In this document: positions 1 through 64,000 of the stretch, in pieces
Layout: every line of letters begins with the position of its first letter
How positions within the stretch are numbered: position 1 is the stretch's first letter
From: an uncultured Rhizobiaceae bacterium
GTDB taxonomy: Bacteria; Pseudomonadota; Alphaproteobacteria; Rhizobiales; Rhizobiaceae
NCBI GenBank assembly: GCA_951813045.1
Contig: CATOTF010000002.1
Location: 2,852,001-2,916,000, forward strand
DNA length: 64,000 nt
Direction of reading: 5' to 3'
Notes under the pieces: model-generated
What the model saw: only the letters and a program-made list of their open reading frames with translations
What the model was told of the DNA's origin: nothing
The model's database searches: none
Translations under genes and position numbers: made by a program

Positions 1-758
1 GAAGGTTTTGATGTCTTCCTTGTTGTTGTACATGCCTGCAGGGATGGTCGCTGCGCGGTAGAACGGATTGTCCGCAACAAGCTTATCGATTGCCGGGCCT
101 TCGACATCCACCAGATGAGCCGCGCAACTGGCCAGGGATTCCTGTGTCAACGCTGATGGGTGACCAACAAGCCAAAAATAGGCATCAATCTTACCGTCGC
201 AAACTGCGGCACCCGTTTCGGCAGATTTCATTTCAGCTGCAAGTTTCAAATCATTGCGCTTCCAGCCTAATGCTTCTTCGATGACTTCCCAGGTGCCGCG
301 TGTACCGGAGCCGGGGTTGCCGATGTTCATACGCTTGCCTTTAACGTCGGCCAGCGTATTTACACCTGAGGCATCGCTGGCGATTACTGTTACCGGCTCT
401 GGGTGGACCGAAAATACAGCCCGTAGTTTTTCAAACTTGCCAGCGTCGGCAAACTTCGAAGTGCCGTTATAGGCGTGATACTGCCAGTCCGATTGTGCAA
501 CACCGAATTCCAGCTCTCCAGCACGTACAGTATTGATGTTGTAGATCGAGCCGCCTGTCGATTCTGCTGAACAGCGCAAACCATGCTCTTTCCGGTTCTT
601 GTTCACCAACCGGCAGATGGCACCGCCTGTTGGGTAATAAACACCGGTTACACCGCCTGTACCAATTGAAATGAATTTTTGATCCGCTGCATTAACACCG
701 CCATAAGCAAGCGATACTACAGCAGTTGCTGCGAGTGTTTTGAGTATTTTTTTCAAGA
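1..758 (-). CDS. TAXI family TRAP transporter solute-binding protein (3' truncated by window edge)
   Basis: Reverse strand reads LKKILKTLAATAVVSLAYGGVNAADQKFISIGTGGVTGVYYPTGGAICRLVN... from a TTG start after an AGGAGG-like RBS; GTGGVTGVYYPTGGAIC is typical of TAXI receptors. Not in the ORF track. Confidence 0.85.
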
Positions 759-966
759 TATCCTCCTGTCCAAAGATTGAACTGCGAAAGTTCGTTTATG
801 ATTTTGGGGAGATATGGTGAACGAGCGAAAAAAATTAACTCCAATTCCACCATTCCTCCAGTGGAGTATGTGCCTCAATTTCCAGCTTTTCCAATGCAAT
901 TTATGCATCAAATTTGCCACTGTTATAAAGTAATTGCGAAATATTCGAATTAATACATGATGTGCA

Positions 967-1887
967 ATGTGTTTTTTGCATGAAATGGACGGCAGCTTGA
1001 ATATAAATTGGTTGAAAGATTATTTAGCATTGGTTGAAATGCGGCATTTCACCAGAGCGGCGGCAAGACGCAGCATTTCACAAGCCGCTTTTAGCCGACG
1101 CATAAAATCCCTTGAAAATTGGTTGGGGACGCCCTTAATAGTTCGTGGTGGACGCGGGGTGCAGCTAACCCGGGAAGGCCGATTATTCGAACAGGAAGCC
1201 AGACACCTGCTTTCTCTAATTCATACGAGCAGGAACAATCTGCATGATGCATCGATTGCGTTGCGCGGACACCTGACAATATCCATGTCACAAACGATTG
1301 CCACAACCAGCTTTTCCACGTGGTGGGATAATTGGCGCGGCGGACTACCCGTTGATATCACAACCAGAATTGGCAACATCAGTGAAGCTGTATCCGACTT
1401 CATCACGGGCCATTCCGACCTCTTGATTTGTCATAGTTCACAGAAATTACCGGTGATGTTGGATCCTCACAACTTTCATTCCCATATCGTTGAAAAGGAT
1501 GAACTGGTACCAGTCGTAGCCGCCAATACTGCATTGGCAAAAAAAGTAGAATGGGCGCAACGCTGGGAGGATGTACCTCTGGTTCATTACGCTCCAAACA
1601 GATATTTTGCGCGACTGGTTAGCTCGCTCATAGAACAAGCTCCATTTCTCATTTCAGGCCCCGCCGTGGTTCAGACAGAAATGTCCGATGTCGTTTTAAA
1701 CTGTGTTGCGCGGGGAATGGGAATTGGCTGGATGCCCAGATCGGTCATTGCAGGGGCAAGCGAAATAACCATTATTGATGAGCCTTCGCTTACGATGGAT
1801 TTGGAGGCAGTTGCATTTATTGGCAAACACAGCACAAGCCAGTCCGCCCTTGATATATGGCAGGCCATTTGCAGTGACACTCTTTAG
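967..1887 (+). CDS. LysR family transcriptional regulator
   Basis: N-terminal HTH WLKDYLALVEMRHFTRAAARRSISQAAFSRRIKSLE; 306 aa. Confidence 0.9.
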   Translation: MCFLHEMDGSLNINWLKDYLALVEMRHFTRAAARRSISQAAFSRRIKSLENWLGTPLIVRGGRGVQLTREGRLFEQEARHLLSLIHTSRNNLHDASIALRGHLTISMSQTIATTSFSTWWDNWRGGLPVDITTRIGNISEAVSDFITGHSDLLICHSSQKLPVMLDPHNFHSHIVEKDELVPVVAANTALAKKVEWAQRWEDVPLVHYAPNRYFARLVSSLIEQAPFLISGPAVVQTEMSDVVLNCVARGMGIGWMPRSVIAGASEITIIDEPSLTMDLEAVAFIGKHSTSQSALDIWQAICSDTL

Positions 1888-1917
1888 GCGCTGATGTTTA
1901 CTCGATCTTGTCCTCGA

Positions 1918-2976
1918 TTATACAGGTGGCAATATATCTTTGCCGTAGGCAAATATTCCCGGCGTCCCACCAGTGTGTACAAACAGGACTTTTTCACCCT
2001 GTTTAATAATACCGCGTTCAACCAGATCAACCAATCCAGCCATTCCACGACCGCTGTATACCGGGTCCAGGATTATTGCTTCAAGTCGGCCAGCTTTTTC
2101 GATTGCTGATCGAACCTTATCATTGAGATGGCCATATCCCGGCGCGAATACATCATCGTAAACCAAGACGTCATCGTCATTTTCCGCCGTTTTGCTTTCC
2201 AGCATTTTGCCTAATTCCGCAGCTCTTTTCTTGATACGTGCATGTTGTAAATCGACCGAGCGCCGGACACAGATGCCATGCACACGGGTCTTCCATCCAA
2301 GCGCGCGTACGCCACTTAAAAATCCGCTATGCGTTAGCCCGCTACCGGACGGTATAATCACGTGATCCGGTTCCACGTTTATATCGTCGAATTGTAGTTT
2401 AGTTTCCGCTGCCCCCAGCGCATAGCCGAGCCCCCCAAGGGGTGGATGATCTATCCCTAAATGGATAACATAGGGATTCCGCCCCTTTTGTTTGTGTAAC
2501 TCAGCCAAACGATCGAGATTTGCGTCAGCAGCAGCTTCATTCTCACCTTCAGGAAAAGTGTGAATTTCGGCTCCAAATATATGATCAAGAAGGACATTTC
2601 CCGAGTTGTTATAAAGCGCGTCGTCCTTGGGAACCCGATCTTCCAGCTGGACAACAGGATACCAGCCCAGTTTTCGGGTGGCAGCGGCGCAAAGCCTGAC
2701 AAAGTTTGACTGGACTGCACCCGTGATCAGCACGGTATCGGCATTTTGTTGTTGGGCTGGCCCGAGGTAGAATTCCAATTGTCGGACTTTATTCCCGCCC
2801 ATCGCCAACGGTTGAGCATCATCGCGCTTGATAAACAGTTCAATACCCAGATCATCGCCGAGTCTGACAAGCCGCTCTAGTGGCGTTCTGATTGGGCCGA
2901 GGTCCACTCGGGCATGCTGAGCGAGACCCGGCAAGAGTTTGTATTCTTCGACGTGATCAATTGCATCGCATGCCAT
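1918..2976 (-). CDS. PLP-dependent D-cysteine desulfhydrase / L-cysteate sulfo-lyase / ACC-deaminase family protein
   Basis: RTPLERLVRLGDDLGIELFIKRDDAQPLAMGGNKVRQLEFYLG and PLP fold motifs; start chosen at MACDAIDH, ORF extends to 3024. Confidence 0.8.
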   Translation of the reverse strand: MACDAIDHVEEYKLLPGLAQHARVDLGPIRTPLERLVRLGDDLGIELFIKRDDAQPLAMGGNKVRQLEFYLGPAQQQNADTVLITGAVQSNFVRLCAAATRKLGWYPVVQLEDRVPKDDALYNNSGNVLLDHIFGAEIHTFPEGENEAAADANLDRLAELHKQKGRNPYVIHLGIDHPPLGGLGYALGAAETKLQFDDINVEPDHVIIPSGSGLTHSGFLSGVRALGWKTRVHGICVRRSVDLQHARIKKRAAELGKMLESKTAENDDDVLVYDDVFAPGYGHLNDKVRSAIEKAGRLEAIILDPVYSGRGMAGLVDLVERGIIKQGEKVLFVHTGGTPGIFAYGKDILPPV

Positions 2977-3023
2977 GGGCTGCTCCAAATATGAATTCCA
3001 TATACTCGCACACAGCAATAACA

Positions 3024-3100
3024 ACGTGGGCGAGCCACAAGCAACCTGGAAATGGTTTAGAAGTTTGCAACAGACTAGGCGACCATCCTGACGCCCACGT
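3024..3100. ncRNA. candidate structured RNA / cis-regulatory element
   Basis: 9-bp perfect inverted repeat ACGTGGGCG (3024-3032) / CGCCCACGT (3092-3100) enclosing two smaller pairable stems (AACC/GGTT, AGTTT/AGACT); intergenic between divergent genes. Confidence 0.4.
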
Positions 3101-3271
3101 ATATCAATATCCTAACCGCGCCGCCGGGTGTCGCGTAGTGTCGCAAGCACAAATTTGCTTGGCTTTATCTCACTTGTTACACAATAGGTGTCGGGGTTAT
3201 GAACGCTGCAATCCATTCCGTGATGGAAATATCCCGGAAATTGGCCCCAGAGGAGTTAATAGAAAAGTTCC

Positions 3272-4525
3272 ATGCGAAATTTTAACGCTCTCAATCTCGC
3301 GCGCGAAGCGCTTCGCGGCCATAAAGGTTGGGGCCAGCAATGGCGTAATCCAGAACCTAAAAAACAATATGATATCATTATCGTTGGTGCCGGTGGCCAT
3401 GGGCTCGGCACGGCTTATTATCTGGCCAAGGAACATGGGTTAAAAAACATCGCGGTTCTGGAAAAAGGCTGGCTTGGGGGCGGGAACACAGGGCGCAACA
3501 CCACCATCATCCGCTCTAATTATCTCTATGATGAATCAGCGGGCCTTTACGATCATGCGGTGAAACTATGGGAAGGCCTGACGCACGAGTTGAACTACAA
3601 CGTCATGTTCTCCCAACGCGGCGTGATGATGTTGGCCCACAGCGTATCGGACGTCCAACTGGCCCAACGGCACATCCATGCCAACCGGTTAAACGGCGTC
3701 GATAATGAATGGCTGACACCGCAGCAGGCAAAAGATTTTTGCCCGCCAATCAATATTTCAAAAGACAGCCGTTATCCGGTTTTGGGTGCGGCTCTGCAAC
3801 GACGGGGCGGCGTTGCCCGCCATGATGCGGTTGCCTGGGGTTATGCCCGTCAGGCCAGCGCCATGGGCGTCGATATTATCCAGAACTGCGAAGTAACGGG
3901 CATAAACCGCGCCCCTTCCGGCGAAGTAACCGGTGTTGAGACGACCAAAGGCACCATTGGTGCAAAACAGGTAGGGGTTGTCGCTGCAGGCCACACGTCC
4001 GTTTTGATGGAAATGGCGGGTATACAAATGCCGCTTGAAAGTTTTCCTTTGCAGGCGCTGGTCTCGGAACCTGTCAAGCCCGTCTTCCCCTGTGTTGTCA
4101 TGTCAAATGCGGTTCACGCCTATATTTCCCAGTCGGACAAGGGAGAACTCGTTATCGGTGGTGGCACCGATTCCTACGTCTCCTATTCTCAGACGGGTTC
4201 CATGCACATGTTGCAGGAAACGCTGGATTCCATCATCGAACTTTACCCCATGTTCAACCGCATGAAGATGTTGCGCACATGGGGTGGGGTTGTGGATGTG
4301 ACCCCGGACCGCTCCCCGATCATCGGCATGACACCGGTGAAAGGCCTGTACGTAAACTGCGGCTGGGGTACCGGTGGGTTCAAGGCCACCCCGGGATCCG
4401 CCAATGTATTCGCCCACACAATCGCCAAAGACGAACCCCACAAAATCAACGCAGGCTTCACGCTCGACCGTTTCAGAAATGGCCGCCTGATCGACGAAGC
4501 AGCAGCAGCGGCCGTGGCGCATTAA
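3272..4525 (+). CDS. soxB: sarcosine oxidase subunit beta
   Basis: FAD GxGxx[18 protein letters not shown]; first gene of soxBDAG; 417 aa. Confidence 0.95.
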
Positions 4526-4536
4526 GGGAATTCAAA

Positions 4537-4839
4537 ATGCTCCTTATCAATTGCCCTTATTGCGAAGATGATCGCCCGGAACTTGAGTTTGCCAATGCGG
4601 GGGAGGCTCATATTCATCGCCCGAAAGATATGGCGGATATGTCAGACGAGGCGTTTGAGGCTATGTTTTTTATTCGGGACAATCCCAAAGGTGTCATCCT
4701 TGAACGGTGGCGTCATGCCCACGGGTGCGGGCGTTTTTTCAATGCGGTGCGCCACACGGTTTCCGATAAATTTTTGAAAACCTATATGGCCGGTGAACCA
4801 CGCCCAAGCGACGATGAGATTACGGAGTTGATGAAATGA
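4537..4839 (+). CDS. soxD: sarcosine oxidase subunit delta
   Basis: MLLINCPYCEDDRPELEF... Cys-rich small subunit, 100 aa; ATG at 4537 rather than the longer track ORF. Confidence 0.93.
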   Translation: MLLINCPYCEDDRPELEFANAGEAHIHRPKDMADMSDEAFEAMFFIRDNPKGVILERWRHAHGCGRFFNAVRHTVSDKFLKTYMAGEPRPSDDEITELMK

Positions 4840-7808
4840 ATTCGACCTCGCAACAGGCATTCCGCGTCAAAGCCCGTGGTTCACGCATCGGTGCGCGCAG
4901 TGTATCCTTCACATTTGACGGCAAGACGTTCGAAGGTCTGGAGGGCGATACCCTCGCATCTGCCCTGCTCGCCAATGGCGTTCACCTGATGGGACGTTCG
5001 TTTAAATATCACCGCCCGCGTGGTGTTCTGGCCGCAGGTGTAGAAGAGCCCAATGCGCTGATGCAGATCAGCCGCGACAACTCAAAAACCACACCCAACG
5101 TCCGCGCTTCGGTGCAGGAAATCTACGATGGCATGAAGGCGCAAAGTCAGAACCGATATCCTTCGCTGAACTTTGATATTGGTGCGGTCAACAATCTATT
5201 GTCACCTGTTTTCGTCGCCGGTTTTTATTATAAAACATTCAAATGGCCCGCTGTCGCCTGGGACAAGCTCTACGAACCGTTCATCCGGCGCGCGGCCGGC
5301 CTCGGGGAAGCCCCCACAGAGCAAGACCCGGACCGCTATGCCAACCGATTTGCCCATTGCGATGTGCTCGTGGCTGGTGGCGGTGCGGCCGGATTAATCG
5401 CCGCAAAAGCGGCAGCTGACAAAGGCAAAAGCGTTATTCTCTGCGATGAAAACCCTGAATTCGGTGGCTGGTTGTTATCCGATACGGACATTCGCATTGA
5501 CGGTCAGACCGGTGAAGAATGGTCAGCCGAAATGGTGCGCCAACTACTCGCGATGGACAACGTGCGCCTGTTAGCCCGCACCACGTGCGTCGGTTATTTC
5601 CAGCAAAACATGGTGGTATTGAACGAGCGGGTGACGGAACATCTTTCGCGCCCCAATGTTGAACTTCCTCGTGAACGCATGTGGCAGGTGCGCGCCGGGA
5701 AGGTCGTCATTGCGCAGGGCGCGATTGAGCGCCACATGGTGTTTCCTGATAATGATCGCCCCGGCATCATGCTCGCAGGAGCAGCACAGACTTATCTCAA
5801 CAAATATGGCGTCGCCGTTGGCGCAAACGTCGGTGTCTACACCGCCTGTGACTCAGCCTATGCCGCCGCTTTTGATCTCGCAGAAGAAGGTGTGACTATC
5901 CCGGTTGTCATCGATCACCGGGATCAGGTGTCCGACGACATCCGCGCGCAGGCTAAGGAATTTGGCATCAAAGTCATCACTGGAGCCCATGTTTATTGCA
6001 CGACCGGCAAACTACGCGTTAATTCCATGAGCATCAGACACCACAAGGCGTCTTCGGGCAGTGAGGATTTCGAAATTGACGCGCTGATCACCTGTTCAGG
6101 ATGGACCCCGTCCCTGCACCTTTATTCACAGTCGCGCGGCAAACCCCAATGGGACGAAGCGACAAGGCGTTTCCTGCCCGGCGAAAGCCCACAGGAATGT
6201 GTGAGCATTGGTAGTTGCAACGGCACTGACGAACTGGCCGATATTTTTGTCGAAGCCGCGGAAGCGGTTGGCGGGAAGGCACAAAAACCCAAAATCGAGG
6301 ACGATGTGCCAACATCCAGCGGGATGGTCGGTGCCACGGGAACATCAGCGGATAAAGGCAAGGCTTTTGTCGATTTTCAAAACGATGTGACAGCAAAAGA
6401 CATTGCCCTCGCTGTGCGCGAAGGCATGCATTCCATCGAGCACGTCAAACGCTACACCACCAACGGCATGGCGACCGATCAGGGCAAATTATCCAATATG
6501 CACGGACTGGCAATCGCCGCCAAACTGCTGGATAAACCAATCCCGCAAGTCGGGCTCACCACCTTCCGTGCACCTTATACACCAACAACATTTGGATCGT
6601 TCGTCGGTCACGCAAGGGGCGCTTTATTCGATCCGACTCGCAAGACACCAATCCACGAGTGGGCAGTGGAACAAGGAGCGGAATTCGAACCTGTAAGCCT
6701 GTGGAACCGGGCGCGCTATTTCCCCAAGGCTGGCGAGACAATGGATGACGCAGTTGATCGCGAGTGTCAAACAGTTCGTAAAACTGCCGGAGTTTTCGAC
6801 GCATCGACATTGGGCAAGATCGAAGTCGTTGGTCCCGACGCCGCAGCCTTCATGAACATTATGTACACAAATGGCTGGGACAAACTGCGTCCCGGTCGCG
6901 CAAAATACGGCATCATGTGCCGCGATGACGGTTTCATCTATGACGACGGTGTTGTGGGTAAATTGTCCAGCACCCGTTTTCACGTAACCACCACGACCGG
7001 TGGGGCAGCCCGTGTGTTGAACATGATGGAGGATTTCACCCAGACCGAATTCCCCGAAATGAAAGTCTGGCTAACGTCAACGACCGAGCAATGGGCGACC
7101 ATCGCGGTGCAGGGGCCAAAAGCCCGCGAAATCGTCGAACCGCTCGTTAGCGGCGTTAATATTGCTAATGAAAAATTCCCCCACATGAGCGTGGCCGAAT
7201 GTCAGGTCTGCGGCGTCCCTGCCCGCCTGTTCCGCATATCCTTCACGGGAGAACTCGGCTTTGAAATCAATGTACCTGCTGATTATGGTCGCGCGGTTTG
7301 GGAGGCGGTTTGGGCGCGTGCCGAACCATTGGGCGCATGTGCCTATGGTACAGAAGCCATGCACGTCATGCGTGCTGAAAAAGGTTTTATCATCGTTGGA
7401 CAAGACACCGACGGCACGGTCACTCCCCACGACGCGGGCCTTTCATGGGCGGTCGCCAAATCAAAACCGGATTTTGTCGGCAAACGCGGCTTGCAACGCC
7501 CCGACCTCATCGCCAAAGGCCGTCGCCAGCTCATCGGTCTGAAAACCAAAGACCCAAAAAAGGTGCTGCAAGAGGGCGCACAAATCGTTGCCGACCCTGA
7601 GCAGTCCATCCCGATGAAAATGGTCGGTTTCGTCACCTCATCCTATTGGTCTGGCACTCTGGACCAATCCATCGCGATGGCCATGCTGGAAGATGGTAAC
7701 GCCCGCATGGGCGAAACTCTTTATGTACCAATGCCCGATGAAACCATCGAAGTGGAAGTAACTGGCACTGTGTTTTATGACCCTAAAGGGGAACGTCTCC
7801 ATGGCTAA
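4836..7808 (+). CDS. soxA: sarcosine oxidase subunit alpha
   Basis: 990 aa, N-terminal 2Fe-2S/NAD-binding region and C-terminal aminomethyltransferase-like domain; overlaps soxD stop. Confidence 0.95.
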   Translation: MNSTSQQAFRVKARGSRIGARSVSFTFDGKTFEGLEGDTLASALLANGVHLMGRSFKYHRPRGVLAAGVEEPNALMQISRDNSKTTPNVRASVQEIYDGMKAQSQNRYPSLNFDIGAVNNLLSPVFVAGFYYKTFKWPAVAWDKLYEPFIRRAAGLGEAPTEQDPDRYANRFAHCDVLVAGGGAAGLIAAKAAADKGKSVILCDENPEFGGWLLSDTDIRIDGQTGEEWSAEMVRQLLAMDNVRLLARTTCVGYFQQNMVVLNERVTEHLSRPNVELPRERMWQVRAGKVVIAQGAIERHMVFPDNDRPGIMLAGAAQTYLNKYGVAVGANVGVYTACDSAYAAAFDLAEEGVTIPVVIDHRDQVSDDIRAQAKEFGIKVITGAHVYCTTGKLRVNSMSIRHHKASSGSEDFEIDALITCSGWTPSLHLYSQSRGKPQWDEATRRFLPGESPQECVSIGSCNGTDELADIFVEAAEAVGGKAQKPKIEDDVPTSSGMVGATGTSADKGKAFVDFQNDVTAKDIALAVREGMHSIEHVKRYTTNGMATDQGKLSNMHGLAIAAKLLDKPIPQVGLTTFRAPYTPTTFGSFVGHARGALFDPTRKTPIHEWAVEQGAEFEPVSLWNRARYFPKAGETMDDAVDRECQTVRKTAGVFDASTLGKIEVVGPDAAAFMNIMYTNGWDKLRPGRAKYGIMCRDDGFIYDDGVVGKLSSTRFHVTTTTGGAARVLNMMEDFTQTEFPEMKVWLTSTTEQWATIAVQGPKAREIVEPLVSGVNIANEKFPHMSVAECQVCGVPARLFRISFTGELGFEINVPADYGRAVWEAVWARAEPLGACAYGTEAMHVMRAEKGFIIVGQDTDGTVTPHDAGLSWAVAKSKPDFVGKRGLQRPDLIAKGRRQLIGLKTKDPKKVLQEGAQIVADPEQSIPMKMVGFVTSSYWSGTLDQSIAMAMLEDGNARMGETLYVPMPDETIEVEVTGTVFYDPKGERLHG

Positions 7809-8355
7809 ACCTGCAATCGCTCTTCGCCATACTCCAACCGAAGGTCATAATTTTGCTAATGGTGTGGTTTCCGTCAGTACGGCTGCACCAGCATCCCGTA
7901 TCAGCCTCCGAGCCACTCCCCTTGGTGCAAACAGTTTTGGGAAATCACTGGGTTTGGACTTACCTAAAAAACCGTCAGGTTCGGCCGCCAAAGGAGGTAA
8001 ATTTGCTCTTTGGCTTGGGCCCGATGAATGGCTGATTATCGACGAGAAAAATCAAGACATTTCTCTAGTGCCCAAAACTGCTAGCACGCAATTATCTGCA
8101 GTCGACATTTCTCATCGCAATGCCGCCTATTTTATCAGTGGAAATGGCGCAGAAAACACGCTAAACGCTGCTTGCCCTCGCAATCTCTCGCTGTCGGAAT
8201 TTCCTGTTGGAAGCGCCACGCGGACAATATTTGGAAAAGCGGAGGTCGTTCTGTATAGAACGCAAAACAATACATTCCGCATGGAATTCTGGCGTTCATT
8301 CACCCCATATGTTTGGGGCCTTTTGCTTGACGCTGCCAGGGATTCCAATAACTAG
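7801..8355 (+). CDS. soxG: sarcosine oxidase subunit gamma
   Basis: Position in operon, overlaps soxA stop; FALWLGPDEWLII motif of SoxG. Confidence 0.88.
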   Translation: MAKPAIALRHTPTEGHNFANGVVSVSTAAPASRISLRATPLGANSFGKSLGLDLPKKPSGSAAKGGKFALWLGPDEWLIIDEKNQDISLVPKTASTQLSAVDISHRNAAYFISGNGAENTLNAACPRNLSLSEFPVGSATRTIFGKAEVVLYRTQNNTFRMEFWRSFTPYVWGLLLDAARDSNN

Positions 8356-8416
8356 GGTTGTCCAGAAACCATAGAACAAGAACAGACTTTTCATATTGGT
8401 TAACCGAAGTGAGAGT

Positions 8417-8437
8417 AGGAATACCTTGTGTATTCCT
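8417..8437. repeat. inverted repeat AGGAATAC-CTTGT-GTATTCCT
   Basis: 8-bp perfect stem, 5-nt loop, downstream of soxG; no strong U tract. Confidence 0.6.
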
Positions 8438-8494
8438 TGAACTATTCGTGGCCAGCAATCCATGAACAATAACAAACGTCAACGGTGATCATAC

Positions 8495-9715
8495 TTGTCT
8501 GCCAGTCAAAACTCTTTGGTTGAAAACCGAGCGGTCTTCTTCATCGGTGGGTATGATTCCAAGTCGGCTGCCACGTTCTTTGACCGACAAGCCCGAGAAA
8601 TTGAAAGGTTTGACTCACTATGGGAAGTGCAAACCTGCGAAATATCCCGGCAGCAAATAAATGATGATACGACCGCTGTGCGTTATTCATCTACTGACGA
8701 GTCCAAACATTGGCGTTCCGAAACAGATTTTCATTTTATGACATTGGATGACATTGTACTGCAGAGGTTTGCTGATCCGCTTCCAATACGACTTTCGCGG
8801 TATTTCAGCACATTTTTCGACTATGTATTCAGCGGTACAGCGCAAAAATTCATACACCATGCGTGGCGGTTCTCTCTTTATTTTTTCTATCCGGCCTTCA
8901 TGATTTTGTTAACGGTCGCGATGAGCCTTTTCATTGCCATGCTGATTGGCGCGTCCAACATGCCCTATTCCTGGGGGGTGGCAATAGTTGCCTTCTTTGC
9001 CACTCTCGCCACCCTTATCAAGTTGGGTAGCAAACGATATTTTGTGCTGCATTTGATGGACTTGTGGAGCTTCTCACGAGATTTTATCCATGAGAATCAA
9101 CATGATATGAATCAAAAGCTGGACGCGTTGGCGTCGCAAATTGTATCTGCAGCACTGACAGAGAAATATGATGAGATAATTTTGATAGGGCACAGCACAG
9201 GGGGGGCATTAATATTGGATGCTGCAGGTCGGGCGTTCGAAAAAAACACTTCATTTGGCGAAGGGCATACCAAAGTTCACGTGCTGACTGTTGGATCGAC
9301 TGCCCTCAAAATCGGGCTCCACCCCGCTGCAGGCTGGTTTCGAGACCGGCTTGCCAACGTGTTTTCTTCATCTTCTGTTCGATGGGCTGAATATCAGTGC
9401 GTTTCCGATATCATCAATTTTTACAGATCCAAACCAGCGGATCTTATGGGCTTTGGCGACAAATGCCGCAATCATCCGTTCATAGATCGCGTGCGTTTAA
9501 GCAGGATGATCGCTGAACCGGCATATTCGCGAATGAAATGGTATCATTTTTTCCGAATTCATTATCAGTTCGTGTTTGGGAACACCCTCAAATACCAGTA
9601 TGATTACCCGGCAATTATCCTTGGCCCATCCAGTTTAGCAGATAGAACCCAGCGCCCGTTGGACTTCAATCTATCAATTACCGGGATTACCAACACGAAA
9701 AAGGAAACGGAGTGA
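8495..9715 (+). CDS. membrane protein with alpha/beta-hydrolase (lipase-like) GHSTGG nucleophile motif
   Basis: Two adjacent TM segments (FYPAFMILLTVAMSLFIAMLIG, WGVAIVAFFATLATLI) then IILIGHSTGGALILDAAG; TTG start. Confidence 0.65.
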   Translation: MSASQNSLVENRAVFFIGGYDSKSAATFFDRQAREIERFDSLWEVQTCEISRQQINDDTTAVRYSSTDESKHWRSETDFHFMTLDDIVLQRFADPLPIRLSRYFSTFFDYVFSGTAQKFIHHAWRFSLYFFYPAFMILLTVAMSLFIAMLIGASNMPYSWGVAIVAFFATLATLIKLGSKRYFVLHLMDLWSFSRDFIHENQHDMNQKLDALASQIVSAALTEKYDEIILIGHSTGGALILDAAGRAFEKNTSFGEGHTKVHVLTVGSTALKIGLHPAAGWFRDRLANVFSSSSVRWAEYQCVSDIINFYRSKPADLMGFGDKCRNHPFIDRVRLSRMIAEPAYSRMKWYHFFRIHYQFVFGNTLKYQYDYPAIILGPSSLADRTQRPLDFNLSITGITNTKKETE

Positions 9716-10296
9716 CAACCAGCGCTGCCGCATTGATTTGGTGTTTTGGAATTGTCATTTGGACAATAATTCGTTTACCACATCGACGTCGGGCAAAACG
9801 CACGGCTGTCGTATCAGACAAAAAATCATTAGGCGAACAGCTCGCTCTATCTGCGTGTATTGCCGGATTGGTGGTAATTCCGGCAGTTCATCTCGTTTTC
9901 AAGACATTTGAGTTTGCCGAATTTACCTTTTATCCGGTCCAGGGCTGGATTGGAGCCTTGGCTATGGTCACGTTCTTGTCGATGTTCCATCTGTCCCATA
10001 AACACCTTGCGAAAAACTGGTCAGTAACCCTGGAAATCCGGGAAGGCCATAAGTTGGTAGACACCGGTGTTTACAGCAGAATCCGCCACCCCATGTACAC
10101 TTCGTTCTGGCTTTGGGGATTGGCACAAGCCCTGTTGATTCCAAACTGGATTGCAGGACTTGCGGGTGTAGCAAGCGTTGCCTGGCTGTATTTTAGCCGC
10201 ATCGAAAACGAAGAATCACTCATGCGCGAGCAATTTGGAGCGGATTATGATGCATATTGCTCGCGCACGTTCCGTTTGGTGCCAAAAATTTTCTGA
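9712..10296 (+). CDS. isoprenylcysteine carboxyl methyltransferase (ICMT/PEMT)-like membrane methyltransferase
   Basis: VDTGVYSRIRHPMYTSFWLWGLAQALL and RIENEESLMREQFGADYDAYCSRTFRLVP, classic ICMT-family signature. Confidence 0.85.
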   Translation: MTTSAAALIWCFGIVIWTIIRLPHRRRAKRTAVVSDKKSLGEQLALSACIAGLVVIPAVHLVFKTFEFAEFTFYPVQGWIGALAMVTFLSMFHLSHKHLAKNWSVTLEIREGHKLVDTGVYSRIRHPMYTSFWLWGLAQALLIPNWIAGLAGVASVAWLYFSRIENEESLMREQFGADYDAYCSRTFRLVPKIF

Positions 10297-10448
10297 CTTA
10301 ATGTCAAACATTTGAAACAAGTCCTCTTGTATGCTTCTCTGGATTTGGTATTCGCATGTGACGGTTTGCAGCAGATGCACAAATTTTTTCCTTATTCCAA
10401 TCGAAAACAAAAAAGAACATTGGGAAAAAAATTTGGCAGGAATGGATA

Positions 10449-11093
10449 ATGTTTTTTTTCGTTAAACGATTTTTTTTACTGATCCTGTTGTCACTTGCAT
10501 TCGGTTCGGCAGCGCAGTTTGGTTCCGTCCAACAGGTACGGGCATCCGATGCTGTAAAACTGGCCAAATCTGCCCGCTTTCCAGGCGATGTTGTACTCAT
10601 TAAGGGTGGATTTGACGTTTTTTCGGATGGGTTTGACGAAATAGCGGCAAAACTCGCAAAAAAAGGCATCGACGCGCGGGTCAGTCGTCACACCAGAGTC
10701 CAGCAAATCGCAAACAGAATAATCGCGAATCAAAAGAAATACGGTCGAAAACCAGTAGTCCTGATTGGACACTCTTGGGGTGCCAATGCCGTGATTGAAA
10801 TCGCTGAAATTCTTAAGCGAAAACGAATTAGAATTAATTATGCCGTTACATTTGCGCCAACGAACCCCAAACGGATTCCGTCCAATATTCAAAAACTCAC
10901 CAATTACTATTTCAAATCAGGTGGTTGGGGAAAGCCAGTACGAGCCGCAAAAGGCTTTCGTGGCCGATTGAAGAACATTGATGTATCACCCAACAGTGAT
11001 ATCGGCCATTTCAATATCGATGAAAATCCCAAACTTCAAAATCAGGTCATTCGCAACATTCAGCGTTTTGTGAAGAGGCGGCGCATCGGCTGA
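10449..11093 (+). CDS. secreted alpha/beta-hydrolase-like protein
   Basis: N-terminal hydrophobic signal; PVVLIGHSWGANAVIEIAE nucleophile elbow; 214 aa. Confidence 0.65.
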   Translation: MFFFVKRFFLLILLSLAFGSAAQFGSVQQVRASDAVKLAKSARFPGDVVLIKGGFDVFSDGFDEIAAKLAKKGIDARVSRHTRVQQIANRIIANQKKYGRKPVVLIGHSWGANAVIEIAEILKRKRIRINYAVTFAPTNPKRIPSNIQKLTNYYFKSGGWGKPVRAAKGFRGRLKNIDVSPNSDIGHFNIDENPKLQNQVIRNIQRFVKRRRIG

Positions 11094-11140
11094 AAGCTTC
11101 GAATTAGCTATCAAACCTCCGCTCGAATATTGATAAGTGC

Positions 11141-11180
11141 GCGCGTCAACGGGACTTGATCCGTCAACGCGCCTTTTTTA
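11141..11180 (+). terminator. rho-independent terminator-like hairpin
   Basis: GCGCGT...ACGCGC stem followed by CTTTTTT. Confidence 0.6.
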
Positions 11181-12176
11181 TCAAACCGCAAATTTAGGCT
11201 CTCCGGATTGATCTTCAGTGCCAATTTCATCGTTAGAACTCGGAAGAAACGCGATGTCCTGCAGTAAAGAATCACGATGGTGGGCCTGACGGTAGGCTTC
11301 ATCCCTCTCCATCAAAAAACGGTGCGCTGCTCCTTGATTCCACCACGGAACTGTGGGGTGAAGATGGTGTAAGGCGTGCCAGGCGTCACCGGCAGGGTGC
11401 AATAGCAAATGATCCAACAGCCCCAAATTATTGAAAGTGGTCTCTCGAACCGTATTTCCCAATTCATAATCATGTTCCGAGAACTCAGCGATGCTGCGCA
11501 GGAACGGAAGTATTCCAAACATAGCGACAATCCACGCGCCGACACAAAACGCAGCCAAAGACCATGAAATTACAAAGCCCATTGAGAAAATGACAACCGA
11601 GTGCCAGATAAGGAAAATTGCTGCCTGTTGGTTACTCGATTTGACCTCATTGTAAAATTCACGGACGTAAGCAGGCATCCATAGCAGGATAGCATAGATA
11701 AGCTGCCAATTGTTGTTGATTTCAATTGGACCAGCACCAATTCGCTGCAACCGTTCCTTGCAGGGATCATCATGGGACCCGTAATCGCCATGGTGAGTCG
11801 CATGGAACTTTCGATACTGTCGGACATCTTGCAACATCGGCCATGCAGCGAGAGCATTGGTCATCAAGTCATTTCTGGATTGCCGACTAAAAAAGTTATT
11901 GTGGCTGCCAAAATGGACAATATTCTCCAAAGCTCTCATTTGTCGGGTAATAAATATCAGTGTAACCATCATCAGGATAACGCTGACTATCCAATTTATT
12001 TCCCCGTTAATCACATAAAAGCACGCCCATAAGGCAAAATAGATGGAGGCGGCGGTAAAAAATGTTAATGAAATACCTTTCCACGCCGACTTCTGGCAAA
12101 ACTCAGTTCTAAATCGCCTTTTTTCTAATTTTGTTAATGCAGATCGATATCCCTGTTCGTAATTCCGATTTTCCAT
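11181..12176 (-). CDS. fatty acid desaturase family protein
   Basis: His boxes HATHHGDYGSHDD, HALHHLHP; multiple TM segments; 331 aa. Confidence 0.85.
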   Translation of the reverse strand: MENRNYEQGYRSALTKLEKRRFRTEFCQKSAWKGISLTFFTAASIYFALWACFYVINGEINWIVSVILMMVTLIFITRQMRALENIVHFGSHNNFFSRQSRNDLMTNALAAWPMLQDVRQYRKFHATHHGDYGSHDDPCKERLQRIGAGPIEINNNWQLIYAILLWMPAYVREFYNEVKSSNQQAAIFLIWHSVVIFSMGFVISWSLAAFCVGAWIVAMFGILPFLRSIAEFSEHDYELGNTVRETTFNNLGLLDHLLLHPAGDAWHALHHLHPTVPWWNQGAAHRFLMERDEAYRQAHHRDSLLQDIAFLPSSNDEIGTEDQSGEPKFAV

Positions 12177-12360
12177 AGTATTTTCAGTCCCTTGATGTAT
12201 AGTGCCGGGCCTGTGGATCTTTTGTTTCTGAGTAAAGAGCGCAACATTTTTTTCAGCCCAAGCTATTTTCCGATCACTTCTAATGTTACTTTAGGAAAAT
12301 TACGGCGTAGGGCGTTCAACGAAAAATGTTTACTGCTAATGCCGCATAAGGAGATTTTTC

Positions 12361-13284
12361 ATGTTGGACTACGCTCACCTCGAAGCGCTCTTGTCTGTGG
12401 AGCGTGAAAAAAGCTTCGAAGGTGCGGCAAGATCCTTGGGAATTACATCTTCAGCAATATCCCAACGCATAAAAACCCTTGAAGAACGCATTGGTGCAAT
12501 TGTCCTCAACAGACAAACTCCTGTGACGACAACCGAGATTGGGTCCGTTCTGTGTCGCCACGCAGAAACGGTTCTTTTGCTTGAAGAAGAAGTCATGCTT
12601 CAAAACCAGCAACACATGCAGTCAAGCAAAACAGCCACGCGAAAAATTAAGATCGCTGTTAACGACGACAGTCTTTCCAACTGGTTTATGGAAGTCTTGA
12701 GAGAAAACTCTAAAGAGGAGACCCCGTATCTCTTCGATGTTTCCATCGCTGACCAGGACTATTCCATCAACCAGATGAAATCTGGATCGGCTCTCGCCGC
12801 GATTTCGACCGAAAAAACTCCGGTGCAGGGGTACCAGAGCACATTTCTGGGTATCCACGTTTACCGTGCAAGCACCAGCCCGGCATTTGTAGAGCGGTAC
12901 TTTCCTGATGGTGTCACTATTGAAGCGCTGAAGAAGGCTCCCGCACTGCGCTACAGCTCAGAAGATGATTTACAGCAACAATGGATTTCCCAGGTTTTTG
13001 GTGTCGACCTTCAGCCCACAAGCCACACAATCCCTTCTACCCACGGGTTTGTGAACGCCTGTTTGGCCGATATCGCTTGGGGGATGAATCCAGCATTGTT
13101 GGTTGACGACCATATCAAGAACGGTGAACTCGTGGAACTGGTCCCCGGTGCTGCATTAAACAAGCCTCTGTATTGGCATTGCAGTCGGGTTATCGCGAAA
13201 CCATTTAAAAAATTTCACAAAAAAAGTCATGGACGCCGCAAACATTTATCTGGACCAGAGCACTCGATAAATCGAGATTCGTAA
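12361..13284 (+). CDS. LysR family regulator, ArgP/IciA-like (probable 3' frameshift)
   Basis: MLDYAHLEALLSVEREKSFEGAARSLGITSSAISQRIKTLEERIGAIVLNR; C-terminal ArgP-like tail is in another frame (see findings). Confidence 0.85.
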   Translation: MLDYAHLEALLSVEREKSFEGAARSLGITSSAISQRIKTLEERIGAIVLNRQTPVTTTEIGSVLCRHAETVLLLEEEVMLQNQQHMQSSKTATRKIKIAVNDDSLSNWFMEVLRENSKEETPYLFDVSIADQDYSINQMKSGSALAAISTEKTPVQGYQSTFLGIHVYRASTSPAFVERYFPDGVTIEALKKAPALRYSSEDDLQQQWISQVFGVDLQPTSHTIPSTHGFVNACLADIAWGMNPALLVDDHIKNGELVELVPGAALNKPLYWHCSRVIAKPFKKFHKKSHGRRKHLSGPEHSINRDS

Positions 13285-13311
13285 ATGCGGTCAGCCCGAT
13301 TGTGAAACTAC

Positions 13312-14463
13312 CTATTGGGACTTCATCATATTTGCCGCCTGAGTATATCCACCTGATGCTCCATCGACGAAATGGATATGATTATCTTCGGTTACTGACG
13401 GCACGATACATGTCATCATCGCTTCCCGTTGATCGAATAAACCGTATTTCAACACACCATTTTTAAGGGCTTTTTCAAGTATATTGCTCAGCTTCTCGCG
13501 GGTTTTGCGATCCACATCGAGGGTCATTTTCAGCCCGTCTTCAAACTTGCGATAATCCGCATTTTTCCCCATCTGCTGAGCGTAATGTTGAGTGTCAAAC
13601 TCACCAGTTTTAAGCTGAAAGGTCAGTTTTAGCTTGAAAATGCACCAGCCGATCAAGGTAATTAATCCCAGTTGCAGTTTTCGCAACATCAGTGATCTCC
13701 GGCCCCGGGAGGCGTGAGCTTCTAACGAAAGGCCGGCGGGTGGCCAGGAGATACCGGGCACTTCATCCCCAACGGGATGCCCCCCTTGTTCGACTGCATC
13801 AACAAGTGAAACAACTTCGTGCATCACGTTCCTGTATTCCTGTTCATCTGCACCATCGATCGGTTGAACAACCACACTCAATATTGTCCCATTGCGCGTT
13901 GACATTGTGTCCCATCGACAGGAGAGCCCCGTCAGGTCCGGCAGGGGGACATTTTCTGGAACGGGAATCTTGAACTTCCCTGCCTTCATTTGATTTTCAG
14001 CCCAGGCAGCGCCGCCGCCGCTGAACATCGCATAATCCACACCATTGGAGGCCTGAAACCGGGCTACCTGAACGTCTCTTCCTGACTTCCTGATTTCAGC
14101 AACTGATACGATGGCGATCCGCACCTCCATCGAAAATTCGGTAAGGGCCCACTTTTGAACTGCGAGCAATGCAGTTTCAGCTGCCTCGCGATGGTTTGCC
14201 CAAAAAGCAAATACTGCACCATCGCCACCGAATACAAATGGAAATGCGCGGCCATTTGCCCCATTAATTTGCGCTGAAATAACCGAAGCGCCCACCGTAT
14301 TGACGGTTTTATAAAGTCCGGCAGCCACAGCTTTCGTTGAACCGACAATGTCGGCAACCCCAACCAACCAATCATCGGGCAAACTCTCATAACAGCTATC
14401 CTCTGCAAGAAGATCAAAATCCGTTTGGAGTGTGAGAGCATCGAAAAAATCTGATGTGTCCAC
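13312..14463 (-). CDS. DUF3095-type protein (nucleotide-cyclase-like N-terminus)
   Basis: VGVADIVGSTKAVAAGLYKTVNTVGASVISAQIN...FPFVFGGDGAVFAF; 383 aa. Confidence 0.75.
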   Translation of the reverse strand: MDTSDFFDALTLQTDFDLLAEDSCYESLPDDWLVGVADIVGSTKAVAAGLYKTVNTVGASVISAQINGANGRAFPFVFGGDGAVFAFWANHREAAETALLAVQKWALTEFSMEVRIAIVSVAEIRKSGRDVQVARFQASNGVDYAMFSGGGAAWAENQMKAGKFKIPVPENVPLPDLTGLSCRWDTMSTRNGTILSVVVQPIDGADEQEYRNVMHEVVSLVDAVEQGGHPVGDEVPGISWPPAGLSLEAHASRGRRSLMLRKLQLGLITLIGWCIFKLKLTFQLKTGEFDTQHYAQQMGKNADYRKFEDGLKMTLDVDRKTREKLSNILEKALKNGVLKYGLFDQREAMMTCIVPSVTEDNHIHFVDGASGGYTQAANMMKSQ

Positions 14464-14615
14464 AGTACTGCCCCTATAATGCCTGTCTTAATGTGCCCGA
14501 TTAGTTACGGGCAGACAAACACTCTGGTTTCATGGCAGTAATCGAGAGGACTGCTGATTGGACCACCTTAATTTCGATTGGCCCAACCAACCCGTTATCT
14601 GTACCCGGAGACCTC

Positions 14616-16487
14616 TCAGGAAAAGGATTTTTCAGTTCCGGCGCGCCATTTATTACTTGGGGTAAATCCGGTACTCTCAGCCTCACGCGGATATTTTACC
14701 CACAACTGGCGGTCAGGGTGGATACCTGCGCCGAAGATGGCGGAGACTGCGGATTGTCTCATACGGTTCAGCAGGCGTGTATCCACTTCGCCACATGACG
14801 GGTGAATACCGCCGTTAGCATCAACAACCTTCTGCCATTCCGCTCGACGGACAGCTTCGACAGAAGCATCCTGCAGTGCAGTGCAATTGATCTCATTGGT
14901 GTTCAAGTCAACGACGATCTCATCGCCATTCTCAACCAACGCAATAGGGCCACCGAGCGCCGCTTCCGGCCCAACGTGCCCGATTACAAGGCCAACTGAT
15001 CCACCGGAGAAACGCGCATCGGTCATCAGGCCAATGACGATTTCCCTTTCCCGGCAAAGTGTTGTGATACGCGAGGTGGAATCAAGCATTTCCGGCATGC
15101 CCGGTGCACCGCTTGGCCCTTCATAACGCACCATGACCATATCATGGTTCTGGAAACTGTCTGGTTCGGAATCAAGCGCATTTAACAGCCCTTGTTCGGA
15201 TTCAAACACCCGTGCCGTACCTTTGAAGACATTATTTTCAAGGCCACCTTCAACACCGGCAAGCTTGAGGATCGCGCTGAATTCGGGAGAGAGATTTCCA
15301 CCAAGAACACGCAAGCCACCTGTTGGTTTGTACGGTGTCTCAACGCGATAAACTACCCGACCATCCGGCGCGGGCGGGGCAAGACGAGCGACCTGTTCGG
15401 CCAGCGTTTCGCCGGTACATGTGGGCATATCGCCGTTCAAAAGTCCTGCTTCCAACAGCTCACGAACGATAACTTGAATACCGCCAACCTCATCAATATC
15501 CACCATGGAATAACGACCATAAGGCCGTGCGTCGGTGAGAACGGGGATGACATATTGGGACAGGTGATTAAATTCCTGTGGTGTCATCACGTCACGCCAG
15601 AAGTTTTCAAAACCTGCGGCGCGGGCAATTTCCGGGGCGTGAAGCACAACATTGGTGGAACCACCAATCGCCATGGCAACGATCACAGCGTTACGTAGGG
15701 AATCTCGCTGAACAATGTCGCGGGGGCAGGAACCCCCATCAACCAGTGCCTTGAGATAATCGGCCAGTTGGGCGGGGAATTCTTCCAGCCGACGCGGATC
15801 ATCGGAGGGTGGAGACACCATGTGGAGCGGTTCCATTCCCAAAACGGCAATGAATGTCTGCATGGTGTTATAGGTGAAAATACCACCGCAACTGCCGAAG
15901 CCCGGACAGGCGGCGCAAGAGATATGTTTCTTGTGCTCTTCGTCGTCCGAGCCGGCAATCTGGAATGCGCTAATAATATCCAATGGTTCATTAGAACTCG
16001 GGTCATGTGCGGGACGAATGGGCCCATCTGACAGGATGATCGACGGACGGTTATGTTCCAGCAGAGCAGCTAGCGTACCAACAGGAGGTTTATCGCAGGC
16101 AACAACCGCGATTGCCCCTTCGATATTACTGGCGCTTAAATGCTCGCAAACACTGTCATGGGTGACTTCACGGCCAATCAGTGAATAGCGCATTTCTCGC
16201 GTGCCGTTGCGCATGCCGTCGGACGTGGCAATTGTATATTCGGGCTGAACCAGACGCATGGCCATCTGGCCTTCTTCACGACCTAAACGTTGGCGAAGAC
16301 ATTCGTGAATGGCTTCCACTTTTGTCTGCACACCAAGATAGCATTGGCTGTCGCCCTTGTTACCAATCACACCGAGGGCAGGTTCATGGATAAGGTCCAT
16401 ATCCGTACCGAGCGCGCGGGCAATACCATAGGTTTGAGTATTGCGACCCGGATGATTATCCATAACAACAGGTTCGTATTTAGCCAC
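14616..16487 (-). CDS. IlvD/Edd family dehydratase (sugar-acid or dihydroxy-acid dehydratase)
   Basis: SDGMRNGTREMRYSL, SCAACPGFGSCGGIFTYNTM, RFSGGSVGLVIGHVGPEA; 623 aa. Confidence 0.88.
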   Translation of the reverse strand: MAKYEPVVMDNHPGRNTQTYGIARALGTDMDLIHEPALGVIGNKGDSQCYLGVQTKVEAIHECLRQRLGREEGQMAMRLVQPEYTIATSDGMRNGTREMRYSLIGREVTHDSVCEHLSASNIEGAIAVVACDKPPVGTLAALLEHNRPSIILSDGPIRPAHDPSSNEPLDIISAFQIAGSDDEEHKKHISCAACPGFGSCGGIFTYNTMQTFIAVLGMEPLHMVSPPSDDPRRLEEFPAQLADYLKALVDGGSCPRDIVQRDSLRNAVIVAMAIGGSTNVVLHAPEIARAAGFENFWRDVMTPQEFNHLSQYVIPVLTDARPYGRYSMVDIDEVGGIQVIVRELLEAGLLNGDMPTCTGETLAEQVARLAPPAPDGRVVYRVETPYKPTGGLRVLGGNLSPEFSAILKLAGVEGGLENNVFKGTARVFESEQGLLNALDSEPDSFQNHDMVMVRYEGPSGAPGMPEMLDSTSRITTLCREREIVIGLMTDARFSGGSVGLVIGHVGPEAALGGPIALVENGDEIVVDLNTNEINCTALQDASVEAVRRAEWQKVVDANGGIHPSCGEVDTRLLNRMRQSAVSAIFGAGIHPDRQLWVKYPREAESTGFTPSNKWRAGTEKSFS

Positions 16488-16627
16488 TTTTAGATTCTCC
16501 TGGACAACTTATTGAGGTGCGGCGAAAGGCTTCCCGCCAGCGCGCGTCTTTCCTAACCCACACCTAAGCAAGAGTCACAACATTTCCAAACGTCAAAAAG
16601 GATTAATTTGAAATTGCGTGATCCAGA

Positions 16628-18346
16628 TCAAACTGGATCGCTGTTTATGGCAATGTCGAGCAAAACCTGCCGTTTTTCTTCGCTGGCAACCTTTATCGCC
16701 CGTTTCAATGCGTCTAGCAGGCCTTGCCCGTTTTCCACCCGTTCAACATAGGCCCGGCTGGCCTCTGCAACTTTCGTAAAGTCTGGGGAAGGTTGAAGCC
16801 CGGTGAGCGGCATTTTGTTGGTTTTAGCAGCATAACCGTCCGGATACATACCTTTGACAGAATGGCGCACAGCGCCCCATTCTCCGTTGTTCAAAACGCA
16901 TGTGATCACCGGTAATTCCAGCGCTTCACAAACCTGATGACAGGCTGTGGGATTGGCGAACATATATGACCCGTCCCCAACAGTTGCAAAAACCAGCGTT
17001 TCAGGCTCCGCCAGTTGAATACCCATGGCAGCAGGCAGGCCATATCCCAACCCGCCGGAATGAGGCTCCTGCCGAAATCCGTTAAAATGGTCGATATCCA
17101 TCGGCCCCAATGGGCAGCCAAGTTCGGAGGTCACACTCGCTTTGCGCCCGGAATCCCTGATTGCCTGCGACAGACACTGGGAAACCCAACTCTTGCTCAC
17201 GGGCGGACCGTTACCCTTTGAAGCCTTATCGCTTTGCTGCATTGCAAACGTCGAGCTTGCACGCGTAATCCGTTTTCTTCGGGCATCAATCTTGCCGCGA
17301 TTAGACGTCATATGCCCCGACAAAGCCTTGCTCAAAACTGCAATTGTCTCGTCCACTTCTCCGGGCAGGGTCAGATGCGAATGGAAATTCCGAACCGGCG
17401 TTCTGGAATAAAGCGGGTCCGGCGCGATATTCACAATTCTTGCGTCTGAACGAGGCTTATGAATGTCAGGCATCCAAGGCGCTAATGCATCGAGCACAAT
17501 GATTAAATCGCTCTCCTCCACCCATGGGCTCGGATCCGATCCGATATGCATGGGATGGCGCGTTGGTATAGCCGCAGATTGCGCCCAATATGTATTAACC
17601 GGCAACGCCCATTCATCCACAAGCGCGGTTAGCGCTTCAAACCCCTTTTGTGTTCCCGTGCCACGCTGGGAAAAGATCACCGGATTTTCCGCATCAATAA
17701 TCCATCGGGCGAGAGTCTCAATGTCTTGAGACCGGGCAACGGATTTTGCGGCCACCATGCAAGGAGCCGAGGTGGAGCTTTCTTCATTAATCGTCTCGGA
17801 AAGCACTTCGCGCGGAAGGCTGAGATAGACGGGTCCGGTCGGCGTGCTGGAAGCAATAGCCCCTGCCCTATCCAAAAGTTCGACAATCTGGTCGCCAAAT
17901 TTGAGTTCATAATCCCATTTGCAGGCTTCTCGCACGAGTGCCGTTTGATCCCGCATCTCCTGTCCCCAGCCGATGGGAACCGTGCGCGAGCCAAAATGCC
18001 CTTGTTCGGTAACCGGCGTGCGCCCGGACATAATAATCACAGGCACCCGGTCATGGGCCGCGTTTATCGCCCCAATCGCACCATTGGCGAGGCCAACATT
18101 GGTGTGCAACATGACGGCCTGCAACCTGCCACTGGCCTGCCAATACCCATGGGCCATGCCCATTGCGACATGTTCGTGGGGTACGACGATAGCCTCAGGA
18201 AGACTAACATCTTTGGCATCCGCCTCCGCTAACCCTTCAATGATCGGTGGAAAATCGGTACCGGAATTACAAAAAACGTAATCGACACCGAGCTTTTTCA
18301 ATCGACCGAATATGGCACCACCGGCTGTCACCGTTTTCCTGTTCAT
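16628..18346 (-). CDS. thiamine-pyrophosphate-dependent enzyme (acetolactate synthase-like)
   Basis: VPHEHVAMGMAHGYWQASGRLQAVMLHTNVGLANGAIGAINA; GDGSYMFANPTACHQVCEALELPVITCVLNN TPP motif. Confidence 0.87.
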   Translation of the reverse strand: MNRKTVTAGGAIFGRLKKLGVDYVFCNSGTDFPPIIEGLAEADAKDVSLPEAIVVPHEHVAMGMAHGYWQASGRLQAVMLHTNVGLANGAIGAINAAHDRVPVIIMSGRTPVTEQGHFGSRTVPIGWGQEMRDQTALVREACKWDYELKFGDQIVELLDRAGAIASSTPTGPVYLSLPREVLSETINEESSTSAPCMVAAKSVARSQDIETLARWIIDAENPVIFSQRGTGTQKGFEALTALVDEWALPVNTYWAQSAAIPTRHPMHIGSDPSPWVEESDLIIVLDALAPWMPDIHKPRSDARIVNIAPDPLYSRTPVRNFHSHLTLPGEVDETIAVLSKALSGHMTSNRGKIDARRKRITRASSTFAMQQSDKASKGNGPPVSKSWVSQCLSQAIRDSGRKASVTSELGCPLGPMDIDHFNGFRQEPHSGGLGYGLPAAMGIQLAEPETLVFATVGDGSYMFANPTACHQVCEALELPVITCVLNNGEWGAVRHSVKGMYPDGYAAKTNKMPLTGLQPSPDFTKVAEASRAYVERVENGQGLLDALKRAIKVASEEKRQVLLDIAINSDPV

Positions 18347-18391
18347 CGCTCATCCAACCCCAATTCGTATAATTACATTTATCAGACGTGT

Positions 18392-18438
18392 AGATTTGGA
18401 CCAACATCGTCCAATCCAAATCTTCAAACAAGATTTGG
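18392..18438. promoter_or_regulatory. clustered inverted repeats, candidate operator
   Basis: AGATTTGG (18392-18399), CCAAATCT (18416-18423), AGATTTGG (18431-18438); CCAAATCTT-CAAAC-AAGATTTGG perfect palindrome; TTGGAC-N7-GTCCAA overlaps; between divergent genes. Confidence 0.6.
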
Positions 18439-18562
18439 AATCACAAATATCAAGAAGTTGTATGAACATTCCGAGATGACTCCCATCGACATTCCATACA
18501 TTCTACGTGCATAAACTCCTATCTGTTCGCAACTACGCGTCCTTTCATCCTGCGGAATTAAA

Positions 18563-19330
18563 ATGACAAATGACCTGTTCGACCTGAGCCAAAAAACTGT
18601 TTTGATCACCGGGTCGTCCCAGGGAATTGGGTTTGCCCTTGCAAAAGGAATGGCGCAGGCGGGCGCATCCATTATTCTCAACGGGCGCGATGTGGCAAAA
18701 CTTGCAAGTGCTGCAAAAGAGCTTGAAGCCGGTGGTGCAACAGTATTCCAGCTCCCGTTTGACGCAATTGATCACGCTACTGTTAAGGCGGCGGTTGACG
18801 GACATGAAGCGGACAATGGCTCCATCGACATACTGGTTAATAATGCGGGTATGCAGTTCAGAACCGCGTTGGAAGATTATCCGGCAGACATGTTCGCCAA
18901 ACTGCTTGAAACTAATATCACCACAGTATTCAACGTCGGCCAGGCAGTTGCAAAACACATGATCGCGCGGGGCGAAGGTAAGATCATCAACATTGCATCG
19001 GTGCAAACTGCCCTCGCCCGCCCGGGCATCGCGCCGTATACGGCAACGAAAGGCGCGGTAAGCAATCTGACCAAGGGCATGGCAACAGATTGGGCCCAAC
19101 ACGGGTTGCAATGTAATGCGATTGCGCCGGGCTATTTCGATACGCCTCTTAATGCGGCTCTAGTCGCGGACCCTGAATTTTCCGCATGGCTTGAAAAACG
19201 CACCCCTGCCGGTCGCTGGGGCAACGTTGATGAATTGGTCGGTGCCTGTGTGTTCCTGGGTTCAAAGGCTTCCAGTTTCGTCAACGGGCACACGCTTTAT
19301 GTCGACGGCGGCATCACCGCCAGCCTGTAG
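18563..19330 (+). CDS. idnO: SDR family oxidoreductase, gluconate 5-dehydrogenase-like
   Basis: TGSSQGIGFALAKGMAQAGA, YTATKGAVSNLTKGMA; next to gluconokinase and idonate dehydrogenase. Confidence 0.8.
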   Translation: MTNDLFDLSQKTVLITGSSQGIGFALAKGMAQAGASIILNGRDVAKLASAAKELEAGGATVFQLPFDAIDHATVKAAVDGHEADNGSIDILVNNAGMQFRTALEDYPADMFAKLLETNITTVFNVGQAVAKHMIARGEGKIINIASVQTALARPGIAPYTATKGAVSNLTKGMATDWAQHGLQCNAIAPGYFDTPLNAALVADPEFSAWLEKRTPAGRWGNVDELVGACVFLGSKASSFVNGHTLYVDGGITASL

Positions 19331-19339
19331 GCTGATCTG

Positions 19340-19852
19340 GTGCCTAGAACTCCTCATCGATTACATGTTATCATGGGCGTTGCCGGGTGCGGCAAATCCA
19401 CAATCGGCAATGCAATCGCAGCAAAACTGGACGGCACATATCTGGAAGGTGATCAATTTCACCCTTCGACGAATATCGAGAAAATGAGCGCCGGTGTTCC
19501 CCTGACTGATGGGGATCGATGGCCATGGCTTAAGATTGTGTCGCAAGAAATGGCGGGAACTGATGGTATCGTCTTTACCGGCTGCTCCGCCCTCAAACGG
19601 GCCTATCGCGATTATATCACAGAGCAGGCAAATGAACCCGTGCTCTTCATTCATCTCAACGGGTCAAAAGAACTGATTACTTCTCGCATGGGCAAACGGG
19701 AAGGGCATTTCATGCCGGATAGTCTGATAGAGAGTCAGTTTGAAGCGCTGGAACCACCGGGCACCGATGAGATCTCTTTGACGGTGGATATCTCCGGTAC
19801 CGAAGAAGACATCGTCCAGTCCATATTAAACGACCTCAACAGATTGGGCTAA
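19340..19852 (+). CDS. gluconokinase
   Basis: HVIMGVAGCGKSTIGNAIAAKLDGTYLEGDQFHPSTNIEKMSAGVPLTDGDRWPWL; GTG start. Confidence 0.92.
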   Translation: MPRTPHRLHVIMGVAGCGKSTIGNAIAAKLDGTYLEGDQFHPSTNIEKMSAGVPLTDGDRWPWLKIVSQEMAGTDGIVFTGCSALKRAYRDYITEQANEPVLFIHLNGSKELITSRMGKREGHFMPDSLIESQFEALEPPGTDEISLTVDISGTEEDIVQSILNDLNRLG

Positions 19853-19880
19853 AGCCCATACCCACCCTTTAGGAAGCACA

Positions 19881-20912
19881 ATGCGCGCCATCGTCATTCA
19901 CAAAGCCAAAGACCTCCGAATTGAGGAAGTTAAAAGCGAGACCCCCAAGCCCGGAGAGGTTCAAATTCGGCTCGCGACCGGTGGTATTTGCGGGTCCGAT
20001 CTGCATTATTATAACCACGGTGGTTTTGGTCCCATACGCCTCAAACAGCCGATGATGCTCGGCCATGAAGTTTCTGGCTATGTTGAAGCACTGGGCGAAG
20101 GCGTGTCCAACCTTCAAATAGGCGGCCTCGTGGCGGTGTCTCCTTCCCGCCCTTGCGGAGGTTGCAAATATTGCGAGGAAGGCCTGTTCAACCATTGTGA
20201 AAACATGCGTTTCTACGGTTCAGCCATGCCCTTCCCCCACGTTCAGGGCGCCTTCAGCGAATATCTCGTTGCAGACGCAAGCCAATGCGTGAAAGCCGAT
20301 GGATTGACCGCAGGTGAAGCCGCCATGGCAGAACCCTTGTCCGTCACGCTACACGCAGCACGGCGCGCCGGTAACCTGTCCGGCAAACGGGTTTTAATCA
20401 CCGGGTCCGGCCCCATCGGAACACTGTGCGTTCTGGCGGCGAGATCAGCCGGTGCAGCTGAAATAATCGTCACGGACCTTGTGGACCCAGCACTTGAATT
20501 CGCCCGAAAAATTGGGGCCGATAAAACCATCAACATCGCCGATAACCCAGTTGCACTCGAACCCTACCAGACAGGCAAGGGAGAAATCGACGTTCTGTTT
20601 GAGTGTTCCGGTGCGGCCCCCGCATTGGCATCGGGCATCACTGCCATGCGCCCCCGTGGCATCGTCATGCAATTAGGCCTGGGTGGCGATATGTCCATTC
20701 CCATGCAAGCATTGACCGCTAAAGAACTAGATTTGCGCGGTTCATTCCGCTTTCACGAAGAATTCTCTGAAGCCGTTGGCCTCATGCAACGGGGGGTGAT
20801 AGACGTAAAACCACTCATTTCCCACACCGTAACTCTGGATGACACGATCAACGGGTTTGAACTCGCCAATGACCGAAATCAGGCAATGAAGACGCAGATC
20901 AAGTTTTCCTGA
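19881..20912 (+). CDS. idnD: L-idonate 5-dehydrogenase (zinc MDR family)
   Basis: GGICGSDLHYYNHGGFGPIRLKQPMMLGHEVSGYV; CGGCKYCEEGLFNHCENMRFYGSAMPFPHVQGAF. Confidence 0.88.
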   Translation: MRAIVIHKAKDLRIEEVKSETPKPGEVQIRLATGGICGSDLHYYNHGGFGPIRLKQPMMLGHEVSGYVEALGEGVSNLQIGGLVAVSPSRPCGGCKYCEEGLFNHCENMRFYGSAMPFPHVQGAFSEYLVADASQCVKADGLTAGEAAMAEPLSVTLHAARRAGNLSGKRVLITGSGPIGTLCVLAARSAGAAEIIVTDLVDPALEFARKIGADKTINIADNPVALEPYQTGKGEIDVLFECSGAAPALASGITAMRPRGIVMQLGLGGDMSIPMQALTAKELDLRGSFRFHEEFSEAVGLMQRGVIDVKPLISHTVTLDDTINGFELANDRNQAMKTQIKFS

Positions 20913-20999
20913 GGCTCGCAAGGCACGCCCGATGTGTTGTTGCCAATGAAAGCCTGGCGTGCATATTTCTTGGTTGTCAAATGAATTTGAGTTTCGAAC

Positions 21000-22217
21000 A
21001 TGAACTGGCCGTCCAACACACCATCCGCACTCTCCTCTGACCAGATCGTTGGTCTCAACAGGGAATTCGCGGAACTGGATGAAAAACTCGGTTTCGAAGT
21101 GTCGAACAATTTCACCCAGTTCGACCAGATGAACGACATGTTCACCCGCGCTTTTTGGGATGAAACAATCCGCTCGAATGACACGGATGGTTTCTTCAAT
21201 TCATACAGAATGGAATTCGCTCCCCGTCGCGGCGACGGGTTTACCCAGAAAGATTTTGCCTTGCGTAATGCCGCCTGGTCCATTTCTGACATCATATCAA
21301 ACCGAGGCAACGACGTTGGAAAACGTGAAGGGTTTCAGTCGCCAATTGAATATGACACGCCTGTGGCGCCGGAAAAACATGACATTGAAAATCCAGCGGT
21401 CGAAACTGCAGAGATAAAGAAAATAGCAAAACTATTTGGCGCCGATCTAGTCGGCATCTGCGAAATTGACCCACGCTGGCATTATTCAAACCGGGTCGAC
21501 ACGCGGGATTTCACACCTGCACCAAACGAATTGCCGGAAGGCATGACCCACGTCATTGTCATGGGGCACGCGATGGATAAAGACCTGGTGGATACATATC
21601 CCTGTGCTTTAGCCGGCGCCTCCACCGGGTTGGAGTATTCCCACGAAGCAGCGATCTGCATCCAGCTTTCAACCTATATCCGCAACTTGGGTTATGAAGC
21701 CGTAGCGTCCATGAACGACACTGCTTTGGTCATCCCCTACGCCATCAAGGCGGGACTGGGAGAATATGGTCGAAACCAGATGGTTTTAACCCCAGAATTT
21801 GGCCCGCGGGTGCGTTTTTCCAAAATCTTCACCAACATACCGCTGATCGCGAACGAACCCAAGCCATTGGGCATCAGGCAATATTGCGAAATCTGCACAA
21901 AATGCGCCACCGCCTGCCCGCCAAAAGCCCTGCCGTTTGGTGAGCCAACCGTTGAAGCGGAAAATCAATCCACAATCGGCAACGTGAAAAAATGGTCAGC
22001 CAATTGCGAAAAATGTTTCGGCTATTGGGCCAAGCTAAAAACCGACTGTGCCATCTGCATGCGAGTGTGCCCGTTCAACCGGGGCGATAGCTGGAAGGAG
22101 CAGGTCTGGTACAGATTGGCCACAACCCCCAAATGGCGAAAACTCGCCCACTGGATAGACCAAAAAATGGGCATTCCTGCCCGGCTAAAACCGAAGGAAT
22201 GGTGGGCTATCTGGTGA
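21000..22217 (+). CDS. reductive dehalogenase-like 4Fe-4S / corrinoid protein (cytoplasmic, no TAT leader)
   Basis: YEAVASMNDTALVIPYAIKAGLGEYGRNQMVLTPEFGPRVRFSKIFTNIPL; CEICTKCATACPPKALPFG; CEKCFGYWAKLKTDCAICMRVCPFNRGDSW match RdhA arrangement. Confidence 0.8.
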   Translation: MNWPSNTPSALSSDQIVGLNREFAELDEKLGFEVSNNFTQFDQMNDMFTRAFWDETIRSNDTDGFFNSYRMEFAPRRGDGFTQKDFALRNAAWSISDIISNRGNDVGKREGFQSPIEYDTPVAPEKHDIENPAVETAEIKKIAKLFGADLVGICEIDPRWHYSNRVDTRDFTPAPNELPEGMTHVIVMGHAMDKDLVDTYPCALAGASTGLEYSHEAAICIQLSTYIRNLGYEAVASMNDTALVIPYAIKAGLGEYGRNQMVLTPEFGPRVRFSKIFTNIPLIANEPKPLGIRQYCEICTKCATACPPKALPFGEPTVEAENQSTIGNVKKWSANCEKCFGYWAKLKTDCAICMRVCPFNRGDSWKEQVWYRLATTPKWRKLAHWIDQKMGIPARLKPKEWWAIW

Positions 22218-22385
22218 TAACCTAGAACCGTCTACAACTGCAAAATTGCTTCAAGAACTAGAGGAGTGGTCCGATCATCTCCAATCGAACCCGGAAGTTA
22301 TTCAGAAGCTTCGTGCACTTGAAGCAGACGTAACAAGCAGTGATACGCCCACGATTTCTCGTCCTCGGTCTCCAAGGCCGTCACG

Positions 22386-23936
22386 ATGAAACAGGAATTC
22401 CGGACAGCAATTGGAAAATCAGCAGATAAGCCACGCGCGCAATCCGATGTAGATGGAATTTCTAAGGGCAAGAAAAGTGGTCGTTCGCTATCCCCTGTCA
22501 CCTTGACGCTACGCGCGGCCATCGACGAGGTGATGAACTCAAAGGAGTTGGTGCAACTTACTAAACCCGGTACACCGGATTACACCACCCGTTCCTACAA
22601 GCGCTCAGAAGGTACCCTGCTTGTTGCTGCTTCTGCTATGCAGAAGTGCGTCGGTTTTGGTGTGAGTTCAAGGCATATCAATTGGGCGGTTCGTAAACAG
22701 AACACCGTCATGCAAAAAGCCTTTGGAGGTGAATTGAGTGAAGAACAAAAAACTGCGCTCCATTCTGCCCTTGGTAACAGCCAGTTTGCAAACATAGTCG
22801 GCGTCGCGGGAGCTGGTAAAAGCACCGTGCTCAATGCGGCGCGTATGGCTTGGGAGAATCAAGGCACAACCGTTCATGGCGCTGCACTTGCGGGAATTGC
22901 GGTAGATGGATTGCAAGCGTCTTCGGGTATTGAAAGCCGGACATTGGCCTCTCTGGAAATCAGTTGGGAGAATGGTAATCAACCGATTAAGAAGGGCGAT
23001 GTATTGGTGATTGATGAAGCTGGCATGATTGGCACACGACAATTATCCCGTATCGTCACCAAAATAAATGAAATCGGTGCGAAGCTTGTTTTGGTTGGTG
23101 ATCCTGATCAATTGCAGCCGATTGATGCGGGGCAACCCTTTCGTCATCTCATTGACCGGTTCGGTGCGACGCGCCTGAATCAAATTCATCGTCAGAAATC
23201 AGACTGGCAAAAACAAGCATCGTGCGATTTATCTCAAGGCCAAATTGAAAAGGCCGTGTCTGCCTATCAGGAAAATGGTTCTGTTCATGTGGACAGAAAT
23301 AAAGACGGCGTTTTGTCGGCACTTGTTGAATCCTATCTGGCAGACATGGAAAACGCGTCCGATGCTTCCCGCCTTGCTTTCGCCCACCGCCGTAAGGATG
23401 TCTACGATATCAATCAGGCGATACGGGCTGCACTACGCCGTTCGATGGCTGCACCCAATGAGGAATATCTAATCAAGACAGATACCGGGCCACGCGTCTT
23501 TGCTGTCGGTGACCGGATTGTTCTAACCCGCAACAACAAAGCACTTGGCGTTAAAAACGGAATGCTTGGCACGATCACAGAAATGGATCACGGCAAAGTT
23601 CAGCTTGTACTGGATGGGAACAAACAAACCCGCGTAACGTTTAACCCAAACCATTATCGCACTTTTGACCATGGCTATGCCGTCACCATTCACAAGTCCC
23701 AAGGTGCAACCGTTGACCGCGGCTTTGTCTTTGCCAGCAAAAGACTTGATCCATCGCTGACCTATGTCGCCATGACACGTCACCGCGAAAAGCTAAATGT
23801 CTTTGTCAACAATAAGGATAAACCCGAGATCTGGGGCTTTGATCTCAAACACAGCACCATCAAACCGGAACCAGTAAAACGTCAGATCCTGCTGTATGAT
23901 TTCGAACATTGGCCCAAGCCAGAATATTCGCGGTAG
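22386..23936 (+). pseudogene. truncated Ti-type conjugative relaxase TraA (RecD-like helicase portion)
   Basis: VGVAGAGKSTVLNAARMAWENQG, LVIDEAGMIGTRQL, LVGDPDQLQPIDAGQPFR, HGYAVTIHKSQGATVDRGFV; N-terminal relaxase and C-terminal regions absent. Confidence 0.75.
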
Positions 23937-24097
23937 GATTGATAAAAGCAGATGATGGACGTAAATGGCCTGGCTCTAAAATTGTCAAAAGCGGCCACCA
24001 ATCCGAGTCTCCAATCGGAAAGGCGAATGACCGAGATGGGGACACAGCGTCGTTTCTCGGGACTGGCACGAATGACGGCTTGTCAGTCAACGCCGAT

Positions 24098-25759
24098 TTA
24101 TTGCGCCGCCTGAGCACAAAAGCATGATGCACCGAAGGTACTATCGGCTCGCGCCTCGGCGAGCGCGAGGCTTTGCGCAATCAACTTGCCTTCTTGGGTC
24201 TGCCCTTTGCCATTTGCAATTAGGCAATCGTTCAAGCCACGCAAGCTCCAGACATTATTGGGATGTATTTGCGCGCGGCTCAACTTGCCATCAAGACCTA
24301 AGTCCTCCCGGTAAACCGCTTCTGCTTTGTCAATGTGGCCTTGCTCAAGAAGTAGCGCGCCGAGTGCGTGTCTTGTCGGTTGCATCCAACCCCAAGGTTC
24401 ATCGTATGGTAGATTGTCTTCCAATGCGACTGCTTCACGCAATCTTTGGTAGGCGAGATCATGGTTGCCTTTCCGGTACTCAATTTCCCCTTCCAGCATT
24501 GCCTCGGCGACAGCCAATTGGTCTAAGCACAGCACGTTGTGAAGCCGACGATCTTCCGGCATCGCATCACGAGCGGCAAGAAACTTAGCCTTCTCGATTT
24601 CGGCATGGTGCACTTCATCAAGTGCTGCGTGGGCCACGCCCTTCGCATAATACAGCGTTGCGGTCAGATTCGCCCAGAGCACCTGATCCTTCGGCATCGG
24701 TTCTTCGATGATCTCTCGCCATTTCCCAAATCGAATCATCACGTGAATCTTGAGTGCAAAGTAGCTTTCGAAAAACGTCGCAAATGGCGGTGACTCAACT
24801 CGCAACAACTCTTCCGGAGTCACATCTGCTAACTCCTGCGCCATTTTCATGGCAGGCTCATATTGACCAAGAAACATCGCTCCATAAACTGCGAAATGGT
24901 AATTATGGATGCGGTATCCGGTGTAGAGTGTGTAAACACCCATACATTCCAAAGCCTTACGATCAACCTGTGTGGCTTTCCAATTCCAGTAAAATACGTC
25001 TCGGTAGTGCCCACACTGCACGTCTAGATGGGTTGGCATGTGAATGAGATGACCAGCGTCAGGAACAAGGTCGCGGAGCACATCTCCAGCCTTTATGGCC
25101 TTTTCCGGAGTTGGGGACATCTCCATAAGATGTACATAAAGGTGAAGTAGCCCCGGATGAGCCCAAGCGTCGAAGTGCTGGTCGAACATCGTTTCCAAAA
25201 CACTTTGCGCTTCTAATGTTCCGGCTCCCTCAGCAACATCACCGGTCTTTTGGTCCCACATGTTCCAAGGGGTTTGATTCATGATGGCTTCGACAAAAAT
25301 ACAAGCCACATCAAGATCATCGTTATGTTCTACGAAAACATCGCGCATAGCATTGGCGAAATCGTCGTTCCAACCACGCATTGTGTCAAAATCCGCCGGC
25401 GTTTCCTGCGGAAAGCGGGATTGAAGCGCTTCGATCATTGCGCGTTCGAATGGTGAAACGCCATCGGTTCTGGCAAGCGCTTCTTGGGACGCAGAATAGC
25501 AGGTCTGTGCAGTTGTTTCACGCATCGTTGCATCGCGCCGTTCCCAGGGCATGTTGTAGTTGGGGCCCGATGCATATGCGACGCCCCAATGCGCCATTGC
25601 ACAGTCCGCGTCAGCTTCGAGTGCGCGCTGAAAGCAAGCCACAGCTTCATCGTGAAAATATGCGTTTGTCCACACTAGCCCGCGATTGAACCAAATCTGA
25701 GCATCAGGCGATGACGTTGTGACTTTCCGTCCGTAGACGTCGATGTTGTAGTAGTCCAT
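24098..25759 (-). CDS. tetratricopeptide-repeat protein
   Basis: AQIWFNRGLVWTNAYFHDEAVACFQRALEADADCAMAHWGVAYASGPNYNMPW and later TPR-like pairs; 553 aa from MDYYNIDVYG. Confidence 0.75.
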   Translation of the reverse strand: MDYYNIDVYGRKVTTSSPDAQIWFNRGLVWTNAYFHDEAVACFQRALEADADCAMAHWGVAYASGPNYNMPWERRDATMRETTAQTCYSASQEALARTDGVSPFERAMIEALQSRFPQETPADFDTMRGWNDDFANAMRDVFVEHNDDLDVACIFVEAIMNQTPWNMWDQKTGDVAEGAGTLEAQSVLETMFDQHFDAWAHPGLLHLYVHLMEMSPTPEKAIKAGDVLRDLVPDAGHLIHMPTHLDVQCGHYRDVFYWNWKATQVDRKALECMGVYTLYTGYRIHNYHFAVYGAMFLGQYEPAMKMAQELADVTPEELLRVESPPFATFFESYFALKIHVMIRFGKWREIIEEPMPKDQVLWANLTATLYYAKGVAHAALDEVHHAEIEKAKFLAARDAMPEDRRLHNVLCLDQLAVAEAMLEGEIEYRKGNHDLAYQRLREAVALEDNLPYDEPWGWMQPTRHALGALLLEQGHIDKAEAVYREDLGLDGKLSRAQIHPNNVWSLRGLNDCLIANGKGQTQEGKLIAQSLALAEARADSTFGASCFCAQAAQ

Positions 25760-25991
25760 TTGGCCTCTCCCTACGCCCCGCACTGTATACTAATTCCACT
25801 CAATCACAAAAGCCGACATTCGAGAGTCGTGCAGCACTGGGTAAATTCGGGCTCGAGCACTAAATCGCTTCGCGATAGTTGGGGCGCGTTGTTTGGTTTT
25901 GTATTGACTATGTCAGATTTGCTGTTGGGGAGTTGATCGCGGTTCCTTTGTCTCGAGGTGCTTTTGCCTCGATTGACGGAGGATTTTTCCC

Positions 25992-26918
25992 ATGACCATT
26001 CAGACATTGCCCCGGACGCCGACTTCCACAACGCCGCTTCGTGCCCGCATGATTTCGGATATGAAAGGGCGCAATCTGGGTAAGGCATCGCAGACCAGTC
26101 ACCTGCGCGCCTGCAAGCGTTTTGCAGCCTGGCTCAATCGTTCTCCCGACACGGCAACACCCGATGATGTGAAGCACTTTCAGGAATATCTGATCGAGAG
26201 TGGCGCGAGCATTTGCACGCGCAACCAGACCATGACCGGCGTAAAGTTTCTGTTCCGGGTGACGCTGCGGCGACACGATTTGGTGGCGGAGATATTCAGC
26301 CTCAAGGAGCCAGTAAAGGTGCCGCTGGTTCTCAGTAAGGAGGAAGTGAAGCGTATTCTGGCCATGGCACCGAGCCTGAAGGCGAAGGTGATGTTATCAC
26401 TGGCTTACGGTTGCGGGCTACGTGCAGGCGAAGTTGTTCGACTTAAAGTCGGCGATATAGACAGCGCCCAAAACATCATCCGCATTGTGCAGGCTAAGGG
26501 GCGCAAGGATCGCAACGTTATGTTGCCTTCCGATATTCTGGGCCTGCTGCGCGACTGGTGGAAAGAACGCCCAACCGGTCAGGATAAGAGTATCGCACGT
26601 GAAGACCGTTTGATATTTCCAGGATATAACGGAAAGCACCTTTCTTCCCGCCAGATCTCGCGATTGTTCAAGCAAGCAGCGCGGGCCGCCGGGATCACCA
26701 AGCCCGTTACATTGCACACGTTGCGGCATTCGTTTGCAACGCATTTGCTGGAGAGTGGTGTGGACATCCGGGTCATTCAGGCACTGCTGGGTCATACCAA
26801 GCTCACAACAACGGCGCGTTATGCAAGCGTTGCCACTGGAATGATTGCAGCTGTGGAAAGCCCATTGGATAATCTGAATGGGGTCAAACGCAAAAGGACC
26901 AAACGCAAGTCCTCATAA
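25992..26918 (+). CDS. site-specific tyrosine recombinase (XerD-like)
   Basis: LSLAYGCGLRAGEVVRLKVGDID, HTLRHSFATHLLESGVDIRVIQALLGHTKLTTTARY. Confidence 0.92.
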   Translation: MTIQTLPRTPTSTTPLRARMISDMKGRNLGKASQTSHLRACKRFAAWLNRSPDTATPDDVKHFQEYLIESGASICTRNQTMTGVKFLFRVTLRRHDLVAEIFSLKEPVKVPLVLSKEEVKRILAMAPSLKAKVMLSLAYGCGLRAGEVVRLKVGDIDSAQNIIRIVQAKGRKDRNVMLPSDILGLLRDWWKERPTGQDKSIAREDRLIFPGYNGKHLSSRQISRLFKQAARAAGITKPVTLHTLRHSFATHLLESGVDIRVIQALLGHTKLTTTARYASVATGMIAAVESPLDNLNGVKRKRTKRKSS

Positions 26919-26924
26919 TCTGCC

Positions 26925-28199
26925 TTGCCCCGTCCATCTTTTGGTCGCGGTCCTCGCATTCATCATCGCCGGGGCTCGTCCAACGCCTCTTGTCTGGAGG
27001 TTGCGGATATCTTCCGCGACCATGGTGCTGCGTGGCGCGCGGCTAATGCCGGGCGCATCAGCCTGAACCAATTGAAAGTGATGTCAGCGATTGAACGCTG
27101 CCGCACGGCCGCGCTCGGCGGTCATGTTACGCGTTGCGAAGACTGCACCCACGAGCACATCGCCTACAACTCATGCCGGAACAGACACTGTCCAAAATGC
27201 CAGGCGAGTGCTGCAAAGGCATGGCTGGTCGCACGAGAGGCCGAACTGTTGCCTGTGAGGTATTTCCATCTCGTCTTCACGTTGCCAAAGCCAATCGCTG
27301 ACATCGCGCGCCAAAACAAACCGGAGATCTACAATCTGCTGATGCGGATCAGTGCAGACACGGTGATCAAAATCGCCTCCGATCCAAAACATCTCGGTGC
27401 GCAAGTTGGCATCACCTCGGTACTGCACACATGGGGATCGGCGATGACGCACCACCCGCACGTCCACATGATCGTACCGGGCGGCGGACTATCACCGGAT
27501 CGGAGCGCATGGATAGCGAGCCGGAAGAACTTCTTCCTGTCCGTGCGTGTTCTGTCTCGCTTGTACCGGCGTCTCATTTTGGAAGAACTGGTCAGGTTGC
27601 ACAACGCCGGGAAGATGCGTTTCTTTGGCGATCACGCCCACCTTGTCAATAAGCCCGCCTTTGATGCTTTCCTCAAACCTTTGCGCAAAATCGAATGGGT
27701 CGTTTATGCCAAGGAGCCATTTGCCGGACCTAAAGCGGTGCTGGCATATCTGTCGCGCTATACCCACCGGGTTGCGATCTCAAATAGTCGCCTGATCCGT
27801 TTCGACGCAAATCATGTCACTTTCCGCGTCAAGGATTACCGCGTCGATGGTCCCCCGAACGCAAGGTGCAGACACAAAACCATGACCCTCAAGACCGATG
27901 AGTTCATTCGGCGGTTCCTGATCCATGTCCTGCCAAAAGGCCAGCATCGCATCCGCCATTACGGCTTCTTGGGAAACGGCAATCGAGCCAACAATATCAC
28001 CCTGATCAGGAACCTGCTCAAAGCCAAAGCGCCAGACACGGATCATGATAATGGCGATCCCGTCGAAGGTGCCGATGAACAACCCCGTGTTCTTGCATTG
28101 CCCTGCCCATGCTGCGGCGGACGATTGATCATCGGCAAGGCTTTCGCGCCTAAACAGCAACCAAGAGCACCACCAAAATCAAAGAAGACCGCCGCATGA
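26925..28199 (+). CDS. IS91 family transposase
   Basis: Zn-binding CEDCTHEHIAYNSCRNRHCPKCQ; FTLPKPIADIARQNK; HPHVHMIVPGGGLS; VLAYLSRYTHRVAISNSRL. Confidence 0.93.
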   Translation: MPRPSFGRGPRIHHRRGSSNASCLEVADIFRDHGAAWRAANAGRISLNQLKVMSAIERCRTAALGGHVTRCEDCTHEHIAYNSCRNRHCPKCQASAAKAWLVAREAELLPVRYFHLVFTLPKPIADIARQNKPEIYNLLMRISADTVIKIASDPKHLGAQVGITSVLHTWGSAMTHHPHVHMIVPGGGLSPDRSAWIASRKNFFLSVRVLSRLYRRLILEELVRLHNAGKMRFFGDHAHLVNKPAFDAFLKPLRKIEWVVYAKEPFAGPKAVLAYLSRYTHRVAISNSRLIRFDANHVTFRVKDYRVDGPPNARCRHKTMTLKTDEFIRRFLIHVLPKGQHRIRHYGFLGNGNRANNITLIRNLLKAKAPDTDHDNGDPVEGADEQPRVLALPCPCCGGRLIIGKAFAPKQQPRAPPKSKKTAA

Positions 28200-28748
28200 C
28201 AATCCAAATCATGGCCCAGAACACGGCGCGCACATATCAGCAGACCTGCCTAACCGTCCGCCGAATGGCAGACGACACTGCCGATATGTGCAAAACAAAC
28301 GGCAGAACCAAAACGCTATGCCCCGATCTGCCTAAACGGAAGAAACCGAGGCGAAATCGTGCCCAAATGGCCTCCAAAACCGGCATCAGTTCGGTGGTAA
28401 CTCTACCCTGTCAGACAATCCAAACCCCACAATGCCGCCCAAATCCCCATAGAACCCGCTGAACCATCTCAGCTAAACCTCATGCGATTCCGTGCTTGAG
28501 CGCTTCTCCGACGCCAGACAATCACTACCCGCGACTCAAAATTCGAGCGTGGCGTCCGAGAAACCTGCATCGCAACTGCCGTCCAGAGTTTTCAGCTGGA
28601 AGAAATTTCCATGTCTGCTTCCGGTCTACATTTCCCAATTATGGCGACACTGGCCCTGATCTTTCGGGACGGCTTAATGTTTGACTTCGCGCTAGCCAAT
28701 GCGATTGTTCTCATTCCCCGGTTTTAGGACTCAGGCGCGGGCGCTACA

Positions 28749-28768
28749 TCTAATGTAGTGCTCATTTT
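28749..28768. repeat. att-like match to tRNA-Val anticodon arm
   Basis: CTACATCTAATGTAGTGCTC here versus CTACAATGTCAATGTAGTGCTC in the tRNA gene; AATGTAGTGCTC identical (12 nt). Confidence 0.3.
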
Positions 28769-28838
28769 TGCCTCGACAACCGCCCCGCAGCCCGGTTGAT
28801 CATCGCGGGAAGCAGGGCATCGATGCCATTCGCGCCCA

Positions 28839-29549
28839 TCATGCAAACTCCGGTGCAGCGACCACATTTTTAGCAGCATTCACCACTGTCGATCTGCGTT
28901 TACCCCGTGGTACGATGATCACATTGGGGTTGGCGACAAGCCTTATTGTGCTTGGTTTTTTTCCTCCGCCGACAACCAGCGTTTCGCGATAAAGGTTCTG
29001 GTAACCCGTCATGACTTTGATCAGATAATGGGCATCAACACCCTCACCCAGATCATCGAAATCGGCATAGGCAAACACGGTACGCCCAAGCGCGTTTTGC
29101 TCTTTGATAAATTTCCAGACTCTCCACCGGCCAGAACCTTCCGAAAGAGTTTTTCCCGGCCAGTCAGCCATCTCCAAAAGCTGCTGATCAAGGTCAAAGA
29201 CGGCCTCATATTCGCTGCCCGCATAGGGAACCAGCCCGCCAGCTGATGGTGTTTTCATAATTTCCGGTATGGAAAGCCCGCTGGCCAGTTCTGACCTGTC
29301 TTTGTGCGAAAACCTGTCGAGAAAGGTGGTGATTTTTCCAAAATGCTGGTTGAGCGCGGCTTGAAAAACCTGCTGCACCAATTGGCCTTCACTGCATCCG
29401 GCTTTTTTTGCCCTGCGCTCAACATTCTGCATTTGGCTTTTGGTCAGATGGGCGCGAAAGGGAAACAGCTTTGCCGGTTTCCCATCAATGTACCGGTCTT
29501 CCGGCGATCATATTTGTGCGTCGGCGGGTACGAGTTTTAGATTTTTCAT
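28839..29549 (-). pseudogene. element-encoded protein of unknown function, interrupted by in-frame TGA
   Basis: MKNLKLVPADAQI-TGA-SPEDRYIDGKPAKLFPFRAHLTKSQMQNVERRAKK...; ATG overlaps upstream stop (TGATG); TGA at 29508-29510; open ORF from ATG 29432. Confidence 0.55.
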
Positions 29550-29755
29550 CAGGCATAGTCCTCTACTGCTTGGGGGAACCAGTCGCCACGGGTAAAACAT
29601 TGAGCCCCCGGTCGGGCAGCAAGCCGCCCTTCAACAATCCGTTGTGCGATGTCGTTTTGAATTTCAGGCGGAATAAATTCCGACGCGATACGCGGGAAGT
29701 TCGGGCTAGGCGTCGATGAGCGCCAATTCTTGTTGCAGTTGTTTGCGCCGCTCAT
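29549..29755 (-). CDS. small hypothetical protein of integrative element
   Basis: ends ...NFPRIASEFIPPEIQNDIAQRIVEGRLAARPGAQCFTRGDWFPQAVEDYA; start uncertain. Confidence 0.4.
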   Translation of the reverse strand: MSGANNCNKNWRSSTPSPNFPRIASEFIPPEIQNDIAQRIVEGRLAARPGAQCFTRGDWFPQAVEDYA

Positions 29756-30116
29756 CGCGCACCGCCTGTTCTGCCCATGGGGCGTCGAAGCATTGGGCGA
29801 TAAAAGCCGGTCCAAATGCACTGATGCAGGCGGTAATCACGTCGGCGGAAGGTTTGACCTCGCCGGAAAGTTGGCGTTCTGCGGCGCGCACTGTCTGGTT
29901 GCTGATGGCAGCCAGATGTGCCGCCGGGGCCACTGGAAATGTAGTGCGGATAAACTGGGTAAAACGGCTTGCGACAAACTTGTCGCATTTTCCGAAAGAC
30001 ATGTCGGAGGACTCCTGTGATGGTTGAACCATCACGGGGGATAGACCCTGTTTCGGAATGATCTCGGCGTCTGCAAACGCCTCTAAAGAACGGTAAAACA
30101 TAAGGATGAATTCCAT
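29706..30116 (-). CDS. hypothetical protein of integrative element (leftward operon)
   Basis: MEFILMFYRSLEAFADAEII...AISNQTVRAAERQLSGEVKPSADVITACISAFG; overlaps the next ORF. Confidence 0.5.
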   Translation of the reverse strand: MEFILMFYRSLEAFADAEIIPKQGLSPVMVQPSQESSDMSFGKCDKFVASRFTQFIRTTFPVAPAAHLAAISNQTVRAAERQLSGEVKPSADVITACISAFGPAFIAQCFDAPWAEQAVRDERRKQLQQELALIDA

Positions 30117-30305
30117 ATACAAAACAAATTGGAACAAAGTACCGGATTGGTCGCAGGCCAGCCGGAGAGTAAACAAAAGGCGTAGAGGGCGAGCCGCCCG
30201 ACAGGGAATAAACAAGCTGACTGCGCACCGCGCGACAGGGCGGCGCAACACGATGCGCAGTCATTCCACCCGTGAGGGCGGGCGGAATAGGGCGAGCCAC
30301 GCCGG

Positions 30306-30665
30306 TCATTCGGCTGGCTCGGCTTGGTATGGGCTATCGCTACTCGCGCCAGCGGGTATCACCATGCGCGGCCACATGTCCTGTGGTGTACCCGAATAGG
30401 AATGGGTCGCTTGCCATTGCTGAACATGTTTCCAGTCATCCAGACACAGGGGCCGTCGTGAATTCTCCGGCCAGTTCGCATCAAACCAACCCATCACGGC
30501 ATCGTATTTCCGCAGGGTGATGGTTTTGTTTTCTTCCGCAGCAAGATTGCTGAAAAAACGCCAATCCCCCGCCGCCTTTTTACCAAGCGTAGCTACAGCC
30601 GTACCGGCCAAAGAAGCGTAGCCTTGAGAGCATCGGGTCAAGATGGTGGCGATAAGATTTTCCAT
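30306..30665 (-). CDS. hypothetical protein, first gene of leftward operon opposite repressor
   Basis: MENLIATILTRCSQGYASLAGTAVATLGKKAAGDWRFFSNLAAEENKTITLRKYDAVMGWF; divergent to repressor across operator cluster. Confidence 0.55.
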   Translation of the reverse strand: MENLIATILTRCSQGYASLAGTAVATLGKKAAGDWRFFSNLAAEENKTITLRKYDAVMGWFDANWPENSRRPLCLDDWKHVQQWQATHSYSGTPQDMWPRMVIPAGASSDSPYQAEPAE

Positions 30666-30677
30666 GGGGAGAGGTAC

Positions 30678-30743
30678 TAGGCGGATATATTCGCCTATGT
30701 CAAGGGAATATTTCCGCCTATCACAGAAAGCGGAAATTTCCGA
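30678..30743. promoter_or_regulatory. candidate repressor operator cluster (left)
   Basis: TAGGCGGATATATTCGCCTA 30678-30697; inverted related site GAATATTTCCGCCTA within 30701-30720; CGGAAATTTCCG 30731-30742. Confidence 0.7.
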
Positions 30744-30752
30744 CAATGCAGA

Positions 30753-31373
30753 ATGAATGAAATTCTTACCCAACGCATAAAAGAGCGAATAGAATCCCTC
30801 GGTACGTCGGCACAAAAAGTATCGACTGCGGCTGGTGCTGACCGCACATATCTTGCCAGCCTGTTCAAGGGAAAACTGAAGTCGCCGACAACCGAAAAGT
30901 TGGCAGCAATTGCTAAACAGCTAAAAACCACGCCACAATACTTGTTAGGGGAAGAAACCAATTCAACTACTCTACCTCGCACATTGCCGGTCATGGGTCG
31001 CGCTGCAGCCAGCATTGTTGGTGCTGAAAACATCATTGAAGATGCAATAGAATTCACCACAGTGCCACCAGGCCTGGACGGGGTTAAAGATGCCTATTGC
31101 CTGTGGGTTGAGGGCGATAGTATGAAACCAATGTATGGGCCCCGCGATCCCATATTTGTGCATCCGCGCCAGCCTATCGCGCGGGGTGACATTGTGGTGG
31201 TGCAGGAGGAACGAGATGGCGCCGTTTATGCCAGCGTCAAAGAGTTCGTACGCCGCACGGATTCCCACATGATCACACGGCAATACAATCCCGCCAATGA
31301 AATTAAATTCAATCTCAAATACATCATCGCCACCCACAGAGTGTTGCCTCTGCGAGAGGTTCTGAATCTTTAG
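30753..31373 (+). CDS. phage-type XRE/S24 (CI/LexA-like) repressor
   Basis: N-terminal HTH KVSTAAGADRTYLASLFKGKLKSPTTEKLAAIAKQL; C-terminal S24 VEGDSMKPMYGPRDPIFVHPRQPIARGDIVVVQ. Confidence 0.92.
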   Translation: MNEILTQRIKERIESLGTSAQKVSTAAGADRTYLASLFKGKLKSPTTEKLAAIAKQLKTTPQYLLGEETNSTTLPRTLPVMGRAAASIVGAENIIEDAIEFTTVPPGLDGVKDAYCLWVEGDSMKPMYGPRDPIFVHPRQPIARGDIVVVQEERDGAVYASVKEFVRRTDSHMITRQYNPANEIKFNLKYIIATHRVLPLREVLNL

Positions 31374-31396
31374 ACAACACAAAATGAGGGAACAAA

Positions 31397-32248
31397 TTGA
31401 ATTACGTTGTACTGGATGTTGAGACAGCAAATTCCGACTATTCGTCCATCTGCCAGATAGGCCTAGTCGTCATTCGCGATTCCAAAATCGCTGCAGAAAA
31501 AAGCATTCTGGTCGATCCGGAAATGCATTTTGATGCAATGAACACAAACATACACGGCATTTCTTCTCGCCATGTCGTTGGAAAAGATACGTTCCCGGCT
31601 GCATTTTACAGCCTCGCTGAGAAACTGAAGCCTTTTCCCATTCTACACCATTCCCACTTTGATCACACCGCAATCAACAGAGCTTACGATAGGTACAATG
31701 CTACAGCACCCGCTTTGCGTTGGCTTGATTCAACCAAGATTGTGCGGCGCGCATGGCCGCAATTCGCCCAAAAAGGCTACGGGTTAAGCAACATGTGCAA
31801 ACACCTTGATATAAAAATCAAACACCACGATGCTCTTGAAGATGCCCGTGCAACTCACCTGGTACTGGCCAACGCTTTCGACCGCACAGAAACCACCGTT
31901 GAGGACTGGTTTGAAAGATCAAAAACCAACCTGACAACAAACGCGCCCGCAAGAGCAACACAAGTTCAATTATCAGAAAAAATAGGCGGCATCGTCTTTA
32001 CGGGAACACTTTCCAAACCACGCGGCGAACTGCAGAATTGTGCCCTAGAGGAAGGCTATACCACCCCGAAAACAGTGACACAGGCCACCGTCTATCTGGT
32101 TGTTGGTCAAGACCAGGCTGGCGAAGAACTTCCCATAACATCCAAGGTAAAACGAGCTTTGGAGCTGCAAGAAAACGGCTCTGACATTCAGATTATTTCG
32201 GAAGGCGAGTTCTGGGTTCTCATGAATCAGAATTCCAATATCGGTTAA
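31397..32248 (+). CDS. DEDDh 3'-5' exonuclease (DnaQ-like) fused to BRCT domain
   Basis: YVVLDVETANSDYSSICQIGLV, NIHGISSRHV, HHDALEDARAT; C-terminal GGIVFTGTLSKPRGELQNCALEEGY...ATVYLVVGQDQAG BRCT; TTG start. Confidence 0.85.
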   Translation: MNYVVLDVETANSDYSSICQIGLVVIRDSKIAAEKSILVDPEMHFDAMNTNIHGISSRHVVGKDTFPAAFYSLAEKLKPFPILHHSHFDHTAINRAYDRYNATAPALRWLDSTKIVRRAWPQFAQKGYGLSNMCKHLDIKIKHHDALEDARATHLVLANAFDRTETTVEDWFERSKTNLTTNAPARATQVQLSEKIGGIVFTGTLSKPRGELQNCALEEGYTTPKTVTQATVYLVVGQDQAGEELPITSKVKRALELQENGSDIQIISEGEFWVLMNQNSNIG

Positions 32249-32262
32249 GTACATCTAAAAAA

Positions 32263-32311
32263 TAGGCGGATATATTCTCCTATCTATTGACATGGCGGAT
32301 ATATTCGCCTT
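32263..32311. promoter_or_regulatory. candidate repressor operator pair (right)
   Basis: TAGGCGGATATATTCTCCTA 32263-32282 and ATGGCGGATATATTCGCCTT 32292-32311, 29-bp spacing. Confidence 0.7.
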
Positions 32312-32344
32312 ACAACCGCTCCCATCAACCCGATGGAGAGTGCC

Positions 32345-32710
32345 ATGATACGTTTTACAACCAAGCCTCTTCCGACCGCACCGCTCACTGACATCATTGC
32401 GGCTGGCCTGCACCATGCGTTCACCTTGCACCCGTCCACCATCGCCCGCGCCCAGCCACCGATGCATCGGGAAACCAAAGAGCTTGCCCATCGCCGTGAA
32501 AGCCGGGAGCGGTGTGATACGAACGCCGATATCACCGCTTTGCTGACAGACCGTATTGGCGAAGCCCAACACTGCGGCCACAGCCTGACTGATGAACAGC
32601 TCATGCGCGAAGACTTCACCCCCGCCAACCTCGACGAATGCTGGACCGCCGCCATGGCCAGTTTCAAACAACGTCAGGCCGAACGCAGCAAAGCACGGGC
32701 AGCACAGTAA
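32345..32710 (+). CDS. hypothetical protein (rightward operon of integrative element)
   Basis: MIRFTTKPLPTAPLTDIIAAGLHHAFTLHPSTIARAQPPMHRETKELAHRRESRERCDTNADITALL. Confidence 0.55.
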   Translation: MIRFTTKPLPTAPLTDIIAAGLHHAFTLHPSTIARAQPPMHRETKELAHRRESRERCDTNADITALLTDRIGEAQHCGHSLTDEQLMREDFTPANLDECWTAAMASFKQRQAERSKARAAQ

Positions 32711-32849
32711 TGCGTAACGCTGCCCCCCACTCGCGCAGAGACTTAGGAGGCTTAGGCCTTTCTCCCTCCCTACTGGCCTGCGCACCCGCCGGAAACCAAG
32801 CGCCGCATCTTACCGGTCCGGTTTCCGGCGACGTCATTCAAAAGGCTAT

Positions 32850-33083
32850 GTGATGACAGAGTTCTACGCATTCGCAACCGCACAACCGTTTTTAACATGG
32901 TGTCTGGCGTTGGGCATTTGGGTCATCCCATGGGTCATCGCTATTCCTTTCAGTTTCTTTATCAAAGCGTATAACCGTCACCTGCGCTCCAGAAACATCA
33001 AAATAAACGGTTGGCCAGACCACCCCTTAATGGATGCTGATGGCGACATTGTTCACCCTCCGCGCGGAGATGAAAATGATTAA
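32850..33083 (+). CDS. small membrane protein
   Basis: 77 aa, hydrophobic FLTWCLALGIWVIPWVIAIPFSFFIKAY. Confidence 0.5.
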   Translation: MMTEFYAFATAQPFLTWCLALGIWVIPWVIAIPFSFFIKAYNRHLRSRNIKINGWPDHPLMDADGDIVHPPRGDEND

Positions 33084-33363
33084 GCGCCCGCCTTTTCAGC
33101 TCACCACGCCGCAAAACGTGCCCGCGCCACCAAAACGCCAGCCACCGGAAAAAACCGGCCTTGCCGCCCGTTATCCCAAGCTCGACGATTATGAAATCAT
33201 GATCCTTGAATCTCTTGCCAGCCAGGCACTACGCAATGAAGGGGATTACTATTTTGCATGGAAGGAACTCGATCAGGTCGAATTCACCCCCATGCAAAAG
33301 GCCGAGTTTTTAAGCGAACTCAACTGCCTTCCGGAGCCAGCCAAAAAGGCGATGAGCGCATGA
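33076..33363 (+). CDS. hypothetical protein
   Basis: MIKRPPFQLTTPQNVPAPPKRQPPEKTGLAARYPKLDDYEIMILESLASQ; overlapping operon gene. Confidence 0.45.
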   Translation: MIKRPPFQLTTPQNVPAPPKRQPPEKTGLAARYPKLDDYEIMILESLASQALRNEGDYYFAWKELDQVEFTPMQKAEFLSELNCLPEPAKKAMSA

Positions 33364-33515
33364 TCATAGAAAAACCCCGCGCCCCGGAAATTGCCGCCAT
33401 CGTCGCGTGTATGAACACAAAACTACGCCTTGGCGAAAAGGCACTGGATGCTGCTGAGCAGGAAACCTCGGACCTGTATATCGAACTCCATAAAAGCATG
33501 GAGCCCACGCGATGA
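33360..33515 (+). CDS. hypothetical small protein
   Basis: MIIEKPRAPEIAAIVACMNTKLRLGEKALDAAEQETSDLYIELHKSMEPTR; overlaps both neighbours by 4 nt (ATGA). Confidence 0.45.
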   Translation: MIIEKPRAPEIAAIVACMNTKLRLGEKALDAAEQETSDLYIELHKSMEPTR

Positions 33516-34051
33516 ACAAGACCCGTCGCGCCCGCGAATTTGCCGCGATCAAAGACCGCCACGAGGCGGCCAGCCCGTCGTGGAATTTTGAGCCCGTTGC
33601 CGGGCGCATGGAGCTACAATCTGCGAGAAGCGCTAAATCGGAACTCATGCCTCTTTGCCTGTTTGAAACCGATCACAATGCGGCCGATTTTAACATGCTG
33701 GCCTGCGCCCACGGTGATATCGCTTTCCTGCTCGACCTGTTGAACCAGACATTTGGCGAAGTCCGCCGCCTGCAAATTGCCCTTGGCGCAGTGGATGCCC
33801 CGGTTGTCGACAAGGTGAAGGATTACACCACCCACGCCTCCATCGCCTGCAACAGCGCCAGTTTTCGAAAATTCCTGACGCATATCCATGGTTTCCAACC
33901 ACCCGAAGACGTCAAGGCCATCAAAACAGCCGCAGCCGAGCATTTATGCGCGACCCTGGAAATAGACACGCGAAAAGACCTCAACGCCCACCACCGCTGG
34001 CTAAAGCTCAACGGCGAATTCAAGGTTTGGGAAAGAGATGGAGCATTGTAA
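33512..34051 (+). CDS. hypothetical protein
   Basis: 179 aa; operon overlap with neighbours. Confidence 0.5.
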   Translation: MNKTRRAREFAAIKDRHEAASPSWNFEPVAGRMELQSARSAKSELMPLCLFETDHNAADFNMLACAHGDIAFLLDLLNQTFGEVRRLQIALGAVDAPVVDKVKDYTTHASIACNSASFRKFLTHIHGFQPPEDVKAIKTAAAEHLCATLEIDTRKDLNAHHRWLKLNGEFKVWERDGAL

Positions 34052-34395
34052 TGCCCAGAAATATATCATTCATGTTGACGACTAAGCAGCTTCTCGATGG
34101 AAGCAAAACTGTCACCCGCCGAATTGGGTGGAAGTTTTTGAAGGCTGGCGACCAACTTATGGCGTGTGAAAAATGCCAAGGGCTGGGCAAGGGTGGAAAG
34201 CTAAACCGCTATGGTTTGATACAGGTTAAATCTGTAGTTCGTGAGCCGCTCAACCATATCCAGCAAGACGATTGCATCAAAGAGGGTTTCCCGGAAATGG
34301 AACCCGGCGAATTCGTAGAATTTTTCTGCCACACCCACCGAGGCTGCAAGCCAAAAACTCACATAACCAGAATTGAATTCGAGAAGCTTTTTTAA
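34051..34395 (+). CDS. ASCH-like phage-type protein
   Basis: MPRNISFMLTTKQLLDGSKTVTRRIGWKFLKAGDQLMACEKCQGLGKGGKLNRYGLIQVKSVVREPLNHIQ. Confidence 0.5.
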   Translation: MPRNISFMLTTKQLLDGSKTVTRRIGWKFLKAGDQLMACEKCQGLGKGGKLNRYGLIQVKSVVREPLNHIQQDDCIKEGFPEMEPGEFVEFFCHTHRGCKPKTHITRIEFEKLF

Positions 34396-34512
34396 AGGGT
34401 CCCTCAATTACGTCTGTTTGCAGACAAGAGAGATCAGTATCACACTATTTGCCATCCGAAGAATTACCCGCCTTTCGCAATCAGAAAATCAAACGAGGAG
34501 GTAACTTAGCCG

Positions 34513-34767
34513 ATGCCCAGCGTCCACACCCCAGCATCACTCGCGCTTGAGTGGGAATGCAGCGAACGCCATATTCGCAACCTTATCAACAGCGGTCAGT
34601 TGCAAGCCTTCAAGCTTGGCGGCAAATTACTCCGAGTAACCAAAGAAGCGGCGGAACAGTACCAGTGTCAGAATATCGTCTCACCCGATACAGGGGAAAA
34701 TACGCAGGACTCCGCTACGTCAATGGAAAGCGCGAACGACCTTCGCTTGGAACGACTGATAAATTAG
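34513..34767 (+). CDS. helix-turn-helix excisionase-like protein
   Basis: TPASLALEWECSERHIRNLINSGQLQAFKLGGKLLRVTKEAAEQY. Confidence 0.75.
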   Translation: MPSVHTPASLALEWECSERHIRNLINSGQLQAFKLGGKLLRVTKEAAEQYQCQNIVSPDTGENTQDSATSMESANDLRLERLIN

Positions 34768-35696
34768 AGGCTCAACGCCTCATCGATCGCCTGAATCAGC
34801 AAATTGAAAAGCGTCAGGGCCACACGGTAAAGGAACTGTGGCAAGCGTATTGTGAGGAAAACAAGCACAAACGCATCGTTGAGCAAATGCAATATACATT
34901 CAAAGCCCTGCAGGAAACATTTGCAGACCTCGATCCCCAATCCATCCACCTCAGTAAGTCCAGAAATTACATCACCATGCGCCGCGACATGGGACGGATG
35001 GACAATACAATCTGGACTGAACTAAGTCACTTGAGGACGGTCCTGTCATGGGCCGTTAAGCGGGGACGGATAGACAGAGCCTTTTACATTGAACGGCCGG
35101 CAAAACCAGCAGCTAAAGACCGCTGGCTCACCCGCGAGGAGGTCACGCGCTTAAAGAACTGTGCAATCAACCCGCACACCCGCCTGTTCATATTGCTGGC
35201 GATAGCGACCGGCGGACGCAAGGAAGCTCTTCTCGAATTGACTTGGGACAGGGTAGATTTTGAACAGAATACCATTCACCTAGCCACCAGCGGTTCTACA
35301 GGGCGCAAAGGTCGCGCAAGCGTTCCCATGAATCAGACAATAAAGGCCAGCCTGGTTGAATCTAAAAGAGGTGCGTTGACCGATCATGTCATTGAGTGGT
35401 CAGGAAAACCACTGTCGAGCGTAAAGCGATCCCTTGCGACAACGGCAAAGCGCGCAGGCATCAAAGGGGTAACCGCCCACGTTTTCCGTCACAGCGCCGC
35501 CGTGTGGATGGCAAGCGAAGGGATCAGCATGGCGATGATTGCCCAGTATCTGGGTCACAGCAACAGCAGGATAACGGAACAGGTCTATGCGAGGTTCGCA
35601 CCAAGCCATATGCAGGCCGCTGCAGACGTTCTAAACCTCGATACTGGTTCAATTGAACCAGTGCCAAATATTTTAATTAAGAAAAATCACCGTTAA
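34665..35696 (+). CDS. phage-type tyrosine integrase
   Basis: AIATGGRKEALLELTWDRVDF; VTAHVFRHSAAVWMASEGISMAMIAQYLGHSNSRITEQVYARF; GTG start inside upstream HTH ORF. Confidence 0.88.
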   Translation: MSEYRLTRYRGKYAGLRYVNGKRERPSLGTTDKLEAQRLIDRLNQQIEKRQGHTVKELWQAYCEENKHKRIVEQMQYTFKALQETFADLDPQSIHLSKSRNYITMRRDMGRMDNTIWTELSHLRTVLSWAVKRGRIDRAFYIERPAKPAAKDRWLTREEVTRLKNCAINPHTRLFILLAIATGGRKEALLELTWDRVDFEQNTIHLATSGSTGRKGRASVPMNQTIKASLVESKRGALTDHVIEWSGKPLSSVKRSLATTAKRAGIKGVTAHVFRHSAAVWMASEGISMAMIAQYLGHSNSRITEQVYARFAPSHMQAAADVLNLDTGSIEPVPNILIKKNHR

Positions 35697-35710
35697 GTCT
35701 TTGTTTTTAA

Positions 35711-35785
35711 TGGTGGGCGATGGCAGGATTGAACTGCCGACCCCTACAATGTCAATGTAGTGCTCTCCCGCTGAGCTAATCGCCC
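35711..35785 (-). tRNA. tRNA-Val (anticodon GAC)
   Basis: GGGCGATTAGCTCAGCGGGAGAGCACTACATTGACATTGTAGGGGTCGGCAGTTCAATCCTGCCATCGCCCACCA; cloverleaf with encoded CCA. Confidence 0.95.
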
Positions 35786-36091
35786 GTCTTATGAACGGTT
35801 CCACCCGGAGGCGGCGTTCGGGATGAAAAGGAATACTCCCTTTTCACTGGCGGATACACCACAAAATGATGGTTGCCGTCAACCGCCGAATTTTCCGAAT
35901 TAAACCTGGATAAAGCACGCCACCATTCCATTATGCAGCGGGCGGTATTTCCAATGCAAAGACACCATAAAGTTCTCGAAAAATCGATTACAGAAAACGA
36001 AGAAGCAAGATGCGAACTTACTGTCAACAATTGAAGTCGATCAATAAAATCTGCTAATCAATTGGAATATACTGTGAACCGATGCCTTGCT

Positions 36092-36133
36092 GATCCCCGG
36101 AAAGAGCGGGATCACCGAGCAACCTACCTCGGT
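36092..36133. repeat. two back-to-back hairpins
   Basis: GATCCC-N10-GGGATC (36092-36113) immediately followed by ACCGAG-N8-CTCGGT (36114-36133). Confidence 0.55.
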
Positions 36134-36183
36134 GTAAATCGAGCCTAATCACTTGAACTTACCGCTTATATAGTACTAACTGG

Positions 36184-36543
36184 TCAGGCAGCCAGCATTT
36201 TTTCAACTTCGTTGACCAGGTCGCGCAAGTGGAAAGGTTTGGACAAGACTTTAGCATCCTTCGGTGCTTCTGATTCCGGGTTAAGCGCGACTGCAGCAAA
36301 ACCCGTGATGAACATGACTTTGAGATCTGGGTCAAGTTCTGTCGCCCGACGCGCAAGCTCAATACCGTCCATTTCCGGCATCACAATATCGGTGAGCAAC
36401 AGTGTAAACGGTTCTTCCCGCAACCGCTCGTAGGCGCTGGCGCCATTGTCGTAGGAGATGACCTCATAACCGGCATTTGCAAGTGCCTTGGCGAGGAACC
36501 GCCGCATATCATTGTCGTCTTCTGCCAAAAGGATCTTATTCAT
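36184..36543 (-). CDS. cpdR: single-domain response regulator, CpdR-like
   Basis: MNKILLAEDDNDMRRFLAKALANAGYEVISYDNGASAYERLREEPFTLLLTDIVMPEMDGIELARRA...SKPFHLRDLVNEVEKMLAA; 119 aa. Confidence 0.85.
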   Translation of the reverse strand: MNKILLAEDDNDMRRFLAKALANAGYEVISYDNGASAYERLREEPFTLLLTDIVMPEMDGIELARRATELDPDLKVMFITGFAAVALNPESEAPKDAKVLSKPFHLRDLVNEVEKMLAA

Positions 36544-36762
36544 ACTTGTCCCATTCCTACTCGTATCGCCCCAACATCGACCTTGCCTAGCCAGGCCGAA
36601 ATCTCGCCAACTTGATGTGTTGTTGGCCCATTCACACAACAACAACGTAAATATCGCCTAAACATCTTGCAGATTAGTTTGAAATTAAGCTGATTTAACG
36701 ATATGGACACACCCCACTTGAAATGACAGGATGACTCAGTCTGGAATAATGGGCATAAAACC

Positions 36763-37656
36763 GTGACTCCCTTGGAATTTAAAGAGGAAAACAATCCGCC
36801 ATTTCGTCTGTTTGCACCTGCCGAACAGCGGATTCCCTATGTTTTTAGTTCCCCCCATAGCGGTTGTATTTATCCAAATTCGCTGATGGACGCATCAGCC
36901 CTTTCGCACCATGATATCAGACGGTCTGAAGACGTGTTGGTCGACCGTTTGTTTAGCAGCGCTGTGGAAATTGGTGCCCCCTTGCTGGCCGCACAATTTC
37001 CCCGGGCCTGGCTGGATGTTAACCGCGAACCTTATGAACTCGACCCCAAACTGTTCGGGGAGCGCCTGCCGGGTCACGCCAACACCCAGTCAATGCGGGT
37101 TACCGGTGGACTGGGAACAATCCCACGCCTGGTTGCAGAGAACCTGCCGATTTACGCCCGCAAACCGTCATTAAACGAAGCGCTTAATCGGATCGAGACC
37201 ATTTATCGCCCTTACCACGAAGCATTACGCCGGTTGATGGCACAATCGGCTGTAAAATTTGGCCACGCGGTTCTGGTGGATTGTCATTCCATGCCATCAT
37301 CCGGTTTCAAAGGTCAGGGGCGTTCCCGGCCCGACATTATTGTTGGTGACCGATACGGCACATCCTGTGCCGGTGAAATTAGCCGGGAGATTGTCCGAAG
37401 GTTTTCTGACCTGGGCTACAGCGTTACCCGCAACAAACCCTATGCCGGTGGGTTTATTACCGAACATTATGGTCGCCCTCTGCGTGGGCTTCACGCGGTG
37501 CAGATTGAGATCAACAGGGGGCTTTACCTCAATGAGCAAACCTATGAACCATCCGCCGGATTCCATCGACTTGCGGAAGATATTCGGAGTGTGATTGCCT
37601 ACCTGGTGAGCCTACCCGATACTAGGTTTTCTGCAATTTCTGACGCCGCCGAATAG
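36763..37656 (+). CDS. N-formylglutamate amidohydrolase
   Basis: YVFSSPHSGCIYPNSLMD, LVDCHSMPSSGFKGQGRSRPDIIVGDRYGTSCA; GTG start. Confidence 0.88.
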   Translation: MTPLEFKEENNPPFRLFAPAEQRIPYVFSSPHSGCIYPNSLMDASALSHHDIRRSEDVLVDRLFSSAVEIGAPLLAAQFPRAWLDVNREPYELDPKLFGERLPGHANTQSMRVTGGLGTIPRLVAENLPIYARKPSLNEALNRIETIYRPYHEALRRLMAQSAVKFGHAVLVDCHSMPSSGFKGQGRSRPDIIVGDRYGTSCAGEISREIVRRFSDLGYSVTRNKPYAGGFITEHYGRPLRGLHAVQIEINRGLYLNEQTYEPSAGFHRLAEDIRSVIAYLVSLPDTRFSAISDAAE

Positions 37657-37670
37657 AAACCCATTCTCCC

Positions 37671-38471
37671 ATGACCAATATTTCTCCCGAAAACCAGACC
37701 GTTTTCTTTCATCATCTGTGCGAAGTGGCTGCACGCGAAACGCTGCCCCGGTTTCGCGCTGACATTAGCGTCGTCAATAAACTGGAACAGGATTTTGACC
37801 CGGTAACCGAGGCGGACAAAGAAGCTGAACGGGCCATTCGCGCGCAAATCAACAGCGAATTCCCAACCCACGGCGTGATTGGTGAAGAATATGACAACAC
37901 ACTACCAGATGCGCCTTATCAATGGATAATTGACCCTATTGATGGAACACGGGCATTCATTTCAGGTGTGCCGGTCTGGGGAACACTCGTCGGTCTGTAC
38001 CACGATGGAAAACCCATAGCTGGCGTCATGGACCAACCGTTCACCGGAGAACGATATCTCGCGGTAAATGGTGAATGTCAGTTATTTCGCGGAGGCAATG
38101 GCGCCTCCCCGCTGAAAACCCGCAACACCGCCTGCCTTGAACAAGCAACATTGATGACCACATCGCCGCAACTGTTACATAACAGTGTGGACGAACGGTA
38201 TTTTGATGTCGAGAAACAGGTCAAGTTGGCTCGATATGGTTGTGACTGTTATGCCTATTGCCTGCTGGCTGCCGGACACATTGATCTCGTGATTGAAACC
38301 GGGCTCAATATCTATGATATCGCCGCCCTAATCCCCATCATCGAAAATGCCGGCGGACTGGTGACCAACTGGCAAGGCGGCGATGCGTCCAAAGGCGGAC
38401 AAATCCTGGCCGCTGGAAATGCGGAATTACACGCACGGGCGATGGCGGTGCTAAATAGCGATGACGCGTAG
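37671..38471 (+). CDS. hisN: inositol monophosphatase family, histidinol-phosphatase-like
   Basis: DPVTEADKEAERAIRAQI, GEEYDN, WIIDPIDGTRAFISGVPVWGTLVGL. Confidence 0.85.
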   Translation: MTNISPENQTVFFHHLCEVAARETLPRFRADISVVNKLEQDFDPVTEADKEAERAIRAQINSEFPTHGVIGEEYDNTLPDAPYQWIIDPIDGTRAFISGVPVWGTLVGLYHDGKPIAGVMDQPFTGERYLAVNGECQLFRGGNGASPLKTRNTACLEQATLMTTSPQLLHNSVDERYFDVEKQVKLARYGCDCYAYCLLAAGHIDLVIETGLNIYDIAALIPIIENAGGLVTNWQGGDASKGGQILAAGNAELHARAMAVLNSDDA

Positions 38472-38536
38472 TTGAATATTTGGAACCCTCGCCATTTAAC
38501 ACTATTGGTAATTCCGTTAAATGGCCGCATTGAGCC

Positions 38537-40056
38537 GATTTTGATGAAAAAGGCTTTGTTTTAGTCGGCTTTGGAGTTTGATCGAGCGTCTCCCGATCCG
38601 GTTTCACACCGGTTGCGGGATCAACTTGGCTAGTTTTCTGAAGTTTTGTGCTGTTGCTGCGAGAAGGAATTCATCTTTGGCTCCGTTTGGTCCCCGCAGG
38701 CGCAGTCGGTCGAGTTTCATGATGCGTTTGAGGTGGGCAAACAGCATTTCGACCTTTTTTCGCCGTCGTTGTGAATCGACATAAGCGTCGGTCAGCGAGA
38801 GCTCGCGGGCCAAATCACGAGCACCTTCATAAATGTGGCGGCCGACATTGCGGACGGGTTGGTTGGGGCAGCAATATTTCTTCAGCAGGCATTCCTGGCA
38901 ATCATATTTGCTGGCGCGGTAACGGATCGTATTGTCCGCCGCTACAGGAGATTTTCGATTCCGGTAAGCCCGTTGGGTTGGACGCAGCGGTAATCCGATC
39001 GGACAAATATAAGCGTCCTTTTCGTGGTCGTAGACAAACTCGCTTTTCTCAAAAGTGCCGTCCTTGCGTCGCGACTTATCGATGATTGGAATATGCGGCA
39101 GGATACCTTCTTTGTTGACCAACCAGTTGAGGTTTTCTGCGGAACCATAAGCTGTGTCGGCGACCAGTATCTCGGGGTAGAGGTCAAACGTTTCCCGCGT
39201 TCGTACGATCATGGTGCGTGTAGAACCAACCTCGGCCTGTCTAATTGAACGGCTGGCTTCCACATCCACGATAATCGCGTGATCTGTGTCGATCAGGTAA
39301 TTGTCTGAGTAAGCGAAGAAAGCTGGGCCCTTGAGCGCACCGGTCCATTGGGAAGCAGGGTCAGAACGTGAAGTGAACTTAGGTTCGACCTCACTGGCGG
39401 CACCGAATGCTGCGTCATCCAGCACCTCTAGATATTCCTTCACAGCCCGAGGCACAGTTGCTGGATCGAGTGATGATGCGTCCCATTCCTCCTTTGGTGT
39501 CGATTTCTGCTTGTTGGCATCTGCCCGAATAATGCTGGCATCAGTCGCAAACACCTCTCCACCAACTAAACCTTCAGCAATGCAACGAGTAACAACGCTC
39601 TCAAACAATTGCCGGAACAGATCGCTCTCTCGAAACCGGCCATGGCGGTTCTTGGAAAAGGTCGATTGATCAGGCACGGGGTCGCCTAGATCAAGACGGC
39701 AGAACCATCTGTAGGCAAGATTCACATGGACCTCATCGCACAACCGTCGCTCAGATCGGATGCCCATGATGTATCCGACCAGCAACATGCGGATCATCAG
39801 TTCAGGATCAACCGAAGGGCGGCCAATGTCGCTGTAAAATGGGCGCAGGTGCGACCGCATATCGCCAAGATCAACAAACCGGTCAATTGACCGCAATAGA
39901 TGATCATCAGGCACGTGGTCTTCGAGATTGAACTCGTAAAACAAAGCCGATTGAAATTCCTGGCGTGGTCCCAGCATCGCATCAATCTCCCAAATCAATG
40001 GGTAAACTGAATCAGCCAATGGTGATTACTTTAAGGCCGACTTTTTCATCAAAATC
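38537..40056 (-). mobile_element. IS1182-type insertion sequence, copy 1
   Basis: Terminal IR GATTTTGATGAAAAAG(G/T)C; 4-bp target duplication AGCC at 38533-38536 and 40057-40060; 1520 bp. Confidence 0.9.
38604..40019 (-). CDS. IS1182-type transposase
   Basis: LLRSIDRFVDLGDMRSHLRPFYSDIGRPSVDPELMIRMLLVGYIMGIRSERRLCDEVHVNLAYRWF; 471 aa. Confidence 0.93.
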   Translation of the reverse strand: MADSVYPLIWEIDAMLGPRQEFQSALFYEFNLEDHVPDDHLLRSIDRFVDLGDMRSHLRPFYSDIGRPSVDPELMIRMLLVGYIMGIRSERRLCDEVHVNLAYRWFCRLDLGDPVPDQSTFSKNRHGRFRESDLFRQLFESVVTRCIAEGLVGGEVFATDASIIRADANKQKSTPKEEWDASSLDPATVPRAVKEYLEVLDDAAFGAASEVEPKFTSRSDPASQWTGALKGPAFFAYSDNYLIDTDHAIIVDVEASRSIRQAEVGSTRTMIVRTRETFDLYPEILVADTAYGSAENLNWLVNKEGILPHIPIIDKSRRKDGTFEKSEFVYDHEKDAYICPIGLPLRPTQRAYRNRKSPVAADNTIRYRASKYDCQECLLKKYCCPNQPVRNVGRHIYEGARDLARELSLTDAYVDSQRRRKKVEMLFAHLKRIMKLDRLRLRGPNGAKDEFLLAATAQNFRKLAKLIPQPV

Positions 40057-40207
40057 AGCCCAAAGGAGATCTTTGTTATTGGTCTTATAATCTCGATTGA
40101 TTTTCAGTTCGAGTTACGAATCCTAATTGGCTTCGCGAGGTAAATTTGGCCAGCATCGAAATCAGTTCGCGGGTACAGTTGATCGAGCCGAGTACAAAAC
40201 GTGGGTT

Positions 40208-41161
40208 TTAACGGCCCCTTGGGGGAATGAATTTCAGATAGGCAGCAATTGCCTTGCGGTCGGAATCAGTCAATTTCGATGTGTTCTCGACAACATCGGC
40301 CATCGTAGAACCGAATGAATCGAATTCCGGGGTAAAACCGGTTTCCAACGCATAGGCGATATCAGAAGTACTCCATCCACCAATTCCGTTAGCATGGGGC
40401 GAAATGTTTGGAATCTTTTCATTCCCTTGTGGAGCAACCCCACCTGCCAACCATTTGGTTACATCCGCACCACCGATTGCATTGCGCGGTGTATGGCACT
40501 CGCCGCAATGCCCAAGCGCCTCTGCGAGATATCGCCCCTTTTGCAGAACAGCATTATCCTTCGGCACGTCGACCACGAAATCTTCATTTAGATACAAGAG
40601 CTTCCAAATGCCTAGTCCACGCCGAATATTGAACGGAAATGAGACTTCATGTGGGATAGTTGGCTTGTCAACCGACGGAAGCGTTTTCATGTAAGCCCAT
40701 AAATCCGAGATATCTCCATCCGTCATTTTAACATAGGACGTGTACGGAAATGCAGGATAATAATGGGATCCATCGGGGCTAACACCTCGCCTTACAGCAT
40801 TTGTGAAGTCACCAAGTGACCAAGCGCCCAGGCCATATTCCCGATGAGTTGAGATATTGGGTGCTATAAATGTTCCAAAAGTCGTCTTGAATTTTTTGCC
40901 ACCACCAAGGTTTTTCTTCGCCTCACCTTGCGCTTTTTCGCCCGCATGACAGGAATCACATCCGCTGGCATAAAATACCTGTTCGCCGCGTCCAGTGTCT
41001 CCCTCTGGCATTGCGGCAAGTGTCTCTTGTTGTGTAGTTTGTGGCGCACTCAGAACCCAACCAGCAGCACCCGCCAATGTGCCGCTGGCCAGTAACAGGA
41101 GGAATAAGCTTCGAAACAAGTTTTTGGCTATTCCTTTTTCACGCGATAAGCCTTGTGACAA
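40208..41161 (-). CDS. membrane-anchored diheme cytochrome c
   Basis: Two CXXCH motifs (CDSCH, CGECH), N-terminal TM. Confidence 0.85.
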   Translation of the reverse strand: MSQGLSREKGIAKNLFRSLFLLLLASGTLAGAAGWVLSAPQTTQQETLAAMPEGDTGRGEQVFYASGCDSCHAGEKAQGEAKKNLGGGKKFKTTFGTFIAPNISTHREYGLGAWSLGDFTNAVRRGVSPDGSHYYPAFPYTSYVKMTDGDISDLWAYMKTLPSVDKPTIPHEVSFPFNIRRGLGIWKLLYLNEDFVVDVPKDNAVLQKGRYLAEALGHCGECHTPRNAIGGADVTKWLAGGVAPQGNEKIPNISPHANGIGGWSTSDIAYALETGFTPEFDSFGSTMADVVENTSKLTDSDRKAIAAYLKFIPPRGR

Positions 41162-41571
41162 GCGCCGCAGTTTGCAGTCGCCGTGCCGAAGGCGACTTTG
41201 AACGCTGCGAGATCAGCTGGCTTTGACGCAATGCCTGCTGCAGTGTCCGTTTGAAACTTCGCCATTGCCTTATCGAACCCGGCACGATCTTCCCAAAGCT
41301 TCGGTGACGCTGTGGTCTTGCCACCCGTTTCGCTGCCCTTTGGAAACAGTTCGCCGACACCAAGTGATGCCGCATTCATGACACGCAAGGCTAACTCAGC
41401 AGTAACTGCGTTGAACTCAGCCTCACCTTTAACCATCGCCCCGCCCGCTTTTGCAGCTGCACCGACGTTTTTCATAATGGCTTTACGGGTCGCAATCGGA
41501 TCTTCAGCTGCAAACACAGGTATAGTGGAAAATGCTGCCACCAAGACACTATATATAAGAATTCTTTTCAT
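41128..41571 (-). CDS. cytochrome c' / c556-type protein
   Basis: Signal peptide MKRILIYSVLVAAFSTIPVFA and C-terminal CGACHKAYRVKKE. Confidence 0.85.
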   Translation of the reverse strand: MKRILIYSVLVAAFSTIPVFAAEDPIATRKAIMKNVGAAAKAGGAMVKGEAEFNAVTAELALRVMNAASLGVGELFPKGSETGGKTTASPKLWEDRAGFDKAMAKFQTDTAAGIASKPADLAAFKVAFGTATANCGACHKAYRVKKE

Positions 41572-41701
41572 AATCTCTCCTTCAACCGAAATTGTCATTG
41601 TATAAGTTGATCATCCCTAATCAGCCAAGTAAGAGGGTACGTCCTGCGTTTTTGCTCGACAACATCGAAGTTTGCAGTCATCCTATGCAATTATGCAGAG
41701 C

Positions 41702-42589
41702 ATGGATTGGGATATTTTTAGATATGCTATCGCAGTCGCGGACTCCGGTTCTGCGGTGGCGGCTGCCAAGAGGCTGGGTGTTAACGGTAGTACGGTGTTA
41801 CGACGAATTTCCAAATTTGAGAAGGATCGCGGTATTCGATTATTCGACAGGCTTCCAACCGGATACACACCTACGCTTGAATGTGAAGCAATCCTCAAGA
41901 CAGCGCGAGAGATGCAGGAGAGTATCTCAATCGTTGACTTGGGTATTGCGGGGCAAGACCTGCGGCTTGAGGGGCAGCTATCCGTGACAACAACCGATAC
42001 ATTTCTTGAATCTGTTCTGTCGGATATCATCGTCAATTTTAGCGAAGAGAACCCCAAGATCGATATCAGTATAACAGTCACGAACGAACGGCTGAGCCTA
42101 ACCCGACGTGATGTGGACGTGGCTATTCGGGCATCCACCAGCCCTCCCGAGCACCTGATCGGGCAACGGGTCTCAGCGGTATCCTTCGCAATCTTTGGCG
42201 CCAACTCAACCATTCGAAACCTCTCCCCGCACCCAACAATTGATGATCTTAAATTTCTCCCCTGGGTTGGAACCGGTGGGTCAAACTCCGGGTCACCGGT
42301 AACCAAATGGCTGGATCACAATATCCCTGCAAAATCGATCAAGATCACCGCCGACACTTTTCCGGGGATGCGATCTTGTATTCAAATGGGGGGCATTGGG
42401 GTGCTACCCTGCTGTATTGGTGACCAAAGCAAAAACCTTCAAAGGGTGCTCCCAGCCATCAAAGAGATGGAGACGTCCTTGTGGGTTTTAGTGCATCCGG
42501 ATGTTCGAAGGTCTGCAAAGATTTCTACGTTTTCAAAGTTTGTAGCAAAAAGACTACGCGAAAAAACCACTTTACTAGCGTGTGGTTGA
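41702..42589 (+). CDS. LysR family transcriptional regulator
   Basis: MDWDIFRYAIAVADSGSAVAAAKRLGVNGSTVLRRISKFEKDRGIRLFDR. Confidence 0.88.
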   Translation: MDWDIFRYAIAVADSGSAVAAAKRLGVNGSTVLRRISKFEKDRGIRLFDRLPTGYTPTLECEAILKTAREMQESISIVDLGIAGQDLRLEGQLSVTTTDTFLESVLSDIIVNFSEENPKIDISITVTNERLSLTRRDVDVAIRASTSPPEHLIGQRVSAVSFAIFGANSTIRNLSPHPTIDDLKFLPWVGTGGSNSGSPVTKWLDHNIPAKSIKITADTFPGMRSCIQMGGIGVLPCCIGDQSKNLQRVLPAIKEMETSLWVLVHPDVRRSAKISTFSKFVAKRLREKTTLLACG

Positions 42590-42761
42590 GTTCCAACACC
42601 AATTAAAAAATACACCAAGCTTCGATTTCGCACTTTTCTGGCTGCAACACATTTACAGGTGGGCATTTAGATAGACCAATCCATCAAGATCAACTCCGTG
42701 AATTTCCGCTTGTGACACTTCGCGCCGCCCAGCGGTTTGTCGCTCGTTGAATACTAGTCGA

Positions 42762-42922
42762 CACCAAAATTGGTGAAAGGTCCGCTCAGCCGACATTGGC
42801 GACGGGCTGATTTAACACTATTCCCTAGACTGTAAATTCGCCGGTACGAGTTAGCTGGCCACTGATCGATTTTTCCAACCGGTACAAGCTCCAAATTTTA
42901 CACTATCCTAGGGAAGTGTAAA
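42762..42922. repeat. cluster of intergenic palindromes
   Basis: CACCAAAATTGGTG (42762-42775); TTTAACACTATTCCCTAGACTGTAAA (from 42811); TTTACACTATCCTAGGGAAGTGTAAA (42897-42922). Confidence 0.6.
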
Positions 42923-43094
42923 ACGCAGCTGTGGTGCATAACCCGTAACGTTTGCACCAACGGCCAGAAACCTACAAAATCAATGCTTTAGGCTGGTTCG
43001 CATTTACGGTGCGAATTTTGTTAGTTCGCCCACGCAAATAAAGGGTAGAATTGATCTAATTCAGCTCAAAAATACCTGATACCAACTATTTCAC

Positions 43095-44063
43095 TCACCC
43101 TTCCGCCCCTGGCACGAAGGCATCGAACGCCGCCAGCAGCTGTTCACGGATTTCATCACGTTCCTGCAGAATTTCGTGGCGTGCGCCGTTTATTGTCAGA
43201 AATGATCCTGCGCGCATTCGTTTGCCAAAATTCTCCGTCACAGATGGTGAAACAATACTGTCGCCCCCGGCGGCAATGAGTAAGGTCGGCACCGAGATTT
43301 CATTGGCATAGCCGGATGAACGAACTTTTTGCATTGCACGACAGGCTGCAAAAACCCAGCCAATGGTCGGCCCACCAACATCAATATGTGGATGTTTATC
43401 CACCAGATTTCTACTACGCTCAAATCGAACCCGGTCGCTGGTCAATTTATTGCTCGCAAATTTTTTGCGAGGCTTTGTGTTGCGTCCGCGCAGGTAAAAT
43501 CGCCCCAATCCAAAAAAAGTCAACACACCAAGAAGGCGTTGCAGCGTCGACTGTTTGAGCGGGATTTTATTCAACCCCAACAGCGGTGAGCACAGAACCA
43601 TACGGTGGATACGATTGGTCAATGCGGGCGCCCCAAGCAAGGCAACGAGCCCTCCCGTGGAATGAGCCAGAATAAAATGAGGCGGCTTGCAATCCGGCAG
43701 CGCAACTTCCGTCAAAATTGTATCCAAGTCAACGAGATATTGGTCAAAATTCTCCACATGTCCTTTCATCGGGTCCCTCAACTGCCGGTCAGAGCCCCCC
43801 TGCCCGCGCCAGTCAAAGGTCAAGACGTCGAACCCGCGATCGCGAAGGTCCGTAATGATTTCAAAATATTTTTCGATGTTCTCACTGCGCCCGTGAAGCA
43901 CGATAATTGTGCCTTTGGACGGCGAATTGGTTGTTTTCCATCGTGCAAACCGAAGCTTAACCCCATCTGGTGTATTAACCTGACCAACAACACTGTCAGG
44001 CGGAGCAGGATTATCCTTTATTGAAAAAAGGCGTTGTTGGGGGGTTGTTTGCGGCTGTTCCAT
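43095..44063 (-). CDS. alpha/beta hydrolase, monoacylglycerol lipase/lysophospholipase-like
   Basis: IIVLHGRSENIEKYFE, VLTFDWRGQGGSDR, FILAHSTGGLVALL. Confidence 0.85.
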   Translation of the reverse strand: MEQPQTTPQQRLFSIKDNPAPPDSVVGQVNTPDGVKLRFARWKTTNSPSKGTIIVLHGRSENIEKYFEIITDLRDRGFDVLTFDWRGQGGSDRQLRDPMKGHVENFDQYLVDLDTILTEVALPDCKPPHFILAHSTGGLVALLGAPALTNRIHRMVLCSPLLGLNKIPLKQSTLQRLLGVLTFFGLGRFYLRGRNTKPRKKFASNKLTSDRVRFERSRNLVDKHPHIDVGGPTIGWVFAACRAMQKVRSSGYANEISVPTLLIAAGGDSIVSPSVTENFGKRMRAGSFLTINGARHEILQERDEIREQLLAAFDAFVPGAEG

Positions 44064-44126
44064 CGCTTGGTGCTACTGTCTTGAGACGTAACCCTCAAGG
44101 TTAAAGCGCACACTCATGCCAAAAAC

Positions 44127-44154
44127 CTTGAACAAAGTCCCGCAATGCCCATAT
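44127..44154 (+). promoter_or_regulatory. RpoH (sigma32)-like promoter
   Basis: CTTGAA-N15-CCCATAT upstream of hsp20. Confidence 0.6.
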
Positions 44155-44230
44155 CCAAACAGCGGAGACGCAAGTTCCGCAACCAACAGATCACCCGCCA
44201 TTGGGGGTGCTCATCAAGTTAAAAACCACA

Positions 44231-44247
44231 ATCGCTCAAATGAGGAT
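44231..44247 (+). promoter_or_regulatory. ROSE-like RNA thermometer hairpin masking the Shine-Dalgarno
   Basis: ATC(G)CTC-AAAT-GAGGAT: 6-bp stem with one bulged G, sequestering GAGGA 7 nt before ATG. Confidence 0.65.
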
Positions 44248-44253
44248 CGTAAT

Positions 44254-44721
44254 ATGAGACATGTAGACTTTAGCCCGCTTTACCGTTCAACAGTCGGTTT
44301 TGACAGACTTTTCAACCTGTTGGATTCAATGGGTCAGCCCGAACAATCCCCTCCATCCTATCCGCCGTACAATATTGAACGTACCGGCGAGAACACCTAC
44401 CGAATTTCAATGGCAATCGCCGGGTTTTCTGAAAGTGACCTGGATATTGAGGCCAAGGAAAACACCCTTCTCGTGAAGGGGAATCAGAAAACAGATGAAG
44501 AAAACGGTGGCGAAATGCTGTTCCGTGGCATTGCTTCACGCAATTTCGAGCGCCGTTTTCAACTCGCCGACCATGTGGAAGTGCGAACCGCCCATCTGGA
44601 AAACGGCCTGTTGCACATTGACCTGGTGCGGGAAATTCCCGAAGCCATGAAGGCTCGTAAGATCAATATCATCAAAAAAACGGCCAAACCAAAGCAGATC
44701 GAAGGTAAAAAGAAAGGGTAA
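44254..44721 (+). CDS. Hsp20/IbpA-family small heat-shock protein
   Basis: MRHVDFSPLYRSTVGFDRLFNLLDSM...YNIERTGENTYRISMAIAGFSESDLDIEAKENTLLVKGNQ; start at 44254 not track start 44116. Confidence 0.92.
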   Translation: MRHVDFSPLYRSTVGFDRLFNLLDSMGQPEQSPPSYPPYNIERTGENTYRISMAIAGFSESDLDIEAKENTLLVKGNQKTDEENGGEMLFRGIASRNFERRFQLADHVEVRTAHLENGLLHIDLVREIPEAMKARKINIIKKTAKPKQIEGKKKG

Positions 44722-44753
44722 CATTCCCGGATTTTACCACGATAGACGATTCA

Positions 44754-44792
44754 ACCGGCGCAGGGGCTAATCCCTTGTGCCGGTTTTCTTTT
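44754..44792 (+). terminator. rho-independent terminator
   Basis: CCGGCGCAGGGG-CTAAT-CCCTTGTGCCGG followed by TTTTCTTTT. Confidence 0.85.
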
Positions 44793-45118
44793 GCGACGGT
44801 CCAAATCAAACGGTTTTAACACCCATAACGATAGGACAGTGTCGCTTACCTACTTGTCAATTAAACTGTTCTCGTCTAGGAATTTTCCCATTGAGCGGGT
44901 AGGTTACCCAGACAATGCCAGCGAAATCAGGCAAAGCAGGCAACGCACGCCGAATTCGCAGTCGCACAATCACTCCAGATGATGTGCCGGTCCGCTTGTG
45001 CCATTTCAACCCGGCCAAAGTGTCGGAAATGCAAATAGCCACCGGTGATAACAGCCGTATAGCGAAGAGAAGAAATGTGTTCATCGTGTCTCAGATGAGC
45101 GCAGACAGGAGAATGAAG

Positions 45119-48100
45119 ATGAAAAACACGCATAATCTGTTTGATGGGTTACCCTCATCCGCAGCAGAACAGACGCTGACATCTTCAAAACAGGGCAAAA
45201 CCGACCGCAGCTCGGCAGGTGGCCTGTATGATCCCCGTAACGAGCACGACGCCTGTGGCCTCGGCTTTATCGCCAATATGAAGGGTCAAAAATCCCATAA
45301 AATCATCCAGGACGGCATCCGTATTCTCGAAAACCTAGAGCATCGCGGTGCAACCGGTGCCGACCCGCTGATGGGTGATGGCGCTGGCATGCTGGTGCAG
45401 ATTCCCCACAAGTTTTTTGCCGAAGAAATATCGGGTTTTGAACTGCCCGGAGAAGGCCAATACGGCCTTGGATTCTTCTTCATGCCTCACGATGAAGCGT
45501 TACAGGGGAAACTGAAGAAAATAATCGAAGACGCAACGTATGCAGAAGGCCACACGTTTCTCGGCTGGCGCGAAGTCCCGGTGGACAACGCCAGGCTTTC
45601 GCAAGACCCGGAAATTATGGCGGCGGAACCCGCCCACTGGCAGGGTTTCCTCGCCCGCCCGGACGGTCTGAGCGACGACGAATACGAGCGTAAACTTTAT
45701 ATATTACGCCGGGTGATCTCCAACACCGCGGCAGCTGAATCCATCGATTCTTCCGATTTTTATGCCGTGTCCATGTCGTCACGCACCGTCATCTACAAAG
45801 GCATGTTTCTCGCAGACCAGCTCGGACCATATTACGCCGACTTGCGTGATGAGCGGTTTGAATCGGCCCTTGCCATGGTTCATCAACGCTTCTCGACGAA
45901 TACTTTTCCATCGTGGAAGCTGGCTCACCCTTACCGCATGGTTGCCCACAACGGTGAGATCAACACGGTACGCGGCAACAACAATTGGATGGCGGCCAGG
46001 CAGGAAACTTTGGCGTCACCTGAATTTGGCGAAGACATTCAAAAACTCTGGCCAATCTCCGCTGAAGGCCAATCGGACACGGCTTGTTTTGATAATGCTT
46101 TGGAGCTTCTTTATCAGGGGGGCTACTCCTTGCCTCACGCCATGATGATGCTCATCCCGGAAGCCTGGGCCGGTAATCCACTGATGGATGAAGAACGCCG
46201 CTCTTTTTACGCATATCATGCGGCGATGATGGAACCCTGGGACGGCCCCGCCGCTGTGGCCTTTACCGACGGACGCCAGATTGGTGCGACACTGGACAGA
46301 AACGGCCTGCGCCCCGCCCGTTATTTCGTTCTTGACGACGACACTGTGGTATTGGCTTCCGAGGCTGGCACATTGCCTTTTGACGAAAGCAAGGTTGTTA
46401 CCAAATGGCGGTTACAACCTGGCAAAATGTTGCTGATTGACCTGGAAAAAGGGGCGATCATTTCCGACGAGGAAATCAAGAAACAGCTTTCCACCGCCAA
46501 CCCTTATGACAAATGGCTTGATGATACGCAGATCGTTCTCGAAGAACTGAAAGGCAATAAATCGTCCCCGCGCAAATATACGGGTCAGGACCTGCTCGAT
46601 GGGCAACAGGCGTTTGGTTATACGCAGGAAGATAAGAAAATCCTGCTGACTCCGATGGCGACAACCGGGCAGGAAGCGCTTGGTTCCATGGGAACCGATA
46701 CACCAATCTCGGCCATGTCGAACAAGACAAAACTGCTCTACACCTATTTCAAACAGAATTTTGCGCAAGTGACCAATCCGCCGATTGATCCGATCCGCGA
46801 AGAATCGGTCATGAGCCTGATTTCCTTCATTGGCCCGCGCCCCAACCTGTTCGACCATGAACATCAGTCTACGGAAAAACGCCTTGAAGTCCGCCAGCCG
46901 ATTTTGCGCAATTCCGACCTGCAGAAAATTCGCGACATCAGCGATATAGGCGACAATCAATTTGTCTCCCGTGTGCTCGATACGACATATAATGTGGACC
47001 ACGGTCCTCAAGGTCTGAAAGCCTGTCTCGACCGTCTTTGCGAACGGGCTGAGAAGGCGGTGAAAGGTGGTGATAATATCATCATCCTGTCAGACCGCCA
47101 GTTCAGCGCGTCCCGCGTTGCCGCCCCGGCCTTGCTGGCGACAGCGGCAGTGCACCACCATCTCATTCGCAAAGGCCTGCGCACATCGGTTGGTCTGGTG
47201 GTTGAATCGGCAGAACCTCGTGAAGTGCATCATTTTGCGGTTCTGGCCGGGTATGGCGCGGAAGCTATCAACCCTTATCTGGCTTTCGAAACCTTGGCTG
47301 AAATGCATGCCAATCATTATTTCCCCAAGGAAGTGGACGAACGCGAAGTTATCCAGCGCTTCATAAAGTCCATCAATAAGGGTTTGTTGAAAGTCATGTC
47401 GAAAATGGGAATTTCGACCTATCAATCCTATTGCGGCGCGCAGATTTTTGATGCGGTTGGCCTGTCGACACCCTTTATCGAGGAATATTTCCGCGGCACC
47501 GCCACGACAATTGAAGGCATCGGACTTGCCGAAGTCGCCAAGGAAACTTTCGAACGTCATCGCGCTGCCTATGGCGATGTGCCGGTTCTGCGCCATGCCC
47601 TTGATGTCGGCGGAGATTATGCATTGCGCCAGCGTGGTGAGAACCATGCATGGACGTCAGACGAAGTCACCAATCTGCAACATGCGGTCCGCGGCAACAG
47701 TCAGGACAGTTATCGCGCTTTTGCAAAATCTATCAATGACAATCAGGAACGCCTGCTGACCATTCGCGGTCTTTTTCGCCTGCGCCCGGCAGATGAGACC
47801 GGACGTAAACCGATTGATCTCGACAAGGTTGAGCCCGCTGCTGACATCGTCAAGCGGTTCTCCACCGGGGCCATGTCCTACGGATCGATTTCCGCCGAGG
47901 CCCATGAGAATCTCGCCATCGCCATGAACCGTATTGGCGGGCGTTCGAATACTGGTGAAGGTGGTGAAGAAATCGAACGCTTTACGCCGATGAAAAATGG
48001 CGACAGCAAACGCTCGGCCATCAAGCAGGTGGCGTCTGGTCGCTTTGGTGTCACAACGGAATATCTGGTCAATGCCGATATGATTCAGATCAAAATGGCG

Positions 48101-49840
48101 CAGGGCGCAAAGCCCGGCGAGGGCGGTCAATTACCAGGTCACAAGGTTGACGCGGTAATCGCTAAAGTGCGCCATTCGACGCAAGGGGTTGGGCTTATTT
48201 CCCCGCCACCGCACCATGATATTTACTCCATTGAAGATCTGGCACAGCTGATTTACGATTTGAAAAACGTCAATTCCGCCGCCGATATTTCTGTGAAACT
48301 CGTCTCGGAAGTGGGTGTTGGAACGGTGGCGGCAGGCGTCGCAAAAGCCCGTGCGGACCACGTAACAATTTCCGGCATGGAAGGCGGAACCGGGGCCAGT
48401 CCGCTAACGTCGATCAAACACGCGGGCTCGCCCTGGGAAATGGGCCTCGCTGAAACTCATCAGACCTTACTGAAAAACAAACTGCGGTCCCGCATTGCTG
48501 TTCAGGTTGATGGTGGATTGCGCACCGGACGCGACGTTGTAGTAGGCGCACTTTTGGGTGCAGATGAATTCGGTTTTGCCACGGCGCCACTGATCGCATC
48601 CGGCTGTATCATGATGCGCAAATGCCATCTCAACACATGCCCCGTTGGTGTTGCTACCCAGGACCCTGTACTCCGCAAACGTTTCACAGGGCAACCTGAG
48701 CATGTGATCAATTACTTCTTCTTCGTTGCCGAAGAAGTTCGCGAACTGATGGCGGAACTTGGTTTTGCAACGGTCGATGAAATGGTCGGACAACTGGACG
48801 TTCTTGACCGAGATCGCGCAGTCGACCACTGGAAAGCCAATGGTCTTGATTTCTCAAAGCTCTTTTACGACCCACAAATGGGTGATGACGTGCCGATTTT
48901 CCATTGCGAGACGCAGGTGCATCACATTGATGATATTCTGGATCGCAAATTCATCGAGCTGGCAAAACCGGCCTTGGAAAACCGTGAAGCTGTCAAAGTT
49001 GAACTCGACATTAATAATGTCAACCGTTCCGCTGGGGCTATGTTGTCAGGAGAAGTTGCAAAACGCTTTGGCCATGCGGGCCTGCCAGACGACACAATTC
49101 ATTTCAAACTGAATGGCACGACCGGACAAGCATTCGGCGCATGGGTCACCCGTGGCGTTACGCTGGAAGTGGAAGGAGAAGCCAATGATTACGTAGGCAA
49201 GGGTCTTTCAGGCGGCAAGCTGATCGTCTATCCGCCCAAAGAAGCCAAACAGATTGAAGCGGCAAGCTCCATAATTGCAGGCAACACTGTGCTCTATGGC
49301 GCCATTGAAGGGGAATGTTATTTCAGTGGTGTGGCAGGCGAACGGTTTGCGGTTCGAAATTCCGGTGCCATCGCAGTGGTTGAAGGTGTTGGCGACCACG
49401 GTTGCGAATATATGACCGGCGGTGTGGTCGCTGTACTCGGTCATACCGGGCGCAATTTTGCAGCAGGCATGTCCGGCGGCATCGCCTATGTGCTCGACGA
49501 AGACAGCACATTTGCTAAACGCTGTAACCTCGCGATGGTGGAACTGGAACCTGTTCCCGAAGAGGATGACCTGATGGAATCAGAACACCATCACGGTGGT
49601 GATATTGAACACCACGGACGTGTTGATGTGTCTTCGGACATGACACGCCATGATGACGAACGTTTGCGCCAACTGATTGAAAACCACCAACAATACACGG
49701 GATCAGTTAGAGCGGCAGAGATCCTCGACAATTGGGAAAATTACCGCCCCAAATTCGTAAAGGTCATGCCAACAGAATACCGCCGCGCATTGGCCGAAAT
49801 CGAAGCCGCCCAAATGGCGGCGGGTGTTGCAGCAGAATAA
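45119..49840 (+). CDS. gltB: glutamate synthase [NADPH] large subunit
   Basis: [23 protein letters not shown]-terminal GATase; FMN/3Fe-4S motif [27 protein letters not shown]; start position uncertain. Confidence 0.96.
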
Positions 49841-49900
49841 ATCGAACCATCGGGTTCAGGAATAGACAGGAGCGGCAAAGAACCGTTCGAGGAGAGAGTT

Positions 49901-51334
49901 ATGGGAAAAGTAACGGGATTTATGGAGATCGACCGTCAGGACCGAAAATATCGGCCTGCGTCTGATCGCACTCGCAACTACAGGGAATTTGTAATTCCAC
50001 TACCGGAACAAACGGTGCGCGACCAGGCCAGCCGTTGCATGGATTGCGGCATTCCTTTTTGTCACGACGTCAAAGGCCTGAAAGGTTGCCCGGTTAATAA
50101 TCAAATTCCTGATTGGAACGATCTGGTTTACCGTGATGAATGGGAAGAAGCGTCCCGCAATCTCCATTCAACCAATAATTTTCCCGAATTTACGGGCCGT
50201 ATCTGCCCCGCGCCATGCGAAGCATCGTGCACGCTGAACATCACCGACAGTCCGGTGACGATTAAATCCATCGAATGCGCCATCGTTGATAAAGCCTGGG
50301 AAAACGGCTGGATCACACCACAAGTGCCAACCCGCAATACCGGAAAGAAAGTGGCCGTGATTGGATCAGGCCCAGCAGGCATGGCCGCATCGCAACAATT
50401 GGCGCGGGCCGGCCATGATGTTCACCTTTATGAGAAACACCAGAAAGTCGGTGGCTTGATGCGCTACGGCATCCCGGACTTTAAATTGGAAAAAACCCAC
50501 ATAGATCGCCGGGTCGAACAGATGGAAGCCGAAGGGGTAACCGTTCACGCAGGTATCAATGTCGGTGTTGACACGCCGATACAGGAAATCGTCGATGGCC
50601 ATGATGCTGTCATCCTCTCAGGCGGTGCGGAAAAACCCCGCGACCTGCCAATTGAAGGGCGCGAACTAAAAGGCGTTCATTTTGCCATGGATTTTCTTCC
50701 TCAGCAAAACCGCCGGGTCGGTCACGAAGATAATGCCAACGCCGAACCCATTCTGGCCAGTGGCAAACATGTCGTTGTCATCGGCGGTGGCGATACAGGT
50801 TCCGACTGCATCGGAACCTCAATACGGCAGGGTGCATTGAGTGTAACTCAGCTTGAAATCATGCCCACACCACCGGACAAAGAAGATAAAATGCTGACGT
50901 GGCCAAACTGGCCGATGAAAATGCGCACCTCTTCTTCGCAAGAAGAGGGCGCAGAGCGGCAATTTTCCGTTATGACCCAACGTTTTGAAGGGGTGGATGG
51001 TCAACTGACAGAACTCCATTGCATTGGGGTCGATGAAAAATTCCAACCCGTTGAAGGCACGGAGTTTGTTCTGAAAGCCGACCTGGCACTATTGGCCATG
51101 GGTTTTGTCTCACCGATCACCGATGGCATGCTGGATGACCTTGGTGTTGAGCGGGATGGCCGCGACAATGTACAGGCCGATGTAATTTCGTACAAAACCA
51201 CCCATGAGAAAGTCTGGACCGCGGGGGATATGCGTCGCGGTCAATCTCTGGTGGTCTGGGCCATTCGCGAGGGCCGCCAATGCGCCCATGCCGTAGACAA
51301 GGCCCTTATGGGCGAAACGGTCTTACCCCGTTAG
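49901..51334 (+). CDS. gltD: glutamate synthase small subunit
   Basis: [39 protein letters not shown]; 477 aa; adjacent to gltB. Confidence 0.96.
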
Positions 51335-52655
51335 GAATTGGCCGACCGGGGCTGTTTGCTATAGATGCAACAGGCGATGTTGTCGCCTCGGGCAGCCCAT
51401 TCGAGTTTGGTGGCCAGATATAATTATCTATCCGCCCTTCACGTCGTACCGGACGGGAAGCTATATTTAGCACCGGCACTACGGGTGGTTTAACAGTACT
51501 GATAGACGCATTAATCGTGGCACCTGCAAGAACCTGATCACCATCTGCAGACGGGTCATCCAGCCGGATAACTACTGTTTTACCCGTTTTTACTGGATCG
51601 TACTCCACCGGTTTGGGTAGCTCCGGCTCTGAAAATTCGATATCTGCCCCTGCAAGGGCCGGTCCAGCGCGACCACCTAAAGCCCTCAAAATGGGGGCTT
51701 CAACATAATAAGCCAAACGTTCCTTACCGGCTTTCGTCAAATTAATTCCACCCTTGGGCCGCAACAGCACAATCTGGCCGTTAACATCCGGTCCCGAACG
51801 GGAATAATTACCATCCGCGTCGGCAAATCCGTCCCAGACATCGATAAAACTTCCGCTTTCAGCTTCCGCCGCTTTTGCGTATGTCTCATTAAAGTATAGA
51901 AAATCCTTGTTCATCGATTTAAATCGAACAGGGGGAAGGCCAACCCAGGAAAACGGCAGCCCGCTCTCTTTCAATACATTACCCAACGCAGTTACCCGCT
52001 TGGCATATTCAACATCCCATTCGGGAAGTCGTTTGTTATATCTTTTGCCACCAATTCTAATTTGCTGGCGGTCGTTTGTGCCCAACATGGCGACAACATA
52101 AGAAGGCTTATGCTCTTCAATCAACGGCTTGAGCCGTGCTGGCCAGTCAATTACATCACTGCGAACAAACCCTGACAGGCCCCGTGATTTATCGACAACT
52201 ACGATACTCCCCACATCGGCAAGTCTTTTTTCCAACCCGTCCGCTAAACCCCCAGCCAAAAAATCTCCTATAACAAGAACTTTTTTTGCATTTTCCTGCT
52301 TAACAACGACAGTAGATGCAGCCACTTTGCGCCCGTTTGACACCCTGCGGTTGCGGTTGCGGTTCGCCGTACGGCGATTCCGGCTTGCCGCACGTCGTTT
52401 GGCTTGCCGTGTCCTGCTGCGCCGGTTACCGCGACGCTTATTGCGTCGTTTGGTGACGGCTTTTCGCTTCGCTTTCTTTCGACCAAATAGAATCTTGAAA
52501 AGACCCCGTCGCTTTTTCTTTTTGGCTTGCTGTGCGTAAGCGGGGCTAATCCCCAGCACCTCAACAAAACTGCCGGTGGATGTCTGCGTTGGATTAAACG
52601 CTGACAGACCAACGCAGAGCGCTAACAGAACTAAAACGATGCGTAATTTGCGCAA
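51306..52655 (-). CDS. SGNH/GDSL-hydrolase (DUF459-like) with Arg/Lys-rich N-terminal region
   Basis: [39 protein letters not shown]; basic tract [27 protein letters not shown]. Confidence 0.8.
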
Positions 52656-52801
52656 AACTCTACTCTTTCAAACCCTGTTCATGCCGCCCTGTATTATGAC
52701 TACCTACTAGACAAACGGTGCGCAATACAACGTACTATTGAGTGATTACCACCCACACCTGCCCAAAAGAACGCTCAAAAACATGCGTAAGGGAATTTGA
52801 A

Positions 52802-54031
52802 CTAGCTGCGTTTACGCAACAAAGACAAAAATTTGGGCGATCCGTACCCAGTTGGGTTAACACCAAATTTCTTTTGAGCGCGCCTGATCGCAGCACGCGT
52901 TCCGCCGCCGATCTTCCCATCGATATCAAACTTATACAAACCCAATTTCGCCAATCGAGATTGTAGTTCGATACGCTCTTCCTGTGTTAATCGGCGAAAC
53001 GGTCTTGGAATTGGTTGAACAAATTCTCCAGAACCACTGATCTGATCGGCAAGGTGACCAACTGCAGGGGCATATTTGTCGGAGTTATTATAGCGTTTTA
53101 TGACAAAGAAATTCTTCAGCATCAGAAAAGCTGGGCCATTTTTACCTGCCGGAAACTTCAACACACCTTTTTCGTCGCTACGGGGAAATTTACGGCCCTT
53201 CACGCGCCGAACACCCAGTTTAGCCCACGCTGCCATGGTTCTTGATTTTCCGGCCTGGTTAGCAGCACGGCGAGAAACTTTTACTTCATAACCCCATGTT
53301 CGTCCTGTTCGCCAACCGTTGCGTTTTAAAAGATTGGCCGCGGTCGCCAATGCATCGGGAATTGACCTCCAAATGTCCTTTTTCCCGTTCCCGTCTATAT
53401 CCTGTCCATACGCGAGATAGCTGGTTGGTATAAACTGGGTGTGCCCCATCGCCCCCGCCCAGGAACCGCGCAGTTCATTTGTTGTGATACGTCCTGATTG
53501 CAATATTTTCAGGGCTCCAACCAGTTGCCCATTGGCGAACTTACGGCGTTTTCGATCTGCATACGAAAGCGTGGCCAGGGAACGCACAACACTGCGCAGT
53601 GATTTCGGCTTCTTCATCGCTTCGCCATAGCCGGATTCCATCGACCAGATAGCCAGCAATACGTTTGCGCTCACGCCATATTTCCGCTCGATTCGGGTGA
53701 GCCACCTGGACCAGTTCTTCTTTTCCTCCAAGCCCCGCTCAATGGTTTGTTCGTTGACGCGGCTGTCAAAATACATCCATAGCTTTTGACGAAATTCCGG
53801 TTGATAGCGCGCCAATTCCAATACTTCGGGGTCGGCGGAATTAACACCTTTAAATGCCTTTTGTATCGTAGAGTTCCGGATACCATTGCGTTTTGCATAG
53901 GTGGAAAAACCGGATTTCCATTTTCGAAACCCTGCATCGGCTGATGCGGATTCTACACTCACGCTAAAAGCTGTTCCGGCGGCAATTATCCCGGACAGAA
54001 AATACCTTGTTAGATTCTTACGATACGACAT
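52802..54031 (-). CDS. lytic murein transglycosylase (MltB-like) with C-terminal peptidoglycan-binding domain
   Basis: LAIWSMESGYGEAMKKPKSLRSVVRSLATLSY; SWAGAMGHTQFIPTSYLAYGQDIDGNGKKD. Confidence 0.88.
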   Translation of the reverse strand: MSYRKNLTRYFLSGIIAAGTAFSVSVESASADAGFRKWKSGFSTYAKRNGIRNSTIQKAFKGVNSADPEVLELARYQPEFRQKLWMYFDSRVNEQTIERGLEEKKNWSRWLTRIERKYGVSANVLLAIWSMESGYGEAMKKPKSLRSVVRSLATLSYADRKRRKFANGQLVGALKILQSGRITTNELRGSWAGAMGHTQFIPTSYLAYGQDIDGNGKKDIWRSIPDALATAANLLKRNGWRTGRTWGYEVKVSRRAANQAGKSRTMAAWAKLGVRRVKGRKFPRSDEKGVLKFPAGKNGPAFLMLKNFFVIKRYNNSDKYAPAVGHLADQISGSGEFVQPIPRPFRRLTQEERIELQSRLAKLGLYKFDIDGKIGGGTRAAIRRAQKKFGVNPTGYGSPKFLSLLRKRS

Positions 54032-54205
54032 GGCCCTATTCCATTTATTCAAATACTGGTAATTGAAGATATACGCACACTCAAACTGATACTTGTTAAG
54101 ACTTCGTTTACCATAATTAGGGGCAGAAGACTTTCTAAATCTCATTTAGTAACCAAAACATGGCAAACATGATGAAATTTAGATCGATTATCCCGGTATT
54201 GACGG

Positions 54206-55114
54206 GTGGTGGAGAAATACATGGTATCGAGTTGCCCAAAGCGTCCGGTTCGAAAAGCGGTTTTTCCCGTTGCTGGCCTTGGAACACGCTTTCTTCCCGC
54301 TTCTAAAGCGGTTCCCAAAGAAATGTTAACCGTTGTAGATATGCCGGTCATTCAATATGCCGTGAACGAGGCCCGCGAAGCGGGAATTGAACATTTCGTT
54401 TTTGTCACAGGCCGTAATAAAGGGGTAATTGAGGATCATTTCGATCTGCAACCCGAACTGGTCGGCATGCTCGCCAGCCGCAACAAATCCGATATGCTTG
54501 AAGTATTGTCCAAAAACCAACCAGAAGCGGGACGCACAAGTTTTACCAGGCAACAGGAGCCATTGGGGCTGGGGCATGCAGTGTGGTGTGCCCGTGATAT
54601 CGTTGGCGATGAACCGTTTGCTCTTCTTTTACCAGATATGGTGATGAAGGCCAAAAACGAGGGATGCTTGTCGTCTCTAATGGAAGTTTATAACAACACC
54701 GGCGGAAATATTATTGCGGTTGAAGAATGCGATCCAAAAGATGTTTCAAGCTACGGTGTCGTTGTGCTAGGAGAAGAGCAAGGCGGAGGCTTCGCCATCA
54801 ACGGCATGGTTGAAAAACCGGCGGTCGAAGACGCACCTTCAAACCTCATGATTAACGGGCGTTACATTCTTCAACCGGAAATTTTCAAACTTCTCGAAAA
54901 TCAGGAAACTGGCGCCGGTGGGGAAATTCAAATCACCGATGCAATGTTACGCTTGGCCAAAATGCAGGAGTTTTTTGGCTATACATTTACTGGCAGCACA
55001 TATGATTGCGGATCGAAGGAAGGATTCATCGCTGCAAATGTATCGTTTGCACTTGATCGAGATGACACCGGCCCTGTTGTTCGAAAGCTGGTTGCTGAAT
55101 TACTTGGAATCTAG
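54206..55114 (+). CDS. galU: UTP--glucose-1-phosphate uridylyltransferase
   Basis: [40 protein letters not shown]. Confidence 0.95.
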
Positions 55115-55130
55115 GGCAATAAAAGAAATA

Positions 55131-56810
55131 TTATCTCTGCAAACGGACGCCAAGACTACCTGTGAAGGCATCATAGGAGGAGCCGGCGTCCGTTGAATCA
55201 ACGTTCTCATAACCCAGATCAGCCAGTATACTGATACTACGATTGAGCCGCCATTCCGCGCCAGCTGCAAACTGCACTCGTTTATCATTTCTGCCAGATG
55301 TATCAAAATCCTGATAAGACGCCAATACGCTGGCGTTCAACGATAAATTAGGTCGCAAGTCGTGGGTAATACCAAGCGTTGTGGCATAGGTGACTGACCC
55401 GGCCTCGTTCACATTTGTCGACCCGGTAAAGGCTGTTTGGGTGTTTAGATTAACGACGGTAAACGTCTGGGGTGACCAGTTAATATCCGCCTCAACAATT
55501 AGTCCGTTTAGGTCGTCAATTGCGTCGTCATCATATTTCTCGCTTGAATATCCCAGCGCGATCTGGCCGTTGAATTTATCACCACGGTTGAAGGCCAGCC
55601 CACCACGAATTGTAAACAGGTCGCTATCCCGGCGGTTGCCATTTCGGTCCACCTCAAGCGAATAATTTCGAAAACCATATGTTCCTTCAACAAACGGTTG
55701 GAATATCGGGCTAGCTTCGTAACCCAGCCTGCCTCTGATCTCGTATAGTGTATTCGTCCGGTCATCCTGTAGAAGCGTGCTTCCGTCGCTTAGACTTGCA
55801 TCTTCATAATCTGTGCGGGCAATAGTTCCACGGATGGTGGTATTGATACGTCTGGCATTATTGTTGACTTCCGCAAATCCGCCGTATCGATTGACGTCAG
55901 GGCGTTCCTGGACAAACAGCGGGGCTGGCACAGTTAAATTATCGCTGATCGCGCTTTCAGTAGTCAAATTATAACTGACACCATATCTGCTCGTTAATGC
56001 GCGCGTATGATCCAGCCGCAACTCCGTAGTTGCGGTGAAGTTGGGCAGGTCATCGCTCGTATTATTGAAAAATTTTTGGTAATTCGCATCGAGCTGTATC
56101 TGGAGTTGATGGAGGTCCCAATCGCTGGTGGCCGTAAGCTGAGCGTCGGTTTGTGAAAATGCCGAACTGGCCCCGCCATCGGCGAAATCTGCGTTTGAAG
56201 TAGCGCCAAGTCGTTGAGTTATTACCGGCAAAAGTGTGAAAGTTCCGACTCGAATACCCAGCGGCGCGAAGGGTGCAGCATCGGGATTACCGTCACTGCC
56301 CTGAACTCGAGTTGCTGGAACGTTAGCTAGTGGTATGACAGAACCGTCCGGTTGGATGGTTCCTACCTGTTGAGCCCTGCGCGCTCGGATATTGCCATCA
56401 CCGGTATTCCCATCAACTGATGTACCGTTATTAACATCGAAGTTGGCTCCCCTGCGAAGCTGACGTCTTGCGCCATCAGAAAGGCCACCATCGTTTCTCC
56501 CCCCACGCCGGGAATCTCGACGGTCGCCATCAAGGCCATCGAACCTGTCCTGACCGTCTCCATCGCGGCTATCATCATCGCGATCATTGTCAGTATTACC
56601 CCCATCAAATATGACGATTGGGGGTCCAGCATCAGTGGTCTGTTCTGAATCATCAATCCCGTCCAGATTTGCATCAGTTTCCGGGACAGCCCCGTCAGCG
56701 GGCAACCTGATATCTGCAGGCGCATTTTGCGCGATAGCTGGCGAGAAACCCATAACAGCGCTGAGCATTACCACCGAAGCCAGCAGCTCTATTTTTCGCA
56801 GATGCAGCAT
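55131..56810 (-). CDS. outer-membrane beta-barrel protein with Asp-rich N-terminal region
   Basis: Signal peptide, DGGNTDNDRDDDSRDGDGQDRFDGLDGDRRD tract, alternating beta-strand C-terminal half. Confidence 0.75.
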   Translation of the reverse strand: MLHLRKIELLASVVMLSAVMGFSPAIAQNAPADIRLPADGAVPETDANLDGIDDSEQTTDAGPPIVIFDGGNTDNDRDDDSRDGDGQDRFDGLDGDRRDSRRGGRNDGGLSDGARRQLRRGANFDVNNGTSVDGNTGDGNIRARRAQQVGTIQPDGSVIPLANVPATRVQGSDGNPDAAPFAPLGIRVGTFTLLPVITQRLGATSNADFADGGASSAFSQTDAQLTATSDWDLHQLQIQLDANYQKFFNNTSDDLPNFTATTELRLDHTRALTSRYGVSYNLTTESAISDNLTVPAPLFVQERPDVNRYGGFAEVNNNARRINTTIRGTIARTDYEDASLSDGSTLLQDDRTNTLYEIRGRLGYEASPIFQPFVEGTYGFRNYSLEVDRNGNRRDSDLFTIRGGLAFNRGDKFNGQIALGYSSEKYDDDAIDDLNGLIVEADINWSPQTFTVVNLNTQTAFTGSTNVNEAGSVTYATTLGITHDLRPNLSLNASVLASYQDFDTSGRNDKRVQFAAGAEWRLNRSISILADLGYENVDSTDAGSSYDAFTGSLGVRLQR

Positions 56811-56978
56811 AATCGACGTGGAACTTTCAGGCTTATCAATACAAACAACAGATCGCTCAGCGCAGGCGCGAAGGCTTACTGAAATGTAAACAACCGTGGT
56901 TAACGCTTCCTTTCATTTTCCGGTGCGTGGGTTCGATTTACCGTTCCCGTTTCCCATCAATTGAGATACGACACGCAA

Positions 56979-57959
56979 ATGACAAAAAACATCGACTTTT
57001 CGGCAGTTATAAACTCGGCCCAACGAACGCTGGAAACCGAAGCTGCCGGTATGAATTCCCTGACAGCGGCTTTTAATGCAGAGCTGCGGGAACCGTTTTC
57101 CAAGGCAATCGAGATATTCAGAAAGATTGAAGGGCGGGTAATTGTAACCGGCATCGGGAAAAGCGGACATATCGCCGCAAAGATTGCGGCGACATTAGCT
57201 TCAACAGGAACACCTGCATTTTATGTCCATTCCACTGAAGCCAATCACGGGGATCTGGGCATGATTGCCCGGGATGATGCCATATTGGCCCTTTCATGGT
57301 CTGGGGAAACTTCAGAGCTTTTGGGCACTCTCGATTATTCCAAACGCTTCTCAATCCCCCTTGTTGCCCTGACCGCAGATGCAGATTCCACGCTTGCTCA
57401 ACATGCAGAAGTTGTTCTCGCACTGCCGAGAGAAAAGGAATCCTGCCCGCACAACCTCGCCCCAACCACATCATCTCTCCTGATGCTGGCAATGGGGGAC
57501 GCGATTGCGGTTTCTCTGTTGGAAAGCCGGAATTTCACCGCTGACCAATTCAGTGTCTTTCATCCCGGCGGGCAACTCGGCGCTAAACTGATGCGTGTGA
57601 AAGACATCATGCATTCTGGTGACGAACTACCTTTGGTCCACAACAATACGCTGATGACCGAAGCGATTATCCAGATTTCACAAAAAGGATTCGGCTGCGT
57701 TGGTGTTGTGGACGACGAACGGCTTATCGGCATCATTACCGATGGTGATTTAAGACGTCATCTTTCAACTTCGCTATTGGGTGAGACAGTTGATGATATT
57801 ATGACCGCTTCTCCAAAGACCGTGGAGCCCAGTTTACTAGCTGCTGAAGCTTTGGAATTGCTCAACAGCCGGCAGATTACAACGGTGTTTGTGACGGATG
57901 ACGACAGGCCCGTTGGGATTATACACCTCCATGACCTGTTGCGTGTTGGTGTTGCCTGA
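56979..57959 (+). CDS. kdsD: KpsF/GutQ-family arabinose-5-phosphate isomerase
   Basis: GRVIVTGIGKSGHIAAKIAATLASTGTPAFYVHSTEANHGDLGMI; C-terminal CBS pair. Confidence 0.92.
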   Translation: MTKNIDFSAVINSAQRTLETEAAGMNSLTAAFNAELREPFSKAIEIFRKIEGRVIVTGIGKSGHIAAKIAATLASTGTPAFYVHSTEANHGDLGMIARDDAILALSWSGETSELLGTLDYSKRFSIPLVALTADADSTLAQHAEVVLALPREKESCPHNLAPTTSSLLMLAMGDAIAVSLLESRNFTADQFSVFHPGGQLGAKLMRVKDIMHSGDELPLVHNNTLMTEAIIQISQKGFGCVGVVDDERLIGIITDGDLRRHLSTSLLGETVDDIMTASPKTVEPSLLAAEALELLNSRQITTVFVTDDDRPVGIIHLHDLLRVGVA

Positions 57960-57979
57960 TGAGAGCAATGGGTCGAGGC

Positions 57980-58441
57980 TCAGGACGCTTCCACGGTTAA
58001 TGTACCGTCCTCGACACCGATTACTCGCACCTTAGCCCCTTGTGGCAGGTCGCCTCCTCGTACACGCCACGTGGTATCTCCCAGTTTGATCCGTCCTTCG
58101 CCATTTTCAATTGCCCCTAAGAGCGCCCCTTCCCGCCCGACCATCCGGCCAAGCGGGTCGTTTATTGTCGAAGCCGCGTCATTTCCAGCATCTGAGGGAA
58201 AAAGCCTTCGACCGACAAGGACGAAGATCAGCGAAAGTACACCAAATGCAACGACCTGCGCCTGCCACGGCCACCATGCGACGTCGGTAAATGTTGCCAG
58301 TGTCAGTGTGCCGATCAGTAAGGCAGAGAGGCCAAACCAGATCAAAAATACACCCGGGATAAGGATTTCACCGGTTAGTAAAAGCAGTCCGATGATGAAC
58401 CAGGACCAGGGCCCCAGCTCTGAGAGGATTTGTGCAATCAT
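57980..58441 (-). CDS. NfeD family protein
   Basis: TM N-terminus; GRMVGREGALLGAIENGEGRIKLGDTTWRVRGGDLPQGAKVRVIGVEDGTLTVEAS. Confidence 0.88.
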   Translation of the reverse strand: MIAQILSELGPWSWFIIGLLLLTGEILIPGVFLIWFGLSALLIGTLTLATFTDVAWWPWQAQVVAFGVLSLIFVLVGRRLFPSDAGNDAASTINDPLGRMVGREGALLGAIENGEGRIKLGDTTWRVRGGDLPQGAKVRVIGVEDGTLTVEAS

Positions 58442-58483
58442 TTCGATATCCTTTCCTGAATTCCGTGCTAGCCAGTTCGTGCT

Positions 58484-59455
58484 TTAATTCGTTCTGGTCA
58501 CACGCTTTTTCGGCACAGATTTACCACCTTGGCTGTCGCCTCCAAACACATCCTTGGCAATTTCACCAATACCGCCAAGCGAGCCGATCAGAGACGTTGC
58601 TTCCATCGGTATCATAACAACTTTCTGGTTGGGTGCGGAACCAATGGTCTGCAAGGCTTCGGTATACTTCTGGGCAACGAAGTAGTTAATCGCCTGCGAG
58701 TTACCGGAGCCAATTGCTTCCGATACCACGCGGGTCGCTTCCGCTTCCGCTTGCGCTTCCCGTTCGCGGGCTTCAGATTCCCTGAACGCCGCTTCACGCA
58801 GACCTTCGGCCTCAAGAATTTGGGACTGTTTTGCCCCTTCTGCACGCAGTATCGCCGCTTGGCGTTCCCCTTCCGCTTCCAGTACCTGCGCCCGCTTTTC
58901 ACGTTCGGCCTTCATCTGACGGCCCATTGCATCAACCAAATCCTGCGGCGGATTGATGTCCTTGATCTCGATACGGGTCATCTTGATGCCCCATGGGGCC
59001 ACCGCATCGTCCACCACATGCAGGATACGCGTGTTGATTTCATCACGTTTTGACAAGAGTTCATCAAGGTCCATGGAGCCCATCACGGTACGCAGGTTGG
59101 TCATGGTGATGTTCAAAATAGCATTTTGAAGGCCGCTTACTTCGTAGGCAGCTTTTGGCGCGTCAAGCACCTGAAAGAAGGTCACCCCGTCAACGCTACA
59201 CGTCGCATTATCCTTGGTGATGATCTCCTGCGTTGGAACATCCAGCACCTGTTCCATCATGTTCATTTTATAGCCAACGCGCTCAACAAATGGCCAGATG
59301 AGGTTCAACCCCGGCATTAATGTTCGGTCAAAACGACCAAACCTTTCAACCGTATAGTTGAAGCCCTGCGGCACCATTTTGATCATCGACAGGATGACGA
59401 TAACCAATAGTGCCCCCAAGCCTAATATAGCGAAATCTGAAATAGAAACTGTCAT
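58484..59455 (-). CDS. SPFH/Band 7 paraslipin
   Basis: [68 protein letters not shown]. Confidence 0.92.
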
Positions 59456-59866
59456 GAAATTCTCCCTTTCCTGACGCTTATATGGTGATTCGGGAGTATC
59501 TCTTCAACTTTAATCAGGTTGTTAAGGTATAGATATGGTTACGGGTTAGGCTTGGAATCCCAATAGGCAAACAATCCGATACAATCCAGGTAATCTACGG
59601 CTTATCACTTTCATCGCTGCCATCATCTGATTGCACTAAGGTCCGGAGTGCGGACAAAGCACCGTTTTCAAGGTGGGTAAATGCCATGACAGCGACATAT
59701 CCTTCAGTATCGCGATTTGGACAATTCAATACTCACCAAGTGCAACATTTCGCACTGGCTATTTCGGCGTTCATGGATGTTGCCGAATAAACACTGCAGC
59801 AAATTTTCCTAGGTCAGGATATTGGTGTATTGTATTGTCCGGCAGATTTGACCGATATTCAGCAAG

Positions 59867-60733
59867 CTAATTGGTCGTGTCTTTGACCAAAATGAAATCG
59901 AACGGCGACCGCCATTTTGCATCACCATCTGGTGAGTGTTCATAATTCGCAACCAAAGATGCTTTCACGCCGAAAACCACATCAGATTTCAGCCATTGAT
60001 CATCGTCAACAAATGAATGGGTGACCAATGTTCTATACTCTGGTGCTGAAACGATGTAGTGCATGTGTGCCGGTCGGTTTGGATGGCGCCCAAGTTTTTC
60101 TAACAGCTGACCAACCGGTCCGTCGTGTGGGATGGGATAGCTGACGGGCTTTGCACCCATAAATCTGTAAGTGCCGTCTTGACCGGTTTTGAAGATGCCA
60201 CGATTGTTCCACTTGGGTTGGATGTCTGGTTGCTGGACATCATAGTAACCATCCACATTGTCACACCAGACGTCGAGTCGCGCGCCTTCGATAGCGTTTC
60301 CCTCCTGATCAAAGACATATCCTTCGAAAATGCAGCTCTCACCCTTTCCGTCTAATGATATATTGGCACCCATCGGTAGTTCTGGAGCCCCTTTGACATG
60401 GAAAGGCCCCATCACAGTGCTTTCGGTCGCGCTGGCTAATTCGCGATTGTTAATTGCGTCTGTCAACATGGACAGCCCCAATACATCACTGAGCAGTATG
60501 AACTCTTGCCGGTTTTCATCGCACATCTGGCCGGTGCGGGTAAGAAAATCGATCCCGGCCTCCCATTCACCCTGCTTCAGGTCTACTTCCTTGGCAAATG
60601 CATGAAGGTGTTTGACCAACATTGCCCAAACAGTGGCAAGACGTTCATCAGCTTCATTCCCTGTCCTGGATGTTACTGCTTCAACGGAGCCACTCTCAGT
60701 AAAATAATCGATGGTTGAGAGATCAATTTGCAT
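59867..60733 (-). CDS. intradiol ring-cleavage dioxygenase (catechol/hydroxyquinol 1,2-dioxygenase-like)
   Basis: ESTVMGPFHVKGAPELPMG; IEGARLDVWCDNVDGYYDVQQPDIQPKWNNRGIF; PAHMHYIVSAPEY. Confidence 0.88.
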   Translation of the reverse strand: MQIDLSTIDYFTESGSVEAVTSRTGNEADERLATVWAMLVKHLHAFAKEVDLKQGEWEAGIDFLTRTGQMCDENRQEFILLSDVLGLSMLTDAINNRELASATESTVMGPFHVKGAPELPMGANISLDGKGESCIFEGYVFDQEGNAIEGARLDVWCDNVDGYYDVQQPDIQPKWNNRGIFKTGQDGTYRFMGAKPVSYPIPHDGPVGQLLEKLGRHPNRPAHMHYIVSAPEYRTLVTHSFVDDDQWLKSDVVFGVKASLVANYEHSPDGDAKWRSPFDFILVKDTTN

Positions 60734-60860
60734 ATTCTGGTCTATCCTTTCTGCATTTAAATTTCGTGCAGACAGGGATAGGCCTTCTGATATTATTGGG
60801 CAATCAGATTGATTTGTTTTTGGTGGTCGAATTTTTCAATCAACTAATTAGAAGGTCTCC

Positions 60861-61790
60861 ATGGTCATTGCTCCAGAAATCCTTGCTTTAGACTTTGCCG
60901 CTCTGAGAACTCTCAAACTGGTTTATCAACTGAGATCATTTACCGCCGCAGCCTCCGAGTTGGGCATGAACACATCCTCGATCAGCTACACAATTGAGCG
61001 GGTTAGAAAAGCAACCGGTGATCCACTTTTTGTCAGACAAGGTGGCGAAATAGTCGCGACAGATCATTGCCACCAGTTGATCCAAAGTGTGGATCGAATT
61101 CTCGGAGAATCTGAAAATTTTCGAGATGATATGGACTTTGAGCCTCGGCATGCTGTTGGCACCATCTCAATCAATCTAAGTAGTTACGAGAGGGTTCTGG
61201 TTCTTCCATCGATTGTGAAAAGGCTGCGAAACGAAGCGCCAGGCATTCGATTAATTTTAAAAGAAAGTTACGGCTCTGCTAAGGAGATGCTCTTGGATGG
61301 TTCAACTGATATTTATTTGGGTCCTCAAAAAATTTCTGAAAGCGGCATTTATGGAAAAGAGGCCATCGTTCGTGATCACCATTTCTGCATGATGGACCCA
61401 ACGCACCCGCTCGCCAAAAAGTCCAAACTGACGCTGGATGATATCAAAGAGGCTAATCACGCACATTTTGAACCGCGTCCAGGCTGGCAGCAGGCACCAC
61501 TTCGATATGCGTACTCGAAGGGTGTTGAGTTGCATAAAGCAGTGGTTAGCGGTGACGCGCCTTCGTTTGGCGAAATAATAGTTGGCACTGACTTGTTGGC
61601 GGCACTGCCTTCACGCATGGCAATTCGATTTATTGGCTGTCTTACAGTTCTGCCTTTCGATTTCGATACCAGCATGGCTCAACATATGTATTGGACGGCT
61701 TCTACGCACCGGTCCAAACTGAACCGGTGGGTGCGGTCAGTGATGGAACAAGAAGCCGTCAGGCACCTACAACCAACGAATGCAGAATAG
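60861..61790 (+). CDS. LysR family transcriptional regulator
   Basis: LRTLKLVYQLRSFTAAASELGMNTSSISYTIERVRKATGDPLFVRQGG; divergent to dioxygenase. Confidence 0.88.
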   Translation: MVIAPEILALDFAALRTLKLVYQLRSFTAAASELGMNTSSISYTIERVRKATGDPLFVRQGGEIVATDHCHQLIQSVDRILGESENFRDDMDFEPRHAVGTISINLSSYERVLVLPSIVKRLRNEAPGIRLILKESYGSAKEMLLDGSTDIYLGPQKISESGIYGKEAIVRDHHFCMMDPTHPLAKKSKLTLDDIKEANHAHFEPRPGWQQAPLRYAYSKGVELHKAVVSGDAPSFGEIIVGTDLLAALPSRMAIRFIGCLTVLPFDFDTSMAQHMYWTASTHRSKLNRWVRSVMEQEAVRHLQPTNAE

Positions 61791-61912
61791 CTGAGCGTTA
61801 TTCGTTTCGTCGACGCTGAGAAAATGAATATCGACCACTTTGGCCACATTGTCGGCGAGCAATCCGCCACATCATTCCATTGGCGATATCCCAATTTTGG
61901 TCACTCTGGGCT

Positions 61913-63432
61913 GATTTTGATGAAAAAGGCTTTGTTTTAGTCGGCTTTGGAGTTTGATCGAGCGTCTCCCGATCCGGTTTCACACCGGTTGCGGGATCAA
62001 CTTGGCTAGTTTTCTGAGGTTTTGTGCTGTTGCTGCGAGAAGGAATTCATCTTTGGCTCCGTTTGGTCCCCGCAGGCGCAGTCGGTCGAGTTTCATGATG
62101 CGTTTGAGGTGGGCAAACAGCATTTCGACCTTTTTTCGCCGTCGTTGTGAATCGACATAAGCGTCGGTCAGCGAGAGCTCGCGGGCCAAATCACGAGCAC
62201 CTTCATAAATGTGGCGGCCGACATTGCGGACGGGTTGGTTGGGGCAGCAATATTTCTTCAGCAGGCATTCCTGGCAATCATATTTGCTGGCGCGGTAACG
62301 GATCGTATTGTCCGCCGCTACAGGAGATTTTCGATTCCGGTAAGCCCGTTGGGTTGGACGCAGCGGTAATCCGATCGGACAAATATAAGCGTCCTTTTCG
62401 TGGTCGTAGACAAACTCGCTTTTCTCAAAAGTGCCGTCCTTGCGTCGCGACTTATCGATGATTGGAATATGCGGCAGGATACCTTCTTTGTTGACCAACC
62501 AGTTGAGGTTTTCTGCGGAACCATAAGCTGTGTCGGCGACCAGTATCTCGGGGTAGAGGTCAAACGTTTCCCGCGTTCGTACGATCATGGTGCGTGTAGA
62601 ACCAACCTCGGCCTGTCTAATTGAACGGCTGGCTTCCACATCCACGATAATCGCGTGATCTGTGTCGATCAGGTAATTGTCTGAGTAAGCGAAGAAAGCT
62701 GGGCCCTTGAGCGCACCGGTCCATTGGGAAGCAGGGTCAGAACGTGAAGTGAACTTAGGTTCGACCTCACTGGCGGCACCGAATGCTGCGTCATCCAGCA
62801 CCTCTAGATATTCCTTCACAGCCCGAGGCACAGTTGCTGGATCGAGTGATGATGCGTCCCATTCCTCCTTTGGTGTCGATTTCTGCTTGTTGGCATCTGC
62901 CCGAATAATGCTGGCATCAGTCGCAAACACCTCTCCACCAACTAAACCTTCAGCAATGCAACGAGTAACAACGCTCTCAAACAATTGCCGGAACAGATCG
63001 CTCTCTCGAAACCGGCCATGGCGGTTCTTGGAAAAGGTCGATTGATCAGGCACGGGGTCGCCTAGATCAAGACGGCAGAACCATCTGTAGGCAAGATTCA
63101 CATGGACCTCATCGCACAACCGTCGCTCAGATCGGATGCCCATGATGTATCCGACCAGCAACATGCGGATCATCAGTTCAGGATCAACCGAAGGGCGGCC
63201 AATGTCGCTGTAAAATGGGCGCAGGTGCGACCGCATATCGCCAAGATCAACAAACCGGTCAATTGACCGCAATAGATGATCATCAGGCACGTGGTCTTCG
63301 AGATTGAACTCGTAAAACAAAGCCGATTGAAATTCCTGGCGTGGTCCCAGCATCGCATCAATCTCCCAAATCAATGGGTAAACTGAATCAGCCAATGGTG
63401 ATTACTTTAAGGCCGACTTTTTCATCAAAATC
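61913..63432 (-). mobile_element. IS1182-type insertion sequence, copy 2
   Basis: Same 1520-bp unit as copy 1; 4-bp target duplication GGCT at 61909-61912 and 63433-63436. Confidence 0.9.
61980..63395 (-). CDS. IS1182-type transposase
   Basis: 471 aa, identical to copy 1 except NLRKL for NFRKL. Confidence 0.93.
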   Translation of the reverse strand: MADSVYPLIWEIDAMLGPRQEFQSALFYEFNLEDHVPDDHLLRSIDRFVDLGDMRSHLRPFYSDIGRPSVDPELMIRMLLVGYIMGIRSERRLCDEVHVNLAYRWFCRLDLGDPVPDQSTFSKNRHGRFRESDLFRQLFESVVTRCIAEGLVGGEVFATDASIIRADANKQKSTPKEEWDASSLDPATVPRAVKEYLEVLDDAAFGAASEVEPKFTSRSDPASQWTGALKGPAFFAYSDNYLIDTDHAIIVDVEASRSIRQAEVGSTRTMIVRTRETFDLYPEILVADTAYGSAENLNWLVNKEGILPHIPIIDKSRRKDGTFEKSEFVYDHEKDAYICPIGLPLRPTQRAYRNRKSPVAADNTIRYRASKYDCQECLLKKYCCPNQPVRNVGRHIYEGARDLARELSLTDAYVDSQRRRKKVEMLFAHLKRIMKLDRLRLRGPNGAKDEFLLAATAQNLRKLAKLIPQPV

Positions 63433-63470
63433 GGCTCGGAGCGGAAATCAAACCCATCCTGCGCTCTTCT

Positions 63471-64000
63471 CTAAATCCAGCCCTGCAATTCGCGCATTAC
63501 AATCGTCTCGATCAAGTCCATTCCTTCAGCACTGTCGTTGAGGCAAGGAATATGACTGAATTGTTCGCCGCCGTTATCTGTGAATTCTTCGCGCACCTCC
63601 CCGTTAATCTCTTCCAGCGTCTCAAGACAATCGGAGGCAAATCCGGGGTTGAAGAAGGCTATGCGCTTTATTCCCTCGTGGGCGAGTTTTTCGACCGTTT
63701 TGTCCGTGTAGGGTTGCAACCATTCCTCGGGTCCGAAACGCGACTGGAATGTGGTGAGGAGAAATCCGTCCTCCCAACCCATGCGTTCTACCAACAGGCG
63801 GGACGTTTTTTGGCAGTGACAATAATAAGGGTCACCCTTGTCAAAATAGCTTTGGGGGATGCCGTGATAGGAGGCGATCAGATGTTCCGGCTCAAAATCC
63901 AACCCGTCAAGGTGTCTTTGTATTGATATCGCAAGCGCCTCAATATAAGCAGGATCATCGTGATAGGCGGGAACTGTGCGGGACGCTGGCTGCCAGCGCA
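63471..64000 (-). CDS. hemH: ferrochelatase (5' end beyond window)
   Basis: LDFEPEHLIASYHGIPQSYFDKGDPYYCHCQKTSRLL; TTFQSRFGPEEWLQPYTDKTVEKLAHEGIKRIAFFNPGFASDCLETLEEI. Confidence 0.94.
   Translation of the reverse strand, partial: RWQPASRTVPAYHDDPAYIEALAISIQRHLDGLDFEPEHLIASYHGIPQSYFDKGDPYYCHCQKTSRLLVERMGWEDGFLLTTFQSRFGPEEWLQPYTDKTVEKLAHEGIKRIAFFNPGFASDCLETLEEINGEVREEFTDNGGEQFSHIPCLNDSAEGMDLIETIVMRELQGWI

Follow-up and report, generated by a model that had tools for sequence, protein, structure and literature searches.

A cytoplasmic, single-core reductive dehalogenase gene in a Rhizobiaceae genome, with halophenols as the probable substrate class

Reductive dehalogenases (RdhA) are classified by the domains they contain, and one clade recognised in earlier work consists of cytoplasmic RdhAs that lack a reductase domain (PMC10463259). 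The stretch of DNA analysed here, 64,000 nucleotides from an uncultured Rhizobiaceae bacterium (hereafter the window), contains an rdhA gene whose product seems to have neither an export leader, nor a membrane partner, nor a fused reductase. This raises the question of what such an enzyme acts on, and how it is supplied with electrons. The relevant features of the locus are as follows:

18563..20912, + strand: idnO-like SDR gene, gluconokinase-like gntK and idnD, upstream of rdhA; congeners have them without rdhA
21000..22217, + strand: rdhA, 405 aa, ATG start; cytoplasmic, single-core, TAT-less, unfused reductive dehalogenase
22386..23936, + strand: debris of mobile DNA that follows rdhA, a TraA-type relaxase/helicase truncated to its helicase part
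25992..28199, + strand: tyrosine recombinase, then a transposase-like ORF (IS91-like by eye), at the edge of accessory DNA

By ORF reading and translation, rdhA is intact and full-length, and it begins 87 bp after idnD in the same direction (idnD stop at 20912, rdhA start at 21000), as described earlier. A chance ORF at 21000-22217 is excluded by relatives at no fewer than 99 candidate loci in public (GTDB) genomes, 80 of which were kept, and by about 80 columns that are invariant across 49 aligned sequences. Inspection of the N-terminus (MNWPSNTPSALSSDQ...) found no RR motif, and the neighbouring ORFs include neither an rdhB nor a small membrane-protein ORF; the TAT leader and adjacent rdhB that mark respiratory RdhAs are both missing. 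The protein ends about 45 residues beyond the last cluster cysteine and therefore has no reductase domain, and a Pfam search of its 405 residues returned no Fer2 or NAD domain and no duplicated core, which sets it apart from the self-sufficient BhbA/JtRdhA type with its C-terminal reductase domain and doubled core. The first-pass annotation had proposed an RdhA-like protein without TAT leader, rdhB or fused reductase, and the ORF, its motifs, its N-terminus and its neighbours all bear this out.

Family models, structure databases and fold searches converge on the same assignment. The protein scores 156.9 bits against the NCBIfam model TIGR02486 (RDH), 3.5 bits under the curated cut-off of 160.35, which several relatives exceed, and 24.4 against the Pfam dehalogenase model PF13486, just over its cut-off of 24.3. 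In a sequence search of the PDB, PceA (1.1e-47) and NpRdhA (8e-28) were recovered. An AlphaFold model computed with 49 sequences, from the window and the fetched loci, reached a pLDDT of 91.6 and a pTM of 0.91; in the fold search it matched most closely PceA as solved in the membrane complex 8q4h (E 2e-29, TMq 0.79), followed by Sulfurospirillum multivorans PceA, bromophenol complexes included (about 1e-22), and NpRdhA (about 1e-16). The match to PceA and NpRdhA predicts a cobalamin-binding fold, so that the protein would be expected to bind cobalamin. The lack of a cobalamin pocket had been named beforehand as evidence that would count against the assignment; the fold match and the conserved residues argue for such a pocket.

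The active-site and cluster positions, by alignment with PceA and by motif, are:

21636..21638, + strand: codon of Tyr213, equivalent to PceA Tyr246, the proposed proton donor (PMC5500849)
21714..21716, + strand: codon of Asn239, equivalent to PceA Asn272
21813..21815, + strand: codon of Arg272, equivalent to PceA Arg305
21885..21920, + strand: first [4Fe-4S] motif CEICTKCATACP, CxxCxxCxxxCP, residues 296-307
22014..22016, + strand: codon of Cys339, likely a further ligand in the second cluster set
22047..22073, + strand: CAICMRVCP, the second [4Fe-4S] motif, at residues 350-358; its offset of 54 residues from the first equals that in Ros_A3X954

In PceA, Tyr246, Asn272 and Arg305 are arranged around the corrinoid and the substrate (PMC5500849), and their counterparts Tyr213, Asn239 and Arg272 are invariant in all 77 relatives compared. 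The cysteines of both cluster motifs are likewise invariant in these relatives, with the exception of C336. The motifs CxxCxxCxxxCP and CAICMRVCP, as well as the conserved block AGLGEYGRNQMVLTPEFGPRVR, are present as first described, while one detail of that description needs revision: of C336 and C339, the likely ligand is C339, invariant in 77/77 and also in PceA, BhbA and QueG, whereas C336 varies (61/77). BhbA-type enzymes, including a fused RdhA encoded in this same genome, carry Asp and Lys at the positions of Asn239 and Arg272. They are cytoplasmic RdhAs of aerobic bacteria, as the window protein would be, yet they form a separate clade.

The PceA enzymes of S. multivorans and Desulfitobacterium (8q4h) are thus the best solved relatives by both sequence and fold. 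They have a single core, the same Tyr/Asn/Arg set and a Trp376 that aligns with Trp343 of the window protein. In contrast, they are TAT-exported and respire with a membrane partner, overall identity is about 30%, and where PceA has Tyr382, the window protein has Asp349, a residue shared by its whole family. NpRdhA of Nitratireductor pacificus is similar in other respects, being cytoplasmic and unfused, with B12 and two clusters, and by analogy its bromophenol-class substrates may be shared. Unlike the window protein, with its single core and no local partners, NpRdhA (about 700 aa) contains a second, vestigial copy of the corrinoid core, and genes for a ferredoxin/reductase lie close to its own.

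The protein belongs to a single-core (PceA-like), TAT-less, unfused RdhA family that is common in marine Alphaproteobacteria and forms one well-supported clade apart from the fused enzymes. The deep joins to PceA, Dhc and QueG involve long branches and were left uninterpreted. The best relative among the GTDB loci is 76% identical over nearly the full length, and neighbours in the tree come from Rhizobiaceae, Paracoccaceae, Hellea and a bryozoan symbiont. In a Rhodobacteraceae-type sample, the family occurs in 55 of 397 roseobacter-type genomes (about 14%). The novelty implied earlier finds no support in this comparison: unfused TAT-less RdhAs are an established class (NpRdhA, Ros_A3X954, A0A2T7UTL8), and the window gene is a real, correctly classed enzyme of a known family, not a lone oddity.

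Widespread as this family is, only two of its members seem to have been assayed. Ros_A3X954 from Roseobacter sp. MED193, expressed in a paper of April 2026, has no TAT leader, converts 2,6-dibromophenol to 2-bromophenol and loses its activity in oxygen; its motifs are CDICTKCADACP at residues 283-294 and CAICMRVCP at 337-345 (PMC13101508). It is 72.2% identical to a Pararhodobacter enzyme acting on 2,4,6-triiodophenol (PMC13101508); A0A2T7UTL8 of Pararhodobacter aggregans (Ng and Silver) is active on this compound, as relayed in PMC13101508. Since Ros_A3X954 is oxygen-sensitive, the lack of a TAT leader gives no ground for assuming oxygen tolerance.

Both assayed enzymes resemble the window protein in being unfused and TAT-less, in their length of about 390-405 aa, in the relative position of PF13486, in the 54-residue spacing of the cluster motifs and in an identical second motif. 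The first motif is CEICTKCATACP in the window protein and CDICTKCADACP in Ros_A3X954; the motif type, spacing, length and absence of a TAT leader that characterise the Ros_A3X954 group are all present. Thirty roseobacter members were read, most of which carry CDICTKCADACP, many at exactly residue 283 with CAICMRVCP 54 residues on. These members serve as stand-ins for Ros_A3X954 in estimates of identity to the window protein, which range from about 56 to 65%. L053, which has the Ros motifs, lies in the same tree set as the window protein. The window protein, from a Rhizobiaceae-family host, falls on another branch than the Ros-motif roseobacter members, and its putative membership in the group is based on the identity and position of motifs. 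By homology to the assayed relatives, the substrate class is largely answered as ortho-bromo- and ortho-iodophenols, while at 56-65% identity a shift in substrate can occur. The substrate had initially been called unknown, which holds for the window protein itself and no longer for the class, given the activities on 2,6-dibromophenol and 2,4,6-triiodophenol (PMC13101508).

The interpretation that we consider quite likely is that rdhA encodes a cytoplasmic dehalogenase with a corrinoid and two [4Fe-4S] clusters, whose most likely activity is to take bromine or iodine off natural marine halophenols, with a preference for positions ortho to the hydroxyl, for catabolism or detoxification rather than respiration. 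Mechanistically, the proposal is that electrons come from a soluble, low-potential donor outside the protein, probably one of the host's ferredoxins, itself reduced by an NAD(P)H reductase whose gene lies elsewhere, and pass via the two clusters to cobalamin; Co(I) would then drive halide loss, with Tyr213 giving the proton and Asn239 and Arg272 lining the pocket. The host genome encodes CobN of aerobic cobalamin synthesis. On this interpretation, a Rhizobiaceae genus would join the marine alphaproteobacterial lineages able to strip halogens intracellularly.

No ferredoxin, flavodoxin or reductase gene adjoins rdhA in the window, and no conserved redox partner was seen beside the gene across about 80 loci. 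Away from rdhA, the host genome contains FNR-like reductases along with short frames that resemble ferredoxins (112 and 136 aa), and from these observations we infer a housekeeping ferredoxin route, in which the donor is probably a general ferredoxin. The first-pass annotation had left the donor open, a position that still stands, and which donor serves cytoplasmic RdhAs of the unfused type is a testable question. A free flavodoxin was rejected as donor, the only Flavodoxin_1 match of the genome (Pfam) lying inside a 1,098-aa frame.

Gene neighbourhoods across the family are variable. There is no universal neighbour among about 80 loci, and the adjoining genes change with lineage (zwf/pgl/pgi, kynU/tdo, penicillin amidase). 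Rhodobacterales loci display an HNH nuclease-rdhA-zwf-pgl-pgi synteny, in which a role of zwf-pgl-pgi as NADPH supply is unconvincing because the arrangement is lineage-specific. In one deep-branching group of the family, rdhA is followed directly by kynureninase in an apparent operon found at five metagenome-derived loci:

L061:5953-13143
L062:3267-10459
L067:4733-11936
L074:3-6982
L064:5908-12060

The order after rdhA is kynureninase, tryptophan 2,3-dioxygenase (in L061, L062, L067 and L074, absent in L064), crotonase, amidase and TPP-decarboxylase-like subunits; in L061, kynureninase scores 321 bits (cut-off 246) and tryptophan 2,3-dioxygenase 421 (cut-off 391). Dehalogenation of halogenated tryptophan metabolites is possible for this branch, and the literature searched contained no paper on an rdhA-kynU-tdo dehalogenation pathway. 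Separately, in the three Woeseiaceae members (L060, L068, L069), rdhA precedes penicillin-amidase-like, carboxylesterase, ornithine-cyclodeaminase-like and sodium-symporter genes, perhaps reflecting a role with amide-linked halogenated metabolites.

These arrangements allow a broader and more tentative proposal, which we regard as conceivable though somewhat doubtful: the family may be a general, standalone marine dehalogenase module that draws on the housekeeping ferredoxin pool and was recruited lineage by lineage to different halogenated metabolites, including those of the tryptophan/kynurenine branch with its rdhA-kynU-tdo operon. A narrower alternative concerns the window enzyme itself, whose natural substrate could be another halogenated aromatic, derived for example from bromotyrosine, bromotryptophan or bromoanthranilate, with bromophenol turnover being incidental. 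The kynureninase operon at five loci and the amidase and esterase genes of the three Woeseiaceae members speak for it, as does S. multivorans PceA, which respires PCE yet also turns over bromophenols (PMC5500849). The window protein, however, lies on a different branch from the kynureninase-operon members, and none of those genes flank it, which makes this alternative unlikely.

The preferred halophenol reading must also accommodate the surroundings of the gene, since the window neighbours of rdhA lend no support to halophenol catabolism at this locus. The short rdhA is present in three of the 15 genomes of the host genus, and the other two carry it elsewhere; it is therefore an accessory gene. 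Its position at the edge of accessory DNA, suggested from the outset, is confirmed by the truncated relaxase/helicase, tyrosine recombinase and transposase-like ORF that follow, and by congeners that have idnD without rdhA. The idnD-rdhA adjacency is specific to this genome, and the closest relatives have other neighbours. A functional link between rdhA and idnO-gntK-idnD was rejected on these grounds; as congeners carry the three genes without rdhA, they are probably functionally unrelated to it. Between rdhA and the relaxase/helicase fragment lie 168 bp, in which the sole same-strand ORF is a 47-aa, soluble-looking remnant. This remnant and the TraA-type helicase without a relaxase domain (22246-23936) are signs of a decayed conjugative element. 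Elsewhere in the same family, one genome contains a decayed short rdhA copy with several stops (G163:C267:4619-5799).

It could be argued from the adjoining relaxase/helicase fragment and recombinase/transposase pair, together with the presence in only three of 15 congeners, that the gene is a formerly respiratory rdhA that has lost leader and anchor and survives as a vestigial passenger on mobile DNA. This is very improbable, as the ORF is full-length, all active-site residues are invariant, and a leader is likewise missing from the relatives, which occur in many genomic settings and are conserved as proteins; the loss or absence of the leader is therefore old.

QueG, like the window protein, has a corrinoid-dependent fold with double clusters, and Asp240 of the window protein aligns with an Asp in QueG, Asp134, whose catalytic role is named in the title of structure 5t8y. 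That the window protein is QueG or another non-dehalogenating corrinoid reductase is nevertheless scarcely credible and was rejected, given that every QueG score is far lower than its RdhA counterpart (TIGR00276, 53.5 bits with a cut-off of 200, against 156.9 for RDH; PDB search, 1.3e-9; fold search, about 1e-7 and TMq 0.38), that QueG has Val and Tyr in place of Asn239 and Arg272, and that the genome has a gene of its own for a true QueG, at a separate site (447.5 bits). The initial choice of RdhA over QueG, for which a better QueG score was to be the counter-evidence, accordingly agrees with family models, PDB and fold searches and active-site residues alike.

The second RdhA of this genome, outside the window (L135:9198-12413), is a fused BhbA/JtRdhA-type protein of 1,071 aa, which scores 205 bits with TIGR02486, has a reductase-like C-terminus with Fer2, and adjoins an FMN-dependent hydroxyacid dehydrogenase and a TPP enzyme. 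Most congeners possess a fused RdhA. Among 200 sampled genomes of the host's family, a fused one occurs in eight of the ten with the short gene and in 15 of the 190 others (Fisher p 3.5e-7, from a hand count uncorrected for relatedness), a co-occurrence that makes a division of labour worth testing. The same family also harbours RdhA-like proteins of about 330 aa (L110, L111, L114, L125 and L098), a further distinct class with a shorter N-terminal region and a separate clade in the tree.
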